NCBI RefSeq assembly: GCF_006575665.1
Contig: NZ_CP041253.1
Location: 2,331,001-2,395,000 of the forward strand
DNA length: 64,000 nucleotides
Reading direction: 5' to 3'
DNA from: Echinicola soli
Lineage (GTDB): Bacteria > Bacteroidota > Bacteroidia > Cytophagales > Cyclobacteriaceae
A program made the position numbers and the translations under genes. Below the pieces are notes generated by a model. The model searched no databases. It was not told the DNA's origin and saw nothing but the letters and a program-made list of their open reading frames with translations. Of the stretch, positions 1-64,000 are shown one piece after another. Within the stretch, counting starts at the first letter, position 1, and every line of letters begins with the position of its first letter.

Positions 1-1562
<1,562 letters not shown>

Positions 1563-1604
1563 CCGATTTCGGAGCCATTTATAATATGAAAGGGATATAA
1601 TCAT

Positions 1605-1648
1605 CCGGCCAATCTGCTACGGATAGCTATCCGTAGCAGATTGGCCGG
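1605..1648. terminator. 44-bp perfect palindrome, bidirectional terminator
   Basis: The two 22-base arms are perfectly complementary, with AGCT at the centre, and a T-rich run (TCTGTTTTT) follows on the + strand. It sits between the convergent katG and DUF2141 genes. It fits a strong intrinsic terminator for katG, and the symmetric stem could also serve the opposite strand, although no clear U-tract is seen in that direction. Confidence 0.7.
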
Positions 1649-1798
1649 TCTGTTTTTCCAGTGGTTGTTAAGTTGGGTTTTGATTTTATTGGAACATTAG
1701 ATCTCAAGGTCACTGGAGGCGGATTTATGAGATGAACAGAAGGTGCCCGGTGATAAACCGTTAGCGATTTTGGCCCTGAAAAATAATATTCATGATAA

Positions 1799-2221
1799 TC
1801 AATAACATAAATGTAGCTTGACATGCTGTAATCCTCTTGATAAATGGATGATATGTAAGGACGGGCCAGCGGATTTTAGCTCGCAAGAGAACTGACCGGA
1901 AAATGCAAAGCCTTCCTTGGGAACGCCAAAAAAGGAATAGTCCAACTTTCCATTTCCATTGCTGTCGTGTAATACTGCAATCATGTAATTCCCTTCAGGA
2001 AGCGCATCTAACCTGATGGGCAGCTGGTTTTCGTTTGCTGCTACTGTTTTTTCGAAAATTGGCTCCATTATTTCAGATGCCATGGTGTTTTCATCGAACA
2101 CCTGTATTTTTACATTCCCTCCCAGCTCCATATCAAGGTTGTCGACAGATATGATCGTATATGCGTATTCCAAATGATTTGGCTGCACTAAATACACCAG
2201 TAGTAGATAAAGTAAATTCAT
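1799..2221 (-). CDS. DUF2141 family secreted protein
   Basis: A 140-residue protein with an N-terminal hydrophobic stretch (residues 2-13, likely signal peptide). It carries the DUF2141 signature DSNGNGKLDYSFFGVPKEG near residues 87-105, preceded by the typical LPEGNYMIAVLHD strand. The family is widespread in Bacteroidota and predicted to be a small beta-sandwich; its role is unknown. It starts 13 bases after the stop of the upstream outer-membrane protein gene on the same strand, so the two probably form one transcript. I see no evidence for a specific function. Confidence 0.8.
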   Translation of the reverse strand: MNLLYLLLVYLVQPNHLEYAYTIISVDNLDMELGGNVKIQVFDENTMASEIMEPIFEKTVAANENQLPIRLDALPEGNYMIAVLHDSNGNGKLDYSFFGVPKEGFAFSGQFSCELKSAGPSLHIIHLSRGLQHVKLHLCY

Positions 2222-2234
2222 TTTTTATAATCCA

Positions 2235-3473
2235 TTATTTGTAAACTGGTTTTTGGAACCAGACGTCAGCAATGTTGAAATTAAGGGTGATGCCATGGGT
2301 GGTTTCTTTGGAAAGTTGGGAAACGTCACCTTTCTGCTGGTATTGATAGGAAAGATTGATTCGGGTAAATCCTTGAATGGGAACACCAAGGCCAAGGCTA
2401 GCTCCTTTGACATTGATCGGTACACCACCTGATTTGATATACCCGGTGTCATAAAATAATCCGGCAGAAAAATTCATCCTGTCCAGCAACTTATAACTAT
2501 AGAAATTGGGCATCAATTCAGCACCTACACTTAACCTGTGGCTATTGGTGTAGTTTTCCCATGCCGGGGAAAACATCTTATAGCTGTAGTCGGCGGCAAT
2601 AAGCCACTTTTTACTTTGGTAGGCCAGCCCGCCTTTTAGCGAGGTCCCTAACTTGGTGATCTCCTCAATACTTGATGTTTCATAAAGGACCGAATCGGTT
2701 TCATTAAGATAGGCCATCGACGTGGTGCTGGTTTTTAGCCTGGCAGGGAATTCATAAGAAAGGCCTATGTTTACTTGCTTATCACCTCTTTTAAAGGCTA
2801 CATATTGCAGCCCGGCATCCAGTCCATACCCATTATAATTGTCCCGGTCGTTCATGGTGAAACCTGCCACGGACCCGCTGGTCACTTCGTCCGTATCATA
2901 GTACTTTTCGTGGTTGATATGACCAAAAGCAAAATATGGCCTCACACCTAATGTCAGTCTTGGGGTAACATCGAAGGCAAAGTTGGCAAAGGCCTTGTTG
3001 ATATTGCCGTAACCATTGATGGCCTTGTCAAAAGGTGTATCAAAACCGGCAAAGTAGGTCTTTTTCACAAAACTGTAATCCACACTGGCGATGGGCATGA
3101 TCCCCAAGCTAAGAGCCGATTTCCGGGATGTCCTGAACCAAAAAGATACCAAGCTAAGATTGGTCCTGTTGATGGTAATTTCCTCAGAGGAGGTCTGGAT
3201 ATTCATTAACCTATAATCCACCTGCGCATCGGCCATAAAATTATATGCCGTAACACTGGTGCCGTTGGCAGGGTTGAGGTAATTCAGGAAATAAGGCGAC
3301 CGGGCTGCCACACCGCTCCCCGATAATCTTGCCGCTTGGCCAAAATTGCTTTCTGATAATAAACCTACCCCATAGGAAGAATAAAGTGAGCCGTCGCCCC
3401 TTTGGGCCAACAGCTCACCCTGAAAAATCAGAAAACAAACACTACAACAAAGTATCCTTAGCATGGCATGCAT
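2235..3473 (-). CDS. Putative outer-membrane beta-barrel protein
   Basis: 412 residues with a signal peptide (hydrophobic core LRILCCSVCFLIF, likely cleavage after LLAQ). The rest is rich in alternating aromatic and polar strands, with the YSSYGVGLL start and YLNPAN segment typical of Bacteroidota membrane proteins resembling FadL-type porins. The last residues (VWFQKPVYK) do not end in the usual aromatic. An in-frame ATG three codons later (3464) is an equally good start and places the signal peptide better. It is probably cotranscribed with the DUF2141 gene. Substrate unknown; the FadL resemblance is from general look, not a search. Confidence 0.65.
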   Translation of the reverse strand: MHAMLRILCCSVCFLIFQGELLAQRGDGSLYSSYGVGLLSESNFGQAARLSGSGVAARSPYFLNYLNPANGTSVTAYNFMADAQVDYRLMNIQTSSEEITINRTNLSLVSFWFRTSRKSALSLGIMPIASVDYSFVKKTYFAGFDTPFDKAINGYGNINKAFANFAFDVTPRLTLGVRPYFAFGHINHEKYYDTDEVTSGSVAGFTMNDRDNYNGYGLDAGLQYVAFKRGDKQVNIGLSYEFPARLKTSTTSMAYLNETDSVLYETSSIEEITKLGTSLKGGLAYQSKKWLIAADYSYKMFSPAWENYTNSHRLSVGAELMPNFYSYKLLDRMNFSAGLFYDTGYIKSGGVPINVKGASLGLGVPIQGFTRINLSYQYQQKGDVSQLSKETTHGITLNFNIADVWFQKPVYK

Positions 3474-3731
3474 AATTTGAAATTTTCATGCAAGGTAGTT
3501 TCAGCAGGATCCCTATTTCCGATTTATAGACCAACACCTTGAATTTCACGACGAGTATGTGTTTTAGAATAAAAATCACTGTCCATTCAGCGGAAATGAA
3601 TATTTGGCACATATAGAGCACATGTGCTGTTTCATCGACAAAAAACACCTGCAAATCTATTTTTTCGACATTCCCCACCGCTTTATGGTTGCTTTGTAGC
3701 CAATAAAAAAGTCCTCACCTGGGGATAATAT

Positions 3732-5009
3732 ATGATAAAAGACAAACCATTATTCCATTTACTGTCACTTCTCGTCCTGTCGGGCTGTTTTCAAAACGAC
3801 ACGCTTACAGAATCACAAATGGTCGTGGATAGCGATGAACTGGAACTTCGGCTGATCGAATATACCGATGTGGACCTGTTCACTTATTTTAATGATTCGC
3901 TGGTGACCAATTCCATCAGTTCGTTTATGCTTGGCCATCATGAGGATGATATAAGGGGGCAAATCCATGCCGAACCCTATTTGCAGTTTGGGCTAAGTTC
4001 CGGAACTACCATTGAGGAAGAAGGTAGACTGGATTCGACGGTCCTGGTACTGTTTTACGAGGAGTACCACTATGATACGCTGCCGGCTTTTGATGTGGCG
4101 GTTTATGAATTGACCGAAGAACTCGAAGCAGATGACAATGGCGATATCTACAGCTACCAGACTTTCGGCCATACCGACCAGCCTATGGCATTCGTCCCCT
4201 CCAGGGTCGTTCCCCACAAAGACTCCCTGACCATCACCTTACCGGCAGACTTTGGTGAACGCTTTTTCGAACTGGGAAAAGACCATGACGGTCCCTTCGC
4301 TTCCACCGAAAACCTGGAAGAGGTATTTAAGGGGCTTATGCTGAGCACCGAGGATAACAGTGCCCTCATGAGCTTTTCAGAGGATTCCTATATTGGATTC
4401 TATTACCGTATTCCCAGCGACCTGGACGAAGGGGCCAAGGTACTGAAGCTTACCGTCGCTGCCGGCAGTCAACAATATACGCATTTGGGCATCGATCGCA
4501 GTTCGTTATTTTATGTGTCACCAGACGCCTACGAAAATATCCCAAGGGAAAAATCCGGAGATGTGGTCATGGCAGACCTTATCCTGGGGGCCTCCATCCG
4601 CTTGGAACTTCCCAATATCCATGAGCTGCTGGAGCTGGCGGATGATTATTATATCACCACCGCCAGCCTTAGACTTCCCTTAAAGCCAGATACCTACAAT
4701 CAGTATTTCAATACTCCCTTGACGACGATAAACATCAGTATTGTCGACAAAAAGAACCTGATTATTCAGCAAATAGGAAGCACTGCTATAACCTCCTGGG
4801 ACGAGCAATTTCAGGAAAAGACGTTTTATGAAGTCCCCATAAAACCGTTCATCGACTATAAACTCTCCAAGGGAATAAACAATCAGGATGCGTTGTGGAT
4901 CAGCGTACCTGCATCCACGGGCACCATAGAGACCAGTGGACTTATCCTTTCGGATATTTCCGGGGAACAAAAAATAAAAATAGACATAACATATCTTCCA
5001 TTAAATTAA
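3732..5009 (+). CDS. DUF4270-type lipoprotein
   Basis: 425 residues. The N-terminus has a lipoprotein signal with lipobox LSGC (Cys19). The body has the long beta-rich layout and segments (SDELELRLIEYTDVDLFTYF near 34-53) seen in DUF4270 proteins of Bacteroidota, which are cell-surface or periplasmic lipoproteins of unknown role. A Kelch lipoprotein gene follows after only 6 bases, an association common for this family, so they likely act together at the envelope. The family assignment is from pattern memory. Nothing suggests damage. Confidence 0.65.
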   Translation: MIKDKPLFHLLSLLVLSGCFQNDTLTESQMVVDSDELELRLIEYTDVDLFTYFNDSLVTNSISSFMLGHHEDDIRGQIHAEPYLQFGLSSGTTIEEEGRLDSTVLVLFYEEYHYDTLPAFDVAVYELTEELEADDNGDIYSYQTFGHTDQPMAFVPSRVVPHKDSLTITLPADFGERFFELGKDHDGPFASTENLEEVFKGLMLSTEDNSALMSFSEDSYIGFYYRIPSDLDEGAKVLKLTVAAGSQQYTHLGIDRSSLFYVSPDAYENIPREKSGDVVMADLILGASIRLELPNIHELLELADDYYITTASLRLPLKPDTYNQYFNTPLTTINISIVDKKNLIIQQIGSTAITSWDEQFQEKTFYEVPIKPFIDYKLSKGINNQDALWISVPASTGTIETSGLILSDISGEQKIKIDITYLPLN

Positions 5010-5015
5010 AAAAAA

Positions 5016-6005
5016 ATGTGCAAAGTGAAATTAGTAAACTTCCTCCTCGCTCTTTTAGGACTACTGGGCACGGTGTCTTGTGCCGGTGATGAAGAGGAAA
5101 CATCAGAAGGAAACTGGGTCAGAAGATCGTATTTCGATGGGGATAGCAGGTCCAATGCCGCGGCTTTTTCCATAGGTGACCGTGCCTTCATCATGGGCGG
5201 CTATACAGGCGATGAATATTTGAATGATTTCTGGGAATATAATCCGGCTGGGGACTATTGGGAACGAAGAGGTGATTTCCCGGGTACCGCAAGAAGCAAT
5301 GCAGTAGCCTTTTCCATTGATGGTAAAGGCTATATCGGGACAGGCTATGACGGAACGGACAGGCTAAAGGATTTTTGGGAATACGATCCCGACACGGACA
5401 CATGGACGGAAGTGGCCTCTTTTGGTGGCACGGCACGTTACGATGCAGTGGGTTTTTCACTTACGGGAAAAGGTTATATTGGGACGGGCTATGACGGCAG
5501 CGAACAGAAAGATTTCTGGCAATATGACCCAGCGACGGATTCCTGGGAGCAGATCATCAGCATGGGTGGAGCCAAAAGGCAGGGAGCAACGGCTTTTGTT
5601 ATCGATGACATTGCGTATGTTTGCACAGGACTCAACAATGGTTCCTACGAATTTGACCTGTGGGCTTTGGACGGTAATACTTTGGAGTGGACCAAAAAAG
5701 AAGACTTGGACTATGACGATGATTATTTGATCTATCGATCCAATGGAAGTTCCTTTACCATCGGCGGTTACGGATATATCACCGTTGGGAGCAGGGGATC
5801 CATAATCGGCAGCACTTGGGAGTACGATCCGTCCACCGATACCTGGGCAGAGAAAACCGATTACGAAGGCACTTTCCGAACCGGTGCTTCAGCGTTTTCT
5901 GTCAATGGGGAAAGGGCCTACGTGCTGCTTGGAAAGAGCTCCAGCCTTCGGTTTGATGATATCTGGGAGCTGGAACCCTTTGTGGACTATGATGAAGAGG
6001 ACTGA
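5016..6005 (+). CDS. Kelch-repeat lipoprotein
   Basis: 329 residues with a lipobox (TVSC, Cys about residue 23) followed by an acidic linker. Six or so Kelch blades follow, with repeated units of the type GYIGTGYDG...DFWEYDPxTDTWxxxxxF, which should close a beta-propeller anchored to a membrane. Similar lipoproteins are found beside DUF4270 genes. The start is the ATG after an A-rich stretch, 6 bases past the preceding stop. Ligand unknown. A histidine kinase gene starts 17 bases downstream, so the whole run to 7824 may be one operon. Confidence 0.85.
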   Translation: MCKVKLVNFLLALLGLLGTVSCAGDEEETSEGNWVRRSYFDGDSRSNAAAFSIGDRAFIMGGYTGDEYLNDFWEYNPAGDYWERRGDFPGTARSNAVAFSIDGKGYIGTGYDGTDRLKDFWEYDPDTDTWTEVASFGGTARYDAVGFSLTGKGYIGTGYDGSEQKDFWQYDPATDSWEQIISMGGAKRQGATAFVIDDIAYVCTGLNNGSYEFDLWALDGNTLEWTKKEDLDYDDDYLIYRSNGSSFTIGGYGYITVGSRGSIIGSTWEYDPSTDTWAEKTDYEGTFRTGASAFSVNGERAYVLLGKSSSLRFDDIWELEPFVDYDEED

Positions 6006-6022
6006 CCTATTATGACTGAATA

Positions 6023-7084
6023 ATGTTAGAAGTACGGCGAAAAAACACATTAAAGGTGATCATTCACCTGTTGGTACTGGGGATCATTATGTCCCCGGCA
6101 CTTTCCTTTTTGACAGATGACAATGTCCGGTCCGTTTCGCTGTTTTATTTCAGTATCACCAATGTCGGCCTCCTTCTTTTTTATCTCATCAATGTAATAT
6201 GGCTTATCCCAAAATTCATCCTAAATAGCAAATACCTTCAGTATGCATGTTTCTTCCTGCTCTTTATGGCGGTTTTTGTGTGTTTGAACCATTACTTCAG
6301 GGATATTCCTCCGGAAATGTTTCCTAAGCACCATTCAAATGAAATGAGGGAATTTAAGAAGCCTCCCGTAAATTTCCATTTCTTCATGCCTTCCCTGATC
6401 CGTTTTTTGATGATTATGGGACTGGGGACCAGTATAGAGCTGATATTGCAGTTTGAAAGAGAGAAAAAGAAATATGAAGAACTGGAGAAACAAAAGATCA
6501 TCAACGAGTTAAACTTTCTTAAAAATCAGCTAAACCCTCACTTTCTGTTTAATGCTTTGAACAATATTTATTCTCTTGCAAGAAAAAAATCGGAAGACAC
6601 TACCCCGGCAATCCTGTTGCTTTCCGATATGTTGCGGTATGTCCTTTATGAATCGGGAAAGGATAAGGTAACACTGGGGCAGGAAGTCGACTTTATCAAG
6701 AATTATGTGAGTTTGGAAAAGCTAAAGTACCATCCGGAAATTGCTCCCAAGATCAACTGCTCGTTCTCAATCGAAAACGAGCAGTATCCTATTGAACCTC
6801 TGCTCTTTGTCACCTTGATCGAAAATGCCTTTAAACATGGTATCAGTTATTTGGCCCCCTCTTTCATCATGATTTCCATAAAAGAAAACCATAAGGAAAT
6901 CTTGCTCTCCGTCATTAACAGTGTAGGGGCTCAAAAAGACGGTGTCTTCACGAATACCAACACCGAGGGAGTGGGCATTACCAATTTGCGAAAACGGATG
7001 CAACTCCTCTATCCAGGAAAACACAGCTTCAAACAAGTGTATGAAAACAGCACCTTCAAAAGTTTTTTGACCATCCGGAAATGA
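6023..7084 (+). CDS. LytS-family sensor histidine kinase
   Basis: 353 residues. About four membrane helices lie in residues 10-145, followed by a short coiled coil and the His_kinase domain with the phosphoacceptor motif NQLNPHFLFNALNNIY (near residues 167-182) and the ATP-binding segments VTLIENAFKHGI and GVGITNLRKRMQLLYPG. This is the short LytS/YpdB-partner type that feeds LytTR regulators. Its stop overlaps the ATG of the next gene (ATGA), so the pair is translationally coupled. The linkage with the DUF4270 and Kelch lipoproteins suggests an envelope signal, which is inference. Confidence 0.92.
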   Translation: MLEVRRKNTLKVIIHLLVLGIIMSPALSFLTDDNVRSVSLFYFSITNVGLLLFYLINVIWLIPKFILNSKYLQYACFFLLFMAVFVCLNHYFRDIPPEMFPKHHSNEMREFKKPPVNFHFFMPSLIRFLMIMGLGTSIELILQFEREKKKYEELEKQKIINELNFLKNQLNPHFLFNALNNIYSLARKKSEDTTPAILLLSDMLRYVLYESGKDKVTLGQEVDFIKNYVSLEKLKYHPEIAPKINCSFSIENEQYPIEPLLFVTLIENAFKHGISYLAPSFIMISIKENHKEILLSVINSVGAQKDGVFTNTNTEGVGITNLRKRMQLLYPGKHSFKQVYENSTFKSFLTIRK

Positions 7085-7824
7085 ATATCAACTGTATCAT
7101 CATAGATGACGAAACACTGGCATTGGATATTTTGGAAGATTATATTTCCAAAATACCCATGCTCACTTTGCAGGGGAAGTTTAATTCAGCCATTCAGGCC
7201 ATGGACTGTATCATGCGCAATAAAGTAGACCTTATATTTTTGGACATCAATATGCCCGACATCAATGGCATTAAGTTTTACGAAGGCCTGCCCCATAAAC
7301 CAAAGGTAATCTTTACCACTGCTTATAGTGAATATGCAGTTAAGGGGTTTGAAATCAATGCGGTGGACTATTTACTGAAACCCATCAGTTTTGACCGGTT
7401 TTTTCAAGCAGTGAGCAAAATATTCAATAACACGGATATGGCAAAGGAGCGGAATCCAAAGCAGCTTGAGGAGTCAATGGCCATTAAGGACCATAGCAGT
7501 TTTATTTTTGCCAAAGTGGAGCATAGTACCGTAAAGATCAATCTTCGCGACATTTCCTGTTTTGAGGGATTTAAGGACTATGTGAAAATCCACTTGATCA
7601 ATGAAAGCAAACCTATCCTGACATTAAACTCCATTAAGCATTATGAAATGAGCCTGTTTTCCAAAGGGTTTATCCGCATCCATAAATCTTATGTCGTTTC
7701 TGTTGACCAAATTGAAAACATTAGCCGGAACAAGGTAAAACTTTACAACAAAGACCTATTCATTACCATTGGGGAATCCTATCGGGATTTTTTCTATGAG
7801 CTGGTGGTGAGAAAGAACCTTTAG
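7081..7824 (+). CDS. LytTR-family response regulator
   Basis: 247 residues. The N-terminal receiver has acidic residues DDE near residue 9, the phosphoacceptor Asp in LIFLDINMPDINGIKF (about residue 58) and the conserved Lys in YLLKPISF. The C-terminal part (about 140-245) is a LytTR DNA-binding domain, with FIRIHKSYVVSVDQIENISRNKV typical of its second half. It is the partner of the kinase whose stop codon it overlaps. Target promoters are not identifiable here. Confidence 0.94.
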   Translation: MNINCIIIDDETLALDILEDYISKIPMLTLQGKFNSAIQAMDCIMRNKVDLIFLDINMPDINGIKFYEGLPHKPKVIFTTAYSEYAVKGFEINAVDYLLKPISFDRFFQAVSKIFNNTDMAKERNPKQLEESMAIKDHSSFIFAKVEHSTVKINLRDISCFEGFKDYVKIHLINESKPILTLNSIKHYEMSLFSKGFIRIHKSYVVSVDQIENISRNKVKLYNKDLFITIGESYRDFFYELVVRKNL

Positions 7825-7998
7825 GAATAACATGGCTACTTTTTCGAAAACACTATATAGTACCCTTCAGGATAAATGCTACACCATAACTAATGCTCAT
7901 TGTCAAATATATCGCTTCTTTTAACAGTGAAATCTGCAGTTTCTGTGAATAACTTTTATCGGGGGAGTAGCTGCCGATAATTAAAGATATTCGGAAAA

Positions 7999-8619
7999 TT
8001 AATCAGCAGAATAGTTTACCCGGGTAAGGATACTTCTTCCCAGGGTGACTTCGTCGGTGTACTCCAATTCCCCACCGATAGGGATACCGCGGGCGATGGT
8101 ACTTACTTTGGTACCTTTTTCTTTGAGTTTTCGGGTGATGTAAAAAGCAGTAGTGTCACCTTCCATCGTGGAGGGCAGAGCCAGGATGACTTCCGAAACA
8201 GGATCTCCGGCGTGGGGATGATCGATCCGATGTAACAATGATTCGATTTTAAGCTCCTCAGGACCGATTCCCTGGATGGGGGATATCACTCCTCCAAGTA
8301 CATGGTAGAGGCCATTGTATTGGGAGGTATTTTCGATAGCAAGAACGTCTGGGATGTCTTCTACGACGCAGATAAGGCTTCGGTCACGCCGTGCGCCCTG
8401 GCATACGCTACAGATTTTCTGGTCGGAGATGTTATGGCATAGGTGACAGTAGGAGGTCCCTTTCCGGAGCTTGGAGATTGCTTCGGTGAGGTTGTCGGAA
8501 ACGGCCTCTGGTTGCTTTAGCAAATGGAGGGCAAGACGTAAGGCTGTTTTCTTGCCTATGCCGGGTAACCTGCTGATCTCATTGACCGCATCTTCGATGA
8601 GTTTGGAGGGAAAGTTCAC
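7999..8619 (-). CDS. recR: Recombination mediator protein RecR
   Basis: 206 residues, full length. In order are the helix-hairpin-helix (RLPGIGKKTALRLALHLL), the four-cysteine zinc motif CHLCHN...CSVC (residues 58-72), and a Toprim domain starting at SLICVVED with the acidic residues typical of RecR. RecR with RecO/RecF loads RecA at gaps during repair. It follows clpS by 13 bases on the same strand. Confidence 0.97.
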   Translation of the reverse strand: MNFPSKLIEDAVNEISRLPGIGKKTALRLALHLLKQPEAVSDNLTEAISKLRKGTSYCHLCHNISDQKICSVCQGARRDRSLICVVEDIPDVLAIENTSQYNGLYHVLGGVISPIQGIGPEELKIESLLHRIDHPHAGDPVSEVILALPSTMEGDTTAFYITRKLKEKGTKVSTIARGIPIGGELEYTDEVTLGRSILTRVNYSAD

Positions 8620-8632
8620 CGGATAAAGGGGA

Positions 8633-8926
8633 TTAAACGATGACAGCCTGGATACCTGCGTCCAGAATAGACTGGCACATCGGCTTCAATTGCTTCATGC
8701 TGCCTTTTTTGACAGCGCATTTGCCTTTGTAGTGGATGATCATGGTGCACTGTTCGGCCTGCTCCTGGGAATGTTTGCAAACTTTGATCAATACTTTGGC
8801 CACATGGTCAAAGGTGTTGATGTCATCGTTAAATACCACCAGGTCATGCTCTTCCGTGTCTACAACATCTTCCAGCAAGATTTCCACTTCCTCTTCTACA
8901 GTATGTTCTAATGGTTGCATGCTCAT
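8633..8926 (-). CDS. clpS: Clp protease adaptor ClpS
   Basis: 97 residues. The core LVVFNDDINTFDHVAKVL is the ClpS fold with the NDD..TF motif that binds N-degron substrates, and the later EQAEQCTMIIHYKGKCAVKKG carries the conserved second half. ClpS delivers N-end-rule proteins to ClpAP or ClpCP. Met3 is an alternative start. It is upstream of recR in a likely two-gene unit; a functional link between them is not implied. Confidence 0.95.
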   Translation of the reverse strand: MSMQPLEHTVEEEVEILLEDVVDTEEHDLVVFNDDINTFDHVAKVLIKVCKHSQEQAEQCTMIIHYKGKCAVKKGSMKQLKPMCQSILDAGIQAVIV

Positions 8927-8980
8927 TTTGCAAAGTTAATAATTATAAACAAATTAGCAGCCTTTATGATATAGCATACT

Positions 8981-10447
8981 ATGGATTCAAATTTAATACT
9001 CCTCGTCATAACATCCTATTTTCTGTTGTTGTTCATTATTTCTTATTTTACTTCCAGAAAAGTATCGCAGGAGACATTTTTCACGGGAGACCGGGAATCA
9101 CCTTGGTTCTTGGTGGCTTTCGGGATGATCGGTGCGTCACTGTCCGGGGTGACTTTTATCAGCGTGCCGGGAGAAGTGGGGAATACCAATTTTTATTATT
9201 TTCAAGTCGTATTAGGCTATACGGTGGGCTATTTGACGATTGCAAAGGTGCTGCTGCCACTGTATTATCGGATGAATTTAGTGTCAATTTATGCCTATTT
9301 GGAGGATCGATTTGGGTTTTGGTCGTATAAGACTGGTGCTTTTTTCTTTATCCTTTCCAGGACATTGGGCTCTTCCATTAGGGTGTTTTTGGTGGCAGGG
9401 GTGCTGCAGTTGATCTTGTTTGATGATTGGGGGATACCATTTTGGGTGTCGGTGCTGATTACTGTTTCCCTGATTTGGCTGTATACCCATCGGGGAGGGA
9501 TCAAGACCGTGGTATGGACCGATACGCTGCAGACCCTGTTCATGCTATTGGCAGTAGGTACGAGTATTTACTTGGTGGGAAAAGACCTTGGCATCAGTGG
9601 AGTGGGAGGGCTTGTTGGCCGTGTTTTTGTCGATTCCCGATCGGAGATTTTCAACTGGGACTGGCAGGCGGGAACCAATTTCTTCAAGCAGTTTGCCAGT
9701 GGGGCATTTATTACTATTGTGATGACAGGGCTGGACCAGGACATGATGCAGAAAAACCTTACCTGTAGAAACATCGGTGATGCGCAGAAGAACATGTTTT
9801 GGTTTACCATCATCTTGGTGTTTGTAAACCTATGCTTTTTAGTCCTTGGGGTTTTGCTGTACCATTACTGCGAAGTTAACAATATCACCCTTCCGGTGAG
9901 GACAGATGATCTTTATCCCATGCTGGCAACGGAGCATTTCAGTGTATTTGCCGGGACGGTTTTTGTATTGGGGATTATTGCTGCGGCTTACTCCAGTGCA
10001 GACTCCACCTTGACCGCATTGACGACCTCATTCTGCTACGATTTTCTGGATATCGAGCGGAACTATACCAGGGTTCGCCAACAGGCAATCCGTAAAAAAG
10101 TCCACTTGGTCTTTACTGGGGTGATGTTTTTGGTGATCCTTCTATTTAGGTGGATCAATGACCAAAGCGTGATCAATACCGTTTTTGTGATTGCAGGCTA
10201 TACATATGGGCCACTACTGGGGCTGTACAGCTTCGGGTTGTTTACCAAGCGGGTAGTAAAAGATAAAGCGGTGCCATGGATAGCTGTCATAGCACCATTT
10301 TTAACCTTTATTTTGAGCTTAAATTCAAAAAAATGGCTTTTCGGTTATGAATTTGGGTTTGAAGTACTCATTCTGAATGGAGGGGTGATGTTTTTAGGCT
10401 TGTTGATTTTTAGCCAGAAGAAAGGAGGCTGGCCCGAAACAAGGTGA
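8981..10447 (+). CDS. Sodium:solute symporter (SSS family)
   Basis: 488 residues with about 13 membrane helices. SSS marks are GASLSGVTFISVPGEVG near residues 47-63, GGIKTVVWTDTLQT near 171-184, and AAYSSADSTLTALTTSF near 336-352, the helix that lines the Na+ site. It is clearly paralogous to the symporter at 52650-54086: the same segments are nearly identical in both. The other copy is linked to MurQ, so a sugar substrate is possible, but nothing at this locus shows it. It is divergent from clpS, with a 54-base shared promoter region. Confidence 0.9.
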   Translation: MDSNLILLVITSYFLLLFIISYFTSRKVSQETFFTGDRESPWFLVAFGMIGASLSGVTFISVPGEVGNTNFYYFQVVLGYTVGYLTIAKVLLPLYYRMNLVSIYAYLEDRFGFWSYKTGAFFFILSRTLGSSIRVFLVAGVLQLILFDDWGIPFWVSVLITVSLIWLYTHRGGIKTVVWTDTLQTLFMLLAVGTSIYLVGKDLGISGVGGLVGRVFVDSRSEIFNWDWQAGTNFFKQFASGAFITIVMTGLDQDMMQKNLTCRNIGDAQKNMFWFTIILVFVNLCFLVLGVLLYHYCEVNNITLPVRTDDLYPMLATEHFSVFAGTVFVLGIIAAAYSSADSTLTALTTSFCYDFLDIERNYTRVRQQAIRKKVHLVFTGVMFLVILLFRWINDQSVINTVFVIAGYTYGPLLGLYSFGLFTKRVVKDKAVPWIAVIAPFLTFILSLNSKKWLFGYEFGFEVLILNGGVMFLGLLIFSQKKGGWPETR

Positions 10448-10508
10448 TACGTCCCGCTTCACATCAAAATGATGATAGCCGGATGGTTCTGAGCCTGCCT
10501 CCTTCTGA

Positions 10509-10877
10509 TTAAACTTCTCCGTGTTCGATTAAGGTATTAAGCCTTTTTAGACGTTTCAATTGATTCTCTAACGTGTCCAGAGATCCATCTAGTGATACCA
10601 TGACGGAGAAATTGTTCCCCTGTATTGCGCTTCCATTGATGTGCTTGCGCTTGATGCTGGGGGTGCCGTTTACCAGTTCTTGGATTTGTACATCGTATAA
10701 CTCGGAGAGTTTGATTGCATCGTCCATTTTTAGATTTGAACGACCCTGTTCGTATCTTGAGTAAGCGGTGTAGTCTTTTTTACCAAGGTAGTCAGCGATG
10801 TATTCTTGGGTAAATCCCCTAAGGACACGGTATTTTCTGAGGTTTTCGGCAATGTGTTGTTTTAGTTCCTTTTCCAT
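10509..10877 (-). CDS. XRE-type helix-turn-helix regulator
   Basis: 122 residues. The N-terminal HTH_3 domain spans about residues 10-65 (LRKYRVLRGFTQEYIADYLG, then YSRYEQGRSNLKMDDAIKLSELYDV). A short basic linker (IKRKHING) and a C-terminal helix that may dimerise follow. It is transcribed towards the symporter gene and preceded by a 550-base non-coding region. Its target is unknown. Confidence 0.9.
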   Translation of the reverse strand: MEKELKQHIAENLRKYRVLRGFTQEYIADYLGKKDYTAYSRYEQGRSNLKMDDAIKLSELYDVQIQELVNGTPSIKRKHINGSAIQGNNFSVMVSLDGSLDTLENQLKRLKRLNTLIEHGEV

Positions 10878-11427
10878 ATTTGTGATATTTTTCTAGGTAA
10901 GAGGTGTGTGTGTTAATTTATACTTTACATTGATTCACAATTGGACCAGTGGTCTTATACATGTTGCTGAAATCCGTATGATCCCAGCTGGTCAAATCAA
11001 CTTGTTTATCAGGCCCGAACAAATGATTTTTAATTACTTGTGTGGTAAGCAATGTTATCTGATCAGATAATGAACTGTTATAAAACTCATGGTTTCGTGA
11101 ATTTCAGTATGGTATAAATGTAAATAAACCAGTGCGTTGTGGGCAAAAATAGAGCTACGCACATGTACGCAACAGTTAAAAAAAATGTAAAAATGGTTTT
11201 TTGTACCTTTTTTAGGGTTATTTATACGCTAAATTGAGCTTTTTATTGCTCATTTATATGGAGGTCTGCGAATAAGCGGAGTAAAAAAAGAGTGATGGAT
11301 ACCATAACCTCTAGTATTCACTATAAAAATGGTGATATATACATTTCGTTAACACATTTCCTGTCTGTGTATATGATCCTTGGCTACTAATAATGATGAG
11401 GGAGTTTTTGGTGTCCTGCTTAAAATA
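10878..11427. other. Non-coding region, 550 bases
   Basis: AT-rich stretch between the HTH gene (reading left) and the 3' end of the alkyltransferase-like gene. I see no credible reading frame, tRNA or strong hairpin. An imperfect dyad near 11191-11216 (AAAATGGT then ACCTTTTTT) could be a weak terminator-like fold. The promoter of the HTH gene must lie at the left end. Confidence 0.5.
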
Positions 11428-11766
11428 TTATAATTCCAATTCCTTATTGGGGTCCCAGAAAACAGTTTGAAAATCCATCACTTGATCATTATTGATGGTG
11501 ATCCCTTCTGATTCCAGGGTGGTTTGCATTTTTTCGGGTGGTGAGAAATGAAACTTTCCAGTAAGGAGACCTTTGCTATTGACCACCCGGTGGGCAGGGA
11601 CATCATTCATGGTGTGGGCGGCATTCATGGCATATCCGACCGTTCTGGCGCCACTTTTTGCACCGAGATAATTGGCGATGGCACCATAGGAGGTTACCCG
11701 GCCTTTCGGGATCAGGCGCACCACCTGGTATACCATGTCAAAGAAATTTTCTTTATCAGTTTTCAC
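11428..11766 (-). CDS. Alkyltransferase-like protein (ATL, MGMT family)
   Basis: 112 residues with the MGMT DNA-binding fold: TSYGAIANYLG carries the conserved Tyr, and SGARTVGYAMNA carries the arginine finger that flips alkylated bases. The active-site motif PCHRV reads PAHRVV here, so the alkyl-accepting Cys is replaced by Ala. That marks the ATL group, which binds O6-alkylguanine and flags it for nucleotide excision repair rather than repairing it directly. The length fits ATLs, which lack the N-terminal domain of Ogt/Ada. The start overlaps the 3' end of mscS by 11 bases. Confidence 0.9.
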   Translation of the reverse strand: MKTDKENFFDMVYQVVRLIPKGRVTSYGAIANYLGAKSGARTVGYAMNAAHTMNDVPAHRVVNSKGLLTGKFHFSPPEKMQTTLESEGITINNDQVMDFQTVFWDPNKELEL

Positions 11767-12634
11767 GGGCTATTTCGATGATGGTTTGGTTGATTTGTCT
11801 TCTGATTTCTTTTTCAAGGGGTTTATTGGCCACGGCCATTAAAAACTGGCATTTAAGCAAGACCGTTTGGTGTTTTATTTCTATTGTTTTTAGTGTAAAG
11901 CTATTTTTCACAACAGACTTGTCAAAGGAAAGCACGGCCATTTTAAGTTTTTCCTCTATTTGGGAAATCTCGAAGGTCGGTTTGAGGCTCATTTCAAACT
12001 CAAATGTCAGCTTTTTGTTATGCTGTCTGGAGTAATTGATCACCTGGGAGGTCAGTATCATCGCATTGGGAATCATGACCGTGTCTGCTTCCTCGTTGAC
12101 CAGGACCATGTTGAGCAGGGTTACATCCTGTATTTTGCCTTGCTGTTCTCCTATTTTGACGTTATCGCCCAGACTAAGCTGGTCGGAGAACATGATGATG
12201 AGTCCGTTTATCATGTTGGTGATATAGTCCTTGGAGAGCAAGGCGATGGCGGCAGCCACGATGGTGATACTAGTGAAGAATTCTTTGGGGTCGATTCCCA
12301 GTAGAAACATCATGGAAATGACCAGTACCACGACGTTGAGGATGCCTGCGATATGGTTAATACCCAGGACAAAGTTACTTTTGAAGGGATCCTGGCCTTT
12401 TTTTCGTAGGTAAAAGCGAACGGTGATCAGCCTGCCCAGTGAGATGATAATATGGCTGGTGAGCAAAAATACGGCTGCTTTAAGGACGTTGTCGATAATA
12501 GAAATGTACGGTAGTAATTTCTTCGAAAGGTCGTCGGAAAACCAAAGCAGCAGGATGAACGTGATCACTTTGAAGAGAAAAAGGATCCTTTTGTGCTTTT
12601 CACGCTCCTTGATCTCGGATTTGTCAGTAGTCAT
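11756..12634 (-). CDS. Mechanosensitive channel, MscS family
   Basis: 292 residues. Three or four membrane helices lie in the first 150 residues (about 17-37, 48-70, 90-112, 120-140). The MscS core follows, with the pore-lining region and beta domain FSDQLSLGDNVKIGEQQGKIQDVTLLNMVLVNEEADTVMIPN. The C-terminal alpha/beta domain is of small MscS size. The protein should open under membrane tension at osmotic downshock. Its gene overlaps the start of the downstream ATL gene by 11 bases. Confidence 0.9.
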   Translation of the reverse strand: MTTDKSEIKEREKHKRILFLFKVITFILLLWFSDDLSKKLLPYISIIDNVLKAAVFLLTSHIIISLGRLITVRFYLRKKGQDPFKSNFVLGINHIAGILNVVVLVISMMFLLGIDPKEFFTSITIVAAAIALLSKDYITNMINGLIIMFSDQLSLGDNVKIGEQQGKIQDVTLLNMVLVNEEADTVMIPNAMILTSQVINYSRQHNKKLTFEFEMSLKPTFEISQIEEKLKMAVLSFDKSVVKNSFTLKTIEIKHQTVLLKCQFLMAVANKPLEKEIRRQINQTIIEIAREN

Positions 12635-12722
12635 GTGGTTTTCGGAAATAAAGTCTTAATTTTAACGATACTGTTTTTTTATCAATACTAGTCAAAATTG
12701 CTAACATAACCATACAACTAAT

Positions 12723-13403
12723 ATGAATAGGAATATCATTATTACAGGAGCAGCAGGGAATTTGGGGAGTGCCGTAGTGGATAAGTTTAAACGCGAAGGA
12801 TTTAAGGTAATTGCTACTGTGGCACCGGGAAAAGGCGAAGAATTGGAGGAGGCCAATGATATCTATGAGCTGGACGTGACAGATGAAGAGAAGGTGGCAG
12901 AGTTTGCAAAGGAATATACCGTTCAGTACGGTTCTGATTTGGAAGCCGTTGCGATGCTTGTCGGAGGGTTTTCAATGGGGGATCTCGCTGAAACATCCAA
13001 GGCAGATGTGGAAAAGATGCTGCAATTGAACTTTTTTAGTGCCTATAACATGGCAAAGGCCTTTTTGCCAGTGTTGAAGAAGACGGGGAAAGGAACATTT
13101 TTATTTGTGGGTGCAAAGCCTGCTTTACATCTCGCGGAAGGAAAATCTACTGTGGCATACACTTTGAGTAAGAGTTTGGTGGTCAATCTGTCCGAGCTGG
13201 TGGCCGCTGAAACAGAGGGTACCGAAATCAGGTCACATGTGTTTGTGCCAAGCATTATCGATACTCCTCCTAATCGGGAGGCCATGCCGGACCAAGACTC
13301 CTCCAAGTGGGTTCGCCCGGATGAAATCGCAGAAGCGATGCATTATGCAGCGACAAATCCATCTTTGAGACAGACGACCTTTAAACTATATGGAAGCGTA
13401 TAA
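12723..13403 (+). CDS. SDR-family oxidoreductase
   Basis: 226 residues with the short-chain dehydrogenase layout: nucleotide-binding ITGAAGNLGSAVV (residues 7-19), an acidic turn (ELDVTDEEKV), and LNFFSAYNMAKAFLP. The usual YxxxK catalytic pair appears as YTLSKSLV (Tyr and Lys). Substrate unknown. It is followed after 12 bases by the head-GIN gene on the same strand, so cotranscription is likely. Confidence 0.88.
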   Translation: MNRNIIITGAAGNLGSAVVDKFKREGFKVIATVAPGKGEELEEANDIYELDVTDEEKVAEFAKEYTVQYGSDLEAVAMLVGGFSMGDLAETSKADVEKMLQLNFFSAYNMAKAFLPVLKKTGKGTFLFVGAKPALHLAEGKSTVAYTLSKSLVVNLSELVAAETEGTEIRSHVFVPSIIDTPPNREAMPDQDSSKWVRPDEIAEAMHYAATNPSLRQTTFKLYGSV

Positions 13404-13415
13404 CCTAAAGAAAGA

Positions 13416-14111
13416 ATGAAGAATACCTTGAAATGTATGTTGGCTGCCTTTTTGGTGCTGGCAGTAAGTATGGTCTCCGCACAGACCAATGACGAAGTAA
13501 GAAGCCTTTCTATTTTCAATGGAGTGGAAGTTTCCAATTCCATCGAAGCGGAGCTTATTAAGGGTGATAAGTATCAGGTGGAGATATTTGCATCAGGAAC
13601 AGAAGTTTCCAATGTAGTGACAGAAGTGGAGGACAGACAGTTGCAGGTGAAAATGGGCAAAGGGAATTTTGGTTCTACCAGTGTAAGAGTGACCATTACA
13701 TATGCTGGAGACCTCGATAAGGTGCAGTCCAGTACCAGTGCCAAAGTCTTTGTGAAAGATGTACTGGATAGCAAGTCATTAATGCTGAGAGCGGAGACGA
13801 GCAGCTATATCGAAACCAAAGTTAACGTCTCTAAGTTGAGCTTGGAAGGGACTACCAATGCGAAGATTTTTGTGGAAGGATCTGCAGAGGACTTAAACCT
13901 GGGGGCCTATACCAAGGCAGACATCAGTGGTGAGAAACTTCAGGTAAAAAATGCCGAGGTAAAGACCAATACCGCTGCAAAATCCATTATCAGCGTAAGT
14001 GAGTCTATAAAAGGTTCTGCAGGTACAGCAGGTAAAGTCCTGTATATCGGAGATCCGGATTTAGTGGATGTAAAAACCAATACTGGTGGTGATATTTCAA
14101 GAAAAGAATAG
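13416..14111 (+). CDS. Secreted head-GIN (DUF2807) protein
   Basis: 231 residues with a signal peptide (core CMLAAFLVLAVSMVSA, cleavage before QTND). The rest is a repetitive beta-helix-like putative auto-transporter adhesin fold (DUF2807), with FNGVEVSNSIEAELIKGD at the start and short repeats such as SSTSAKVFVKD, EGTTNAKIFVEG and YTKADISGEKL. The family is common in Bacteroidota and has no settled function. It lies between the SDR gene and an NTF2-like gene with short spacers. Confidence 0.85.
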   Translation: MKNTLKCMLAAFLVLAVSMVSAQTNDEVRSLSIFNGVEVSNSIEAELIKGDKYQVEIFASGTEVSNVVTEVEDRQLQVKMGKGNFGSTSVRVTITYAGDLDKVQSSTSAKVFVKDVLDSKSLMLRAETSSYIETKVNVSKLSLEGTTNAKIFVEGSAEDLNLGAYTKADISGEKLQVKNAEVKTNTAAKSIISVSESIKGSAGTAGKVLYIGDPDLVDVKTNTGGDISRKE

Positions 14112-14123
14112 TGGAATAACGAT

Positions 14124-14597
14124 ATGAAGACATTAAAGATCACTTTGATGACCCTGCTTGTTTTGGCGGGGTTTTCTTTTGCTACCTGTAAGGCACAGGG
14201 GACTGTTGGAGCGGATTTGGAGGTGAAAGCCACTATTGAGGCGCTATTCAAAGGCCTTAAAGAGAAGGGTCCGGAAGCGATCAAAGCAGCCTTTACCGAA
14301 AGTGCGTTACTGGAGACCGTGAAGACAGATGCTCAGGCCAATTCCGTGGAGCGGGTATCGGTAGAGGGCTTTGTTAATAGCATTGCTGCCATTCCGCCAG
14401 AGATGAAAATAGAAGAAAGGCTTTTGGATTATGAGATAAAAACAGAAGGGGCAATGGCTTCGGCTTGGACACCGTATGAGTTTTATATTAATGGAAAATT
14501 GTCGCATTGTGGGGTGAATTCCTTTCAGCTGGTGAAGCTGGGCGGGAAGTGGAAAATCGTATATATCATCGATACCCGCAGAAAGGAAGGTTGCTAG
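14124..14597 (+). CDS. NTF2-like (lumazine-binding-like) secreted protein
   Basis: 157 residues with a signal peptide (LKITLMTLLVLAGFSFATC); the Cys before KAQG could make it a lipoprotein, but the lipobox is weak. The mature part follows the SnoaL/NTF2 pattern: an N-terminal helix pair (IEALFKGLKEKGPEAIKAAF) and the C-terminal strands AMASAWTPYEFYINGKLSHCGVNSFQLVK and WKIVYIIDTRR. Similar to the Lumazine_bd_2 group. Catalytic role unproven. Starts 12 bases after the head-GIN gene. Confidence 0.75.
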   Translation: MKTLKITLMTLLVLAGFSFATCKAQGTVGADLEVKATIEALFKGLKEKGPEAIKAAFTESALLETVKTDAQANSVERVSVEGFVNSIAAIPPEMKIEERLLDYEIKTEGAMASAWTPYEFYINGKLSHCGVNSFQLVKLGGKWKIVYIIDTRRKEGC

Positions 14598-14678
14598 CTG
14601 CATTGGGTAGATTCTAGGGACTCATGCCTTATCAAGAGGAGGCTTGTCAAAGTAGTTGGGTGTATGGGGAATTGTGTG

Positions 14679-14849
14679 TTAACCTTTCCATTTCTTTTTA
14701 AGGGCTACTGCGGCGATGATAGCGATTTCGAGTACCACAAAGGCTACGGCGAAAATAATCTGGGCTTGATCGCTTTTAATACTACTTTTGAAGAGAATGA
14801 AAAGTAAGAAAACCGCGATGGCGGCGATAAAACCGTTTTTGATGCTCAT
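14679..14849 (-). CDS. Small two-helix membrane protein
   Basis: 56 residues from the ATG at 14849 (MSIKNGFIAAIAVFLL). The frame stays open to 14897 with a TTG, but no ATG lies further upstream. Two hydrophobic helices (about 6-18 and 27-48) are separated by a polar turn (SSIKSDQAQ), and the C-terminus is basic (KKKWKG). No family recognised. It stands alone, convergent with the NTF2-like gene and divergent from the GreA-like gene. Confidence 0.6.
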   Translation of the reverse strand: MSIKNGFIAAIAVFLLFILFKSSIKSDQAQIIFAVAFVVLEIAIIAAVALKKKWKG

Positions 14850-14935
14850 GTCCCAAAGAAACGAAAAAATGACCACGATGGGAAGTCTTTTAACCAAATA
14901 ACCATCCGCATCTGATTGTTACTAAAATGTTGAAA

Positions 14936-15388
14936 ATGTCACTTACCAAAAAAGAAGTATACCAAGTACTGCATACATTGCTGGCAGAAAAGCAAAAAGA
15001 GATCGTATCCAGCATTGAGCAGCTCAAGCAGTCAGCTGCTGAGGATACTAAAAGCAGTGCTGGTGATAAGTATGAAACAGGCAGGGAAATGGTCCGTCAG
15101 GAGATCAATAAGGCAGAACTCATGCATAGCGAGTATTGCGTGCAGATGGATCTATTAAGAAGCATCGATCCTAATGAAGAGCATGAAAAAGTGAGGCCGG
15201 GCAGCTTGGTGAGCACTGATCGTGCAGTGATGTTTATTGCTATTGGTTTTGGTAAAATCGAGGTAAACGGACAAGTGGTGTTTGTGATTTCTCCCCAAGC
15301 GCCACTTGCCCGATTGATGATGGATAAAGCCACTGGAGAGTCATTGACTTTTAATGGGGCTACCCAGCAGTTGGTCCAAGTAAGTTGA
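14936..15388 (+). CDS. GreA/GreB-like protein
   Basis: 150 residues from the second ATG (14936); an ATG at 14927 is an alternative. A predicted helical N-terminus (SLTKKEVYQVLHTLLAEKQKEI, then KYETGREMVRQEINKAEL) is followed by a GreA/B C-terminal-like domain (VRPGSLVSTDRAVMFIAIGFGKIEVNG, then ISPQAPLARLMMDKATGE). Relatives in Bacteroidota are often labelled 3-oxoacyl-ACP synthase, which the sequence does not support. It may bind RNA polymerase, but the acidic tip of true GreA is not obvious. It converges on the META gene with 8 bases between stops. Confidence 0.75.
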   Translation: MSLTKKEVYQVLHTLLAEKQKEIVSSIEQLKQSAAEDTKSSAGDKYETGREMVRQEINKAELMHSEYCVQMDLLRSIDPNEEHEKVRPGSLVSTDRAVMFIAIGFGKIEVNGQVVFVISPQAPLARLMMDKATGESLTFNGATQQLVQVS

Positions 15389-15396
15389 TACCGTCC

Positions 15397-15816
15397 TTAT
15401 TTGCCTTGTGGAATCAAGGTCATCAATTCAGAGGCTCCGTCCAATAGCGTGAGTTTGTCCTTGCCCACTTTGAAGTTGGATACATTTTTTAGCGCATCCA
15501 AAAACTGGTTTTCACCATTTCCGGGGCACGCTTTTTTGGTCATGGCCCCAGGGGTCAAATTGATGTTGGTCCCGTTAAGTTCATAGCCGCCGCTGAATGA
15601 GTTGCAGCCAGTAGAGCCTGTAAGCTTGCCGTCATCGGTAAATCCCAAAGATGGCAGTCCGCCGCTGAACATGTCCAGACCACCTCCCATCAAAGAAGAG
15701 AGGACCCAGTTGTTTCCAGTGAGCATTTGGAGTGGGTTTAGATTAGAAACGGAACTGCAAGAACTAAAGCCTAAGAATAGGAAAAGCAATAGAGTGGATA
15801 ATTTCAACTGTTTCAT
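15397..15816 (-). CDS. META-domain lipoprotein (HslJ-like)
   Basis: 139 residues with a lipoprotein signal (LLFLFLGFSSC, Cys about residue 20). The META domain follows: NNWVLSSLMGG, then GKLTGSTGCNSFSGGYELNG and TKKACPG, the usual two-Cys pattern. HslJ/META proteins are envelope proteins linked to stress resistance; the exact role here is unknown. Upstream, about 310 bases separate it from the thr leader peptide, which reads the other way. Confidence 0.88.
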   Translation of the reverse strand: MKQLKLSTLLLFLFLGFSSCSSVSNLNPLQMLTGNNWVLSSLMGGGLDMFSGGLPSLGFTDDGKLTGSTGCNSFSGGYELNGTNINLTPGAMTKKACPGNGENQFLDALKNVSNFKVGKDKLTLLDGASELMTLIPQGK

Positions 15817-16063
15817 AGAAAAATAATTAAAAGGGTTGACGATTTATTGTTCAGGTGAAAAGTTAAAAAATAAACAGCACTTTCTTTCGATTATTTGGTG
15901 TTAATTTCTCTATTTATTGTAGAATTTAAATAATTCATGCGCTTAAAAATGATTTATGTGCCTAATAAAGTACCGCATTGGGCAGGAAAGATTAGGTAAA
16001 GTTCTGTCGCGACGGTGATGTTGTTTTGCTAAAGTTTTAATAAATGAAACTTTATATTGAGGA

Positions 16064-16098
16064 TTTGTTAACAAAAAATTTGGCATAATAGAAATTTG
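16064..16098 (+). promoter_or_regulatory. Candidate promoter of the thr leader and operon
   Basis: A TTTG at 16064-16067 and GAAATTTG at 16091-16098 (one mismatch to the Bacteroidota -7 element TAnnTTTG), 23 bases apart, lie about 30 bases before the leader peptide ATG. Transcription would start near 16105. AT-rich context makes chance matches easy, so this is tentative. The flanking bases 15817-16063 show nothing else I can name. Confidence 0.3.
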
Positions 16099-16126
16099 TG
16101 ATTAAGATTGTCCCATCAATAAGCAA

Positions 16127-16252
16127 ATGATGTTTAGCACAGTCAAAAACCATATCGTCATCGAACGCTCTTTTACACTTGAGCCAGTGGACTGCGCCAC
16201 TTTTTTTACCATCATTACCACTACCATTTTTACCACCACCATTACGGGGTAA
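16127..16252 (+). CDS. Threonine operon leader peptide
   Basis: A 41-codon frame (ATG 16127, alternative ATG 16130, TAA 16250) placed 94 bases before thrA. The start is MMFSTVKNHI; the last 17 residues, TFFTIITTTIFTTTITG, hold nine Thr and four Ile. Dense Thr/Ile codons just upstream of threonine biosynthesis genes are the hallmark of an attenuator leader such as E. coli ThrL, in which ribosomes stall when charged tRNA-Thr or tRNA-Ile is short. The resemblance is in design and tail composition, not in overall sequence. Codons 12-24 (IERSFTLEPVDCA) are not Thr-rich and may be structurally important RNA. Confidence 0.85.
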   Translation: MMFSTVKNHIVIERSFTLEPVDCATFFTIITTTIFTTTITG

Positions 16253-16304
16253 TCCCGTGTCTATCTATTATATTGCCGCTAATTCCGGTCCGCTTTCAGC
16301 GGAC
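16244..16304 (+). promoter_or_regulatory. Thr attenuator hairpins
   Basis: Two hairpins follow the Thr/Ile codons: ACGGG/CCCGT at 16244-16258, overlapping the last leader codons, and GTCCGCT/AGCGGAC at 16288-16304 with a 3-base loop. Bases 16276-16280 (CCGCT) can pair with 16298-16302 instead, so an exclusive alternative fold exists, as expected for attenuation. The second hairpin lacks a downstream U-run, so a classical intrinsic terminator is not clear. The effect could be on translation of thrA, 43 bases further on. Confidence 0.5.
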
Positions 16305-16346
16305 GTATAAATCCATTAACAAGCCATTAAAAAAATACTCATTTTC

Positions 16347-18794
16347 ATGAAAATCATAAAATTCGGAGGATCATCCATCGCAAATTATGAGAACATCCAA
16401 AAGGTGTTTTCCATAGTGGAGCAGAAGTCAGGAAAGGAAGCGTTTGCCCTGGTGTTTTCAGCTTTTGGTGGAGTCACTGAACAATTGCTACAATGTGCCA
16501 ATATCGCCCAGCAAAGTGAGGAAAGTTACCATACCATCCTTCAGGAACTTGAAAAAAGGCACTTAGAGATTGCCAAGAAGCTAGTGCCGGTGCAGCAGCA
16601 ATCCACCGCACTGACATTTGTGAAGGTCCGATTCAATGAATTGGGCGACTTGTTCCACGGGATCTACTTGATAAAAGAATGTTCTAATAGGACAATGGAC
16701 TATGTCCTCAGCTTTGGAGAGCGGCTGTCCAATTTTATTTTGGCAGCAGGCCTTCAGGCCAAAGGTATATCCACCACCTATGTGGATGCCCGTGACCTGG
16801 TAAAAACAGATGGTCGGTTTGGTCATGCCAAGGTGAATTTTAAAAGCACCAATAAGCTGATCCAAAGTTATTTTGAAAAGCACGAGGGGATCAAGGTGAT
16901 CACCGGTTTTATTGGCTCCACCGATAAGGGTGAAACCACCACAGTGGGCAGAAGTGGGTCCGATTATACAGCATCTATTTTTGCCGCGGCGCTTGGAGCG
17001 GAGCAGGTAGAGATATGGACGGATGTTTCCGGTGTGATGACGGCAGATCCAAGATTAGTGTATACCGCATTTACGATTCCTCAGCTGAGCTATAACGAGG
17101 CCATGGAACTTTCGCACTTTGGGGCAAAAGTAGTGTTCCCGGCGACCATGCAGCCGGCCATGAAGGAGGATATTCCGATATACATCAAAAATACGTTTAA
17201 GCCTGAGGAAGAAGGCACACGGATCAGCAAAGAGTCAGGAGAGGGGAAAATCATCAAGGGAATTTCCTCTATGGACAATATCTCGATCCTCAACGTACAG
17301 GGACCAGGATTGGTAGAGGTCGTAGGGGTGAGCCAGCGTTTCTTCGGCACTTTGGCCAACAATGGCATCAATATCATCCTGATCAGTCAGGCTTCTTCTG
17401 AGCATAGCATTTGTGTGGCGATTGCTTCAAAGGATGCCAGTCGAGCCAAGTCTGTGATCGAGGAGGAGTTCAGGTACGAAATCCAAAGTGGTGAGATGGC
17501 CGAGATCGAGGTGGTTCCTGATATGGCGGTCATCGCCGTGGTGGGCGAAAATATGCAGCATAACCCAGGTGCCAGTGGACGGATGTTCCAGGCGTTGGGC
17601 AGAAATAATGTCAATGTGGCCGCCATCGCCCAGGGAAGCTCCGAACTAAATATCTCGGCAGTGATCACGCAGGCAGACTTGCAAAAAGCCCTGAATGCAT
17701 TGCATGAGGCATTCTTCCTGTCCGATTACAAGGTCCTCCATGTCTTTTTGGTAGGAGTGGGCTTGATAGGCAAGGCTTTGACCAAAATGATCAACAACCA
17801 GCTTGGAAAGCTGCAAGAGGAAAATATGCTGGACATCCAAATCCATGGAATGGCCAATTCCCGCTATATGAAGTTCCATGAAGATGGTTTTGATCTGGCG
17901 ACAGTGGGGCCACCGGATGAAAATGATGAGCCGATGGACATGGGTAAGTTTATTGGCACGATGACAGAGATGAATTTTTCCAATTCTGTTTTTGTAGACT
18001 GTACCGCCAGTCAGGATGTAGCGGATATCTATGAGCAAATCCTTGATTCCAAAGTAGGTATCGTAACCCCAAATAAGAAAGCCAACTCGGGTCCTTTGGA
18101 TACCTATAAGAAACTTAAAAAATTGGCTGGCCAACGTGGCGTAAGGTTTTTCTATGAGACCAATGTGGCCGCTGGTCTGCCGGTGATCAATACCCTGCAG
18201 GACTTGATGTTAAGTGGCGATCATGTGCACCGCATCGAAGCCGTGCTGAGTGGGTCGATGAACTATATATTCAGCGAACTGGAAAAAGGCATGCCGTTCA
18301 GCGAAGTGGTGGCCCAGGCCAAAGAAAAAGGCTATACCGAGCCAGATCCAAGGGATGATTTGAGCGGTATGGATGTGGCGCGCAAAATCCTGATCCTTGG
18401 TCGTGAAGCCGGGCAGGACCTGCACTTTGAAGATGTGGATATCCAGAGTATGGTACCGGAGGATTGTGAGGATGCGGCTTCTGTCCCGGAGTTTTTCGAG
18501 AAGTTGCAAAAGCATGACGGTCATTTCCAGCAGCTCTTGGATGAAGCCAAAGCCAAAGGTGAAAAGCTCCGTTTTATGGCGACTTTAGAGAATGGAAAGG
18601 CCAAAGTAGGGCTGAATTCCCTGGATAGTGAGCATCCGTTCTATACCCTTAAGGGCAGTGATAACATGATATTGTTTACCACAGAGCGCTATAATGACTT
18701 CCCAATGATCGTAAGAGGTCCTGGGGCAGGTGCAGATGTGACTGCAGCCGGGGTATTTGCCGATATTATCAGGCTAGGAAATTATTCAAGATGA
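16347..18794 (+). CDS. thrA: Bifunctional aspartokinase / homoserine dehydrogenase I
   Basis: 815 residues, the normal size of ThrA. The aspartokinase domain comes first (MKIIKFGGSSIAN, FGERLSNFILAAGL, TTTVGRSGSDYTASIFAAAL, WTDVSGVMTADPRLV), followed by two ACT domains (about 315-460) and the homoserine dehydrogenase domain (FLVGVGLIGKALTKM, TPNKKANSGPLD, ETNVAAGLPVINTLQDL, EAVLSGSMNYIFSEL). It catalyses the first and third steps from aspartate to threonine and methionine. It is headed by the Thr-rich leader and overlaps thrB by 4 bases (ATGA). Confidence 0.98.
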   Translation: MKIIKFGGSSIANYENIQKVFSIVEQKSGKEAFALVFSAFGGVTEQLLQCANIAQQSEESYHTILQELEKRHLEIAKKLVPVQQQSTALTFVKVRFNELGDLFHGIYLIKECSNRTMDYVLSFGERLSNFILAAGLQAKGISTTYVDARDLVKTDGRFGHAKVNFKSTNKLIQSYFEKHEGIKVITGFIGSTDKGETTTVGRSGSDYTASIFAAALGAEQVEIWTDVSGVMTADPRLVYTAFTIPQLSYNEAMELSHFGAKVVFPATMQPAMKEDIPIYIKNTFKPEEEGTRISKESGEGKIIKGISSMDNISILNVQGPGLVEVVGVSQRFFGTLANNGINIILISQASSEHSICVAIASKDASRAKSVIEEEFRYEIQSGEMAEIEVVPDMAVIAVVGENMQHNPGASGRMFQALGRNNVNVAAIAQGSSELNISAVITQADLQKALNALHEAFFLSDYKVLHVFLVGVGLIGKALTKMINNQLGKLQEENMLDIQIHGMANSRYMKFHEDGFDLATVGPPDENDEPMDMGKFIGTMTEMNFSNSVFVDCTASQDVADIYEQILDSKVGIVTPNKKANSGPLDTYKKLKKLAGQRGVRFFYETNVAAGLPVINTLQDLMLSGDHVHRIEAVLSGSMNYIFSELEKGMPFSEVVAQAKEKGYTEPDPRDDLSGMDVARKILILGREAGQDLHFEDVDIQSMVPEDCEDAASVPEFFEKLQKHDGHFQQLLDEAKAKGEKLRFMATLENGKAKVGLNSLDSEHPFYTLKGSDNMILFTTERYNDFPMIVRGPGAGADVTAAGVFADIIRLGNYSR

Positions 18795-19726
18795 AAAAAG
18801 TAACTGCTTTTGCCCCCGCTACGGTGGCCAACGTTTCTTGTGGATTTGATATTTTGGGCTTTGCTGTAGAGGAAATGGGGGACAAGGTCACTGTTTCCTT
18901 GGCAGATGAGCCGGGAGTGCGTGTTGTTAAGATAGAAGGTGATGGCGGGAGGCTACCGTTTGATGTAGACAAAAATACTTGCGGAGTCGCCTTAAAGGCT
19001 TTTTCGGCCGCCATAGATTATAAAGGTGGATTGGAAGTAGAACTGTACAAGGGCTTGCCACTTGGTAGCGGTATGGGATCAAGTGCCGCCAGTTCTGTCG
19101 CCGCTTTGGAGGCCGCCAATCAATTACTAGGTAATCCGCTGGATAAAAAGGCTTTGCTGCCCTTTGCCATGAAGGCAGAAGGAGTAGCCTGTGGTGCAGA
19201 GCACGCCGATAATGTGGCCCCATCGCTGTTGGGAGGATTTGTGCTGATCAGGAGTTATCATCCCTTGGATGTGACCAAGCTTCACGTCCCAAAAGGCTTG
19301 TACTGCACCCTGGTGCATCCACATTTGGAGTTAAATACTGCGGATTCCAGGAGTGTACTGCGGCACCAGGTGCCACTAAAAGATGCTATTATCCAATCCG
19401 GAAATATTGCCGGGCTGGTAGCGGGACTTTATCAGGAAGATATGGGCCTGATCAGCAGGTCGCTACAGGACGTGATTGCCGAGCCTTCCAGGTCTGTTTT
19501 GATCCCTTGTTTTGATGAAATAAAAACTGCTATTAAGGAAATAGGAGCGTTAGGTGCAGGGATTTCAGGTTCCGGGCCTACGACCTTTATCCTTGCTCCC
19601 AGCAGGGAAATTGCCGAAAAGGCCAGTGAGATTTGCCAAGAAGTATTTGATAAAATAGGACTGGAAGTAGACCTGTATGTTTCAGCTGTAAACACCAAGG
19701 GGACCTACGTCATCAATAAAGCATAA
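18791..19726 (+). CDS. thrB: Homoserine kinase
   Basis: 311 residues, GHMP kinase family. Motifs are VTAFAPATVANVSCGFDILG (motif 1), the ATP loop GLPLGSGMGSSAASSVAAL (about residues 89-107) and GAGISGSGPTTFIL near the C-terminus. It phosphorylates homoserine. The start codon overlaps the thrA stop, and thrC begins one base after its own stop, so the three genes are tightly coupled. Confidence 0.98.
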   Translation: MKKVTAFAPATVANVSCGFDILGFAVEEMGDKVTVSLADEPGVRVVKIEGDGGRLPFDVDKNTCGVALKAFSAAIDYKGGLEVELYKGLPLGSGMGSSAASSVAALEAANQLLGNPLDKKALLPFAMKAEGVACGAEHADNVAPSLLGGFVLIRSYHPLDVTKLHVPKGLYCTLVHPHLELNTADSRSVLRHQVPLKDAIIQSGNIAGLVAGLYQEDMGLISRSLQDVIAEPSRSVLIPCFDEIKTAIKEIGALGAGISGSGPTTFILAPSREIAEKASEICQEVFDKIGLEVDLYVSAVNTKGTYVINKA

Positions 19727-19727
19727 C

Positions 19728-21017
19728 ATGAAATTCTACAGTACAAATAATAAAAGCCACAAGGTTTCCCTAAAAGAAGCGGTCATCAAAGGTCTGGCGC
19801 CTGATCAAGGGCTATATATGCCAGAGCAGATTCCACCATTGTCTGCTGATTTTATTGCTCAATTGCCCAATCTTTCCTTTCAGGAGATTGGCTATGAGGT
19901 GATAGGTGCCTTGTTTGGTGAAGACCTTAGCAGTGATCATATCAAGGAACTGGTCAATCACACATTGACATTTGATGCTCCCTTGGTAAAGGTAGAGGAT
20001 GGCGTTTATACATTGGAGCTGTTTCATGGGCCTACCCTGGCTTTTAAGGATTTTGGAGCGCGTTTTTGTTCCAAATTGATGAACCTTTTGGTAAGCAATG
20101 AAAAGGTGAGGGTATTGGTAGCGACTTCAGGTGACACTGGAAGTGCCGTGGCCAATGGTTTTTACAAAGTGCCGAATGTCGAGGTGATTATTTTGTACCC
20201 CTCGGGCAAAGTAAGTACGCTTCAGGAGAAACAGTTTACGACCTTGGGAGAGAATATCACGGCCCTTGAGGTGGACGGAGTTTTTGATGACTGTCAGCAA
20301 ATGGTAAAACAGGCCTTTCTGGACAAGGACTTGAATGCAAGAATGCTGCTGACATCTGCCAATTCCATTAATATTGCCCGATGGATCCCGCAGTGCCTGT
20401 ATTATTTCTATGCGTATAGCAGATTGCCGAAGGGACAGGGGAAGGTGGTTTTTTCGGTACCTAGTGGAAATTTTGGAAACATTGCTGCAGGAATGCTTGC
20501 TGAGCGAATGGGCTTGCCGATCGACCATTTTGTGGCAGCTACCAATGTCAATAAAATCGTTCCGGATTTTCTAAAAGGCGTTCCTTTCCGGCCAAGACCA
20601 TCCTTGCAAACCATCAGCAACAGCATGGATGTGGGCAATCCCAGTAATTTTTACCGTTTGCTGGACCTGTATGGCGATGAGTCCAACCTCAAAGAACGGG
20701 TAAAAGGATACTTCTTTGATGATGCCACGACCAGAGAGGCCATGGCTGAGGTAAAAGCAGCTACGGGCTATTTGATGGAGCCACATGGTGCAGTGGCATA
20801 TTTGGGATTGAAGACATTCCGGGAAGAGCATGGAGGTTATACCGGCGTGTTTTTGGAGACAGCCCATCCTGGTAAGTTTGGGGATGTCGTGGAAGCCGTG
20901 CATCAGCAAAAGGTGGAACTGCCCGAGCGCTTGGCCGCATTCTTTAAAGGCCAGAAAAAGTCCCAACTCATAGCCAATGATTATGAGGAGTTTAAAGACT
21001 ATTTGCTGTCAAAGTAG
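19728..21017 (+). CDS. thrC: Threonine synthase
   Basis: 429 residues, PLP-dependent fold type II. The PLP lysine lies in HGPTLAFKDFGARF (about residues 104-117). VLVATSGDTGSAVANGF and the phosphate loop VPSGNFGNIAAGMLA match threonine synthases of the E. coli/yeast class, with their N-terminal domain (MKFYSTNNKSHKVSLKEAV). It converts O-phosphohomoserine to threonine. It is the last gene of the thr operon, and a hairpin 32 bases after the stop probably ends the transcript. Confidence 0.98.
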   Translation: MKFYSTNNKSHKVSLKEAVIKGLAPDQGLYMPEQIPPLSADFIAQLPNLSFQEIGYEVIGALFGEDLSSDHIKELVNHTLTFDAPLVKVEDGVYTLELFHGPTLAFKDFGARFCSKLMNLLVSNEKVRVLVATSGDTGSAVANGFYKVPNVEVIILYPSGKVSTLQEKQFTTLGENITALEVDGVFDDCQQMVKQAFLDKDLNARMLLTSANSINIARWIPQCLYYFYAYSRLPKGQGKVVFSVPSGNFGNIAAGMLAERMGLPIDHFVAATNVNKIVPDFLKGVPFRPRPSLQTISNSMDVGNPSNFYRLLDLYGDESNLKERVKGYFFDDATTREAMAEVKAATGYLMEPHGAVAYLGLKTFREEHGGYTGVFLETAHPGKFGDVVEAVHQQKVELPERLAAFFKGQKKSQLIANDYEEFKDYLLSK

Positions 21018-21048
21018 TAAGCCGAAGGTATTAAGGAGTGGCTTTCGG

Positions 21049-21095
21049 TTGCTGTTCCGGATTTGTCCGTCACCACGACAAATCCGGAACAGCAA
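21049..21095 (+). terminator. Long hairpin after thrC
   Basis: Two perfectly complementary 19-base arms (21049-21067 and 21077-21095) with a 9-base loop, starting 32 bases after the thrC stop. There is no U-run after the stem, so it may be a factor-assisted terminator or an mRNA-end stabiliser rather than a standard intrinsic one. Confidence 0.6.
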
Positions 21096-21270
21096 CAATG
21101 AATACAGGGTTAGTGCGATCTAAGCTTCAAACTTAGACGAGCAGATGACCAACGATACTTTTTAAGTATATTTTACCATTAATTAGGTGATTTTTGCTCT
21201 GTTGTGAAAGGGGTTGAATGTTTATTTTTGGAGAGTATATATTGTTTATTGATGTTTAACTCTCTTTTTT

Positions 21271-22840
21271 ATGAAAAATTCACCAAAACAGATTCCAAGA
21301 GCAGTATTATTGTTTGTTTTGCCCTTGGGACTGGTGATGTCCTGTCAGGAGGAAATCCCTCCGGAAAATACAGCACCTGATACGGCCGGACCTGTGGGGA
21401 ACGGGTATGCAATGAGGACATCAACTGGAAAATCCCTATTCGGTGGAGAATATGCGTAAAGCTTATGAAAACCTGAAAATCGCAGACCCCAATGGCCGGA
21501 TGGCCAGTGAGGATATCAGCATTACCGCCACCCACTTGTATCTCAGGTTCATACCAAAGAACGAAAAAGAGCTGGATATCCTGAACAGTGATTCGACCTT
21601 GGTGCTTTATTCTTATCCGCTGGACTATGAGATTCCTGAAGGGGGCGAATATTACCGTGATCCCGAAGTGCCGGAAGGACAGCCTACCTACCAGTATTGC
21701 GCGGTACCTGTGGACAAGGAGCTCACGGAAGGGGTGGAGTATGAAGTGCTGGAAGAACTGTATATCCCCGAAGAGCTTCCCGCTTCCCCGGGAGCCAGAC
21801 AACTTATCGAAGTGTCGATCGACGCGCTGGTGGATGAAGCCCTTAGGATTACGGGGAACCTGGAGGAGAAAGATAAGCGGGACAATCCGGCAGTGCAAAG
21901 AAAAAAGTGGCGTCCGGCAGGAAGGATCACCCTATACGATAAAGAGCTGGGCGGATATGTCGGCGTACATGGAGTAGAGGTGCGTGCCAGAAGGTGGTTT
22001 ACCACACATAAGGGTTATACAAGTTCAAACGGTTACTATTCATGTGATGGGACATTCAAGAGAAGGGCCAATTACAGTCTCAGGTGGGAGCGATATGATT
22101 TTGAGATCAGGAGCGGGGATAAACCGGGCAGTGAAACGGCCGAGGTAAACGGTCCCAAGATCACCGAGGACTGGAACCTTAATATATCGGCTTCATCGGA
22201 CCATTGGATGTACGCATTGGTTTTTCAGGCGAGCCATGATTATTATTACGGAAACCGACTGGGGCTAAAAAGTCCCCCAACCAACTCTTTTTGGAAAACG
22301 AAAGTGAAAATAGCGGCCTACAACAGAAGAAATGAAGGAGCCAGTGGCCGGCATTGCAAAGATTGCAGGTTTTTGGGACTGTCCTCCAGAATCAAGATAT
22401 GGGAAAATACAGATGAAAGTTCCAGGATATATGCTACTACACTCCATGAGCTGGCACATGCCTCGCACTGGGAGTTGCGGAAGAATAACTGGAACAACAA
22501 TACTGATGATAAGGTACAGGAAAGCTGGGCACGTGGTGTGCAGTGGGCATTGGGAAGGCTGAGGTATCCGAATTATAAGGGAAGAGAAAGAAGTTTTGAT
22601 GATTATACGTTAGTAGTTGCAGATATGAATGATGATGTTGATAGTAATAACACAAACTATGGCTTTGGGTACCTGTTTGGTGAAACTCAAGATCAAGTAT
22701 CTGGCTACACTATCAAACAGATAGAAGACGTATTAAGTTATACATCAACATGGAATGATTGGAAGAATAATATTAAAAACCGTTACACAAATGGACCAGA
22801 AAATAACTTGGATGCACTGTTTGCGGCATATAATAAGTAG
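21271..22840 (+). pseudogene. Frameshifted lipoprotein with HExxH metallopeptidase motif
   Basis: Two overlapping frames make up one gene. The first (21271-21459) gives a lipoprotein signal, LLFVLPLGLVMSC, and ends early. The second runs to 22840; its bases before the GTG at 21443 still encode plausible protein (NPYSVENMRKAYENLK) back to about 21416. A +1 shift is needed between 21416 and 21442, most simply one surplus A in the A4 run at 21429-21432. The main part has a zinc-peptidase motif, TTLHELAHASHW, and a possible third ligand Glu in KVQESWARG. No known peptidase family recognised. It could be a real mutation, a sequencing error or a slippage site. Confidence 0.7.
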
Positions 22841-22859
22841 GATGTGGATATATAAGTCT

Positions 22860-23270
22860 ATGAATAGAATAAAATGGCTCATCTTGTTAGCTTGTATAAC
22901 TAACTGCAATGGTATTTCTGATTATGACTGGAAAACTACCACTAAGATTACTTTTATCAACGAAACATCTGAAATAATATCAGTGGTAGGAGGAGGGGAT
23001 TGTAAGGAATCGGACATATTACCAAATAGTACGCAGCAGTATGTGCATAAACAACTTCAATCGGGAAATTCAAAACGGGATAAACCAAACTTAAATAACT
23101 TAAGTGTATTTATCCCATGTAGTTTTTTTTATGGAGATACCGGAAAATGTGAAACAGATGTAAATACGGTAGAGGAGTGGGAGGATCTTAAACAAACCGG
23201 AGAATTAGAGTTCGAGTTTACCTTTAGGTTTACTGAGGAGAAGAAAGAAAAGGCAGAAGAGTGCAATTAA
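22860..23270 (+). CDS. Small hypothetical lipoprotein
   Basis: 136 residues from the ATG at 22860; an ATG at 22842 would add six residues. The hydrophobic start IKWLILLACITNC resembles a lipobox (Cys about residue 16). The mature part has four further Cys (GGDCKES, FIPCSFF, GKCETD, EECN), perhaps two disulfides, and an acidic C-terminus. It begins 19 bases after the HExxH gene and may be cotranscribed with it. No family recognised; it is more AT-rich than most neighbours. Confidence 0.6.
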   Translation: MNRIKWLILLACITNCNGISDYDWKTTTKITFINETSEIISVVGGGDCKESDILPNSTQQYVHKQLQSGNSKRDKPNLNNLSVFIPCSFFYGDTGKCETDVNTVEEWEDLKQTGELEFEFTFRFTEEKKEKAEECN

Positions 23271-23340
23271 TGGAATTGAAGTAAACTCCATTTCCCTTTA
23301 TTGGGCTGAGAGCCCGAAAAGTTTGCTTTAAGATTAGAAA

Positions 23341-23383
23341 AAAAGGCAGCTGCAATTTCCTTCAGGAGCTGCAGCGGCTTTTT
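23341..23383. terminator. Bidirectional terminator hairpin
   Basis: The arms 23341-23354 and 23370-23383 pair over 13 of 14 positions (core GCTGCA/TGCAGC), with A-run and T-run flanks so that both strands end in U. It lies between the lipoprotein gene and the convergent blaR1-like gene. A smaller hairpin, GGGCT/AGCCC, precedes it at 23303-23315. Confidence 0.75.
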
Positions 23384-23499
23384 CATTATTGGCTAATTGT
23401 ATTAAAAGCAAAATTGATCAGGGCTCGATGGATGCTCCGGCCTTCCCTCTTTGTTCTTTCCTCTAACATCTTATGTCTGACATCTATTGTCTCCCGTAA

Positions 23500-25344
23500 T
23501 TACTCTTGTTGCTGTTGCTTCAGCTTTTCCTGTCGCTCCAGTTGTCGCTCTTGCCAGGCTTCCATTTTGGCTTCGAATTCTTTGATCTTGGGCTCGCTTG
23601 CTTTTTCCCAAGCTTCTATTTTTTGCTCGTATTCTTCCATTTTGGGCTCATAGGCGGTTTCCCATTCGCTTTGTTTGGCTTCCATTTCTTTGCTCCAAGC
23701 TTCCATTTTGGCTTCCCATTCCTCCATTTTGGATTCATGTTGTGCTTCCCATTCCTTCATCTTTTCCTCGTAGATTTCAGTTTTGGCTTCCATTTTATCC
23801 TGAACCTCTTCTAGCTGGGCCTGTAGAACTTTGCGTTTCTGCTGAGCTTCCTCCGAATCTTCTCCATCAAGCTGGCTAAGTTTGATGGACAGGTTGGCCA
23901 GTTCCATGGCTTCTTCTGTAATGTCCAGCTGGAATGCCGGCATGGGAGGCACGAAGTTCATGCCTTCAAATGGTGGCACAGCAGGAACAGGGGGAACCTC
24001 AAAATCCATATCGGGCATGGGGCTTAGCTCCAGTACAGGCATCGGATCATCTACAGGAGCTGGTGTGTTTTTATGTGCTTTAGCCTTTGGTGCCGGCGTG
24101 GTGTCTGTGCCGTAAGCATAATGGTAGGCGTAGGTCTTAGTTGTGTTTTTAACTATTTCAGGGGTGTTTTCTGCCTCATTGCACGGTTCTATTACTTGGC
24201 AAGGTAGGGATACCTTTTTATAGGTGGATTTATGCTCGATTTTGGTGAGTAAATAATTGTCCGAAAATATATTTTCTTTAGCAGGGATGGCTCCCATTAC
24301 CAGGGAGGCACTTACCATTAGTGAGATTAGCATGGTCAATGTAATTAAGGGTGAGATTTTTTCCTTGTTTTGTTCTTTTCCCAAGATTCGCTTGATCCTG
24401 TTGAGAAAGGAATGCTGGTTTCCAGTGGCGGCCAGGGCCATCTCTGGAGTAGCGGTTTGTGCTTGTTCTGCCACCTCGGCTAAACCGCGTGCCAGTTCTC
24501 CGGGAGAATATCCCAGTGAAAGTACCAAGTCATCGCAAGCATGTTCGCGATCTGTATCAATCATTTCATTGATCCACCAAAAACATGGATGGAAAAAGAA
24601 AAACACTTCCATGGTGCGCTGGAGTATGTTGACGAGATAATCGTACCGTTTGATATGGGCAAGCTCATGGGCGATGATGGCCTCCAGCTGACGCGGAGGG
24701 GTGCAGAAGAGGAGACCCGCCGGGATAAGGATGACAGGTTTCAAAAATCCATAGGTCACCGGGACATGGATGAGTTCGCTTTTTAGTACCTTAACTCCTC
24801 TGTAGAATCCCATTGCGGCAATCATCCCGTTAACTTTTTTGATCAACGGGTCAGGCACTGATTGACGGTGTTTCTTATTCAGGCTTCTTAAGTCAAGTAG
24901 ACCTCCTGACAGCTTGAAAATATAGAACAAAGCTCCCAACAGCCACAGATTTACCAAGGCAGGCAAATAATGCTCCAGTCCTGGTAACCAAGTTTGGTCA
25001 AGAACGCTGCTATCGGTGGGGGAGGTATGAGCGGTTATCTCATACCTGGGAGTGGCCACCTGCAGGTTTTTGGTGTCTGCGATTGACATGCTTATGGATG
25101 CTGTAGCTCCTGTAGGAGAGGGTGTTTCCAAAACCATGGAAAAGGTGATCCCACTTGCCACAGCGATCATCAGCATGGCTCCCAGTCCTGCCCAATAGCG
25201 AATATTGGAGGCTTTATGAGGGATTGACCTGAGGCCGGCCCAGAGCAACAGGCTGACAAGGACAACCTGCCATATGGAGTGGATCAGTGTCCAGCCTATG
25301 GCTTGCAGGTAGGATTCATGGATAAAGTCGTTGATGAAGTCCAT
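23500..25344 (-). CDS. BlaR1-like M56 membrane metallopeptidase
   Basis: 614 residues. Membrane helices lie at about 15-38, 50-70, 125-145 and near 325-350. The M56 zinc site is AIIAHELAHIKRYDYLVN (HELAH at residues 226-230), with a third-ligand candidate Glu in DTDREHACDD. No penicillin-binding sensor domain follows. Instead there is a Pro-rich linker (about 400-470) and an extreme Glu/Lys/Trp-rich coiled-coil tail (about 500-614) with recurring units such as KMEEWEAKMEAW. It shares one base with the stop of the blaI-like gene. In BlaR1 systems such a peptidase inactivates the repressor on a signal; the signal here is unknown. Confidence 0.88.
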   Translation of the reverse strand: MDFINDFIHESYLQAIGWTLIHSIWQVVLVSLLLWAGLRSIPHKASNIRYWAGLGAMLMIAVASGITFSMVLETPSPTGATASISMSIADTKNLQVATPRYEITAHTSPTDSSVLDQTWLPGLEHYLPALVNLWLLGALFYIFKLSGGLLDLRSLNKKHRQSVPDPLIKKVNGMIAAMGFYRGVKVLKSELIHVPVTYGFLKPVILIPAGLLFCTPPRQLEAIIAHELAHIKRYDYLVNILQRTMEVFFFFHPCFWWINEMIDTDREHACDDLVLSLGYSPGELARGLAEVAEQAQTATPEMALAATGNQHSFLNRIKRILGKEQNKEKISPLITLTMLISLMVSASLVMGAIPAKENIFSDNYLLTKIEHKSTYKKVSLPCQVIEPCNEAENTPEIVKNTTKTYAYHYAYGTDTTPAPKAKAHKNTPAPVDDPMPVLELSPMPDMDFEVPPVPAVPPFEGMNFVPPMPAFQLDITEEAMELANLSIKLSQLDGEDSEEAQQKRKVLQAQLEEVQDKMEAKTEIYEEKMKEWEAQHESKMEEWEAKMEAWSKEMEAKQSEWETAYEPKMEEYEQKIEAWEKASEPKIKEFEAKMEAWQERQLERQEKLKQQQQE

Positions 25345-25718
25345 TATTGTTGGTTTTCTAGTTCATTGAGCAATTTTCTTATTTCATCGATTTCTTCCTG
25401 GGAAGGATTGCTTTGACCAAGCGCCTTCATGACGAGCTTCTTGGTTGAGCCACCAAAAGTTGTAGCCATAAAACTGCTGAGCAGGGAATTTTGGGTCTCA
25501 CTTTCCGTGATGGCAGGCATATAGATATGACTTCTGCCCTGTTCTGTTCTCCTGAGAAGTTTTTTGGCATACATGATCTGCATAATCTTCAGTGTAGTAG
25601 TGTAGCCGGTTTCTTTCGTTTTTGAAAGCTCTTCGTGAATTTCCCGAACACTTGCTTGTTGGCGCTCCCAAAGGATGGAGAGAATCTCAAGTTCCGAGTC
25701 TGTAGGTTTGTATTTCAT
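25344..25718 (-). CDS. BlaI/MecI/CopY-family repressor
   Basis: 124 residues. The winged-helix start is PTDSELEILSILWERQQASVREIHEEL, then TGYTTTLKIMQIMYAKKLLRR, typical of BlaI/MecI; the C-terminal helices should dimerise. It is cotranscribed with the M56 peptidase gene (1-base overlap). Three matching dyads lie immediately upstream, so it is almost certainly autoregulated. Confidence 0.93.
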   Translation of the reverse strand: MKYKPTDSELEILSILWERQQASVREIHEELSKTKETGYTTTLKIMQIMYAKKLLRRTEQGRSHIYMPAITESETQNSLLSSFMATTFGGSTKKLVMKALGQSNPSQEEIDEIRKLLNELENQQ

Positions 25719-25726
25719 TATTGAAT

Positions 25727-25797
25727 TACGATTGTCTTCGTAGTAAAGATATACGACGCTTTTCGTAATTCAAATTTTTTCTACGATAAAGTTCGTA
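25727..25797. promoter_or_regulatory. Three BlaI-type operators
   Basis: Three copies of TACGA-N6-TCGTA occur at 25727-25742, 25752-25767 and 25782-25797, each perfect in both half sites with different spacers. They start 9 bases before the blaI-like ATG, which places them over its promoter. The TACnA..TnGTA form resembles known BlaI/MecI/CopY boxes. The rest of the 25719-26036 gap holds only the terminator-like hairpin described next. Confidence 0.85.
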
Positions 25798-25996
25798 TTT
25801 AAATGTTAAAAGGGGTTAAAATGGCTGTAATTGAATGAGTTGTGTTGGTTTCGGTGAACTTTGGATGCCATGGTTGGGTTAATTGTTCAGTTGAAGCTAA
25901 GCCTGTTGATAGTTGATAGTAATTTAAAATTAAATGGTTAGTTCACGTAAGAGTATCCAACTCATTATGAAAAGTAGGAAGTTGTTTATTCACCCT

Positions 25997-26024
25997 AAGG
26001 CCGGAAGTTACCGGCCTTTTTTTT
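25997..26024 (+). terminator. Intrinsic terminator just ahead of the NRDE gene
   Basis: AAGGCCGG/CCGGCCTT with a 6-base loop, followed by six more T, is a textbook intrinsic terminator on the + strand. It ends only 12 bases before the NRDE ATG, and no + strand gene lies between it and the blaI promoter. It therefore either ends a short RNA or attenuates the NRDE transcript. A 29-codon frame (25967-26056) reads through it, but I cannot show it is translated. Confidence 0.8.
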
Positions 26025-26036
26025 ATCTTGGGGACT

Positions 26037-26798
26037 ATGTGTTTGATTACGTTTAACTGGCAAGGCCACCACCGCTATCGGTTGATATTGGTGGCAAGTA
26101 GAGATGAGTTTTTTGGGCGCCCAACGGAACGATTGCATCAGTGGGAAAGCGGCATATATGCAGGAAAAGACCTGAAAGGGGGTGGCGCCTGGATGGGGGC
26201 ACATCCCGTCGGAAAGTTCGCTGCATTGACCAATTTTAGGGATTTCAGGAATGTAAAGGAAAATCCCATCAGCAGGGGCAAGTTGGTGACTGGATTCCTG
26301 GAGGGCAGGCAGTCTCCGGAGGAGTACCTTGCAGACGTGGAGAAATACAAGGATCAATATGACGGCTTTAATCTGTTGGTGGCAGAGCAGGATGATTTTT
26401 ACTATTATTCTAATTATGCCGAGCGCGCCAGGAAAATCCCCATAGGTATTCATGGCTTGAGCAACGGTCTACTGGATGAACCGTGGAAGAAGGTGGTAGA
26501 TGCTAAATCAAGAATGAAAGCGTTTCTGGAAAAGGATGAACTTTCATTGGAAACGTTGGTGGGTTTGCACCTGTCTACCGAGGAAGACAAGCTTGGTAAT
26601 TTGCCCGATACAGGAATTGAGCCAGCAGTGGAGCAATCCCTTTCAGCGGCATTTATCCGGGATATCCAAGGCTATGGAACGGTAAGTGTCACGGCAATGC
26701 TCTGGAGCTATGATGGAGAGGTAAATGTCCTGGAGAAGCAGGTGAGGAGGAATGGTGTTTTTGCAGGGGAGGAGATGGTTTCTTTTACTATGGAATGA
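26037..26798 (+). CDS. NRDE-family (TANGO2-like) protein
   Basis: 253 residues from the ATG at 26037, giving the family start MCLITFNWQGHHRYRLILVA directly followed by SRDEFFGRPTERL, the variant of the NRDE motif. GGGAWMG and KFAALTNFRD are also conserved. TANGO2 proteins have been connected to haem and Golgi/mitochondrial processes in eukaryotes; the bacterial role is unclear. A terminator-like hairpin lies directly upstream. Confidence 0.9.
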   Translation: MCLITFNWQGHHRYRLILVASRDEFFGRPTERLHQWESGIYAGKDLKGGGAWMGAHPVGKFAALTNFRDFRNVKENPISRGKLVTGFLEGRQSPEEYLADVEKYKDQYDGFNLLVAEQDDFYYYSNYAERARKIPIGIHGLSNGLLDEPWKKVVDAKSRMKAFLEKDELSLETLVGLHLSTEEDKLGNLPDTGIEPAVEQSLSAAFIRDIQGYGTVSVTAMLWSYDGEVNVLEKQVRRNGVFAGEEMVSFTME

Positions 26799-26892
26799 TA
26801 TTTACTTGTTTTCATTTTCTTTTACTACCAACTTTAAAGTGAATTTTGCCCTCTGGGCGAACCATCGGCAGTAAAATCTGTTGTATATTATT

Positions 26893-27873
26893 ATGAAAAA
26901 GATTGATGTTTTGATAGTCGGGGCAGGTCCTATTGGGCTTGCCTGTGGGATAGAAGCTGAGAAAAACAAGCTAGATTACGTGATCCTTGAAAAGGGAACC
27001 CTGGTCAACTCCATCTATAACTATCCCGTAAACATGACCTTCTTTTCTACCTCCGAGAAGTTGGAAATGGGAGGTATTCCATTTATGTCGGTCAATAAGC
27101 AGCCCACTCGGCCTGAGGCGTTGGAATATTATCGGCGCATCGTAAAACACTTCAATTTGAATATCCAATTATATGAAGGCGTTAAGAGCGTAGAGCGACA
27201 ATCAGACGGGAGGTTTTTAGTATACTCAGTAAAAGGAGTCTATCTTACCGATAAGATTGTCCTGTCAACGGGCTTTTATGATATCCCCAATAAACTGAAT
27301 GTGCCGGGAGAGGAATTGCAGAAAGTGACCCATTATTATAAAGAACCTTGGCCATATATAGGCCAGAAGGTGATTGTGGTCGGAGGTGGCAACTCTGGTG
27401 TGGATGTGGCCCTGGAAACCTGGAGAAAAGGTGCGGAGGTAACGATGGTGCTAAAAGAGCCGACGGTGGACCAGAACGTGAAGTATTGGGTCTTGCCTGA
27501 CATCGAAAACCGTATCAAGGAAGGCTCGATCGGTGCATACTTTAGCAGTTCCATTAAGGAAATACGCGAGCATGAAGTGGTGATCGATACACCAGAGGGG
27601 GAAAAGACCATAGCGAATGATTTTGTCCTCGCCATGACCGGATATCGTCCAAACTTCGAGCTACTGGACCAGCTTGGTGTGGCGCTAACGCTGGATGAAA
27701 AGCGAAGACCGTGCTTCGATGGCAATCAAGAATCCAACATCCCTGGGCTTTATTTGGCAGGAGTGGTGTGTGGAGGACTGAATACCCGGGAGTTCTTCAT
27801 TGAGAATACCATCGTGCATGCCAAGGCTATTTTTACCGATATTATGAAGAAAAGAAAGCAATTGGTGAAGTAG
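26893..27873 (+). CDS. ypdA: YpdA-like FAD-dependent disulfide reductase
   Basis: 326 residues from the ATG at 26893. The FAD-binding motif VLIVGAGPIGLACGIEAEK is at the N-terminus and a second Rossmann motif, VIVVGGGNSGVDVALE (about residues 159-174), binds NADPH. Closing segments VLAMTGYRPNFELL and NIPGLYLAGVVCGG fit YpdA/Bdr, the putative bacillithiol disulfide reductase; there is no CxxC redox pair, as in that family. Use of bacillithiol by this organism is inference. The histidine kinase gene converges on it with 4 bases between. Confidence 0.88.
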   Translation: MKKIDVLIVGAGPIGLACGIEAEKNKLDYVILEKGTLVNSIYNYPVNMTFFSTSEKLEMGGIPFMSVNKQPTRPEALEYYRRIVKHFNLNIQLYEGVKSVERQSDGRFLVYSVKGVYLTDKIVLSTGFYDIPNKLNVPGEELQKVTHYYKEPWPYIGQKVIVVGGGNSGVDVALETWRKGAEVTMVLKEPTVDQNVKYWVLPDIENRIKEGSIGAYFSSSIKEIREHEVVIDTPEGEKTIANDFVLAMTGYRPNFELLDQLGVALTLDEKRRPCFDGNQESNIPGLYLAGVVCGGLNTREFFIENTIVHAKAIFTDIMKKRKQLVK

Positions 27874-27877
27874 GCTG

Positions 27878-29176
27878 CTATTTCGTTTTAGGACGATTGG
27901 TTTTTGGTAGAGAGTGTGTTCTGGGGAGTGTTAAGGTGAAAACACTGCCTCTCCCTAGCTCGCTTTCCACTTTAAGTGAACCACCGATCTTTTTGGCGTT
28001 TTCGTTACTAATATATAAGCCAACCCCCGTCCCTTTCTCCATTGATGTGCCGCTTGTGGATTCAAACTTCATGTTAAAAAGTCTATGAAGGTGTTCTTTG
28101 GAGATGCCTTTCCCTGTGTCTGCGATGGTGATGATAAATTCCTCTTCAGTGGTATGGTAGGAAAAAAGAATCTCACCTCCCTCAGAAGTGAACTTAATAG
28201 CGTTTTGAAGGAGGTTTCTGACGATAAGCATCAGCCTATCAAAGTCCGTGAAAATCGTCGCATCGCCATCGAATTGGGTTTCGAGTGTAATGTTTTTTTG
28301 GCGAGCCATGCCTTTATAGATCAAGAGCATTGAATTACAATGCTCTTTTAAATTCACACTTCGGAATTTAGGGGAAGCATTTTTTAATTCCAGAGTAGCC
28401 CATTCCAGTATTTCTTCTGACATTTTTTGGGCATTGCTAGCGATGATGTAAAGCTCTTTCAGTACTGCCTCTGTTTCTTCTTTTTCCAATTCCCCTTCAT
28501 TAATCATCTCCAGGATTTTGGTGATGGAGAGCAAGGGGTTTTTTAGATCATGGGAGATCAGGGCAATGATCTTGTTTTTTTGTTCATTGGCACTGGACAA
28601 TTCACTGACCACCTTTTTGAGCGCCGCGCCTTTTTGCTCACTTTCGAGTTTTTGATTTTGGTAGTTCCATTTAAGGGCGGTGATGATCGCAATGATGCCA
28701 AGGATGCAGGCAAAATAAGTGATGGAATGGTCAATGAACTGCAGGTATGGGGAAGGGTAGTTATTGGCAATCAGATCAGGGTGATAGATAGCAATATAGA
28801 AAAGGCTAAGATAGAAAATGAAGTTGTAAATGCCCCAAAACCAATAGGTTTTGATTTGCGTCACCGTAAGAATTACAATGTGGATCATTAAGAAAATATA
28901 AAAGGTAGGCCCTTCGATACCTGCATTGTTAAAAAAGTTAATGGCAAGGATAGGATAGCCTAGCAAAGAGAGCAGGTTGATCCCCCAGCTGAAATTTTGT
29001 CTGGACTTACCCATAAGGTAAAAAGCCAGCACTATTGCAGAAGTCACCAAAAGAATAAGGCTCAGCAGGTAATGCCCAAGGATCAAGTTGAATACAATCA
29101 TTGCCTTGAGGTAGATCACGATGATTAGCGCTGCGGAATTGAAAATCTTAGTTTCCATTTTCTGGGCAGGCTTCAT
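27878..29176 (-). CDS. Membrane sensor histidine kinase
   Basis: 432 residues from the ATG at 29176; the frame stays open to 29263, and the extra residues (LIQKLRNLWNKF) look protein-like, so a non-ATG start further up is possible. Six membrane helices span about 20-190. HisKA follows with ALISHDLKNPLLSITKILEM, then HATPase_c with NLLQNAIKFTSEGGEI, IADTGKGISKEHL and GTGVGLYISNENAKKIGG. No response regulator lies next to it. The signal is unknown. Confidence 0.92.
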   Translation of the reverse strand: MKPAQKMETKIFNSAALIIVIYLKAMIVFNLILGHYLLSLILLVTSAIVLAFYLMGKSRQNFSWGINLLSLLGYPILAINFFNNAGIEGPTFYIFLMIHIVILTVTQIKTYWFWGIYNFIFYLSLFYIAIYHPDLIANNYPSPYLQFIDHSITYFACILGIIAIITALKWNYQNQKLESEQKGAALKKVVSELSSANEQKNKIIALISHDLKNPLLSITKILEMINEGELEKEETEAVLKELYIIASNAQKMSEEILEWATLELKNASPKFRSVNLKEHCNSMLLIYKGMARQKNITLETQFDGDATIFTDFDRLMLIVRNLLQNAIKFTSEGGEILFSYHTTEEEFIITIADTGKGISKEHLHRLFNMKFESTSGTSMEKGTGVGLYISNENAKKIGGSLKVESELGRGSVFTLTLPRTHSLPKTNRPKTK

Positions 29177-29315
29177 GGATGTGAATTTATTCCAGAGATT
29201 TCTGAGCTTTTGAATCAATTTAACTAAAATATGTTGGTGAAATTGTAAATTGAATACAAGCAATTGTATTCAGTAATATACACGGTTTTATTGAAATAGT
29301 TAAATGATCGGTGAG

Positions 29316-30953
29316 TTAATTTTCAGGAAAAAAGGGTGAAGTAAACTGGAAGGTGGTGCCGTCAAAAAGTCCTTTATCGCTTAATTTTAGGGATGGAATA
29401 ACCAGTAATGCCATAAAACTTAAGGTCATAAAAGGGGAATCCAGTTTGGACCCCATTTTTTTTGCCATTCGGTCTATTTTGGTGTAAGCTTTGGCCACTT
29501 CATACCCGTCTTCTGCAGACATGATGCCCGCAACAGGCAAGGGCAGCACGATGCTTTCGGTAGTAGAAACAGCCGAAATGCCACCTTTTTCCCTAATGAT
29601 CATGTTGACGGCTTTTGCAATTGATCCATCGTCCGTGCCCACGGCCAGGATGTTGTGCGAATCGTGGCCTACTGAGGAAGCGATAGCCCCTTCCCTGAGC
29701 CCAAAGTTTTTGATAAAAGCCATTGAAGGAGCCGCATCTTGATACCGGTTGACCACGGTGAATTTTAAAATATCATCGGCTATATTGGCTTCGGCAAAAC
29801 CATCATTTACCTGAACAGCTTCAGTACGTTCGTTAGTGATTAATTGGCCGTCCATGGCTTCAATGACCCTGGCATGGGGAGAGGAGGCTTTGATCCTGAA
29901 TTCTTCTGGTTTTTTTAGGGAAGTATTGAAATTGTTAATGGGGCTGCTAGGTACCGAAGTGATGAGGGACTGCCCATTTTCGGCTACCTTTTCTCCCTTA
30001 ATATAAGTGGCGGCCACTTTAAAGTCCGTCAGGTTTTTGCAGATGATAAAGTCTGCAGGATCGCCAGGCCGTAATTGGCCTACCTCCATGCGATAGTGTG
30101 TGATGGGATTAATACAAGCTGCCTTAAGTACGTTGAACAAGTCTTTTCCTTTGCCCACCGCTCTTGTAGCCAGCTGATTGACATGGCCTATCACCAAATT
30201 GTCCGGATGTTTATCATCGGAGCAAAACATCATGCTATCTGCATGGTCATCGATAAGATCAATCAGCGCATCGAAGTTTTTAGCGGCACTTCCTTCTCGA
30301 ATGATGATTTTCATGCCATGTTGGAGTTTTGCCAGGGCTTCCTCTTTGGTAAAGCATTCGTGATCAGTGGAGATGCCGGCTGAAATGTACCTTGCAGCAT
30401 CGTCTCCCATCAGGCCAGGCGCATGGCCATCGACGGGTTTTTGGTGTTTCGCTGCAATGGTTATTTTTTCCATTACCGCCGGATCCCGGTTGAGCACTCC
30501 GGGCCAATTCATCATTTCTGCAAGATAGGCGACTTCCTTTAGGCTTAGGAGCTCATCGATGTCACTGGCCGTGATTTCTCCACCGGCTGTTTCAAATGGG
30601 GTAGCGGGAACACAAGAGGGAGCACCAAAGTAAAAGTTGAAGTTTACTTTTTTACCATTTTCTATCATATAATCCACCCCATCTTTGCCACAGACATTTG
30701 CGATTTCATGAGGGTCGGAGACTGTGGCTACAGTGCCGTGGACCACCGCCAGTCGCGCAAATTCAGAAGGTATCAGCATGGAGGATTCCACATGGACATG
30801 GGCATCTATAAATCCGGGCATTAAGAAAATATCGGGAGCGCTGTTGATAGGGATAATGGAGGTGATTTTTCCGTCTTCAACGGAGACCTTGGCAGGTGAG
30901 ATTTTTCGCTCTGGGATATTAACTACCTGGCCTTTAATAGAAAAAGTACTCAT
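29316..30953 (-). CDS. ade: Adenine deaminase
   Basis: 545 residues from the ATG at 30953. Amidohydrolase metal site: FIDAHVHVESSMLIPSEFA, with TVATVSDPHEIANVCG and later SDDKHPDNL. The C-terminal domain SSVGHDSHNILAVGTDDG, then GGISAVSTTESIVLPLPVAG, is specific to Ade. It converts adenine to hypoxanthine and ammonia for purine salvage. Length is normal for the family, and the gene stands alone. Confidence 0.96.
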   Translation of the reverse strand: MSTFSIKGQVVNIPERKISPAKVSVEDGKITSIIPINSAPDIFLMPGFIDAHVHVESSMLIPSEFARLAVVHGTVATVSDPHEIANVCGKDGVDYMIENGKKVNFNFYFGAPSCVPATPFETAGGEITASDIDELLSLKEVAYLAEMMNWPGVLNRDPAVMEKITIAAKHQKPVDGHAPGLMGDDAARYISAGISTDHECFTKEEALAKLQHGMKIIIREGSAAKNFDALIDLIDDHADSMMFCSDDKHPDNLVIGHVNQLATRAVGKGKDLFNVLKAACINPITHYRMEVGQLRPGDPADFIICKNLTDFKVAATYIKGEKVAENGQSLITSVPSSPINNFNTSLKKPEEFRIKASSPHARVIEAMDGQLITNERTEAVQVNDGFAEANIADDILKFTVVNRYQDAAPSMAFIKNFGLREGAIASSVGHDSHNILAVGTDDGSIAKAVNMIIREKGGISAVSTTESIVLPLPVAGIMSAEDGYEVAKAYTKIDRMAKKMGSKLDSPFMTLSFMALLVIPSLKLSDKGLFDGTTFQFTSPFFPEN

Positions 30954-31095
30954 TTTTAACACTTGTTTTAGGTGGAATAATTCTAAATATAGGGAATTTG
31001 CATGAAATTTTTGGACTCAGTGGGTTATGAGGCTGCTTCCTAGGATAATGGGCTCATTAGTCCTTGATAATCCATAATTATCCACCCAAAAACTT

Positions 31096-31103
31096 TATAT
31101 TTG
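31096..31103 (+). promoter_or_regulatory. Promoter -7 element for cmk-ispH
   Basis: TATATTTG matches the Bacteroidota TAnnTTTG element exactly and lies 36 bases before the cmk start. A TTG-containing sequence near 31053 could be the upstream element, though the spacing is long. No other function seen in 30963-31138. Confidence 0.5.
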
Positions 31104-31138
31104 CACCATAAAAGAGTTTAGTACAGTGAATTTTTGAA

Positions 31139-31822
31139 ATGAAGAAAATTGTAATTGCCATTGATGGCTTTTCAGGCTGTGGTAAAAGTAGCACAGCCAA
31201 GCAAGTGGCCAAGAAATTAGGCTATACTTATATAGATTCTGGAGCCATGTATCGGGCAGCTACCCTGCATTTCATCAACAAGTTCACTGAACTGACTAAC
31301 CCAAAAGATATCCGACGAGCGTTGGATAGTTTGGAGATTGCCTTTCATCAAAATGAGGCGAGCGATCACCAAGACACCTACCTGAACGGGCTGAATGTGG
31401 AGAAGAAAATCAGGAGTATGGAAGTTTCCGAAAAAGTCAGCGAGATAAGTAAGATCAAAGAAGTCCGACACGAACTGGTAGCACAGCAACAACGTTTGGG
31501 AAAGCACAAAGGAGTGGTGATGGACGGAAGGGATATTGGTACGGTGGTGTTTCCTGGGGCGGAATTAAAAGTGTTTATGACCGCAGATACCAAGATCAGG
31601 GCAGAAAGGAGGCAGAAGGAGCTGCTGGAAAGAGGCGAATTGGTCGAGCTGGATAAAATCATCCATAACCTTGAGGAAAGGGACAGGATAGATTCCAGCC
31701 GTTCAGAAAGCCCGCTCAAAAAAGCAGATGATGCTGTAGAAATCGATACAAGTTTATTGGATTTTGAAGAGCAGATTGATCAAATCACGGATTTGGCCAA
31801 GAAGAAAATTGAAGAAAACTAA
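31139..31822 (+). CDS. cmk: Cytidylate kinase
   Basis: 227 residues. P-loop IDGFSGCGKSSTAKQVAKKLG (residues 8-28), GAMYRAATLHF for nucleotide binding, VMDGRDIGTVVFPGAELKVF and the Arg-rich lid RAERRQKELLERG. It phosphorylates CMP and dCMP. It ends 6 bases before ispH; the cmk-ispH pair is frequent in Bacteroidota. Confidence 0.97.
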   Translation: MKKIVIAIDGFSGCGKSSTAKQVAKKLGYTYIDSGAMYRAATLHFINKFTELTNPKDIRRALDSLEIAFHQNEASDHQDTYLNGLNVEKKIRSMEVSEKVSEISKIKEVRHELVAQQQRLGKHKGVVMDGRDIGTVVFPGAELKVFMTADTKIRAERRQKELLERGELVELDKIIHNLEERDRIDSSRSESPLKKADDAVEIDTSLLDFEEQIDQITDLAKKKIEEN

Positions 31823-31828
31823 CAAGAA

Positions 31829-32725
31829 ATGCAGGTAACGATAGACAAAAACTCGGGCTATTGCTTTGGGGTGGAGTTTGCCATCAAGATGGCAGAGGAT
31901 GAGATGGAGGATGGTGGTCATCTGTACTGCCTAGGGGATATTGTCCATAATGACATGGAGGTAAAACGGCTGAGTGATAAGGGACTGGTGGTGATCAATC
32001 GCGATGAACTCAAGGAGCTGAAAGACTGTAAAGTCCTGATCAGGGCGCACGGTGAGCCCCCCGAAACCTACAAATTGGCCATCGAAAATAATATTGAACT
32101 GATCGATGCTTCATGCCCTGTCGTACTGAAACTCCAACATCGGGTGAAGACGGCATTTGATAAAATAGAGAAAAAGGAAGGCCAGATTGTCATTTATGGC
32201 AAAAAAGGCCATGCCGAGGTCATCGGGCTTACCGGCCAAACCCTGGAGAAGGCCATTGTGGTGATGGCGGATGAAGATTTGGAAAAGATCGATTTCAGCA
32301 AGCCAGTGACCCTGTTTAGCCAGACCACTAAAAGCACAAAGGGCTTTTATGCCCTGAAGGCCAAGATCGAAGAAAAAATGGCGGCCGCGAACCAATCCCT
32401 GGAGGAAATTGACTTTACCGCCAATGATTCCATTTGCCGTCAGGTGTCCAACCGGGAACCGCAATTGACACGGTTTGCCAGTGAAAATGATGTAATTGTT
32501 TTCGTGGCAGGCAAAAAAAGTTCCAATGGCAGGGCTTTATACCAAGTTTGTAAGGCCCAAAACCCAAGGAGTTATTTTGTGGAAAATGAGGGAGAAATAG
32601 ATCCAGAATGGTTTGCCAGCGGTGATAAAGTGGGGATTTGTGGTGCTACATCCACGCCCATGTGGCTTATGGAGCAAGTGATGGCTTACATCAACTCACT
32701 GGACCAGCCCGTAGCACAGGTCTGA
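31829..32725 (+). CDS. ispH: 4-hydroxy-3-methylbut-2-enyl diphosphate reductase
   Basis: 298 residues. The three Fe-S cysteines are seen in NSGYCFGVEFAIKMA, IDASCPVV and NDSICRQVSNREPQL, with the conserved RAHGEPPETY segment and GICGATSTPMWLMEQV near the end. It performs the last step of the MEP isoprenoid pathway, giving IPP and DMAPP. It is cotranscribed with cmk. Confidence 0.97.
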   Translation: MQVTIDKNSGYCFGVEFAIKMAEDEMEDGGHLYCLGDIVHNDMEVKRLSDKGLVVINRDELKELKDCKVLIRAHGEPPETYKLAIENNIELIDASCPVVLKLQHRVKTAFDKIEKKEGQIVIYGKKGHAEVIGLTGQTLEKAIVVMADEDLEKIDFSKPVTLFSQTTKSTKGFYALKAKIEEKMAAANQSLEEIDFTANDSICRQVSNREPQLTRFASENDVIVFVAGKKSSNGRALYQVCKAQNPRSYFVENEGEIDPEWFASGDKVGICGATSTPMWLMEQVMAYINSLDQPVAQV

Positions 32726-32806
32726 AAGTGGAGATAAAATTAAAAAAGACCAAGTGCCGCCTGTAAATATTCGGCCAATTAGCTTCTAATAACTAATGTA
32801 TTTTAT

Positions 32807-32814
32807 TAGATTTG
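32807..32814 (+). promoter_or_regulatory. Promoter -7 element for the nqr operon
   Basis: TAGATTTG is an exact TAnnTTTG match, 38 bases before the nqrA ATG. A -33 element is not clear. Confidence 0.45.
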
Positions 32815-32852
32815 AGGCGTTTTTCAAAGGACCATATAGTTTCAAATAAAAT

Positions 32853-34217
32853 ATGTCAAAACTAGTTAAGCTTAAGAAGGGATTTGATATTAAGCTGGAG
32901 GGAAAGGCAGAAAAGAAAACTGAAGCTTTCCAGCCGGCTCAGACCTTCGCGATTAAGCCTACAGACTTTGTAGGTATGCAGCGTCCAAAAGTTACCGTCA
33001 AAGAAGGGGATACCGTAAAAGCGGGCACGCCAATTCTCTTTGACAAAAAGCTTGAATCCGTTCTTTATGCAGCTCCCGTTTCAGGAGAGATTGTTGAGAT
33101 CAAAAGAGGTGAAAAAAGAAAACTGTTAGAGATCAAAATCATGGCTGACAAAGAAATCAGCTATGAGGAATTTGATAAGTTTTCTGAGTCAGATCTCAAA
33201 AGCCTCACAAAAGAGCAAGCGATTGGTGCTCTCCTAAAAGGTGGTGTATGGCCGCAAATCATCCAACGTCCCTATGGGATCGTAGCCAATCCGGAAGATG
33301 ACCCTAAAGCGATCTTTATCTCAGGATTTGATTCCCACCCACTCGCACCTGATTATGGTGTACTTCTGAAAGGACAGGAAAAATACTTCCAAGCAGGCCT
33401 AAACATCCTCAAAAAGCTCACTTCCGGAAAAGTTCACCTTAACCTGGACCAAGATTCCGAGGTGTCGCCAGTATATGCTGGTGTTCAAGGTGTAGAAGTG
33501 AATAAGTTTTCGGGGCCACATCCAGCAGGAAATGTAGGTGTGCAGATTCATCACCTGGATCCTATCAACAAAGGGGAAATAGCTTGGACGATCAACCCTT
33601 ATGGAGTGGTTCAAGCCGGGAAGCTCTTTCTGGAAGGGATTTATGATACTTCCAAAGTTATCGCTATCACAGGTTCTGAGGCTATTAAGACCGTTTACAC
33701 AAAAACCTATCAAGGTGCTTGTGTGGATAAGCTGGTAGCAGACAACACCAAGTCTGACCATTTTAGAGTAGTTTCCGGAAATGTGCTTACTGGAGAAAAA
33801 ATCAATCACGATGGGTATTTGGGGTACTATGACCACCAAATCACCTTACTCCCTGAAGGCGACTATTATGAGTTTATGGGCTGGGCCAAGCCGACCAGTA
33901 GTAAATTGAGTTTCCACCGTGCACTGGGCTTATTGTCTTTCCTTTCACCAAATAAAGAATATGCATTGGATACCAATGCACGAGGTGAGGAAAGGGCATT
34001 TGTGCAGACAGGGGTATTTGAGCAGGTCACTCCTATGGACATTTTCCCAGTCTACCTTCTGAAGGCCATTATGGCAGAGGATTTCGATGAAATGGAAGAG
34101 TTGGGGATTTATGAAATAATCGAGGAAGATTTGGCACTGTGCGAGTTTATCGACGTGTCAAAACATCCCGTTCAAGACATTGTCAGAAAAGGAATAGAAC
34201 TAATTCAATATAGTTAA
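32853..34217 (+). CDS. nqrA: Na+-translocating NADH:quinone reductase subunit A
   Basis: 454 residues, normal for NqrA. Family segments are KLKKGFDIKLEGKAE at the start, FVGMQRPKVTVKEGDTVKAG, RPYGIVANPEDDPKAIFISG, and FSGPHPAGNVGVQIHHLDPI. It is the cytosolic peripheral subunit linked to quinone binding. First gene of nqrABCDE; nqrB follows after 5 bases. Confidence 0.97.
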   Translation: MSKLVKLKKGFDIKLEGKAEKKTEAFQPAQTFAIKPTDFVGMQRPKVTVKEGDTVKAGTPILFDKKLESVLYAAPVSGEIVEIKRGEKRKLLEIKIMADKEISYEEFDKFSESDLKSLTKEQAIGALLKGGVWPQIIQRPYGIVANPEDDPKAIFISGFDSHPLAPDYGVLLKGQEKYFQAGLNILKKLTSGKVHLNLDQDSEVSPVYAGVQGVEVNKFSGPHPAGNVGVQIHHLDPINKGEIAWTINPYGVVQAGKLFLEGIYDTSKVIAITGSEAIKTVYTKTYQGACVDKLVADNTKSDHFRVVSGNVLTGEKINHDGYLGYYDHQITLLPEGDYYEFMGWAKPTSSKLSFHRALGLLSFLSPNKEYALDTNARGEERAFVQTGVFEQVTPMDIFPVYLLKAIMAEDFDEMEELGIYEIIEEDLALCEFIDVSKHPVQDIVRKGIELIQYS

Positions 34218-34222
34218 TCAAT

Positions 34223-35425
34223 ATGAAGTTTCTACGTGATCTGTTAGATAAACAGAAACCCCTCTTTCAAAAGGGAGGTAAATTTGAGAATTTATATTAC
34301 TTGTATGAGGCAGGAGAGACATTTATGTTTTCTCCAAACCATACAACGGGTATAAAAGGTGCTCAGGTGAAAGATGCCATTGATCTGAAGCGTATGATGA
34401 TCACCGTGGTGATAGCACTTTTGCCTTGTCTGCTATTTGGGATCTATAATGTGGGCGAGCAGCACTACCTGGCAGTAGGAGAAGCTGTTGGCTTTGGTGA
34501 AAAGTTCTTGCTGGGTTTGAAATTGGTGCTGCCAATTGTTATTGTTGCTTATGCCGCAGGAGGGATTGCAGAGGCAGTATTTGCTGTGATCCGGAAACAC
34601 CCAATCAATGAAGGCTTTTTGGTTACAGGAATGTTAATTCCGCTTGTGGTACCCGCGAGTATGCCGCTTTGGCAAGTAGCCTTGGCAACAGTCTTTGCCG
34701 TAGTGATTGCCAAAGAAGTCTTTGGTGGAACAGGAATGAATATCCTGAATGTAGCCATGACGGCCAGGGCGTTCTTGTACTTTGCTTATCCGGCTCAGAT
34801 CTCAGGTGACCAGGTTTGGACCTACTTGGGTGAGAAGACTGCAGTAGATGGATTCTCAGGAGCGACAGCACTTTCTGTTGCCTATAACGCAGGCCAAAGT
34901 GGTGAGGCTGTTACCGGTGCCCTTGCTTCCCATAATTCAGCCATTGGCGATCAGCTGTACAGCTTTGCCAATATGTTCTTTGGTTTTATCCCCGGATCTA
35001 TCGGTGAGACATCTGCCTTGATGTGCTTGATCGGTGCCTTGATCCTGATTGCTACAGGCGTAGGGAGCTGGAAAATCATCGTGAGTGGTTTTGCAGGTAC
35101 TTATATCATGGGATTGATCATGAATGCCTTTGCAGCCAATGAATTTATGGCTATGCCGGCACACTATCACTTGGTTATGGGCGGTGTAGCTTTTGGTATC
35201 GTATTTATGGCTACGGATCCTGTTTCTGCGGCGCAGACGGAAAGAGGAAAGTGGCTTTATGGTCTGCTGATTGGCTTCTTGACCGTAATCATTCGGGTGA
35301 CCAATCCCGCATATCCAGAGGGCATTATGTTGGCAGTTCTATTAATGAACGTCTTTGCTCCACTTATTGATTATTATGTTGTGAAAGCAAACAAGAAAAG
35401 GAGGTTACAACGTGCAACAGTCTAA
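34223..35425 (+). CDS. nqrB: Na+-NQR subunit B
   Basis: 400 residues with about ten membrane helices. The covalent FMN attachment motif appears as DGFSGATALSVAYNAG (about residues 210-225, FMN on the Thr). The N-terminus, MKFLRDLLDKQKPLFQKGGK, and VTGMLIPLVVPASMPLWQVA are typical. It forms part of the Na+ path and carries riboflavin/FMN. Its 3' end overlaps nqrC by 14 bases. Confidence 0.97.
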   Translation: MKFLRDLLDKQKPLFQKGGKFENLYYLYEAGETFMFSPNHTTGIKGAQVKDAIDLKRMMITVVIALLPCLLFGIYNVGEQHYLAVGEAVGFGEKFLLGLKLVLPIVIVAYAAGGIAEAVFAVIRKHPINEGFLVTGMLIPLVVPASMPLWQVALATVFAVVIAKEVFGGTGMNILNVAMTARAFLYFAYPAQISGDQVWTYLGEKTAVDGFSGATALSVAYNAGQSGEAVTGALASHNSAIGDQLYSFANMFFGFIPGSIGETSALMCLIGALILIATGVGSWKIIVSGFAGTYIMGLIMNAFAANEFMAMPAHYHLVMGGVAFGIVFMATDPVSAAQTERGKWLYGLLIGFLTVIIRVTNPAYPEGIMLAVLLMNVFAPLIDYYVVKANKKRRLQRATV

Positions 35426-36161
35426 TACATATATCATTACATTCTCGGTAATCCTTACCGTAGTGCTCGGTTTTTTACTTTCAGGTACTTCCCAGCTATT
35501 GGGGCCTATCCAGAAGGAAGCCGTTGCGCTGGATAATAAGAAGCAAATTTTAGGTGCCGTAATGGATGCTGAAAAAATTGCTGCCATGAAACCCCAAGAG
35601 GTCAATGAATACTATGAGAATACCATTTCTGCAAAAGTGGTAAATATCAAAGGGGAAGAAGTGACTGAACAGGAAGGAGCCGAAGTAACAGCAGAAACGG
35701 TGGATGTGGCCAAAAACTATAAAAAGCCAGCTGAAGAGCGACTTTACCCTGTTTATATTTATCATGAAGAAGGCAGTGAGGACAAAGTGGTCGCTTATAT
35801 CCTACCGCTGTATGGAGCAGGATTATGGGATTCCATATGGGGGTATCTGGCATTGCAGACAGACTTGAATACCATAGAGGGTGTGACATTTTCCCATGCT
35901 GGGGAGACACCGGGCCTAGGGGCTAGAATTACTTCAACTGATGTACAACAAAGGTATCATGGAAAGGAGATTTTTGGTGAAGGCGGAGAATTACAAGCCG
36001 TAAGTATGCAGAAAGGTGAAGGGAAGGATTATTCAGCAGAGCCACATAAGGTGGATGGTATGTCCGGAGCTACCATTACCGGTGATGGAGTGAACAAAAT
36101 GCTGAAAAACTATTTGGGATACTATCAGTCTTACATGGACAAAGTAAAAGGTAATTCCTAA
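35412..36161 (+). CDS. nqrC: Na+-NQR subunit C
   Basis: 249 residues from a GTG start inside the end of nqrB; no ATG gives the N-terminal helix (YIITFSVILTVVLGFLL) that the family requires. The FMN-binding domain ends in VDGMSGATITGDGVNKML, with FMN carried on the Thr of SGAT. A large periplasmic part follows the single helix. Confidence 0.95.
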   Translation: MQQSNTYIITFSVILTVVLGFLLSGTSQLLGPIQKEAVALDNKKQILGAVMDAEKIAAMKPQEVNEYYENTISAKVVNIKGEEVTEQEGAEVTAETVDVAKNYKKPAEERLYPVYIYHEEGSEDKVVAYILPLYGAGLWDSIWGYLALQTDLNTIEGVTFSHAGETPGLGARITSTDVQQRYHGKEIFGEGGELQAVSMQKGEGKDYSAEPHKVDGMSGATITGDGVNKMLKNYLGYYQSYMDKVKGNS

Positions 36162-36207
36162 TTGGTTGGCTTTAAAAATATTGTAGAACGTCTCAACATA
36201 ATTTGAT

Positions 36208-36891
36208 ATGAGTACAGAAACAGCAGAAAAGACAGAAATCAAAAAGCCCGCAGAGGCCTTTCTGTCGAAGCGAAGAAAAAAATTGATTTCTGATCCGCTG
36301 GTAGATGATAACCCGATTACCATTCAGGTATTGGGGATTTGTTCTGCATTAGCGGTGACCACACAGATGAAGCCTACTTTGGTAATGGCACTTTCTGTGA
36401 TCTTTGTGATCGTGATGTCTAACTTGACCATCTCAATCATGAGAAACACCATTCCTACTCGTGTTCGGATCATTGTGCAGTTGGCGGTAGTAGCTACCTT
36501 GGTGACGTTGGTGAATGAAATTCTGAAAGCATTTGCCTATGATATGTACAAGGAATTGTCTGTATTCGTAGGCTTGATCATTACCAACTGTATCGTAATG
36601 GGACGTCTAGAGGCATTTGCTTTAGGCAATAAGCCTTATGACTCCGTATTGGATGGATTTGGTAGTGCGCTGGGGTATTCTTGGATCATTCTTACGGTAG
36701 CTTTCTTTAGGGAACTGTGGGGATCAGGTTCAGTATTCGGTATCCCTGTTTTTGATACCATTTCGTCTTGGTTCGGAGGGGATTTCTCCTTGGCCACCAA
36801 TGGTTTGATGGTGAGCCCGGTAGGTGCCTTTATCATCCTTGGATTGATTATCTGGGTACAGCGTACCAAGACAGGATATGTAGAACATTAA
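36208..36891 (+). CDS. nqrD: Na+-NQR subunit D
   Basis: 227 residues with six membrane helices, NqrD/RnfE family. Hallmarks are QVLGICSALAVTTQ, VFVGLIITNCIVMGRLEAFA with the Cys of the intramembrane iron centre, and DGFGSALGYSWIL. The N-terminus carries about 30 extra charged residues before the first helix. Confidence 0.96.
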   Translation: MSTETAEKTEIKKPAEAFLSKRRKKLISDPLVDDNPITIQVLGICSALAVTTQMKPTLVMALSVIFVIVMSNLTISIMRNTIPTRVRIIVQLAVVATLVTLVNEILKAFAYDMYKELSVFVGLIITNCIVMGRLEAFALGNKPYDSVLDGFGSALGYSWIILTVAFFRELWGSGSVFGIPVFDTISSWFGGDFSLATNGLMVSPVGAFIILGLIIWVQRTKTGYVEH

Positions 36892-36905
36892 AATATTGCT
36901 AAGAG

Positions 36906-37517
36906 ATGGAATTATTTAGCTTGGGAATCCGGTCAATCTTTATTGACAATATGGTATTTGCTTACTTTTTGGGAATGTGCTCATTCTTGGCCGTTTCTAA
37001 AAAGGTAAGTACAGCCTTAGGTCTTGGTGCTGCCGTAATCTTTGTATTGACGATTACGGTACCTTTGAACTGGCTTTTGAATGAATTTGTACTGAAAGAG
37101 GGAGCATTGTCCTTTCTTGGTGAATCTTTTGCCACTATTGACCTGACCTTTTTGAGGTTTATTATGTTCATCGCTATTATCGCAGCGATGGTGCAATTGG
37201 TGGAAATGGTAGTGGAGAAGTTTGCGCCAGCTTTGTATGGTGCACTGGGGATCTTCCTTCCGCTTATTGCCGTAAACTGTGCCATCTTGGGTGGGTCACT
37301 TTTTATGGCACAAAGGGATTATACCCTTGCTGAAGCAGGTGTGTATGGATTCGGTTCCGGTACAGGGTTTTTCCTTGCGATCGTAGCGCTGGCTGCCATT
37401 CGTGAAAAGTTGAAATACTCTAACGTGCCAAATGGTCTTAAAGGTCTCGGTATCACGATGTTGATTACCGGGTTGATGGGCATTGCCTTTATGTCATTTA
37501 TGGGGATTGATCTGTAA
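36906..37517 (+). CDS. nqrE: Na+-NQR subunit E
   Basis: 203 residues, six helices, NqrE/RnfA family. [20 protein letters not shown] and [19 protein letters not shown] give the start and first Cys, and [16 protein letters not shown] gives the second Cys of the shared iron site. It follows nqrD by 14 bases. A terminator comes 28 bases after its stop, so nqrF, normally next, is not in this operon. Confidence 0.96.
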
Positions 37518-37545
37518 GACACCCAGAAAAATAAAAATAGTGAAG

Positions 37546-37573
37546 AGCCCTGCCTTATTGGTAGGGCTTTTTT
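37546..37573 (+). terminator. Terminator of the nqr operon
   Basis: AGCCCTGCC/GGTAGGGCT (nine pairs, one G-T) with a 5-base loop, then a run of six T. Standard intrinsic terminator after nqrE. Confidence 0.88.
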
Positions 37574-37637
37574 ATTGCCAATACTAATTTAAGATACTAC
37601 TTTTATGGTTTGTTGTGAGTATCAAACCATTATCATT

Positions 37638-38204
37638 ATGTCATTTACCTCTAAGCGTATCGTTAATTATTTCTTTAAAGGGTTGCTTTTTGTGACTCCC
37701 TTGGTACTGACGGTATATATAATTTATTATATCGTTCAGTTTTTAGATAATTTGCTGCCGGTACCTGTTCCGGGCCTGGGGATCTTGATTGTTTTAGGCC
37801 TAATTACCTTTGTTGGTTATTTGGCCAATATATTCATAACCAAACCCATTTTTGAGTTGATCGAAAGGTGGTTATTTAGAATTCCTTTGGTCAATATTCT
37901 CTATACCAGTATCAAGGATTTGATGTCTGCTTTTGTGGGGGACAAAAAGAAATTTAACACCCCTGTAATTGTAAAGCTCTCTGAGCATGTTAGTCGTTTG
38001 GGATTTATTACCCAAGAGGATTTGTCTGTGATTGATGAGGAGGACTTGGTGGCCATTTACCTTCCTCATTCTTATAACTTTAGTGGCAATTGCTTTTTAG
38101 TGCCCAAGACTAATGTTCGGGTATTGAAAGGGATAAATAGTGCTGATGTAATGAAGTTTATTGTTTCGGGTGGCGTTTCTGAATTAAGCAGAGCTAAAAA
38201 GTAG
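37638..38204 (+). CDS. DUF502 membrane protein
   Basis: 188 residues from the ATG at 37638, which gives the clean start MSFTSKRIVNYFFKGLLFVT; the frame extends up to 37605 without good reason. Two membrane helices lie at about 12-35 and 48-70, followed by the DUF502 core IPLVNILYTSIKDLMSAFVG and GFITQEDL. The family is of unknown function, with plant COV relatives thought to work in membrane trafficking. It lies where nqrF would be expected. Confidence 0.88.
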   Translation: MSFTSKRIVNYFFKGLLFVTPLVLTVYIIYYIVQFLDNLLPVPVPGLGILIVLGLITFVGYLANIFITKPIFELIERWLFRIPLVNILYTSIKDLMSAFVGDKKKFNTPVIVKLSEHVSRLGFITQEDLSVIDEEDLVAIYLPHSYNFSGNCFLVPKTNVRVLKGINSADVMKFIVSGGVSELSRAKK

Positions 38205-38501
38205 CAATCAGAAAGATGGGCGCAATGTAGTTGTATTAGAAGAAACACAAGTGATGCGGATTAGGCATATTGTCTCAGATCCTTTCATTTTGGATTAGGC
38301 TATATTCTTGGGGGATGGTTTGGGCTAATAATATAGGAACATAGGGTACATACAGTAGGGGTGAATTCCCCTTGTCAACTTATTAAAAACTTCCCGACAG
38401 TAGGCAGAATCCCAATGCATAATGCGGGTTGAATTGTATTTGTCCCAACTTTTCCGCTTGATCCGTTAATAATCAAGCCCCCTTTCTACAATATTGATTA
38501 A
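38205..38501. other. Non-coding region after DUF502
   Basis: 297 bases with no convincing frame. It contains CTTTTCCGCTTGATCC at 38449-38464, which recurs exactly at 46813-46828 in the repeat-rich gap upstream of the propeller lipoprotein. Confidence 0.5.
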
Positions 38502-38529
38502 AAAAAGGCTCCCGTTAAGGAGCCTTTTT
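38502..38529. terminator. Bidirectional terminator
   Basis: AAAAAGGCTCC/GGAGCCTTTTT with a 6-base loop; A and T flanks let it act on both strands. It ends trxA (20 bases after its stop) and probably also the DUF502 transcript from the other side. Confidence 0.85.
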
Positions 38530-38548
38530 GTTGGAGTTATATGCTTTT

Positions 38549-38869
38549 TTAGATTTGAGCTTCTAGTTTTTGAGCAAGCACTGCTTTAGGTACGGCACCT
38601 ACTTGTTTGTCCACCACTTCGCCGTTTTTGAAGAAGAGAAGTGTAGGAATACTCCTGATGCCAAACTTAGAGGCTACAGCAGGGTTTGCATCTACATCGA
38701 CTTTACCTATCACCGCTTTTCCGTCATATTCGCCAGCAATTTCTTCTACTACTGGCCCGATCATTTTACAAGGCCCACACCACTCAGCCCAGAAATCTAC
38801 TAGGATAGGTTGGTCTGATTTGATGATTTCCTCAAAGTTTGCGTCGGTAATTTCAATTGCTTTTGCCAT
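38549..38869 (-). CDS. trxA: Thioredoxin
   Basis: 106 residues from the ATG at 38869; an earlier in-frame ATG at 38893 would add eight residues. The active site is FWAEWCGPCKMIGP, the cis-Pro is in IRSIPTLLFF, and KVDVDANPAVASKFG is conserved. A general cytosolic disulfide reductant. Confidence 0.97.
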   Translation of the reverse strand: MAKAIEITDANFEEIIKSDQPILVDFWAEWCGPCKMIGPVVEEIAGEYDGKAVIGKVDVDANPAVASKFGIRSIPTLLFFKNGEVVDKQVGAVPKAVLAQKLEAQI

Positions 38870-38986
38870 TTTATTATTTGTTTTAAGTTTCAATTTTCCT
38901 CAAATATAATATTCTAAAGTATTTTAGGTTTTATTTAGTTCCTTAATGAGGGAAATATTTTGTCAAGTGCCTTAGTATTTGCAGCA

Positions 38987-41900
38987 TTAAATGATTTTGT
39001 ATTGTACTTCCGGGATGTCTTCCAATTCTTTAATCATGTCTTGAGAAGGGTCTATCAGAAACTTGGTGGACCTTAGGTCCACTGCAATTCGCTCCTTGAC
39101 ATCGGTGACATTGATAAAGAGTTTGGCTTCTCCTTTGTACTTGGAAGTAATGGCTTCCAATCTTTCCATTAAGTCCAGGGTAAGGTCGTCGAGGCTAATG
39201 TTTAGGCGCAAGCCTTTGACCATTCTGCCTCGAACCTCATTTAGTAGCATGATGTTGCCTATTTTAAATTCCAGTTCGTCCGGGTTCCAGCGTTTGCCTT
39301 GAACACTTCCAGTGAAGTATAAGAACCATCCAGTCATGAAATACTCTTTGTATTTGATGTAATCTTCACCAAATAGAAAGAAGGTATGGCCCCCGTTATA
39401 ATCCTCTAGGGTCAATGTACCGAAGGGATTGCCGTTTTTGGTGGTACGATGGGCAAAGGATGTTACTACTCCAGCTGCTTTGATTTCACCTTTGGCTTTC
39501 AGGACATCGGTATTGGAGAATTCCGATAAGGGCGTATTGGTAAAAGAATCAAACTCTACCTTAAACTGATCCAAGGGGTGCCCAGAGATGTAAAGTCCGA
39601 CTACTTCCTTCTCGATGTTTAGTTGCTGCAATTGGCTGAAAGGCTCTATAGGGGTAATGCTTGGCATGGGGACCTCCATTCCTGAACCTCCTCCGAAAAG
39701 GGATACTTGCGAGCTTTCAGCTTCCTGGGCCTTCTTTTGGGCATATTTTACTGCTTTTTCGATGAGCGTGGCATCATTTTCGGAAGCTTCCAGGTATTGC
39801 CGTCTGTGATGATCAGGGAAACAGTCAAAACCTCCGGCCATGGCCAGTGATTCCAGCGTTTTTTTATTGACCGACCGTAGGTTTATGCGCTGGGTAAAAT
39901 CAAATATGTTTTTATAGGGGCCATTTTCTGCCCGTTCTTCGATTACTGAGTGAACAGCCGCACCACCCGCACCTTTAATGGCCGCTAAACCAAATCGAAT
40001 TTGTCCTTCTTGGTTTACCGTAAAGCCATCTTTGGACTCATTGACATCAGGCCCCAGTACTTCTATCCCCATGCGTTTACATTCTTCCATGAAAAAGGTG
40101 ACCTGGGTGATGTCATTCATGTTGTTGCTCAGCACGGAAGCCATGTATTCGGCAGGGTAATGTGCTTTGAGATAGGCTGTTTGATACGCTATCCATGCAT
40201 AACAGGTGGAGTGGGACTTGTTAAAGGCATAAGAGGCAAAGGCTTCCCAGTCCTTCCATATCTTTTCTAGCTTGGTTTTGTCGTGGCCCTTTTCAGCGGC
40301 TTGGTTGACAAATTTAGGCTTCATTTTGTCCAGGACGTCACGGAGCTTTTTACCCATGGCCTTACGCAGGACATCTGCCTCGCCTTTGGTAAAACCTGCC
40401 AGTTTTTGGGAAAGTAACATCACCTGTTCCTGATACACTGTAATCCCATAAGTCTCCTGAAGATATTCCTCCATATCGTCCAGATCGTAAGCAATGGGTT
40501 CCAGCCCGTGCTTTCTTTTAATAAAGCTGGGGATGTATTCCAAAGGTCCCGGACGATAGAGCGCATTCATGGCAATCAAGTCGGCAAATACCGTGGGTTT
40601 CAGCTCACGCATGTATTTCTGCATGCCAGGGGATTCATATTGAAATATCCCTACCGTTTCACCACGCTGAAAGAGCTCATAAGTTTCTGTATCATCAATG
40701 GGGAAGTTTTCCGGATCCAGCTCCACATCATGACGCTCCTTGACGATGCGAATGGCGTCTTTGATCAGCGTGAGGGTTTTCAGGCCAAGAAAGTCCATTT
40801 TCAGCAGGCCTGCATTTTCCACCACGGAGTTGTCAAATTGTGTGCAGTACATGTCCGAGTCTTTGGCAAGTGCTACAGGGACAAAATTGGTAATGTCATC
40901 CGGAGTGATGATGACCCCACAGGCGTGGATGCCTGTGTTTCGTACGGATCCTTCCAGTATCTTTGCCTGGTTGATGGTCTTGGACAGGTCGTCGTTGCCC
41001 TTGGAGATGTTGATCAGCTCGTAGGCCTTATCGATGTTCTCTGAGTTGTTTTTGAGCTTGTCGGCGAGTTTGGCCCGGTCATTGGCCAGGCTAAAGAGGG
41101 CTTTCAGCTTGATGTCTGGGACCAATTTGGCCAGGCGATCTGCGTCTGACAATGGCAGGTCAAGTGCCCTCGCTGTATCGCGAATGGCCGATTTGGCCGC
41201 CATGGTACCGTAAGTGATGATCTGTGCCACCTGATTGGCACCATATTTTTCGATTACATAATCGATTACTTTTTGACGACCGTGGTCATCAAAGTCAATA
41301 TCAATATCGGGAAGTGAAACCCTGTCCGGGTTTAGGAATCTCTCAAAAAGGAGGTCATATGCGACTGGATCCACATTGGTAATGCCGATGCAGTAGGCGA
41401 CTGCAGAGCCGGCGGCAGACCCCCTGCCAGGCCCTACGGATACACCCATTTCCCGGGCGGCCGTGGTAAAATCCTGCACGATCAGGAAATACCCCGGATA
41501 CCCGGTGTTCGCAATAATAGAGAGCTCAAAATCCAGCCGTTCCCTGATTTCTTCAGTGATCTCAGGATAGCGTTTCTTGGCTCCTTCGTAGGTAAGGTGG
41601 CGCAAATAGGCGTTTTCGCCACGCTTGCCGCCGTCTTCATCATCTTGTGGGTCTTGAAACCGTTCTGGAATATTGAACTTGGGCAGCAAAACTTCCCTTG
41701 CCAGTTTGTAGGCCTCTACTTTTTCGATGATTTCATTAGTACATTCGATGGCTTCAGGGAGATCAGCAAAGAGCTTTTTCATCTCCTCGGGCGTTTTGAT
41801 ATAGAACTCTTCGTTGGGGAAGCCGTAGCGGAATTCCCGGCCTTTTTTGCCAATGTACTTTTTCGGCTTGTCGACTTTCTCACCGTCTTTGACACAGAGG

Positions 41901-43273
41901 AGAATGTCGTGCGCCTTGGCGTCATTCTTGGTGTTATAGTAGGTGTTGTTGGCGGCAAAATACTTGACGTTGTACTTTTGGGCGAATCGAAGCAGGACTT
42001 CGTTTACTTTTTCCTCTTCCGGGATTCCGTGACGGTTCAATTCCACGTAAAAATCCTCTCCAAACTGCTCCTTCCACCATAAAAAGGCTTCTTCAGCTTG
42101 GGTCTCACCGACATTCAGGATAAGGAAAGGAATCTCCCCCCAAAGTCCGCCAGTGGTGGCAATGATATCTCCTTTGTACTGAACCAGGAGTTCCTTATCG
42201 ATCCTGGGGACATAATAAAAACCTTGGGTGTAGGCAAATGAGGCCAATTTGGCTAAGTTGTGATAGCCCGTCTTGTTTTTGGCAAGCAACACCGCCTGGA
42301 AGCCATCGTCCTTTTGGGACTTGTTTTGATGTTCCCGACAAATGTTAAACTCACAACCCACCACTGGCTTGATGTCATTTGACATAGCTTCTTTCACAAA
42401 ATGGAAAGCAGCCATCATATTGCCATGGTCAGTCATGGCAATGGCCGGCATGTTGAATTCCTTGGCCCTGGCCACCATAGCAGGGATTTCTGAGGTAGCC
42501 TGCAGGATGGAGTATTGCGTATGGACATGGAGGTGACTGAATGGGATGTCTACCAAGTCACTGATATCCGCTTTTCGCGCTTGCTTGATGATATCTTGGG
42601 CAGCTTCCTTTTGTTGGTCCTTGGCAGCGGCAAAGTTGGCAGCGTCGAGTTTTGGCGGTTCATAAATGACCTCTTCTACTGCAATGCCTTCTTCTGGAGC
42701 CTGTACTTTGGCGGTGATCAGTCCAAAGAAACACTTCGCTGTGGCGTCTACGTCATAAGCAGCATCGTGGGCGTCCTCGAATCCCGCACCAAAGAGTTTT
42801 TGATGGAGTTCTGTTAGCGTTGGCCATTTGTATTTGCCTCCTTTCCCTCCAGGAATGGCGCAGAAATTAGTGGATATGTCCTTGGTGTCCAATTCCTGCT
42901 TTTCAAGCAACTGCATTGGCAGGTCCACTCTCAAAAATTCCGCACCACAGACATTGATGTCAAAACCAATATTGTGGCCGACCAGGTAGTTGGCTTTTTC
43001 TACATCTTTGTGGAAAATCTCCAATACCTCCTTCAGGTCATGGCCTTCTTTTAATGCACGGTCTGTGGAGATTCCATGGACTTTTTCGGCATTGTAAGGA
43101 ATGGTGAAGCCTTCGGGTTTGACAATGTAGTTTTGATGGGAAATCAGTTTGCCCCGCTCATCGTGGAGTTGCCAAGCCAGCTGGACCAGCCGTGGCCAGT
43201 TGTCCAAATCGGTGATGGGGGCATTGTAATTTCTCGGTAAACCAGTGGTTTCGGTATCAAAAATAATGTACAT
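38987..43273 (-). CDS. dnaE: DNA polymerase III alpha with fused N-terminal exonuclease
   Basis: 1428 residues, about 250 more than a typical DnaE. Residues 1-190 form a DnaQ-like 3'-5' exonuclease: Exo I DTETTG (6-11), Exo II GHNIGFD (99-105) and Exo III HDAAYD (169-174). A linker of about 55 residues leads to the PHP domain (FSHLHVHTQYSILQ, from 246), then the C-family polymerase core with PDIDIDFDDHGR and YAFNKSHSTCYAWIAYQTAY, helix-hairpin-helix, and an OB fold near the end. It probably replicates and proofreads in one chain. Single-gene unit with a reading frame free of breaks. Confidence 0.95.
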   Translation of the reverse strand: MYIIFDTETTGLPRNYNAPITDLDNWPRLVQLAWQLHDERGKLISHQNYIVKPEGFTIPYNAEKVHGISTDRALKEGHDLKEVLEIFHKDVEKANYLVGHNIGFDINVCGAEFLRVDLPMQLLEKQELDTKDISTNFCAIPGGKGGKYKWPTLTELHQKLFGAGFEDAHDAAYDVDATAKCFFGLITAKVQAPEEGIAVEEVIYEPPKLDAANFAAAKDQQKEAAQDIIKQARKADISDLVDIPFSHLHVHTQYSILQATSEIPAMVARAKEFNMPAIAMTDHGNMMAAFHFVKEAMSNDIKPVVGCEFNICREHQNKSQKDDGFQAVLLAKNKTGYHNLAKLASFAYTQGFYYVPRIDKELLVQYKGDIIATTGGLWGEIPFLILNVGETQAEEAFLWWKEQFGEDFYVELNRHGIPEEEKVNEVLLRFAQKYNVKYFAANNTYYNTKNDAKAHDILLCVKDGEKVDKPKKYIGKKGREFRYGFPNEEFYIKTPEEMKKLFADLPEAIECTNEIIEKVEAYKLAREVLLPKFNIPERFQDPQDDEDGGKRGENAYLRHLTYEGAKKRYPEITEEIRERLDFELSIIANTGYPGYFLIVQDFTTAAREMGVSVGPGRGSAAGSAVAYCIGITNVDPVAYDLLFERFLNPDRVSLPDIDIDFDDHGRQKVIDYVIEKYGANQVAQIITYGTMAAKSAIRDTARALDLPLSDADRLAKLVPDIKLKALFSLANDRAKLADKLKNNSENIDKAYELINISKGNDDLSKTINQAKILEGSVRNTGIHACGVIITPDDITNFVPVALAKDSDMYCTQFDNSVVENAGLLKMDFLGLKTLTLIKDAIRIVKERHDVELDPENFPIDDTETYELFQRGETVGIFQYESPGMQKYMRELKPTVFADLIAMNALYRPGPLEYIPSFIKRKHGLEPIAYDLDDMEEYLQETYGITVYQEQVMLLSQKLAGFTKGEADVLRKAMGKKLRDVLDKMKPKFVNQAAEKGHDKTKLEKIWKDWEAFASYAFNKSHSTCYAWIAYQTAYLKAHYPAEYMASVLSNNMNDITQVTFFMEECKRMGIEVLGPDVNESKDGFTVNQEGQIRFGLAAIKGAGGAAVHSVIEERAENGPYKNIFDFTQRINLRSVNKKTLESLAMAGGFDCFPDHHRRQYLEASENDATLIEKAVKYAQKKAQEAESSQVSLFGGGSGMEVPMPSITPIEPFSQLQQLNIEKEVVGLYISGHPLDQFKVEFDSFTNTPLSEFSNTDVLKAKGEIKAAGVVTSFAHRTTKNGNPFGTLTLEDYNGGHTFFLFGEDYIKYKEYFMTGWFLYFTGSVQGKRWNPDELEFKIGNIMLLNEVRGRMVKGLRLNISLDDLTLDLMERLEAITSKYKGEAKLFINVTDVKERIAVDLRSTKFLIDPSQDMIKELEDIPEVQYKII

Positions 43274-43921
43274 AGGAACTCCTTGGATTTTTAGGATTTG
43301 GGGAATCTAAATTAAGCTTAAACTTTTGAATCTGCCAGTGTCATGACGGTAATTGTCCCAGTATTTTCGGGAGTTGGAGGATTGGGAAATTTGAAGATTG
43401 AAGAATTGTTGGCAAGACTGATCTTAAGGCTTTAATTGCCAGGGCAAACACATTTACCAAGCATGAGCAAAATTAATGGTTTTATGAATAACAGGCCTAA
43501 TTGCCGATCCTCAAACCTGTCTCCTGATCTATCCGCCCAAATGGGACATCTCCGTGGATCATAATGGGTAAATATTCAGGATGGTATTTTTTTACAACTG
43601 TCCCATAATCCTGGTATGTGTAGAATTTTCTGATGAAAAAAATGGGAGAAGTAGATGTTGAGCATGTGATGCTGGCCAAGAAAACCATGCAAGAAATGTC
43701 AACTTATTGAAAATTTGTCTTTAACGGGTTGAAGGCAAATCATATCAACCTAAAATAGGTGTTAATTTCAGGCTTTTTGGGAGTGTTTGCCACGTAGTTT
43801 ACTTTTTTGTTTTCAAGATTTTTGTTATATTGAAGTGTAAAAATTCAGACATATATTTTGTCAGAATCACACCAAAATACAGTTTGTCTTCTCTTCTTTT
43901 TAAGGAAACCACTAAATAATT
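43274..43921. other. Non-coding region, 648 bases
   Basis: Lies between the divergent dnaE and otsAB starts, so it must hold both promoters. A 25-codon frame at about 43633-43710 (+) and a 63-codon frame at 43497-43688 (-) overlap each other; neither resembles a known family. A dyad ACCT-AAAAT-AGGT occurs at 43748-43760. Otherwise AT-rich with no RNA gene seen. Confidence 0.45.
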
Positions 43922-46090
43922 ATGGGAAAAACAATTATTGTCTCTAACAGGTTGCCTGTTAGTTTACGGCATAAGAACGGGAAATTTGAATTCAAACCTA
44001 GTGCTGGAGGGCTGGCCACTGGTCTGGGATCTATTTATAAGGAAGGAGAGAATATCTGGATTGGCTGGCCAGGCAATGACGTGGAAGATCCGGAGCAACG
44101 GGCAGAGATCATCATTGAGCTACATGAGCTGAAGATGGCGCCAGTTTTTTTGAGCAGGGAAGATATAGAACAGTTTTATGAGGGCTTTAGTAACGAGACC
44201 CTATGGCCGGCATTCCACTATTTTACCCAGAATATCAATTACGATGAGCATCACTGGGAAGCTTATGTGAGGGTAAACAAAATGTTTTGTGAAGCGATCC
44301 TAAAGAAAGCAGGCCCTGACGATACCATTTGGGTGCATGATTACCAGCTGTTGCTTTTGCCCCAAATGCTGCGCGAAAAGCTGCCCAATGCCACTATCGC
44401 CTTTTTTCAGCATATTCCTTTTCCCTCTTATGAGGTGATAAGGATGTTGCCGTGGAGACATGAGATATTATCGGGTATGTGTGGTGCTGACCTGATCGGT
44501 TTCCATACATATGATGATATGCGACACTTTCTGAGTGCAGTGGGCAGGATCATGGGCTTGTCCAATGAAAGTGGCTATATCCAAGCTGAAAACCGCCTCA
44601 TCAATGTGGACAGTTTCCCAATGGGCATCGATTATGATAAGTTTGCCAATTCGGCCAAGTCCCGAAAGACCCAAAATATCGCAAAGAAATATTTGGAATT
44701 GCTCGGAGATCAGAAACTCTTGCTCTCGATTGACAGGTTGGATTATTCCAAGGGGATTCCAAAACGGATCAAGGCTTTTGACAGGTTTCTGGAAGAGAAT
44801 CCTGAGTACCATGGTAAGGTATCCATGATCATGGTGGTGGTGCCTTCACGTGACAAGGTGAAATCCTACCAAAGGTTAAAGGAAGATATTGACACCCTGG
44901 TGGGAAGGATCAACAGTGATTATTCAACCCTTAACTGGGTGCCGATTCATTATTTCTATAGGAGTTTTCCATTTGAGGAATTGACGGCCTTCTATGCCAT
45001 GTCGGATATAGCGCTGGTAACGCCACTCAGGGATGGGATGAACCTAGTGTGCAAGGAATTTGTAGCCAGTAAAGTGAACAAGAAGGGGGTGTTGATCCTT
45101 TCTGAGATGGCCGGTGCCAGCAAGGAGCTTCAGGATGCCATTTTGGTAAATCCGAATAACAACAAAGGAGTAGCGGAGGCGATCAAGCAGGCCATTACCA
45201 TGCCCGAAAAGGAACAGCGCGCCCGAATCGTTTCCATGCAGGAAACGATCCAGCGCTATGATGTATTCCAGTGGGTGAGAGTTTTTATGGATCGCTTACA
45301 ATATGTGAAGCAGAAGCAACTGGACCTCCAATCCAAAGAAGTGGATGCTGAGGTAATCAGTGAGTTGCACGAGCATTTTAAAAAAGCGAAGAAGCCCATT
45401 TTATTCTTAGATTATGATGGTACTTTGGTTGGATTTAAGGGCAAACCAGAAGAGGCAAGCCCTGATGAGGAGTTGAAAAGCCTGGTAGGAAAGCTGACCA
45501 AAAAATCCCAAGTGGTCATTATCAGTGGCAGGGACAAGGAAACGTTGGGCAAATGGTTTAAAGGACAAAAAGTGGATATTATTGCCGAACATGGTGTTTG
45601 GTTGAAGATCAATGGCGGAAAAGATTGGGAACTGTATGCCGAAATTGACGACCATTGGAAGCCAGATATCAGGTCGGTGATGGAATATTACGTTCAACGT
45701 ACCCCGGGGGCACATATTGAAGAAAAGCATCATTCCTTGGTATGGCACTACCGAAAGGTAGAGAGCGGCTTGGGTGACCTCAGAATGCGGGAACTGTTCA
45801 GCCACTTGAAATACATGGCCAGAGGACATAACCTGCAAGTGTTGGAAGGAAACAAGGTGCTTGAAATAAAGCGTCCTGATATCAATAAGGGAAGAGCTGC
45901 TACTGCTTTCATGAAGGGAAATAGCTATGATTTTATTTTGGCAATTGGGGACGATTGGACAGATGAAGATACATTCCAAGCGATGCCTGATGGAGCATTC
46001 AGCATCCGTGTGGGCTACAGCTATACCAAGGCCAATTACAATATCAAGAGTCCGAAGGAAGTAAGGTACCTGCTGAACAAGCTGACTTAA
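43922..46090 (+). CDS. otsAB: Trehalose-6-phosphate synthase/phosphatase fusion
   Basis: 722 residues. The GT20 synthase domain spans about 1-470: IIVSNRLPVSLRHKNG, SAGGLATGLGSIYK, WVHDYQLLLLPQMLR, SIDRLDYSKGIPKRIKAF and LVTPLRDGMNLVCKEF. A HAD phosphatase domain follows from about 490: ILFLDYDGTLVGF, VVIISGRDKETLGKWF and AIGDDWTDEDTF. It makes trehalose-6-phosphate from UDP- or GDP-glucose and glucose-6-phosphate, then removes the phosphate. The fusion is known in other Bacteroidota. It likely serves osmotic and desiccation stress. Confidence 0.96.
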   Translation: MGKTIIVSNRLPVSLRHKNGKFEFKPSAGGLATGLGSIYKEGENIWIGWPGNDVEDPEQRAEIIIELHELKMAPVFLSREDIEQFYEGFSNETLWPAFHYFTQNINYDEHHWEAYVRVNKMFCEAILKKAGPDDTIWVHDYQLLLLPQMLREKLPNATIAFFQHIPFPSYEVIRMLPWRHEILSGMCGADLIGFHTYDDMRHFLSAVGRIMGLSNESGYIQAENRLINVDSFPMGIDYDKFANSAKSRKTQNIAKKYLELLGDQKLLLSIDRLDYSKGIPKRIKAFDRFLEENPEYHGKVSMIMVVVPSRDKVKSYQRLKEDIDTLVGRINSDYSTLNWVPIHYFYRSFPFEELTAFYAMSDIALVTPLRDGMNLVCKEFVASKVNKKGVLILSEMAGASKELQDAILVNPNNNKGVAEAIKQAITMPEKEQRARIVSMQETIQRYDVFQWVRVFMDRLQYVKQKQLDLQSKEVDAEVISELHEHFKKAKKPILFLDYDGTLVGFKGKPEEASPDEELKSLVGKLTKKSQVVIISGRDKETLGKWFKGQKVDIIAEHGVWLKINGGKDWELYAEIDDHWKPDIRSVMEYYVQRTPGAHIEEKHHSLVWHYRKVESGLGDLRMRELFSHLKYMARGHNLQVLEGNKVLEIKRPDINKGRAATAFMKGNSYDFILAIGDDWTDEDTFQAMPDGAFSIRVGYSYTKANYNIKSPKEVRYLLNKLT

Positions 46091-47337
46091 AGGGCTTAAA
46101 ATGGAAGATGTTAGCTATAAGAAGTCTGGTATTTCCAAATGGCAGCCGATAGGTACAGCGTGTCATTAAAATATGCTTACTGTATTAAGCAATATATTGT
46201 TATTGTTGCTTATTATAGTAAGCATATTCTTCTCCATTCTTAATTCCATCTACTGCACCTATCTGATCAGAAAGGGATCAAGCAATATTTCTGGGGGCGG
46301 GAGAAGATTTATATTCATTTGGTATGTCGCCACGAAGTCGCCAAGACACGAAGTGTTTTGTAGGCGGATTCCAAATTTCATGGAAAACAAACAGCTTTGG
46401 GTCTTAGACTCTTTGTGGCAAAAAAACAAAAAAGAAATCCTATTAAAATAAAGGGATTCATGCCCTCAACTTTTTCGCTTGCCTCCTTTTTAGCACATTT
46501 TGAGGACCAAGCAATATTTCTGGAAGATGAGAGATTTCCAGGTGGTTTTGGTAAGCATATTTCTCTTTAATGTAGCAATAGGAATGTGTAGATTATAAAA
46601 TCAGTATAAATCCGACATTGCGAATGCAGAGCAATGGAGTGAAGCAATCTCGTTTTCTTAATACGGGATTGCCACGTTCCCGATAGCTCGGGACAGGCTA
46701 TACTTCCTCGCAAGGATGGTATTTTAAATCGCGTTTATTATAAAAAATCAGCGTAAATCTTATTAATCTGCATCATCTGCGTGCAATCGAAACCAACCCT
46801 AATCCCCACCAGCTTTTCCGCTTGATCCTCAGAAAGGCCTGTCTGGCCGTCCATAGCCGTTAGGCTAACGTATGCAAGGTATAGAACTGTTTATCCTTAT
46901 TTGTGTCTGTGCTATTTATGTGGGGCATATGGGGATTTCCCCTTAGGGATCCGCCTCAGCGGAAAAATCCCGAACGGCAAAAAAATAACAAAGATCAGAA
47001 GGTGAAGATTACGCTGGAATTTAGCAAACAACAAAAAAATAGCTGCCACAGTAAATCATAGAGAACGTATTCTCAGGTTAACATATTTTTTCGTTATACG
47101 TTTATTTGTTTTGTACTGGCGTCCGAGAAAACAATCGTCAAATTGAAAAAATGAACTGTTTACACCCCTAAATCCCTAAAGGGGGACTTTCTAAAGCTCC
47201 CCTCTAGGGGATGGGGGCATTTTAGGAATTGGAATAAAAAAACCTCCATTTTCTATTTAAAGACAGTTTTTGATCATATTTGAAATTTAGGCGAACGCCA
47301 ATATTTGTTTTATAACTAAATTTTTAAATTCAATTTT
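46091..47337. repeat. Repeat-rich non-coding region
   Basis: 1.25 kb between otsAB and the propeller lipoprotein without a credible gene. CAAGCAATATTTCTGG occurs twice (46279-46294, 46508-46523), and CTTTTCCGCTTGATCC at 46813-46828 repeats 38449-38464. Other pieces look like dispersed Bacteroidota intergenic repeats: the CGCCACGAAGTCGCCAAGAC segment at 46328, a foldable element at 46614-46719, and CCCCTAAATCCCTAAAGGGG-type sequence near 47164-47218. It may be a landing site for such elements; their genome-wide copy number cannot be seen here. Confidence 0.55.
46614..46719. repeat. Foldable REP-like element
   Basis: The ends are imperfectly inverted (CATTGCGAATG versus TTCCTCGCAAGGATGG), GCAATCTCG and CGGGATTGC are inverted inside, and TCCCGA-TAGC-TCGGGA (46678-46693) forms a perfect small hairpin. 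The style matches palindromic intergenic repeats familiar from Bacteroidota genomes. No open frame and no transposase. Confidence 0.5.
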
Positions 47338-48420
47338 ATGAAACTTAACGTAATCTTACTTTTGTTGGCCAGTGTTTTTCTTTTTCAATGCCAACAGGGA
47401 GGTGAGACAGCACTGGATATGCCTGTCATTCATATTGATCATGATAAAAAGGAAGTGGTTCAGCTGGATGATTTTGTCAATGATTACAGAGAAATTCCTT
47501 TGGAAATGACCCGGAATAGCACCATCAAGTACATCAATGATATTGCTGTTTCTAATGAGCATCTTTATATTGATGATGTTAAGAATGGGGTTTTGCAGTT
47601 TGATATGGAAGGTAAATTCATTAAAACCATTGGTAAAAAGGCTGATGAAGGTCCTGAGACCTATGTCCAACCAACTTCCATAGCGTTTGATGAGGATGAA
47701 AACGCGGTGGTAATTGCTGACACTTATCGCTTCAAATTATACAAGTTCAATCTGGAGGGAAAGCTGATAGATGAGTCTGAAAAATTACCTGCTGCTCCTT
47801 TTTTTGTTAAAACCTCCAAGGAAGGATATTGGGCAGTAGCGGAAAAGTTTAGCAATGATGGCGACAAGAGATATTATTTAGAAGCTGAGATTTATAGATT
47901 CAATGATGATTTTAAAATCACAGGAAGGTTTACTGCCGATCATTTAAAGCTTCATGGAGCCTGGGGGGGAGCAAGAAGGCAGCCATCTCTACTGTTTTAT
48001 TCGGAATACGATTCTCTAGATTATTTCTACAACCCTGTCTTGCTCCCTCCTCGTGCTTATTCTGGGAAATTTGTTCGCGATACGCTATATCAAGTAAAAG
48101 AAGACCGTCTTCTGCCAAAAGTAAGGTTTGAATTTTCCAGAGAGGCCTGGGATGGAGAAAAGAAGGTCTATCACCTTAGGAAGGTGATGGCTCATAACAA
48201 CTATTATTTGGTGACATATGATTACAGGAGTACTCCTTATTTGTTTATTTATGATAGAACCACTGAGGAAGGGAAAGTTGTCAAAGAGGGCTTTAGTGTC
48301 CCTGGTCTTGAAGAAGAATACATGCCTCACTCAAAATCCAATGGACAACTGTATTTGATTGTCCAACATCCCCCGAAGCCTGGTGAAGTCGAACCAAATC
48401 CTTCCATTATTCTCTTTTGA
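47338..48420 (+). CDS. Six-bladed beta-propeller lipoprotein
   Basis: 360 residues. Lipoprotein signal with FLFQC (Cys about residue 18). The body has repeated strands such as INDIAVSNEHLYIDDVKNGVLQF, FDMEGKFIKTIGK and SIAFDEDENAVVIADTYRFKLYKF, the pattern of the NHL-like six-bladed propeller lipoproteins that are abundant in Bacteroidota. Function unknown. It converges on the giant histidine kinase gene with 8 bases between stops and stands alone after the repeat-rich gap. Confidence 0.85.
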   Translation: MKLNVILLLLASVFLFQCQQGGETALDMPVIHIDHDKKEVVQLDDFVNDYREIPLEMTRNSTIKYINDIAVSNEHLYIDDVKNGVLQFDMEGKFIKTIGKKADEGPETYVQPTSIAFDEDENAVVIADTYRFKLYKFNLEGKLIDESEKLPAAPFFVKTSKEGYWAVAEKFSNDGDKRYYLEAEIYRFNDDFKITGRFTADHLKLHGAWGGARRQPSLLFYSEYDSLDYFYNPVLLPPRAYSGKFVRDTLYQVKEDRLLPKVRFEFSREAWDGEKKVYHLRKVMAHNNYYLVTYDYRSTPYLFIYDRTTEEGKVVKEGFSVPGLEEEYMPHSKSNGQLYLIVQHPPKPGEVEPNPSIILF

Positions 48421-48428
48421 GGCTTTTG

Positions 48429-51400
48429 TTATGATTGACCTAATGGAATATCAATAACAGCCAAGAAGCCTTTACCTGGCTGACTTTCGATATCAAACGT
48501 GCCATTGAGCATCTGTACTTTGGCTGCTATGCCCAGTAGCCCAAAACCGCTGGAGATTTTTTGTTGGTCCATGCCCGCACCATTGTCTTCGACGGTGATG
48601 TTTAGTGAATCCCCGTGATTGATGAGCTGTAAATGCAGATGGGAGGCATGTGCATGTTTCAGTGTGTTTTGGACGAGCTCTTGACAGATGCGGTAGATGG
48701 TGAGTTCTTTTTGCTCTGGTAATCGCTCCTCCATACCCAGGATTTGCAGCTCTCCTCGCATTTTGCCACTCGCATTGATTTGTTCCACTAAGGTTTGTAA
48801 TGCAGAAGGTAGCCCAAAGCGCCTCAGTGATACCGGGGACATATTGTGCGCTATCCGTCTTACTTCTTCGATGGCTTCATCCATTTTTTGGAGCGTGTCA
48901 TTTTGGCTTTTGGTTGGGGTAGATTGTAGGGTTTGTAAGCCTTGCAGTTGGATTTTTATGGTAGAAAGCAGCGATCCCAGGCTGTCATGCAGTTCACCTG
49001 CGATGCGCTTTCGTTCGTCTTCCTGGGTCTGGATCAAGTCTTTGAGGTGGTTGTTTTTTTGCTGTTCAATAAAGGAAACAAGCTGCTTTTTTTCTTCGAT
49101 CTCTTTTCGGATCTCCTTGTTGAGCAAGAGCGTTTTCTCATGGGTTCGGGCATTTTCTATGATCATTCCTCCCTGGTTGGCAATAATGCGAATCCACCTG
49201 ACCAAGTCTTCGCAAAAGTGATCTTGGGTATGACTGTTTTCCAGATAGATTACCATGGACAGGTAGCCATTGATGTTTATCGGTAGGATCAGGAATGATT
49301 TCACGCCGCTATTTTTTAGCGCTGCTATTTCAGAAAAGGTACTTTCTCTTTCCAGGTCATTCACGATGAGCGGTGCCTGAGTACGGTGGCACATGAGCAT
49401 CAATCCTGAAGGAAGGGGAGCGGTATGGTCGCTTTTGGGAAGGAGGCTAAGGTGCTTTTGGTCCAGCACATCACCATTGTTTTCGATCCACTCAATGCCG
49501 GTTCTGTCAGTACCGGAAATCCTCATTAAAAGTACCATCAGCTTTTTGGATAATGGATCCAATTCCAGGTCGCCACTCAACTCCCTCAGTACGGTTTCGA
49601 TATTGGGCTGGAGATCCTTGGAGCGATCATTCAGCAGTACCTGGTATTGTTGGTTCAATTGTTTTTCCTTTGCATACCCCTCCCAATCCTTGTAAGCATT
49701 GATGGATTGCCTTAGGTGCTTGATGGCCGCATCCTTTTCTGATTGGTCCAGCAGGTATTTGGCAAGCAACTCGTTTGCCAGGCCAAGATCGTAATGGTTT
49801 TTTCCGGCCTTTTGGATGGCCTTTTGGTATTGTTCGGTAATCCGATCATTTTGATGACCGTTTATTCTTGCCCACTCAGCATTGAGCAGCCAGTAGGTCG
49901 CCGCATAGTTTTCGGGAGCATGACGGTACCAAAGATCACAAGCTGTTCGAATTTCTTTTAGTTCTTCAAGGTGGTTTGCAGCTTCACTAGGCGGTAGGTT
50001 ATGCCAATTTTGGCTAACCGAAAGGAACAATAGGACTAAATTGGCTGGTACCAGCGGGGAACCCTCCTGAAGTTTTCGGTTTGCATTGGCTTCCCTGGCA
50101 CAGCGGGCTGCCTGTTCGTAATGCCCAAAAAGAAAATAGTACCTCGCCCAGACATGATTACGGTAAAATCGTTCTTCCTGGATGGTCAGCTTTGCGGCCA
50201 GCCAGCTGGGTTGTTGTCTGGGTATCGAAAAAAATGAACGTTCTCCTGACAGGTACCGAATAAGGCTTTTTTGGTAGTGGGTGATGTAATAGGTAAGCTC
50301 CATGCCGGGATAGGATTCCTCAAAGGTGAAATCCAACAAGGATCCGAGAGGATATCCTGAAAGAAAATGGAGATTGAAAAGGTGGGTTTTTAGAATATAC
50401 AGGCCAATGAGGTCCCCTGCTTTTCTTCCAGCTTCCATACCTTCCATCAACAAGGAGACACTTTTATCAAAGGACTTTTTCCAGGGTTGGATATAAAACG
50501 CAAACACCCCAAAAACCCGGCATCGATACTGCATGTCTTGAAGGTTTTGGTTGATTTGAAGCCCTTTAGAGCCTAGCAGATAGCCGTGGTCGATATTTCC
50601 TGCGATGATGTTCATTCTTCCATAACTCACATAGCCAATGGCCTTCACGCCTTCATCTTCGCTGTTTTTGGATCGGCTAATAATCTGTAAGGCTGCCCAG
50701 ATCATTAAAGTGTCGGCCGTATGGTGCAGTGCCATACCGCCGACATACAGCAGTTTTAGAATGAAGTGTTGATGGATAGTAGGGGCTATAGAACGGCTAC
50801 CCTGTGGTGCAGAGATAGCGATCTCCTGTTTTAGTTGGTCAATGGCGGCTTGGAGATTGGCCTCTTCAGCGGGGAGGGTAAGCCCAAGCTCAGAAAGTGC
50901 CTCCCGGAGGATGGAAACCACTTTTCGGTATCTTCCAAGATGATTGTTAATGGTGATTTTAAGGATATAGCTTTCGGCTCTTTTTGCTGGATCAAGCAAC
51001 CTTTCCAGTAAATGGTCAAGGTGGATTTCGGCCAGATCATATTCGCCAAGGTAATATTCCACTTTTGCCCTTTCCATATTGGTTTTCCAATAGAGGTCTT
51101 TGACCTTTTCCCAAGGAAGGGCTTTGAAGAGATCGGAACTGATTTTCAGAAATTGCCTGGCTTGCTCATAACCATTGTCCTGTTTTTGCAGCTTGCCTAC
51201 CTCGAGATTGAGCTTGGCACAAAGCAGCGTATCTCCTTTTTCTTTGACCAGGTCAAGTGACTGGTTGAGGTGCTGGGCGGCCAGGACTTTTTCAGTACTG
51301 CTGAGGTTGGCCAAATCTTTTCGGAGGATGTCTTTGCCAATGAGATAGTGGAGATTGGCTTTTTCAGTAAGAGGAATGCCTTCATAGATCACTTCGCCAA

Positions 51401-52541
51401 TATACGTTTCGGAAAAACGAAAATCACCTTCCTGTAAAGTGAGCAGGCCAATCTCCAGGGCTTCTTGAAGGCTGTTCTGAAGAAGATTTTCATTATTATC
51501 GAATAAGGAAAGGAGCACTTGCCGGTTATAGTTCCCAATGCAGGAAAGCCAGGTCAATAAGCTAAGCGTGGGGCTACCGAGTGCTTTTAACCGATCCCAA
51601 AGAATTTCACGGGCATTTTGGCCTTTAAAGCGATCCTGGATTTGAGAGATATCCCCAGACCATATGCCCTGCTTTAACGTGATCAATTTTCCTGCTTTAA
51701 GGCTTTCGGCCAATACCTGCATATAACTTGGATTTCCTTCACACAGGCTGTGAAACAAGGTGTGAAGATCAGGGGAAAGGGGGGCGCCCAAAATTTCCTC
51801 AAGGAAGAAGTGGGTCTGCTCAGTGCGCAACCTGTGTAATGGGATGATTTCCAGTTTTTTGGTCTCAAAATTCAACCATTCCATTAACTGGTTTACCCTG
51901 AGAATGTCTGTCTTTGATTCCCTGCTGGCACCGATTAGCCGCAATTGTTCTGGGGATAAACGAAGTAAAAGATAGTGCAGTAGGTTGACGCTGGAACCAT
52001 CCATCCATTGCATGTTATCGATGAAAATCAACAACGGTTTGCCCAGAAAATCACTCAGGAAACTAAAAAGCATGCTAAAAAGCGAGTATAGTTGGTTTTC
52101 TACTTTTGGTGTAGGCGACGTGGGCGGAATGGTGTCTTTCTCAATCAGCAAGGTCAGCTCAGGAATATAATCAAAAAGGAGCGGAAAATGCTCGCCAAGC
52201 TTCTTTTTGAGTTGAACAGAAAAGGATTCAAACTGGTCGGGGGCCATTTCCTTGTATACTTTTCGCAAAAACTCCCCAATCCCTGTTTTTATCCCTGCAT
52301 AGGGTATGTTACGCTGTTGCTGAAGGTGGCTGATAGGAACTAACAAGTAGTCATTTCTATATCTATTCAAGTATTGTTCTATCAAATGGGTTTTTCCCAC
52401 TCCTGAGGGCCCCGTGATGATAAGTCCGCACGGGGAGGATAGGTTGGTTTGTTTGGTGTGTTTGATGAAGTCATCCAGCTTTCTAGAGAGCTCCGGGTGG
52501 TGGGGGATGAGTGAGATGGACGAAGCAGCTGGATAAGGCAT
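48429..52541 (-). CDS. Giant AAA-ATPase/TPR/GAF hybrid histidine kinase
   Basis: 1370 residues with no membrane helix. The order is: AAA/STAND ATPase with Walker A GPSGVGKTHLIEQY (about 44-57) and Walker B LLIFIDNMQWMDGSS; a long helical TPR-like region (about 400-980); a GAF domain (about 1000-1140); a coiled coil; HisKA_3 with DERKRIAGELHDSLGSLLST (His about 1183); and HATPase_c with ELVQNTLKHAHASHL and GFGLLGIAAKV. HisKA_3 kinases act on NarL-type regulators; the only such regulator in the window is at 58924-59559. No serine/threonine kinase domain precedes the AAA part, unlike some relatives. Confidence 0.9.
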   Translation of the reverse strand: MPYPAASSISLIPHHPELSRKLDDFIKHTKQTNLSSPCGLIITGPSGVGKTHLIEQYLNRYRNDYLLVPISHLQQQRNIPYAGIKTGIGEFLRKVYKEMAPDQFESFSVQLKKKLGEHFPLLFDYIPELTLLIEKDTIPPTSPTPKVENQLYSLFSMLFSFLSDFLGKPLLIFIDNMQWMDGSSVNLLHYLLLRLSPEQLRLIGASRESKTDILRVNQLMEWLNFETKKLEIIPLHRLRTEQTHFFLEEILGAPLSPDLHTLFHSLCEGNPSYMQVLAESLKAGKLITLKQGIWSGDISQIQDRFKGQNAREILWDRLKALGSPTLSLLTWLSCIGNYNRQVLLSLFDNNENLLQNSLQEALEIGLLTLQEGDFRFSETYIGEVIYEGIPLTEKANLHYLIGKDILRKDLANLSSTEKVLAAQHLNQSLDLVKEKGDTLLCAKLNLEVGKLQKQDNGYEQARQFLKISSDLFKALPWEKVKDLYWKTNMERAKVEYYLGEYDLAEIHLDHLLERLLDPAKRAESYILKITINNHLGRYRKVVSILREALSELGLTLPAEEANLQAAIDQLKQEIAISAPQGSRSIAPTIHQHFILKLLYVGGMALHHTADTLMIWAALQIISRSKNSEDEGVKAIGYVSYGRMNIIAGNIDHGYLLGSKGLQINQNLQDMQYRCRVFGVFAFYIQPWKKSFDKSVSLLMEGMEAGRKAGDLIGLYILKTHLFNLHFLSGYPLGSLLDFTFEESYPGMELTYYITHYQKSLIRYLSGERSFFSIPRQQPSWLAAKLTIQEERFYRNHVWARYYFLFGHYEQAARCAREANANRKLQEGSPLVPANLVLLFLSVSQNWHNLPPSEAANHLEELKEIRTACDLWYRHAPENYAATYWLLNAEWARINGHQNDRITEQYQKAIQKAGKNHYDLGLANELLAKYLLDQSEKDAAIKHLRQSINAYKDWEGYAKEKQLNQQYQVLLNDRSKDLQPNIETVLRELSGDLELDPLSKKLMVLLMRISGTDRTGIEWIENNGDVLDQKHLSLLPKSDHTAPLPSGLMLMCHRTQAPLIVNDLERESTFSEIAALKNSGVKSFLILPININGYLSMVIYLENSHTQDHFCEDLVRWIRIIANQGGMIIENARTHEKTLLLNKEIRKEIEEKKQLVSFIEQQKNNHLKDLIQTQEDERKRIAGELHDSLGSLLSTIKIQLQGLQTLQSTPTKSQNDTLQKMDEAIEEVRRIAHNMSPVSLRRFGLPSALQTLVEQINASGKMRGELQILGMEERLPEQKELTIYRICQELVQNTLKHAHASHLHLQLINHGDSLNITVEDNGAGMDQQKISSGFGLLGIAAKVQMLNGTFDIESQPGKGFLAVIDIPLGQS

Positions 52542-52649
52542 GGCAAGAACAATGATTAATTATATTGTAAAATCAACATTACTAAATTATACCTGTGTTT
52601 AGTATTTTTTATGGTACATCAAGTTTTTTTACAACTCAAGTTAATCCTT

Positions 52650-54086
52650 TTACTTTTTCATCGCCAGTAATAGGCCTAAATATGTCAGTGCGCCATTGAC
52701 CAGGAGGATTTCAAAACCAAATTGGTAGCCACCAAACCACTGGGCCGAATTGCGGTCCAAGATGTAACAAATTACAGGAGAGGCAAGGCAAATGGCCGGT
52801 ACCCACTTGTCCTTAACGGCCAGTTTGTTGGACAGACCAAAGGTGAACAATCCCAACAGCGGGCCATAGGTAAAGCCCGCAGCCTTGAAGACCGCGCTTA
52901 CCACACTACTGTTGTTGAGAAGGTCAAATACGATAATAACCACAAAGATCAATGCAGTAAACCCGATATGGACTTTTAGGCGAGTGGCCTTTTGATTGAG
53001 GTGTATTTTTGATGGTAACTTCAGCACATCCACACAAAAGGACGTAGTCAGTGCTGTCAAGGCCGAATCAGCACTTGAAAAAGCAGCCGCTATAATTCCA
53101 AGCAGAAAGGTAATACCTGCCAATGTACCAAAATGATCCAATGCAAGGATAGGGTAAAGCTCATCAGTGCTTTCCGGAATGGCAATGTTGTTCTGGGCGG
53201 CAAAATAATACAGCAGTACGCCCAGTGACAGAAAAAACAGGTTGGAGATAAAGAAGCTGATCGAAAACCATAAAATGTTCTTTTTTGCCTCCTTTTGGTC
53301 TTTACAGGTGAGGTTTTTCTGCATGACATTTTGGTCCAGGCCGTTCATGGTAATGGTGATGAACACCCCGGCAAAGAACATTTTGAAGAAGTTTTTATTG
53401 GACAAAGGATCCCATTCAAAAACTGTCGAGAGCGGGCTTTCTTTGATGACACTGGTGATCTCGCCCATGCTCAGGTCAAGCTGCTGGCAGATGATCACAA
53501 TACTGATGATCACGGCCAGTAGCAGAAAGGTCGTCTGTAAAGTGTCTGTCCATACGATGGTCTTGATGCCGCCTCTGTATGTGTATATCCAGATCAGCGT
53601 CGCTGTGGTCAGTACTGTGACAAAAAAGGGTATGTTATACGCATCAAAAAAAGCAATCTGTAATACAGTAGCAGCTAAAAACAGCCGGAAGGATGCCCCG
53701 ATTGTTTGAGAAACCAAGAAGATCACTGAACCTGAAAGGTAAGCCTTCGGGCCAAAACGGTCCCTGAGGTATTCATAAATGCTGATCAGGTTGAGTTTAT
53801 AAAAGAGTGGGATCAATATCATGGCAATAACCGCGTATCCCACCATATTGCCCATTACGAATTGCAGATAATTCCATGAAGAATTGCCGACTTCACCAGG
53901 AACGGAAATAAAAGTCACACCAGATAGTGAGGCACCTACCATCCCAAAAGCCACCAAATACCAGGGAGACTGCCTGTTGGCTGTATAAAAAGTCAACTCA
54001 TCTGTTTTCCTCGAGGTCAGGTAGCTGATCAATAGAAGCAACAAGAAGTAGGATGAAATGACGATGAATACTAGGCTTTGGCTCAT
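52650..54086 (-). CDS. Sodium:solute symporter, likely MurNAc/sugar uptake
   Basis: 478 residues with about 13 helices. SSS marks GASLSGVTFISVPGEVG, GGIKTIVWTDTLQT and AAFSSADSALTALTTSF. It is last in the series kinase-murQ-GHL10-symporter. In Tannerella forsythia an SSS protein, MurT, next to murK and murQ imports N-acetylmuramic acid, so the same substrate is likely here; that is inference from context. It is a close paralogue of the symporter at 8981-10447. Starts 71 bases after the GHL10 stop. Confidence 0.88.
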   Translation of the reverse strand: MSQSLVFIVISSYFLLLLLISYLTSRKTDELTFYTANRQSPWYLVAFGMVGASLSGVTFISVPGEVGNSSWNYLQFVMGNMVGYAVIAMILIPLFYKLNLISIYEYLRDRFGPKAYLSGSVIFLVSQTIGASFRLFLAATVLQIAFFDAYNIPFFVTVLTTATLIWIYTYRGGIKTIVWTDTLQTTFLLLAVIISIVIICQQLDLSMGEITSVIKESPLSTVFEWDPLSNKNFFKMFFAGVFITITMNGLDQNVMQKNLTCKDQKEAKKNILWFSISFFISNLFFLSLGVLLYYFAAQNNIAIPESTDELYPILALDHFGTLAGITFLLGIIAAAFSSADSALTALTTSFCVDVLKLPSKIHLNQKATRLKVHIGFTALIFVVIIVFDLLNNSSVVSAVFKAAGFTYGPLLGLFTFGLSNKLAVKDKWVPAICLASPVICYILDRNSAQWFGGYQFGFEILLVNGALTYLGLLLAMKK

Positions 54087-54157
54087 GGGAATGCTTTATA
54101 TGTTTTGATTTATCACGTCCTGAATCGAGTTGAAACTTTTTCTTTGTTCTTGTCTCT

Positions 54158-55705
54158 TTATTCTCCTATTACCTGCTTTCTTTTGCCTTTGGTGCCAACG
54201 GTGATAATTGGAGATGGCTTGCTTTCATTGTGAAGCCGGTTCACAGCGGTGATATAATAGTGGTACGTACTCCGTTTCTGAATGGTATTGTCTTTCCAGC
54301 TTTGCTGTGCGTATGGAGACTTGGGTACTTTGGCGATGATCTGCGCCGAATTATTGGTGTCCAAGGTCCCTTCCTTTTCGAATCGGTAAATTACAAAATA
54401 ACTTGCATCTTCTTTTAGGCTTGCCTGCCAATTCAGGGTGATTCCAGTGTCAGGGCTGCCTGTTGCCATGATGTGATGAGGAGCAGTTGGTGCAGATTGG
54501 CTGATCCAGGGCATGATGGGAGGCAGGGAGGGATGGGGATAAACTTTTTCCAGTTGGGAGTTGAGGTTCTCCTTGTTTTGGACAATGGTCTTGGCACTGA
54601 AGAACATGCTGCCTTTTACGATGGGGAAGGTCCTGTTAAACTGGATTTGATTGACCACTTCATTTTTGTCTTTCCAGCCTTTTTGGCCGACCCGGTAAAT
54701 TCCCTGGCCAATGTAAACATGCCGTCCATAACTGTTGTCTGCCCACCATTTGACCAAGGTCTTATATTCTGCCAGTTCAAAGCCGATGTGCCAATAAACC
54801 TGTGGCGCGACATAATCGATCCACCCTTCTTTTAACCATTTACGGACATCAGCATAAAGGTCGTCGTAGTTGGTTTGCCCTGCTTTGGTGGCAGATCCTC
54901 TGGGATCCACATCGGCGTTACGCCATACCCCAAACGGGCTGATACCGAATTTTACAAAGGGTTTTTCTGCTTTGATCCTCTTGGAGAGTTCTTCGACAAA
55001 GTAGTCCACATTATACCTTCTCCATTCGCCAATATCCGTAAATCGGTTGCCATATTGGGAAAAAGAATCGCTGTCTGGAAATTCTTCCCCCGCTATTTTA
55101 TAAGGATAAAAATAGTCGTCAAAATGTACTGCATCAAGGTCGTAATGCTTGACCACTTCTATGATGGACCGAAGTACATATTCCTGCGCTTCTGGAATGC
55201 CGGGGTCGTAATACCATTTTCCCCCATACTGCACAAACCATTCTGGATGCTTCACCAAGGGGTGCCCGGCAGAAGGAACAAAACCGGAACTGTTGGAAGC
55301 CCTGTAGGGATTGAACCAAGCATGGAATTCCATATTTCTTTTCTTGGCCTCATCGATCATAAATGCCAGTGGATTGTAATAGGGTACAGGTGGTCGCGCC
55401 TGTGCCCCCGTGAGATAAGCGGACCAAGGTTCAAAACTGGAAGGGTAGAAAGTGTCGGCTGTAGGGCGGATCTGCATGACGATGGCATTCATCCCGGCAG
55501 CAGCAAGGGTGTCCAGAAGGTTGACATATTCTTCTTTTTGCTCAGCAGCAGAAAGTCCAGGTTGGCTTGGCCAGTCGATGTTGTTGACCGTAGCGATCCA
55601 GGCCGCTCTTAGCTCTCGCTTAGGAGATTCTTGGGCCATCGCCGATACACAGATCAGCAAACTAATCAGTGCGAGTGCAGCTGTTTGTTTCCAAGTAAAT
55701 ATCAT
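54158..55705 (-). CDS. GHL10-family glycoside hydrolase (DigH/YddW-like)
   Basis: 515 residues from the ATG at 55705, giving a signal peptide (WKQTAALALISLLICVSAMA). The GHL10 domain follows (about 35-370): RELRAAWIATVNNIDWPSQP, GMNAIVMQIRPTADTFYPS, FHAWFNPYRAS and AVHFDDYFYP. A fibronectin III-like domain ends the protein (about 415-510). E. coli YddW (DigH) of this family cleaves peptidoglycan glycans stripped of their stem peptides. Next to an amidase and murQ, the same role is likely. The gene starts 7 bases after murQ. Confidence 0.87.
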   Translation of the reverse strand: MIFTWKQTAALALISLLICVSAMAQESPKRELRAAWIATVNNIDWPSQPGLSAAEQKEEYVNLLDTLAAAGMNAIVMQIRPTADTFYPSSFEPWSAYLTGAQARPPVPYYNPLAFMIDEAKKRNMEFHAWFNPYRASNSSGFVPSAGHPLVKHPEWFVQYGGKWYYDPGIPEAQEYVLRSIIEVVKHYDLDAVHFDDYFYPYKIAGEEFPDSDSFSQYGNRFTDIGEWRRYNVDYFVEELSKRIKAEKPFVKFGISPFGVWRNADVDPRGSATKAGQTNYDDLYADVRKWLKEGWIDYVAPQVYWHIGFELAEYKTLVKWWADNSYGRHVYIGQGIYRVGQKGWKDKNEVVNQIQFNRTFPIVKGSMFFSAKTIVQNKENLNSQLEKVYPHPSLPPIMPWISQSAPTAPHHIMATGSPDTGITLNWQASLKEDASYFVIYRFEKEGTLDTNNSAQIIAKVPKSPYAQQSWKDNTIQKRSTYHYYITAVNRLHNESKPSPIITVGTKGKRKQVIGE

Positions 55706-55712
55706 GATCGGT

Positions 55713-56537
55713 TTAGGTTTTTTGATAAGCTTCAATGGCTTTTTTTACAGAACCATGAGAAGTCAATAGGTTTAACGCAGTTTCTTGATCCAGGCCGGGG
55801 ATTTCACCAAGGATCATCCGGATGCCTCTTTTAACCAGCTTTTGGTTGCTGAGTTGCATATTGATCATCTTGTTGCCTTTTACCTTGCCGAGCAAAATCA
55901 TCAGACTGGTGCTGATCATGTTCAGGACGAGCTTTTGGGCAGTTCCGGATTTCATCCGGGTACTTCCTGTCACAAATTCAGGCCCGACCTCCACTTCAAT
56001 GGGATGGTCCGCTTTGGTCGATATCAGGGCATTGGTATTACAGGCAATGCTTCCTGTCAATATCCCATGGGCTTTTGCTGTCTGCAAACCTCCCAGTACG
56101 TATGGGGTTTTGCCGGAAGCAGCGATGCCGATGAGGACGTCATTTTCGGTGATGTGCTGAGTTTTTAGGTCAGTCCAGGCTTGGTAGAGGTCGTCTTCCG
56201 CTCCTTCCACGGCTTGGCGAATGGCCTTGTCTCCACCGGCAATCAGCCCACAGACCAGCTCTGGTGATGCGCCATAAGTAGGTGGTATTTCGGATGCATC
56301 CAAGATTCCCAGTCTTCCGGAAGTGCCGGCACCGATATAGAAAAGCCTCCCCCCTTTGGCCATTTTGTCGGCGGTAGCCGTGACCAGTTTTTCAATTTGC
56401 GGAATGGCTGCTTGTACGGCAGTTGCTACTTTTTGGTCTTCTTGATTAATGTTTGCCAGGAGTTCACGGGCATTCATCTTTTCTAAGTCCTCATAAAGAG
56501 AGGAAGTTTCTGTAGTGAGAGAATTGAGCTCAGACAT
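55713..56537 (-). CDS. murQ: N-acetylmuramic acid 6-phosphate etherase
   Basis: 274 residues with a SIS domain. GGRLFYIGAGTSGRLGILDA, SEIPPTYGASPELVCG and GPEFVTGSTRMKSGTAQKLV are diagnostic. It splits the lactyl ether of MurNAc-6-P, giving GlcNAc-6-P and lactate. It is 4 bases after the sugar kinase gene and 7 before GHL10, so it is in one operon with them. Confidence 0.97.
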   Translation of the reverse strand: MSELNSLTTETSSLYEDLEKMNARELLANINQEDQKVATAVQAAIPQIEKLVTATADKMAKGGRLFYIGAGTSGRLGILDASEIPPTYGASPELVCGLIAGGDKAIRQAVEGAEDDLYQAWTDLKTQHITENDVLIGIAASGKTPYVLGGLQTAKAHGILTGSIACNTNALISTKADHPIEVEVGPEFVTGSTRMKSGTAQKLVLNMISTSLMILLGKVKGNKMINMQLSNQKLVKRGIRMILGEIPGLDQETALNLLTSHGSVKKAIEAYQKT

Positions 56538-56541
56538 GATC

Positions 56542-57402
56542 TTATTTGATTGCGGGTACCGTTTGGCAATGGTATTTTACCAGTCCCTTCATAGGGTGTT
56601 GGACGATTTTATTGATTTCTAATCCGTATTCAGCAGCAGTACTGCGAAGAAAATCGCTGAAATGATAAGCGATGGATCCAGTGAAGGTGATGGCTTCGGA
56701 GAGGGACTTCTCATCGTAAGCCAATACATAGTATTCAAAGAATTTTCTGAAGTTGTCCTTAAGAATCTTCTCACAGGCCTTATGGTGTGCGTATTTCAAC
56801 AGGAAAGGCGTAAATGAGGCCAGATAGCGATTTGCTTGCGGCTTATTGTAAATTTTATCCAGCATTTGCCGAAGGTCCATGGGGTAGGTGGCATGGAAGT
56901 CATCGATGATTTCACCGTCTATTCTTTGTTGAAGAATCAGGGCGATCAAATCTTTGCAGAGCACCGTTCCGCTGCCCCAGTCGGCCAGGATGTATCCCAA
57001 AGAAGGAACATTGCCGATAATTTCCTGACCATCATACACGCAAGAGTTGGCCCCTGTTCCCAAGATGCAGGTAATGCCTTTCTGGTCTTGCAGCAAGCTT
57101 CTGGCCGCACCGAGAATATCGCCATAGACTTCGGTAGGGTATTTCACGGGAAGGACGGATTCAATTGCGGATTTCACCTGGGCCACCTTGGCAGCAAGAC
57201 CACATCCTGCACCATAAAATATGACTTTTTCCGCTTGTCGGGCAACAGGAAGCACTTCTTTTTCAATTACCCCGGCAATTTCTCTTTCTGTTAAAAAGTA
57301 AGGATTTAACCCTTTGCACTGTACAGAATCAATGGTGTTTCCCTCTTCATCTACCAATCTCCAGTCGGTTTTGGTAGATCCACTATCCGCAATTAATAGC
57401 AT
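56542..57402 (-). CDS. murK: BadF/BcrA-type sugar kinase (MurK-like)
   Basis: 286 residues. The actin-like ATPase motifs are LLIADSGSTKTDWRLVDEEG (phosphate 1), GITCILGTGANSCVYDGQ (phosphate 2) and AITFTGSIAYHF (adenosine). The family includes GlcNAc kinases and the MurNAc kinase MurK of T. forsythia and Clostridium. Position directly before murQ argues for MurNAc 6-phosphorylation, though GlcNAc is also possible. It is the first gene of the operon and is preceded by a strong dyad. Confidence 0.85.
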   Translation of the reverse strand: MLLIADSGSTKTDWRLVDEEGNTIDSVQCKGLNPYFLTEREIAGVIEKEVLPVARQAEKVIFYGAGCGLAAKVAQVKSAIESVLPVKYPTEVYGDILGAARSLLQDQKGITCILGTGANSCVYDGQEIIGNVPSLGYILADWGSGTVLCKDLIALILQQRIDGEIIDDFHATYPMDLRQMLDKIYNKPQANRYLASFTPFLLKYAHHKACEKILKDNFRKFFEYYVLAYDEKSLSEAITFTGSIAYHFSDFLRSTAAEYGLEINKIVQHPMKGLVKYHCQTVPAIK

Positions 57403-57494
57403 ATTTATCAGTTTAATTTGACAATACGGGTGACTGATCCTATTTCAGGTAATCACTACTGATTACAAAGATGTTGGTATTTGCTCCTTAAGGC

Positions 57495-57512
57495 ATCCCT
57501 GAAAATAGGGAT
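57495..57512. promoter_or_regulatory. Dyad operator upstream of murK operon
   Basis: ATCCCT-GAAAAT-AGGGAT is a perfect 6+6 dyad, 93 bases before the murK ATG. A weaker relative (ATCC-TATTTC-AGGT) lies nearer, at 57437-57450. The same dyad occurs upstream of the SusC receptor and, with one mismatch, upstream of the response regulator, so it is a candidate binding site for that regulator. Confidence 0.6.
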
Positions 57513-57535
57513 TTGACATAATCACTGGATTATCG

Positions 57536-58429
57536 TTACAGGTATTTTTTGTAGAGGTTGTGCAGGATCCTAATGTCATTATTATTGAGGCCGGCTTCAA
57601 TATCCTTCTGGATAAAATGAAGTTTAAAGGCGCGGATGGCAGCATCCAGGTCACTTACATCATATCCGATGATTTTCAAGGCTTCCTTTGGCTTAAACGA
57701 AGTTGGGACAGGTTCCAGCATAACCGTCTCGGTTTTATAGTTTATTTCATCTGTTGGCACGGCGATGTCCATAAGCAAAAAATCATCATACCAAATGCCA
57801 AAGCCTTCTTCAGCAAGTTTTTTCCATGGGAAATGGGCACTGGGATCCACTTTTCTGGAAGGGGCAATGTCGGCATGCCCAATGAAGTTGGCCGTCGGGA
57901 TGTTATACCCTTCCTTCAATCTTTTTAAAAGCTTCAGCAGGCTTTCTATTTGGGCCTCAGCAAAAGGTTCACGGCCGTTATTGTCCAGTTCTATACCGAT
58001 GGAGGAGGAGTTCAGGTCGGTGTCATGGCCCCACATGCCTTTTCCTGCATGCCAGGATCTCAGGTAGTCATTGAGCATTTGGACCACGGCACCATCCCTG
58101 CCGATGACATAGTGGGAGCTGACCTGGCTATGTGGGACGGTAAAAGTGTGAATAGTCTGAGCCAGGGAATCTTGGGCGGTATGGTGGATGATGACAAAGT
58201 TAGGCTTTCTGATACTAAAGTTGGTAGTGCCTACCCAGAGGTCGTTGAGGCGAGTGGTGTCCGAAACGTCCTGTTTTACTGCTGGTGTGGCGGTGATTTT
58301 CTCCACTTGCGCTTCTACCTGCTTTTTATGGGCCTTATTGACATTCGCATAGGGTTTTGGACTGCACGAAAATAGCAGCATTCCTAGCGTGGAAAGCAGA
58401 AAAAGTGCTTGGCATTTACTGTAATTCAT
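57536..58429 (-). CDS. N-acetylmuramoyl-L-alanine amidase, AmpD/AmiD-like lipoprotein
   Basis: 297 residues from the ATG at 58429; the lipobox MLLFSC sets the Cys near residue 20. The Amidase_2 domain spans about 60-220: FVIIHHTAQDSL and SWHAGKGMWG give zinc ligands, SSIGIELDNNG the catalytic Glu region, and GHADIAPSRKVDPSAHFPW the last His and Asp. It removes stem peptides from muropeptides in the periplasm. It is placed upstream of the murK operon but with its own 133-base gap and motif. Confidence 0.9.
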   Translation of the reverse strand: MNYSKCQALFLLSTLGMLLFSCSPKPYANVNKAHKKQVEAQVEKITATPAVKQDVSDTTRLNDLWVGTTNFSIRKPNFVIIHHTAQDSLAQTIHTFTVPHSQVSSHYVIGRDGAVVQMLNDYLRSWHAGKGMWGHDTDLNSSSIGIELDNNGREPFAEAQIESLLKLLKRLKEGYNIPTANFIGHADIAPSRKVDPSAHFPWKKLAEEGFGIWYDDFLLMDIAVPTDEINYKTETVMLEPVPTSFKPKEALKIIGYDVSDLDAAIRAFKLHFIQKDIEAGLNNNDIRILHNLYKKYL

Positions 58430-58500
58430 AAAAGGGGGGCTAAGTGAGTAATGAATATACAAATATTGTAAAAAAAAGCAGGTATTGACTCACCGAAATC

Positions 58501-58506
58501 AGGGAT
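58501..58506. promoter_or_regulatory. Half operator before the amidase gene
   Basis: AGGGAT, preceded by GAAATC and followed by TTGA, matches the right half of the murK dyad and shares the ten bases AGGGATTTGA with it. The left half is degenerate. It lies 72 bases before the amidase start. Confidence 0.3.
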
Positions 58507-58526
58507 TTGATGGATAGTGTCTAGAT

Positions 58527-58721
58527 ATGAGTATTGAGACATCCCTCCTCGCCGCGGCGGGGAGGATAGGTGGGGTAGATTGGAGCAGGCAAGCACAATT
58601 CGTTATGGATGGTTACAGCTCTCGTTATAGCAAAAGTCCGGAGGAGTTTGAAAGGAATTGGTCTAAAATTCCATCTATGGAAAGATCAGTTATTACGATG
58701 TTTGACAATGAAAACCAATGA
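58527..58721 (+). CDS. Short hypothetical frame
   Basis: 64 codons from ATG to TGA between the amidase promoter and the response regulator's 3' end. The product is hydrophilic (SRQAQFVMDGYSSRYSKSPE) and not recognised. It could be a small gene, a decayed gene fragment or chance. The following 58722-58923 shows no gene. Confidence 0.25.
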   Translation: MSIETSLLAAAGRIGGVDWSRQAQFVMDGYSSRYSKSPEEFERNWSKIPSMERSVITMFDNENQ

Positions 58722-58923
58722 TTAATCCGGTCAACACTAATCAGGGATGTGCACGAAAACACGATGACCGTTTCCAAAAGGCCTTTTCAGCACAACCAGG
58801 ACAACAAACAATAAAAGGGATAATTGAGATGTGGCAGATATCATGTGCCAATGGGGCTTTCTAATGCGACGACTTTCTCATGGGGATGCCTTCGGCGCAG
58901 TGTCACACAATCTTCCAATTCAT

Positions 58924-59559
58924 TTAACTGATCAGTCTTCTTTTGTAAGCGTTATTGACCAGTTCAGCGGTGTTTTTGGCTTGTAATTTATACAGGAGAT
59001 TTTTGCGGTGGGTTTCTACGGTATTTTTACTGATAAAGAGCTTATCACCGATTTCCTGAGTGGTGAGGCCATTGGCAATACAACCCAGGACTTCCATTTC
59101 CCTTTCAGAGAGCTTTTCATAGAATTGGGTTTTGCCAGGATGCTTCATGAAGCTCGTGAGCAGGGTTTTGCTGACCTCTTCTCCCAGATAAGTGCCTCCT
59201 GAATGCAGGGTTTGGATGGCTTCTACCAAGTCGTTTTTACCTGTATTTTTAAGGATGTATCCTTGGGCGCCGGTTTTTAGCATATCAGAGATGAAGTGCC
59301 GGTCATTATGCATACTCAGCCCCAGGACTTTTAGTGCTTTATGGCATTTTAACAATTGCTTGGTGGCCTCTACCCCGTCCATCACGGGCATGTTGATGTC
59401 CATGATGACAATGTCCACTGGCTGATCCACACAATAATCCAATGCCTCTTTGCCGTTCAAAGCTTCACCCACCACCTTGATGCCCGGTATGTCACAGAGC
59501 ATGGCTTTCAGCCCATCTATAAACATGCGGTGGTCATCCGCTATCAATACATTGATCAT
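58924..59559 (-). CDS. NarL/LuxR-type response regulator
   Basis: 211 residues. Receiver with IADDHRMFIDGLKAML and phosphoacceptor Asp in DIVIMDINMPVMDG (about residue 54), and the Lys in YILKNTGKND. The GerE/LuxR HTH is LSEREMEVLGCIANGLTTQEIGDKLF and SKNTVETHRKNLLYKL. It is the natural partner class for HisKA_3 kinases such as the giant kinase at 48429-52541. The nearest dyad is about 200 bases upstream. Confidence 0.94.
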   Translation of the reverse strand: MINVLIADDHRMFIDGLKAMLCDIPGIKVVGEALNGKEALDYCVDQPVDIVIMDINMPVMDGVEATKQLLKCHKALKVLGLSMHNDRHFISDMLKTGAQGYILKNTGKNDLVEAIQTLHSGGTYLGEEVSKTLLTSFMKHPGKTQFYEKLSEREMEVLGCIANGLTTQEIGDKLFISKNTVETHRKNLLYKLQAKNTAELVNNAYKRRLIS

Positions 59560-59948
59560 GGCAAAGTAAATTAAGGTAAATGTTTCTGGCTATTTGTGAC
59601 AAATAATTAACATTAATTTACGATTTTTTAAAATAGAATTTACATTAGTGGTAGGTTGATAAATGCTGTAAAAGAGTGATTTCTACCTAAAAACCTGCTT
59701 TAGGTATGTTTTGAGGCCTATATTAATTATTGCCTTAAATTGGTAAAAAATGAAAAAATCACTGTTTTCAGGGATAAGGCATTTAGGTGAGATCAATCAT
59801 ATGAAAAAAACAAAAACCTTTAATTGATCTGGAGCTGAAGAAGCGGATTAATCAGATGTCAGATGCTGGCCCTTCGGCTCTGCTCAGGAACCTGCATCTG
59901 ACACCCTTTATTTATGTTATGTCTCTGTCACTCGATATATCTCCCCAC
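59560..59948. other. Regulatory/non-coding gap between hflC and the response regulator
   Basis: 389 bases. It holds the response regulator promoter on the left side, a dyad ACCTAAA-N7-TTTAGGT (59685-59705), the one-mismatch operator at 59758-59775, and a hairpin with ten-base arms TGTCAGATGC/GCATCTGACA (59857-59866, 59894-59903) that probably marks the end of the hflKC transcript. No gene seen. Confidence 0.5.
59758..59775. promoter_or_regulatory. Dyad operator copy upstream of the response regulator
   Basis: ATCACT-GTTTTC-AGGGAT differs from the SusC-upstream copy at one base (ATCCCT). It lies 199 bases before the response regulator start, consistent with autoregulation but rather distant. 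Confidence 0.4.
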
Positions 59949-60887
59949 TTAATCAAGTCTGTTCAGATACCGGAAGAATTCAGTATCGGTGGACAGGATG
60001 ATACTGGTGTTTTCATCGAGGGATTTTTCGAAGCTTTCCATGGTCCGGAGGAATTTATATAGATCCACCGCTTGTCTATTTTGATTATAAGCAGAGGCAT
60101 AAATGGCCGTGGCTTCGGCATCTGCGCGGCCTTTGATCTCTTCGGCTTCACGAAAGGCTTCGGATTGTATCTTGGCCAAGTCCCTTTCTTTGTTTCCTTG
60201 GATTTTACGGGCTTCCCCTTGGCCCTCGGAGCGGAACTGGTCAGCGATCCGGTTTCTTTCGCTGATCATTCTATCATACACCCTGTCTCGTACTTCGTTT
60301 ACATAATTCATGCGTTTGAATTTAAAATCCAATACCCTAACCCCGAGATCTGATGTCCGTTCATTGGCTTTGGACAGGACGATATCCTCGATTTTTTCCC
60401 GGCCTACGGAGATGTCTTCCAGGACTTCCAGCTCTTCCATAAATTGCGCCGTTACTTCCGGGTTCCGGTTGGAAGAGCGCACGACCTCCAGCAGGTCATG
60501 ATTGGCGATGGCATTGCGGGTTTCTCCATCCAAGATATCATCGAGTCTGGATTGTGCTGATCTTTCATCCTTCAGACGGATAAAGAACTGTAGTGGATTG
60601 GTGATTTCCCAGCGGGCGTATGTGTCCACAAAGATAAATTTTTTGTCCCTGGTCGGTACCTGGTTACGGTCACCGTCCCATTCTAGGTATCGTTTATCAA
60701 AGAACTGCACCTTTTGCAAAAAGGGTACTTTGAAGTTGATGCCAGGCGTGGTACGCGGTTCCCCTACAGGTTTGCCAAATTGGGTTACGATGGACTGTTG
60801 GGTTTCATCCATGATAAATACGGTGCCATTGACGGCAATAAGAAATATAATTCCCAATACTATGTATATAATAATTTGCTTTTTCAT
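59949..60887 (-). CDS. hflC: SPFH-domain membrane protein HflC
   Basis: 312 residues. One N-terminal helix (IIIYIVLGIIFLIAVNGTVF), then the SPFH/band 7 domain (QSIVTQFGKPVGEPRTTPGI, FFDKRYLEWDGDRNQVPTRD) and a C-terminal coiled coil. HflC with HflK forms the cage around FtsH that regulates membrane proteolysis. It overlaps hflK by 4 bases (ATGA). Confidence 0.94.
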   Translation of the reverse strand: MKKQIIIYIVLGIIFLIAVNGTVFIMDETQQSIVTQFGKPVGEPRTTPGINFKVPFLQKVQFFDKRYLEWDGDRNQVPTRDKKFIFVDTYARWEITNPLQFFIRLKDERSAQSRLDDILDGETRNAIANHDLLEVVRSSNRNPEVTAQFMEELEVLEDISVGREKIEDIVLSKANERTSDLGVRVLDFKFKRMNYVNEVRDRVYDRMISERNRIADQFRSEGQGEARKIQGNKERDLAKIQSEAFREAEEIKGRADAEATAIYASAYNQNRQAVDLYKFLRTMESFEKSLDENTSIILSTDTEFFRYLNRLD

Positions 60888-61861
60888 TTCTCTGTTCCTC
60901 CTTTTTTGTTCAGGTTTAATAGCGGCAAGACATTGTTGCCTTTTTCATCCACGATAACCTTGTTGCCCAGTTTGGGTAGTACTTTTTCCATGGTTTCTAA
61001 ATAAATCCGCTGCTTGGTCACCTCGGGAGCCTTACTATACGCCTCAAAAAGGGAGTTAAAACGATCCGCCTCCCCTTCGGCCCGGTTGACCCGGTTCAGG
61101 GCAAAAGCCTCCGCCAATTCGATTGTTTCCTGTGCCACTCCACGCGCTCTTGGGATCACACGGTTATATTCAGCCTCGGCCTGATTGATAAGGGTTTCCC
61201 TTTCCTGCTGGGCTTCATTGACCGCGTTGAAGGAAGGTTTTACTGGATCGGGTGGATTGACATCTTGTAGGACCACCTGATCCACCCGGATACCGTTTTC
61301 ATATTCATTGCAAAGTTCCTGAAGGAGTTGCTCCACACTGCTGGCGACCTCTTGCCTTCCCACTGTGAGTACTTCATTGACCGTCCTGTTACCTACGATT
61401 TTTCGCATGGCGGCCTCGGACATGTCTCGTAGTGTTTTGTCCGCATTTCTTACTTTAAAGAGATACTTGTACGAGTCAACGATCCTATACTGTACGACCC
61501 ATTCCACATCGGTCAGATTTAGGTCTCCGGTAAGCATAGTGGATTCGCCCTGATAGCCTTCCTTTACATAGTCTGACCGCTGTCCCGATGAAGTGGTACG
61601 AAACCCAAATTCCTGTTTGAGCTGCCGTTGTACTGGGATTTTATACATCTTTTCGATACCAAAAGGCAAAGTGAAATTAAGTCCGGGCTGTACCGTACGG
61701 TTAAACTTCCCCATTTGAATGACCACGCCTTCTTCTTCAGGCCCCACGGTATGGATGGCACTGAATGCTGCGATAATGATCACTAAACCCAAGATTATTT
61801 TTCTCAGGTTCCTTTTGATCATGTCGGGATCAATGTTGATGTTGAAATTTCTGTTGCTCAT
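60884..61861 (-). CDS. hflK: SPFH-domain membrane protein HflK
   Basis: 325 residues. A single helix (KIILGLVIIIAAFSAIHTV), then the SPFH domain (EEGVVIQMGKFNRTVQPGLN, LTGDLNLTDVEWVVQYRIVD) and a coiled coil with LQDVNPPDPVKPSFNAVNEA, the HflK-type conserved stretch. The Gly-rich N-terminus of proteobacterial HflK is missing. Partner of HflC. Confidence 0.94.
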   Translation of the reverse strand: MSNRNFNINIDPDMIKRNLRKIILGLVIIIAAFSAIHTVGPEEEGVVIQMGKFNRTVQPGLNFTLPFGIEKMYKIPVQRQLKQEFGFRTTSSGQRSDYVKEGYQGESTMLTGDLNLTDVEWVVQYRIVDSYKYLFKVRNADKTLRDMSEAAMRKIVGNRTVNEVLTVGRQEVASSVEQLLQELCNEYENGIRVDQVVLQDVNPPDPVKPSFNAVNEAQQERETLINQAEAEYNRVIPRARGVAQETIELAEAFALNRVNRAEGEADRFNSLFEAYSKAPEVTKQRIYLETMEKVLPKLGNKVIVDEKGNNVLPLLNLNKKGGTEK

Positions 61862-62010
61862 GAGTAGTATTTGTTTTTAAGCTGATGAAGGATCAATCTT
61901 CAAAAAATTATCCGAACGAGCACGGTGATAGTCACAAAATGTACGGTTTTTTTTAATGAAGCCTATTTAGCCCGGTTTTGGGAGGGTTCTTATAGTAGTG
62001 ATTTTGGAAT

Positions 62011-62028
62011 ATCCCTGTTTTCAGGGAT
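62011..62028. promoter_or_regulatory. Perfect dyad operator upstream of SusC-like receptor
   Basis: ATCCCT-GTTTTC-AGGGAT is a perfect dyad (also a 7-base-arm palindrome ATCCCTG/CAGGGAT), 147 bases before the SusC-like start, in the 313-base gap divergent to hflK. The same architecture occurs before murK. Nothing else is recognised in 61862-62174. Confidence 0.6.
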
Positions 62029-62174
62029 GGAATAAGCTGGTTTTTTAGGAAAATTTGACCAAAGAAAATAAGAAAAGAATAATGGTGGGCAATTGACAGT
62101 AAACCCAAATGGAGTAAACTCCCCGCTTTTATTCGGCTCTTAGCGAAAATCAATTCACTTAACTATTATCTAAA

Positions 62175-64000
62175 ATGTCAAACATGAAAAAACTTTTACG
62201 CTGTTTCTTAGGAGCGGTATGTTTTCTCCTGTTCCATTTTCAAGTACTTGCCCAGGCCGTGAATGTATCCGGTACGGTGACAAGTGCCGATGATGGAGGG
62301 ACTTTACCTGGAGCAAGTATCTTGGTGAAGGGGACCACCAGGGGTGTTACCACTGATGTGGACGGGAACTACCAGATCCAAGCTGAAAAAGGCGAAATTC
62401 TGGTCTTCAGCTTTATCGGAATGATCGCCCAAGAACGGGAGGTGGGTGACCAAAACTCCATCAATGTGGCCTTGGAGACCGAGGCCAAATCGCTCGATGA
62501 GGTGGTAGTGGTCGGCTACGGTACGCAGAAGCGAAGTGACCTTACAGGCGCGGTGTCCACGGTGGATACCAAGGTGCTCGAATCACGTCCTATTACCGAT
62601 GTTGGAAGGGGCCTGCAGGGGACCACACCTGGATTGACGATTACCACTCCAAGTGGTCAGATTGGCCAAAATCCACAGATGAGGTTACGGGGCATGACAG
62701 GTACATTGAGCAATTCAGGAGGGGCCCAGCCGTTGATCCTGGTGGATAATGTGGAGGTGCCGAACCTACAGCTGATCAATCCTGAAGATATTGAGTCTAT
62801 TTCAGTTCTTAAGGATGCAGCATCGGCTTCTATCTATGGATCAAGAGGTGCTTGGGGGGTGATCCTGATCACCACCAAAAGCGGTAAGAAAGGGGAAGCG
62901 CCCAAAGTGAGCTATTCCAATAACTTCTCTTGGGCGACACCTACTACGACTCCAGAAGTAGCTTCTGCGGCAGATGGTGCAGAAATGGCCCTTATTGCTA
63001 TTTCCAGAAGAGACCCTTCCCGAGATTATATTTCAGCTATCGGTATGAGGATAGACAGAGAGTCCATTGACCGGATCAGGGATTGGGATGCGCAGTATGG
63101 GGGAATGGACCTAGGAAATGAAATGGTATATGGACGGGATTTTGAAGAGAGAGACGGGGCATTGTATTTCTATCGGTCTTGGGATGCTGGTGATATGTTT
63201 ATGCGGGATTGGACACCCCAGCAAAAACATGATGTCTCCGTGTCCGGTGGCAGTGAAAAAACCAGCTACCGACTAGGGGTAGGTTATTTGGGTCAGAATG
63301 GTGTACTTAAAGTAAATCCGGATCAATTTAATCGTTACTCTGTCGACTTAAATGTCAATACTTCCGTAACGGATTGGATGGATGTACGCGGAAAGGTGCT
63401 GTACAGTAAGACCAAATTGACCAAGCCTTTTTACTTTTCCAGTGACACCTATGATCCATGGTATTATCTCTTCAGATGGCCAAAGATCTATCCGTATGGA
63501 ACCTATGAAGGCGAGCCGTTTAGAAGTGCACTTACAGAGGTACAGCAAGCCAAAATGAACGAGGAGAACACCTCGCTGAGCAGGATCAATCTCGGTACTA
63601 CAATCCGCCCAGTAAAAGGACTGAGCATAGATGCCAATTATACCTATGATGGTAATAATTACCATGAACATCGTACCGGGGGAGTTGTTTCTGGATATAA
63701 CTTTTGGGCTGGCCCCACTTTGGAAGCAGGTCCCTATACCAGTGCTTCTTACAATAGGGTAGAATATCGATCTTCCTGGAGCAATCGAAATGTAGGAAAA
63801 CTGTTTGGTACTTATGAAAAACAGTTGGGAGACCATGCATTGAAGTTTATGCTTGGTGGAGATATAGAAGCCTATGAATATTGGTACCAAAGTTCCCAAC
63901 GAAGGGACTTGATGGACTTGGACAAAGGAGAACTGGCTTTGGCCACAGGTGAGCAGTTTGTAGGAGGGGATAGGAATCAGTGGTCAACTGTTGGTGCTTT
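62175..64000 (+). CDS. SusC/RagA-family TonB-dependent receptor, 5' part
   Basis: The frame is open from ATG 62175 (or 62184) to the window edge, about 608 residues of a usual roughly 1000. Signal peptide LLRCFLGAVCFLLFHFQVLA; carboxypeptidase D-like domain (VSGTVTSADDGGTLPGASIL) about 30-105; TonB-region LDEVVVVGYGTQKRSDLTGA; plug with QPLILVDNVEVPN and SIYGSRGAWGVILITTKSG; then barrel strands. Such receptors import glycans or peptides with a SusD partner, expected beyond the edge. The dyad upstream may tie it to the cell-wall salvage genes. Confidence 0.95.
   Translation, partial: MSNMKKLLRCFLGAVCFLLFHFQVLAQAVNVSGTVTSADDGGTLPGASILVKGTTRGVTTDVDGNYQIQAEKGEILVFSFIGMIAQEREVGDQNSINVALETEAKSLDEVVVVGYGTQKRSDLTGAVSTVDTKVLESRPITDVGRGLQGTTPGLTITTPSGQIGQNPQMRLRGMTGTLSNSGGAQPLILVDNVEVPNLQLINPEDIESISVLKDAASASIYGSRGAWGVILITTKSGKKGEAPKVSYSNNFSWATPTTTPEVASAADGAEMALIAISRRDPSRDYISAIGMRIDRESIDRIRDWDAQYGGMDLGNEMVYGRDFEERDGALYFYRSWDAGDMFMRDWTPQQKHDVSVSGGSEKTSYRLGVGYLGQNGVLKVNPDQFNRYSVDLNVNTSVTDWMDVRGKVLYSKTKLTKPFYFSSDTYDPWYYLFRWPKIYPYGTYEGEPFRSALTEVQQAKMNEENTSLSRINLGTTIRPVKGLSIDANYTYDGNNYHEHRTGGVVSGYNFWAGPTLEAGPYTSASYNRVEYRSSWSNRNVGKLFGTYEKQLGDHALKFMLGGDIEAYEYWYQSSQRRDLMDLDKGELALATGEQFVGGDRNQWSTVGA

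Follow-up and report, generated by a model that had tools for sequence, protein, structure and literature searches.

The thrABC operon in the window, the whole stretch of 64,000 nucleotides of Echinicola DNA analysed here, is preceded by a Thr/Ile-rich leader, and comparison with related genomes provides good evidence that this leader is real and conserved and that it represents an unusual attenuator class. Its very probable function is to detect a lack of threonine by ribosome stalling, with isoleucine perhaps serving as an additional signal. Judged from the sequences compared, the chances appear about even that the leader is a ribosome-mediated, threonine-responsive attenuator of thrABC which has no U-run terminator after the leader and in which the off-step is carried out by a hairpin at the stop codon (P1) through a CATATC-like element and a further factor. 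Textbook attenuation relies on intrinsic terminators; here the job would seemingly be done without one, and for two amino acids, threonine and histidine.

Leader peptide and gene context

The genome carrying the window (5.55 Mb, a single contig) belongs to Echinicola, a genus of the Cyclobacteriaceae within the Bacteroidota, and the leader frame upstream of its thrABC genes reads MMFSTVKNHIVIERSFTLEPVDCATFFTIITTTIFTTTITG (Table 1). The identities of thrA, thrB and thrC were each assigned by a score above an NCBIfam equivalog cut-off. The initial annotation of this DNA had described a Thr/Ile-rich 41-codon frame before thrABC and two hairpins downstream of it; the codon count and the predicted folds of P1 and of a second hairpin, P3, bear out both statements. 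Its proposal of a Thr/Ile leader-peptide attenuator likewise stands, since the frame and its Thr codons are conserved in relatives; a chance ORF was ruled out on the same grounds. In all 11 same-genus genomes compared, each of which has ThrA, the leader is exactly 41 codons long. Conservation within this genus is 0.91 for codons 1 to 8, 0.58 for codons 9 to 20 and 0.83 for the Thr run, so that the first half of the peptide, initially characterized as conserved-looking, deserves this description for its first eight codons only. Moreover, substitutions in codons 1 to 24 are about evenly distributed over the three codon positions (481/437/407), and thus no selection on the first half as a peptide is visible.

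The TTTG sequence upstream of the frame was named a possible -33 element after the known promoter consensus, and the region around it (16076-16085) has a conservation of 0.88 in the 11 same-genus genomes. Among the 43 leaders numbered below L050, the -7 box reads TAAGATTG in 27 and TAGAATTG in 13, with neither form in the remaining three; TAAGATTG is similar to the TAnnTTTG consensus given in the accessible text of PMC9723704. A rough look at the other aspartate kinase/homoserine dehydrogenase matches (L002-L004), where the scanned stretch may overlap those genes, revealed no leaders, and the plasmid collection searched yielded no match.

Table 1. Position of the leader elements and of the thrABC genes within the window.
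Feature	Position	Strand	Remarks
Possible -33 element, TTTG	16079-16082	+	20 nt 5' of the -7 box
-7 promoter box, TAAGATTG	16103-16110	+	16 nt before the leader start codon; genus conservation 0.98
Leader peptide ORF	16127-16252	+	41 codons, ending TTTITG-stop; between the conserved promoter box and thrABC
Early CATATC copy	16151-16156	+	Exact match inside the leader ORF
Hairpin AGTGG-ACTGCG-CCACT, then TTTTTT	16186-16207	+	Inside the leader ORF, 5' of most of the Thr run; pause- or terminator-like
Control codons	16199-16249	+	9 Thr and 4 Ile in the last 17 codons
P1 hairpin, ACGGG-GTAAT-CCCGT	16244-16258 (core)	+	Predicted fold; stop codon in the loop
TATATTGCC	16269-16277	+	Local form of the CATATC/CATATNGCC element; 10 nt 3' of P1; 4/6 match to CATATC
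P2, GCCG:CGGU	16275-16289	+	Weak alternative pairing overlapping P3; about 4 bp (16275-16278 with 16286-16289), by inspection
P3 hairpin, GTCCGCT-TTC-AGCGGAC	16288-16304	+	Predicted fold; no U-run behind
thrA, bifunctional aspartate kinase/homoserine dehydrogenase I	16347-18794	+	NF006959, 1056.6 bits, cut-off 726
thrB, homoserine kinase	18791-19726	+	NF002288 and TIGR00191 above cut-off
thrC, threonine synthase	19728-21017	+	TIGR00260 above cut-off

Distribution of Thr/Ile-rich leaders upstream of thrA

A ThrA match was found in 125 of 148 family genomes (E 1e-150) and in 153 of 198 phylum genomes (E 1e-120), and a scan of genome contigs gave matches at 89-90% identity in Echinicola pacifica and E. 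arenosa. Part of the ThrA-matched genomes provided 177 non-duplicate upstream regions (L005 and L006, duplicates of L012 and L011, were left out), and a Thr/Ile-rich leader, defined by a home-made Thr/Ile score of at least 7, was called in 92 of them. These comprised 36 of the 37 closest loci, 36 of 80 others from the family and 20 of 60 from the phylum sample, the latter falling in 7 of 21 family labels. The Thr leader is hence no oddity of one genome. By this score 85 of the 177 regions, among them L062-L065 and L067-L082, have no leader, the score being known to miss some, such as L017, in which the stop codon is lost from the loop, and L110, in which the module was seen by eye.

When the 79 non-redundant leaders were split by script, 7 were found to have a hairpin with a strong U-run and 72, including that of the window, to lack it; by eye, however, three of the 72 (L083, L100 and L128) would fall into the U-run class, and L125 combines a stop hairpin with a later T-run hairpin. 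A second set, used for P1 and CATATC, consisted of 76 loci, 66 after redundancy removal, and 63 when L123, L125 and L140 are also dropped. Since these sets were preselected for a stop-near hairpin and against by-eye U-run loci, the count over 79 leaders is the fairer one; throughout, the loci share ancestry and the counts are not independent trials. An anchored alignment was possible for all 56 loci of the core group (L001, L007-L061). As MAFFT could not bring C-first and G-first hairpins into register, the counts rest on scripts. Trained on 24 core thr sequences, a covariance model (R1) of the module scored the C-first thr modules and the his modules described below only weakly, with six his loci at E 0.08-0.8 through short matches that skip the hairpin. 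Classic Thr/Ile leaders with a U-run were seen in the family and phylum samples at L066, L083, L084, L100, L103, L122, L127, L134, L138 and L141, one example encoding MSMLTTITHITTITAGAAMGMV before its stop codon.

A hairpin at the stop codon and a CATATC-like element

A hairpin at the stop codon (Watson-Crick, at least 5 bp) is present in 55 of the 72 leaders without U-run, compared to 5.0 in dinucleotide shuffles, and in none of the 7 U-run leaders (0.1 expected). Under this strict window 17 of the 72 have no P1, and in several the hairpin ends before the stop codon. A P1 was called in 76 leaders; 64 of them carry the stop codon in its loop and 6 in its 3' arm, and in the others the stop codon follows the hairpin (4) or overlaps it (2). 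The P1 calls comprise 18 stem pairs. Many are extended or shortened variants of ACGGG/CCCGT and ACCCC/GGGGT, so that which strand is G-rich and which C-rich differs between clades. Within the genus, P1 and TATATTGCC are both 100% conserved and the spacer between them 0.96 (11 genomes). The 76-nt piece containing P1 and P3 folds with -19.6 kcal/mol (z -1.64), a value reached by 13 of 200 shuffles. Covariation, which had been proposed at the outset as a check on this region, was found for P3, where 27 of 28 cells are paired across four near relatives, with both sides changed in two of the pairs; taken alone this is suggestive, because 38 of 500 shuffles reach that score (an alignment of 19 sequences was out of register at P3 and was discarded in favor of these four). 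P1, in contrast, is nearly invariant within the core clade and shows no covariation there. By eye, the P1 loop could form a pseudoknot with ATTGCC in the genus, but this idea was dropped since other clades do not retain the loop sequence.

At 7-11 nt 3' of P1, CATATC (at least 5/6) occurs in 44 of 66 leaders of the hairpin-selected set, compared to 3.8 in shuffles, while a wide window measured from the stop codon gives a weaker contrast (45 of 72 versus 24.6 in shuffles). Of the 76 loci, 48 have a match of at least 5/6, and 45 of these place it 8-10 nt from P1. In the other 28 hairpin-bearing leaders the match is at most 4/6, as it is in the window's own genus (4/6) and in L047, L048, L050, L053, L054, L056 and L057 of the core group. 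Since the sequence of P1 changes and its distance to CATATC hardly does, we infer that P1 acts on RNA polymerase. Such an arrangement invites comparison with hairpin-stabilized pauses, of which that at E. coli hisL has its hairpin about 10 nt from the RNA 3' end (accessible text of PMC9291695); at 14-16 nt, however, the distance from P1 to the end of CATATC is longer than that, which speaks against the comparison.

An early, exact copy of CATATC occurs in 13 of the 63 non-redundant leaders without U-run, compared to 2.1 in shuffles, and is positioned 18-24 nt after the start codon in 10 of the 13 and 5' of it in the other three. It was found in none of 11 U-run leaders, for which shuffles predict only 0.5. 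Second copies close to the leader start codon were noted at L099, L104, L106, L113, L121, L130, L146 and L147. In this minority of leaders the early copy is compatible with a pacing pause.

The his and ilvD leaders

A His-rich leader is located 5' of hisG in 14 of 16 relatives with HisG, and in 13 of these 14 leaders CATATC (at least 5/6) follows the stop-codon hairpin at 8-9 nt. The hisG leader of the genome carrying the window (L187, about 2,934.7 kb), encoding MNSSKPNIIAMPFFTVCPTATVHHFHHSS before its stop codon, has the stop-loop hairpin module as at thr, with a P1 of the form ATTCCTCC-TAA-GGAGGAAT, an 8 nt spacer and then CATATCGCC. L187 and its relatives share with the thr leader the stop codon in the hairpin loop, the spacer of 8-9 nt, CATATCGCC and the missing U-run, and differ from it in their His codons and their own P1 arms; a hairpin after CATATC, corresponding to P3, is clear in some his loci and was not scored in others. 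As 11 of the 14 His leaders belong to one genus, the support from his amounts to three lineages, in addition to which the module was seen by eye in L237, from another family. In a class-wide sample of 29 other HisG loci (L224-L251), a His-rich ORF precedes hisG at 26, of which 22 look by eye like the U-run class. A search of the window's own genome, confined to exact CATATCGCCC and thus to neither motif variants nor the thr form, gave 16 sites compared to 2 for a reversed control pattern; among these exact sites only the his leader has a strong hairpin (8 bp) at the matching distance, and four others have weak hairpins at 6, 6, 7 and 12 nt.

The ilvD leader of the same genome (L210, about 2,420.6 kb) encodes MFRIVSVINLIVILIYNCK before its stop codon and has a textbook U-run hairpin together with an apparent antiterminator. 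The hairpin, GTGCCTCA-TATCG-TGAGGCAC-TTTTTTTT, is present in 11 of 11 genus genomes. Missing U-runs are therefore no genome-wide habit. Taken together with the U-run loci at his, the ilvD hairpin indicates that two designs coexist in one genome, and that both occur at one operon across lineages. We tentatively propose, at somewhat less than even probability, a distinct attenuator class of Bacteroidota in which a stop-codon hairpin 8-10 nt from CATATC would replace the U-run at thr and his and alternate with classic terminators. If so, CATATC would represent a new type of signal, linked to a hairpin, at which the Bacteroidota RNA polymerase pauses or terminates, and its early copy in some leaders would pace the polymerase for the first ribosome.

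Proposed mechanism

Thr codons are found at the stop codon of the thrA leader, His codons at hisG and Ile, Val and Leu codons at ilvD, and the simplest account of this match is that the leader ribosome reads threonine. Among 63 leaders the Thr fraction is 0.86 at codon -2 relative to the stop, 0.59 at -4, 0.83 at -5 and 0.51 at -6, and drops to about 0.1 from codon -15 on, while Ile has its maximum (65%) at codon -3. The sensor would thus consist of the Thr codons within about 12 codons of the stop in the translated 41-codon leader, a step well supported by the comparison. When threonine is plentiful, the ribosome would finish and leave, so that P1 could fold just behind RNA polymerase; P1 would then pause or hold the polymerase via the CATATC-like element, whose distance from P1 hardly varies, and transcription would be ended by a factor such as Rho, whose involvement is suggested by the missing U-run. 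Rho could load on the RNA of the control codons, which is C-rich and G-poor (29% C, 8% G), once this is free of ribosomes. When threonine is short, the ribosome would stall on the P1-proximal Thr codons, P1 would remain unfolded and thrABC would be transcribed. Given the size of its footprint, a ribosome with its A site at any of codons -5 to -2 would sit over the P1 5' arm and cover the C-rich stretch as well. The same module would be in use at hisG.

The last Thr codon has a median position of -2 in the 72 leaders without U-run, compared to -8 in the 7 U-run leaders, a position that agrees better with an occluded P1 than with an antiterminator arm left free. Because Thr codons reaching to -2 would put a stalled ribosome on the P1 5' arm, P1 more plausibly turns the operon off, with stalling as the ON state. 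This anatomy does not, however, settle the sign of P1, since a ribosome at the stop codon covers P1 as well. In addition, two further observations count against the occlusion of P1: the distal Thr codons (-9 to -17 in the window) would stall ribosomes 5' of P1 and leave it free, and P3 is widely conserved yet without a clear task in this model.

P3 and alternative explanations

In 58 of 63 loci the best hairpin of the P3 region scores higher than its shuffled versions do on average; 57 different stems are represented, and the folding z falls below -1 in 34 of the 63. The sequence conservation of P3 within the genus is only 0.68. The alternative pairing reported in the initial annotation is present, although it is limited to the few base pairs of P2; P2-like GCC..GGC pairings recur in relatives by eye. 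These observations are central to the strongest rival of P1 occlusion, a synchronizing pause, in which P1 and the CATATC-like element would couple the polymerase to the leading ribosome and the choice would be made downstream, by P2 (GCC:GGC) versus P3 or by ribosome pushing, with P1 being a neutral or an ON element. The recurrence of P3 with an overlapping P2 and the enrichment of the early CATATC copy in leaders of the P1 class agree with such a pause, as do the hairpin-linked leader pauses known from E. coli hisL and trpL (accessible text of PMC9291695). We nevertheless consider it unlikely, for the P2 and P3 strands are free whether the ribosome stalls or reaches the stop codon, so that nothing evident is left to choose between them, P2 has only 3-4 bp and P3 is without a U-run in the window.

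An attenuator of the ordinary ThrL type, with P3 as an intrinsic terminator and a degenerate U-tract, appears improbable. Although P3 is conserved and placed between the leader and the gene, a test for a hairpin followed by a T-rich tail was passed by only 1 of the 63 leaders of the P1 class, compared to 10 of 12 of the U-run class, which had been assigned by eye, so that the contrast is partly built in. U-run Thr leaders do exist in relatives, and T-rich sequence follows P3 by eye at six loci (L020, L026, L040, L116, L119 and L121, with L116 outside the 63). In the window, however, P3 is followed by GTATAAATCC. The U-run is thus missing, as had been recognized when the mechanism was initially left open, and a ribosome at the stop codon would have no visible antiterminator arm to mask.

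The missing U-run, the motif at a near-fixed distance between two hairpins and the stop-to-thrA distance, with a median of 90 nt, could also be reconciled with a post-transcriptional role, in which the leader would govern thrA translation or the cleavage or stability of the mRNA, with P3 as a protective 5' hairpin. There would be little to sequester, however, as the last 35 nt before thrA are 74% A/T (63 loci) and the stretch from P3 to 16340 is unpaired in the predicted fold, which ends before the thrA start codon; moreover, a transcriptional attenuator class exists at the same gene in relatives. We therefore give post-transcriptional control little credence. In the minimum-energy fold a long-range helix is formed between the 5' end and the CATATC region.

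The hairpin and T-run inside the leader ORF, to which the initial annotation makes no reference, may be a pause, a terminator suppressed by translation or a by-product of Phe codons. Suppression of a terminator by leader translation is the pyrBI principle, and an intrinsic terminator of this kind, which the Thr run would only modulate, could account for the enrichment in core leaders of a hairpin with a T-rich stretch (19 of 44, compared to 10.0 in shuffles) and of a T-run of at least six (26 of 44, compared to 9.7). The hairpin, however, is weak when taken alone (z -0.93), the combination is missing in 25 of the 44 core leaders and present in only 4 of 37 others, with the T-run in 2 of the 37, and the T-run may simply reflect Phe codons. 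Furthermore, the element lies 5' of nearly all Thr codons, so that stalling at these cannot affect the polymerase that made them, and we regard control by it as quite improbable. A DNA operator, at which a repressor would bind the palindrome ACGGGGTAATCCCGT and the peptide would be incidental, is very improbable in spite of the dyad symmetry and its invariance in the genus, as the dyad sequence differs fully between clades and between thr and his, yet stays at the stop codon of an ORF that matches the amino acid.

Relation to known attenuators

P1 occlusion, which we prefer to these alternatives, shares with E. coli ThrL the Thr/Ile-rich leader directly upstream of thrABC and the idea of ribosome stalling. 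The claim that exactly this logic operates here is not supported, since the peptide of the window is longer, its stop codon lies in a hairpin loop, Thr codons extend to -2, a CATATC-like element is present, and no U-run hairpin follows the leader. A search with Rfam over the window at the gathering threshold, and over 16000-16400 at E up to 10, detected no Thr leader (RF00506, which we take to be the family of the E. coli ThrL attenuator), and the thrABC leader module is not matched by any Rfam leader family. An analogy may be drawn with E. coli tnaC, where a ribosome stalled at the end of the leader ORF controls the access of Rho, with tryptophan as the ligand and no known hairpin where the ORF ends. 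Among the phylum sample, the classic U-run Thr leaders (L066, L084, L127, L134 and L138) have the gene and the Thr/Ile codons in common with the window and differ in their hairpin and U-run after the stop codon, in a last Thr codon about eight codons away and in having no stop hairpin. Earlier attenuation surveys by Vitreschak, Lyubetsky, Seliverstov and colleagues may include some Thr leaders of Bacteroidota.

Leader-peptide attenuation in Bacteroidota has been suggested before, according to the accessible texts of PMC9723704 and PMC7366714. In Flavobacterium psychrophilum, clues to it were reported upstream of amino-acid operons, and conserved 5' elements that gave no Rfam hits were described at several genes, pheA and hisG included (PMC9723704); the main text of this paper has no mention of threonine or thrA. 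In B. thetaiotaomicron, sORFs were described in long 5' UTRs (PMC7366714). Bacteroid-trp (RF01692) is, as is proposed for the leader of the window, a leader-peptide attenuator of Bacteroidetes (accessible text of PMC2864571). Infernal with stricter filters found no match to it in the window's own genome and matches in 2 of 80 class genomes; these, L222 and L223, have by eye a short Trp-containing ORF and a U-run hairpin and, unlike the window, no CATATC module. NusA alters pausing at thrL, where compensatory mutants gave no clear answer (accessible text of PMC9291695), and the terms 'Bacteroid' and 'threonine' are absent from the main text of PMC2965389. Among the literature matches listed, which comprised titles and abstract openings and mostly lay outside subscription journals, no work on Thr leaders of Bacteroidota could be identified and no description of a stop-loop hairpin with a spaced CATATC element was found; few such leaders thus appear in the literature searched. 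Together, the stop-loop hairpin and spaced CATATC at thr and his suggest a little-known variant of the classic attenuation switch. Since classes with and without a U-run occur at the same gene in related bacteria, ribosome control of the polymerase could be tested by swapping elements between them, and such swaps could show whether it is Rho or a pause element that makes up for the missing U-run.

Divergent from the thr promoter, a small ORF on the minus strand (15397-15816), beginning with MKQLKLSTLLLFLFLGFSSCSS, encodes a secreted- or lipoprotein-like product.
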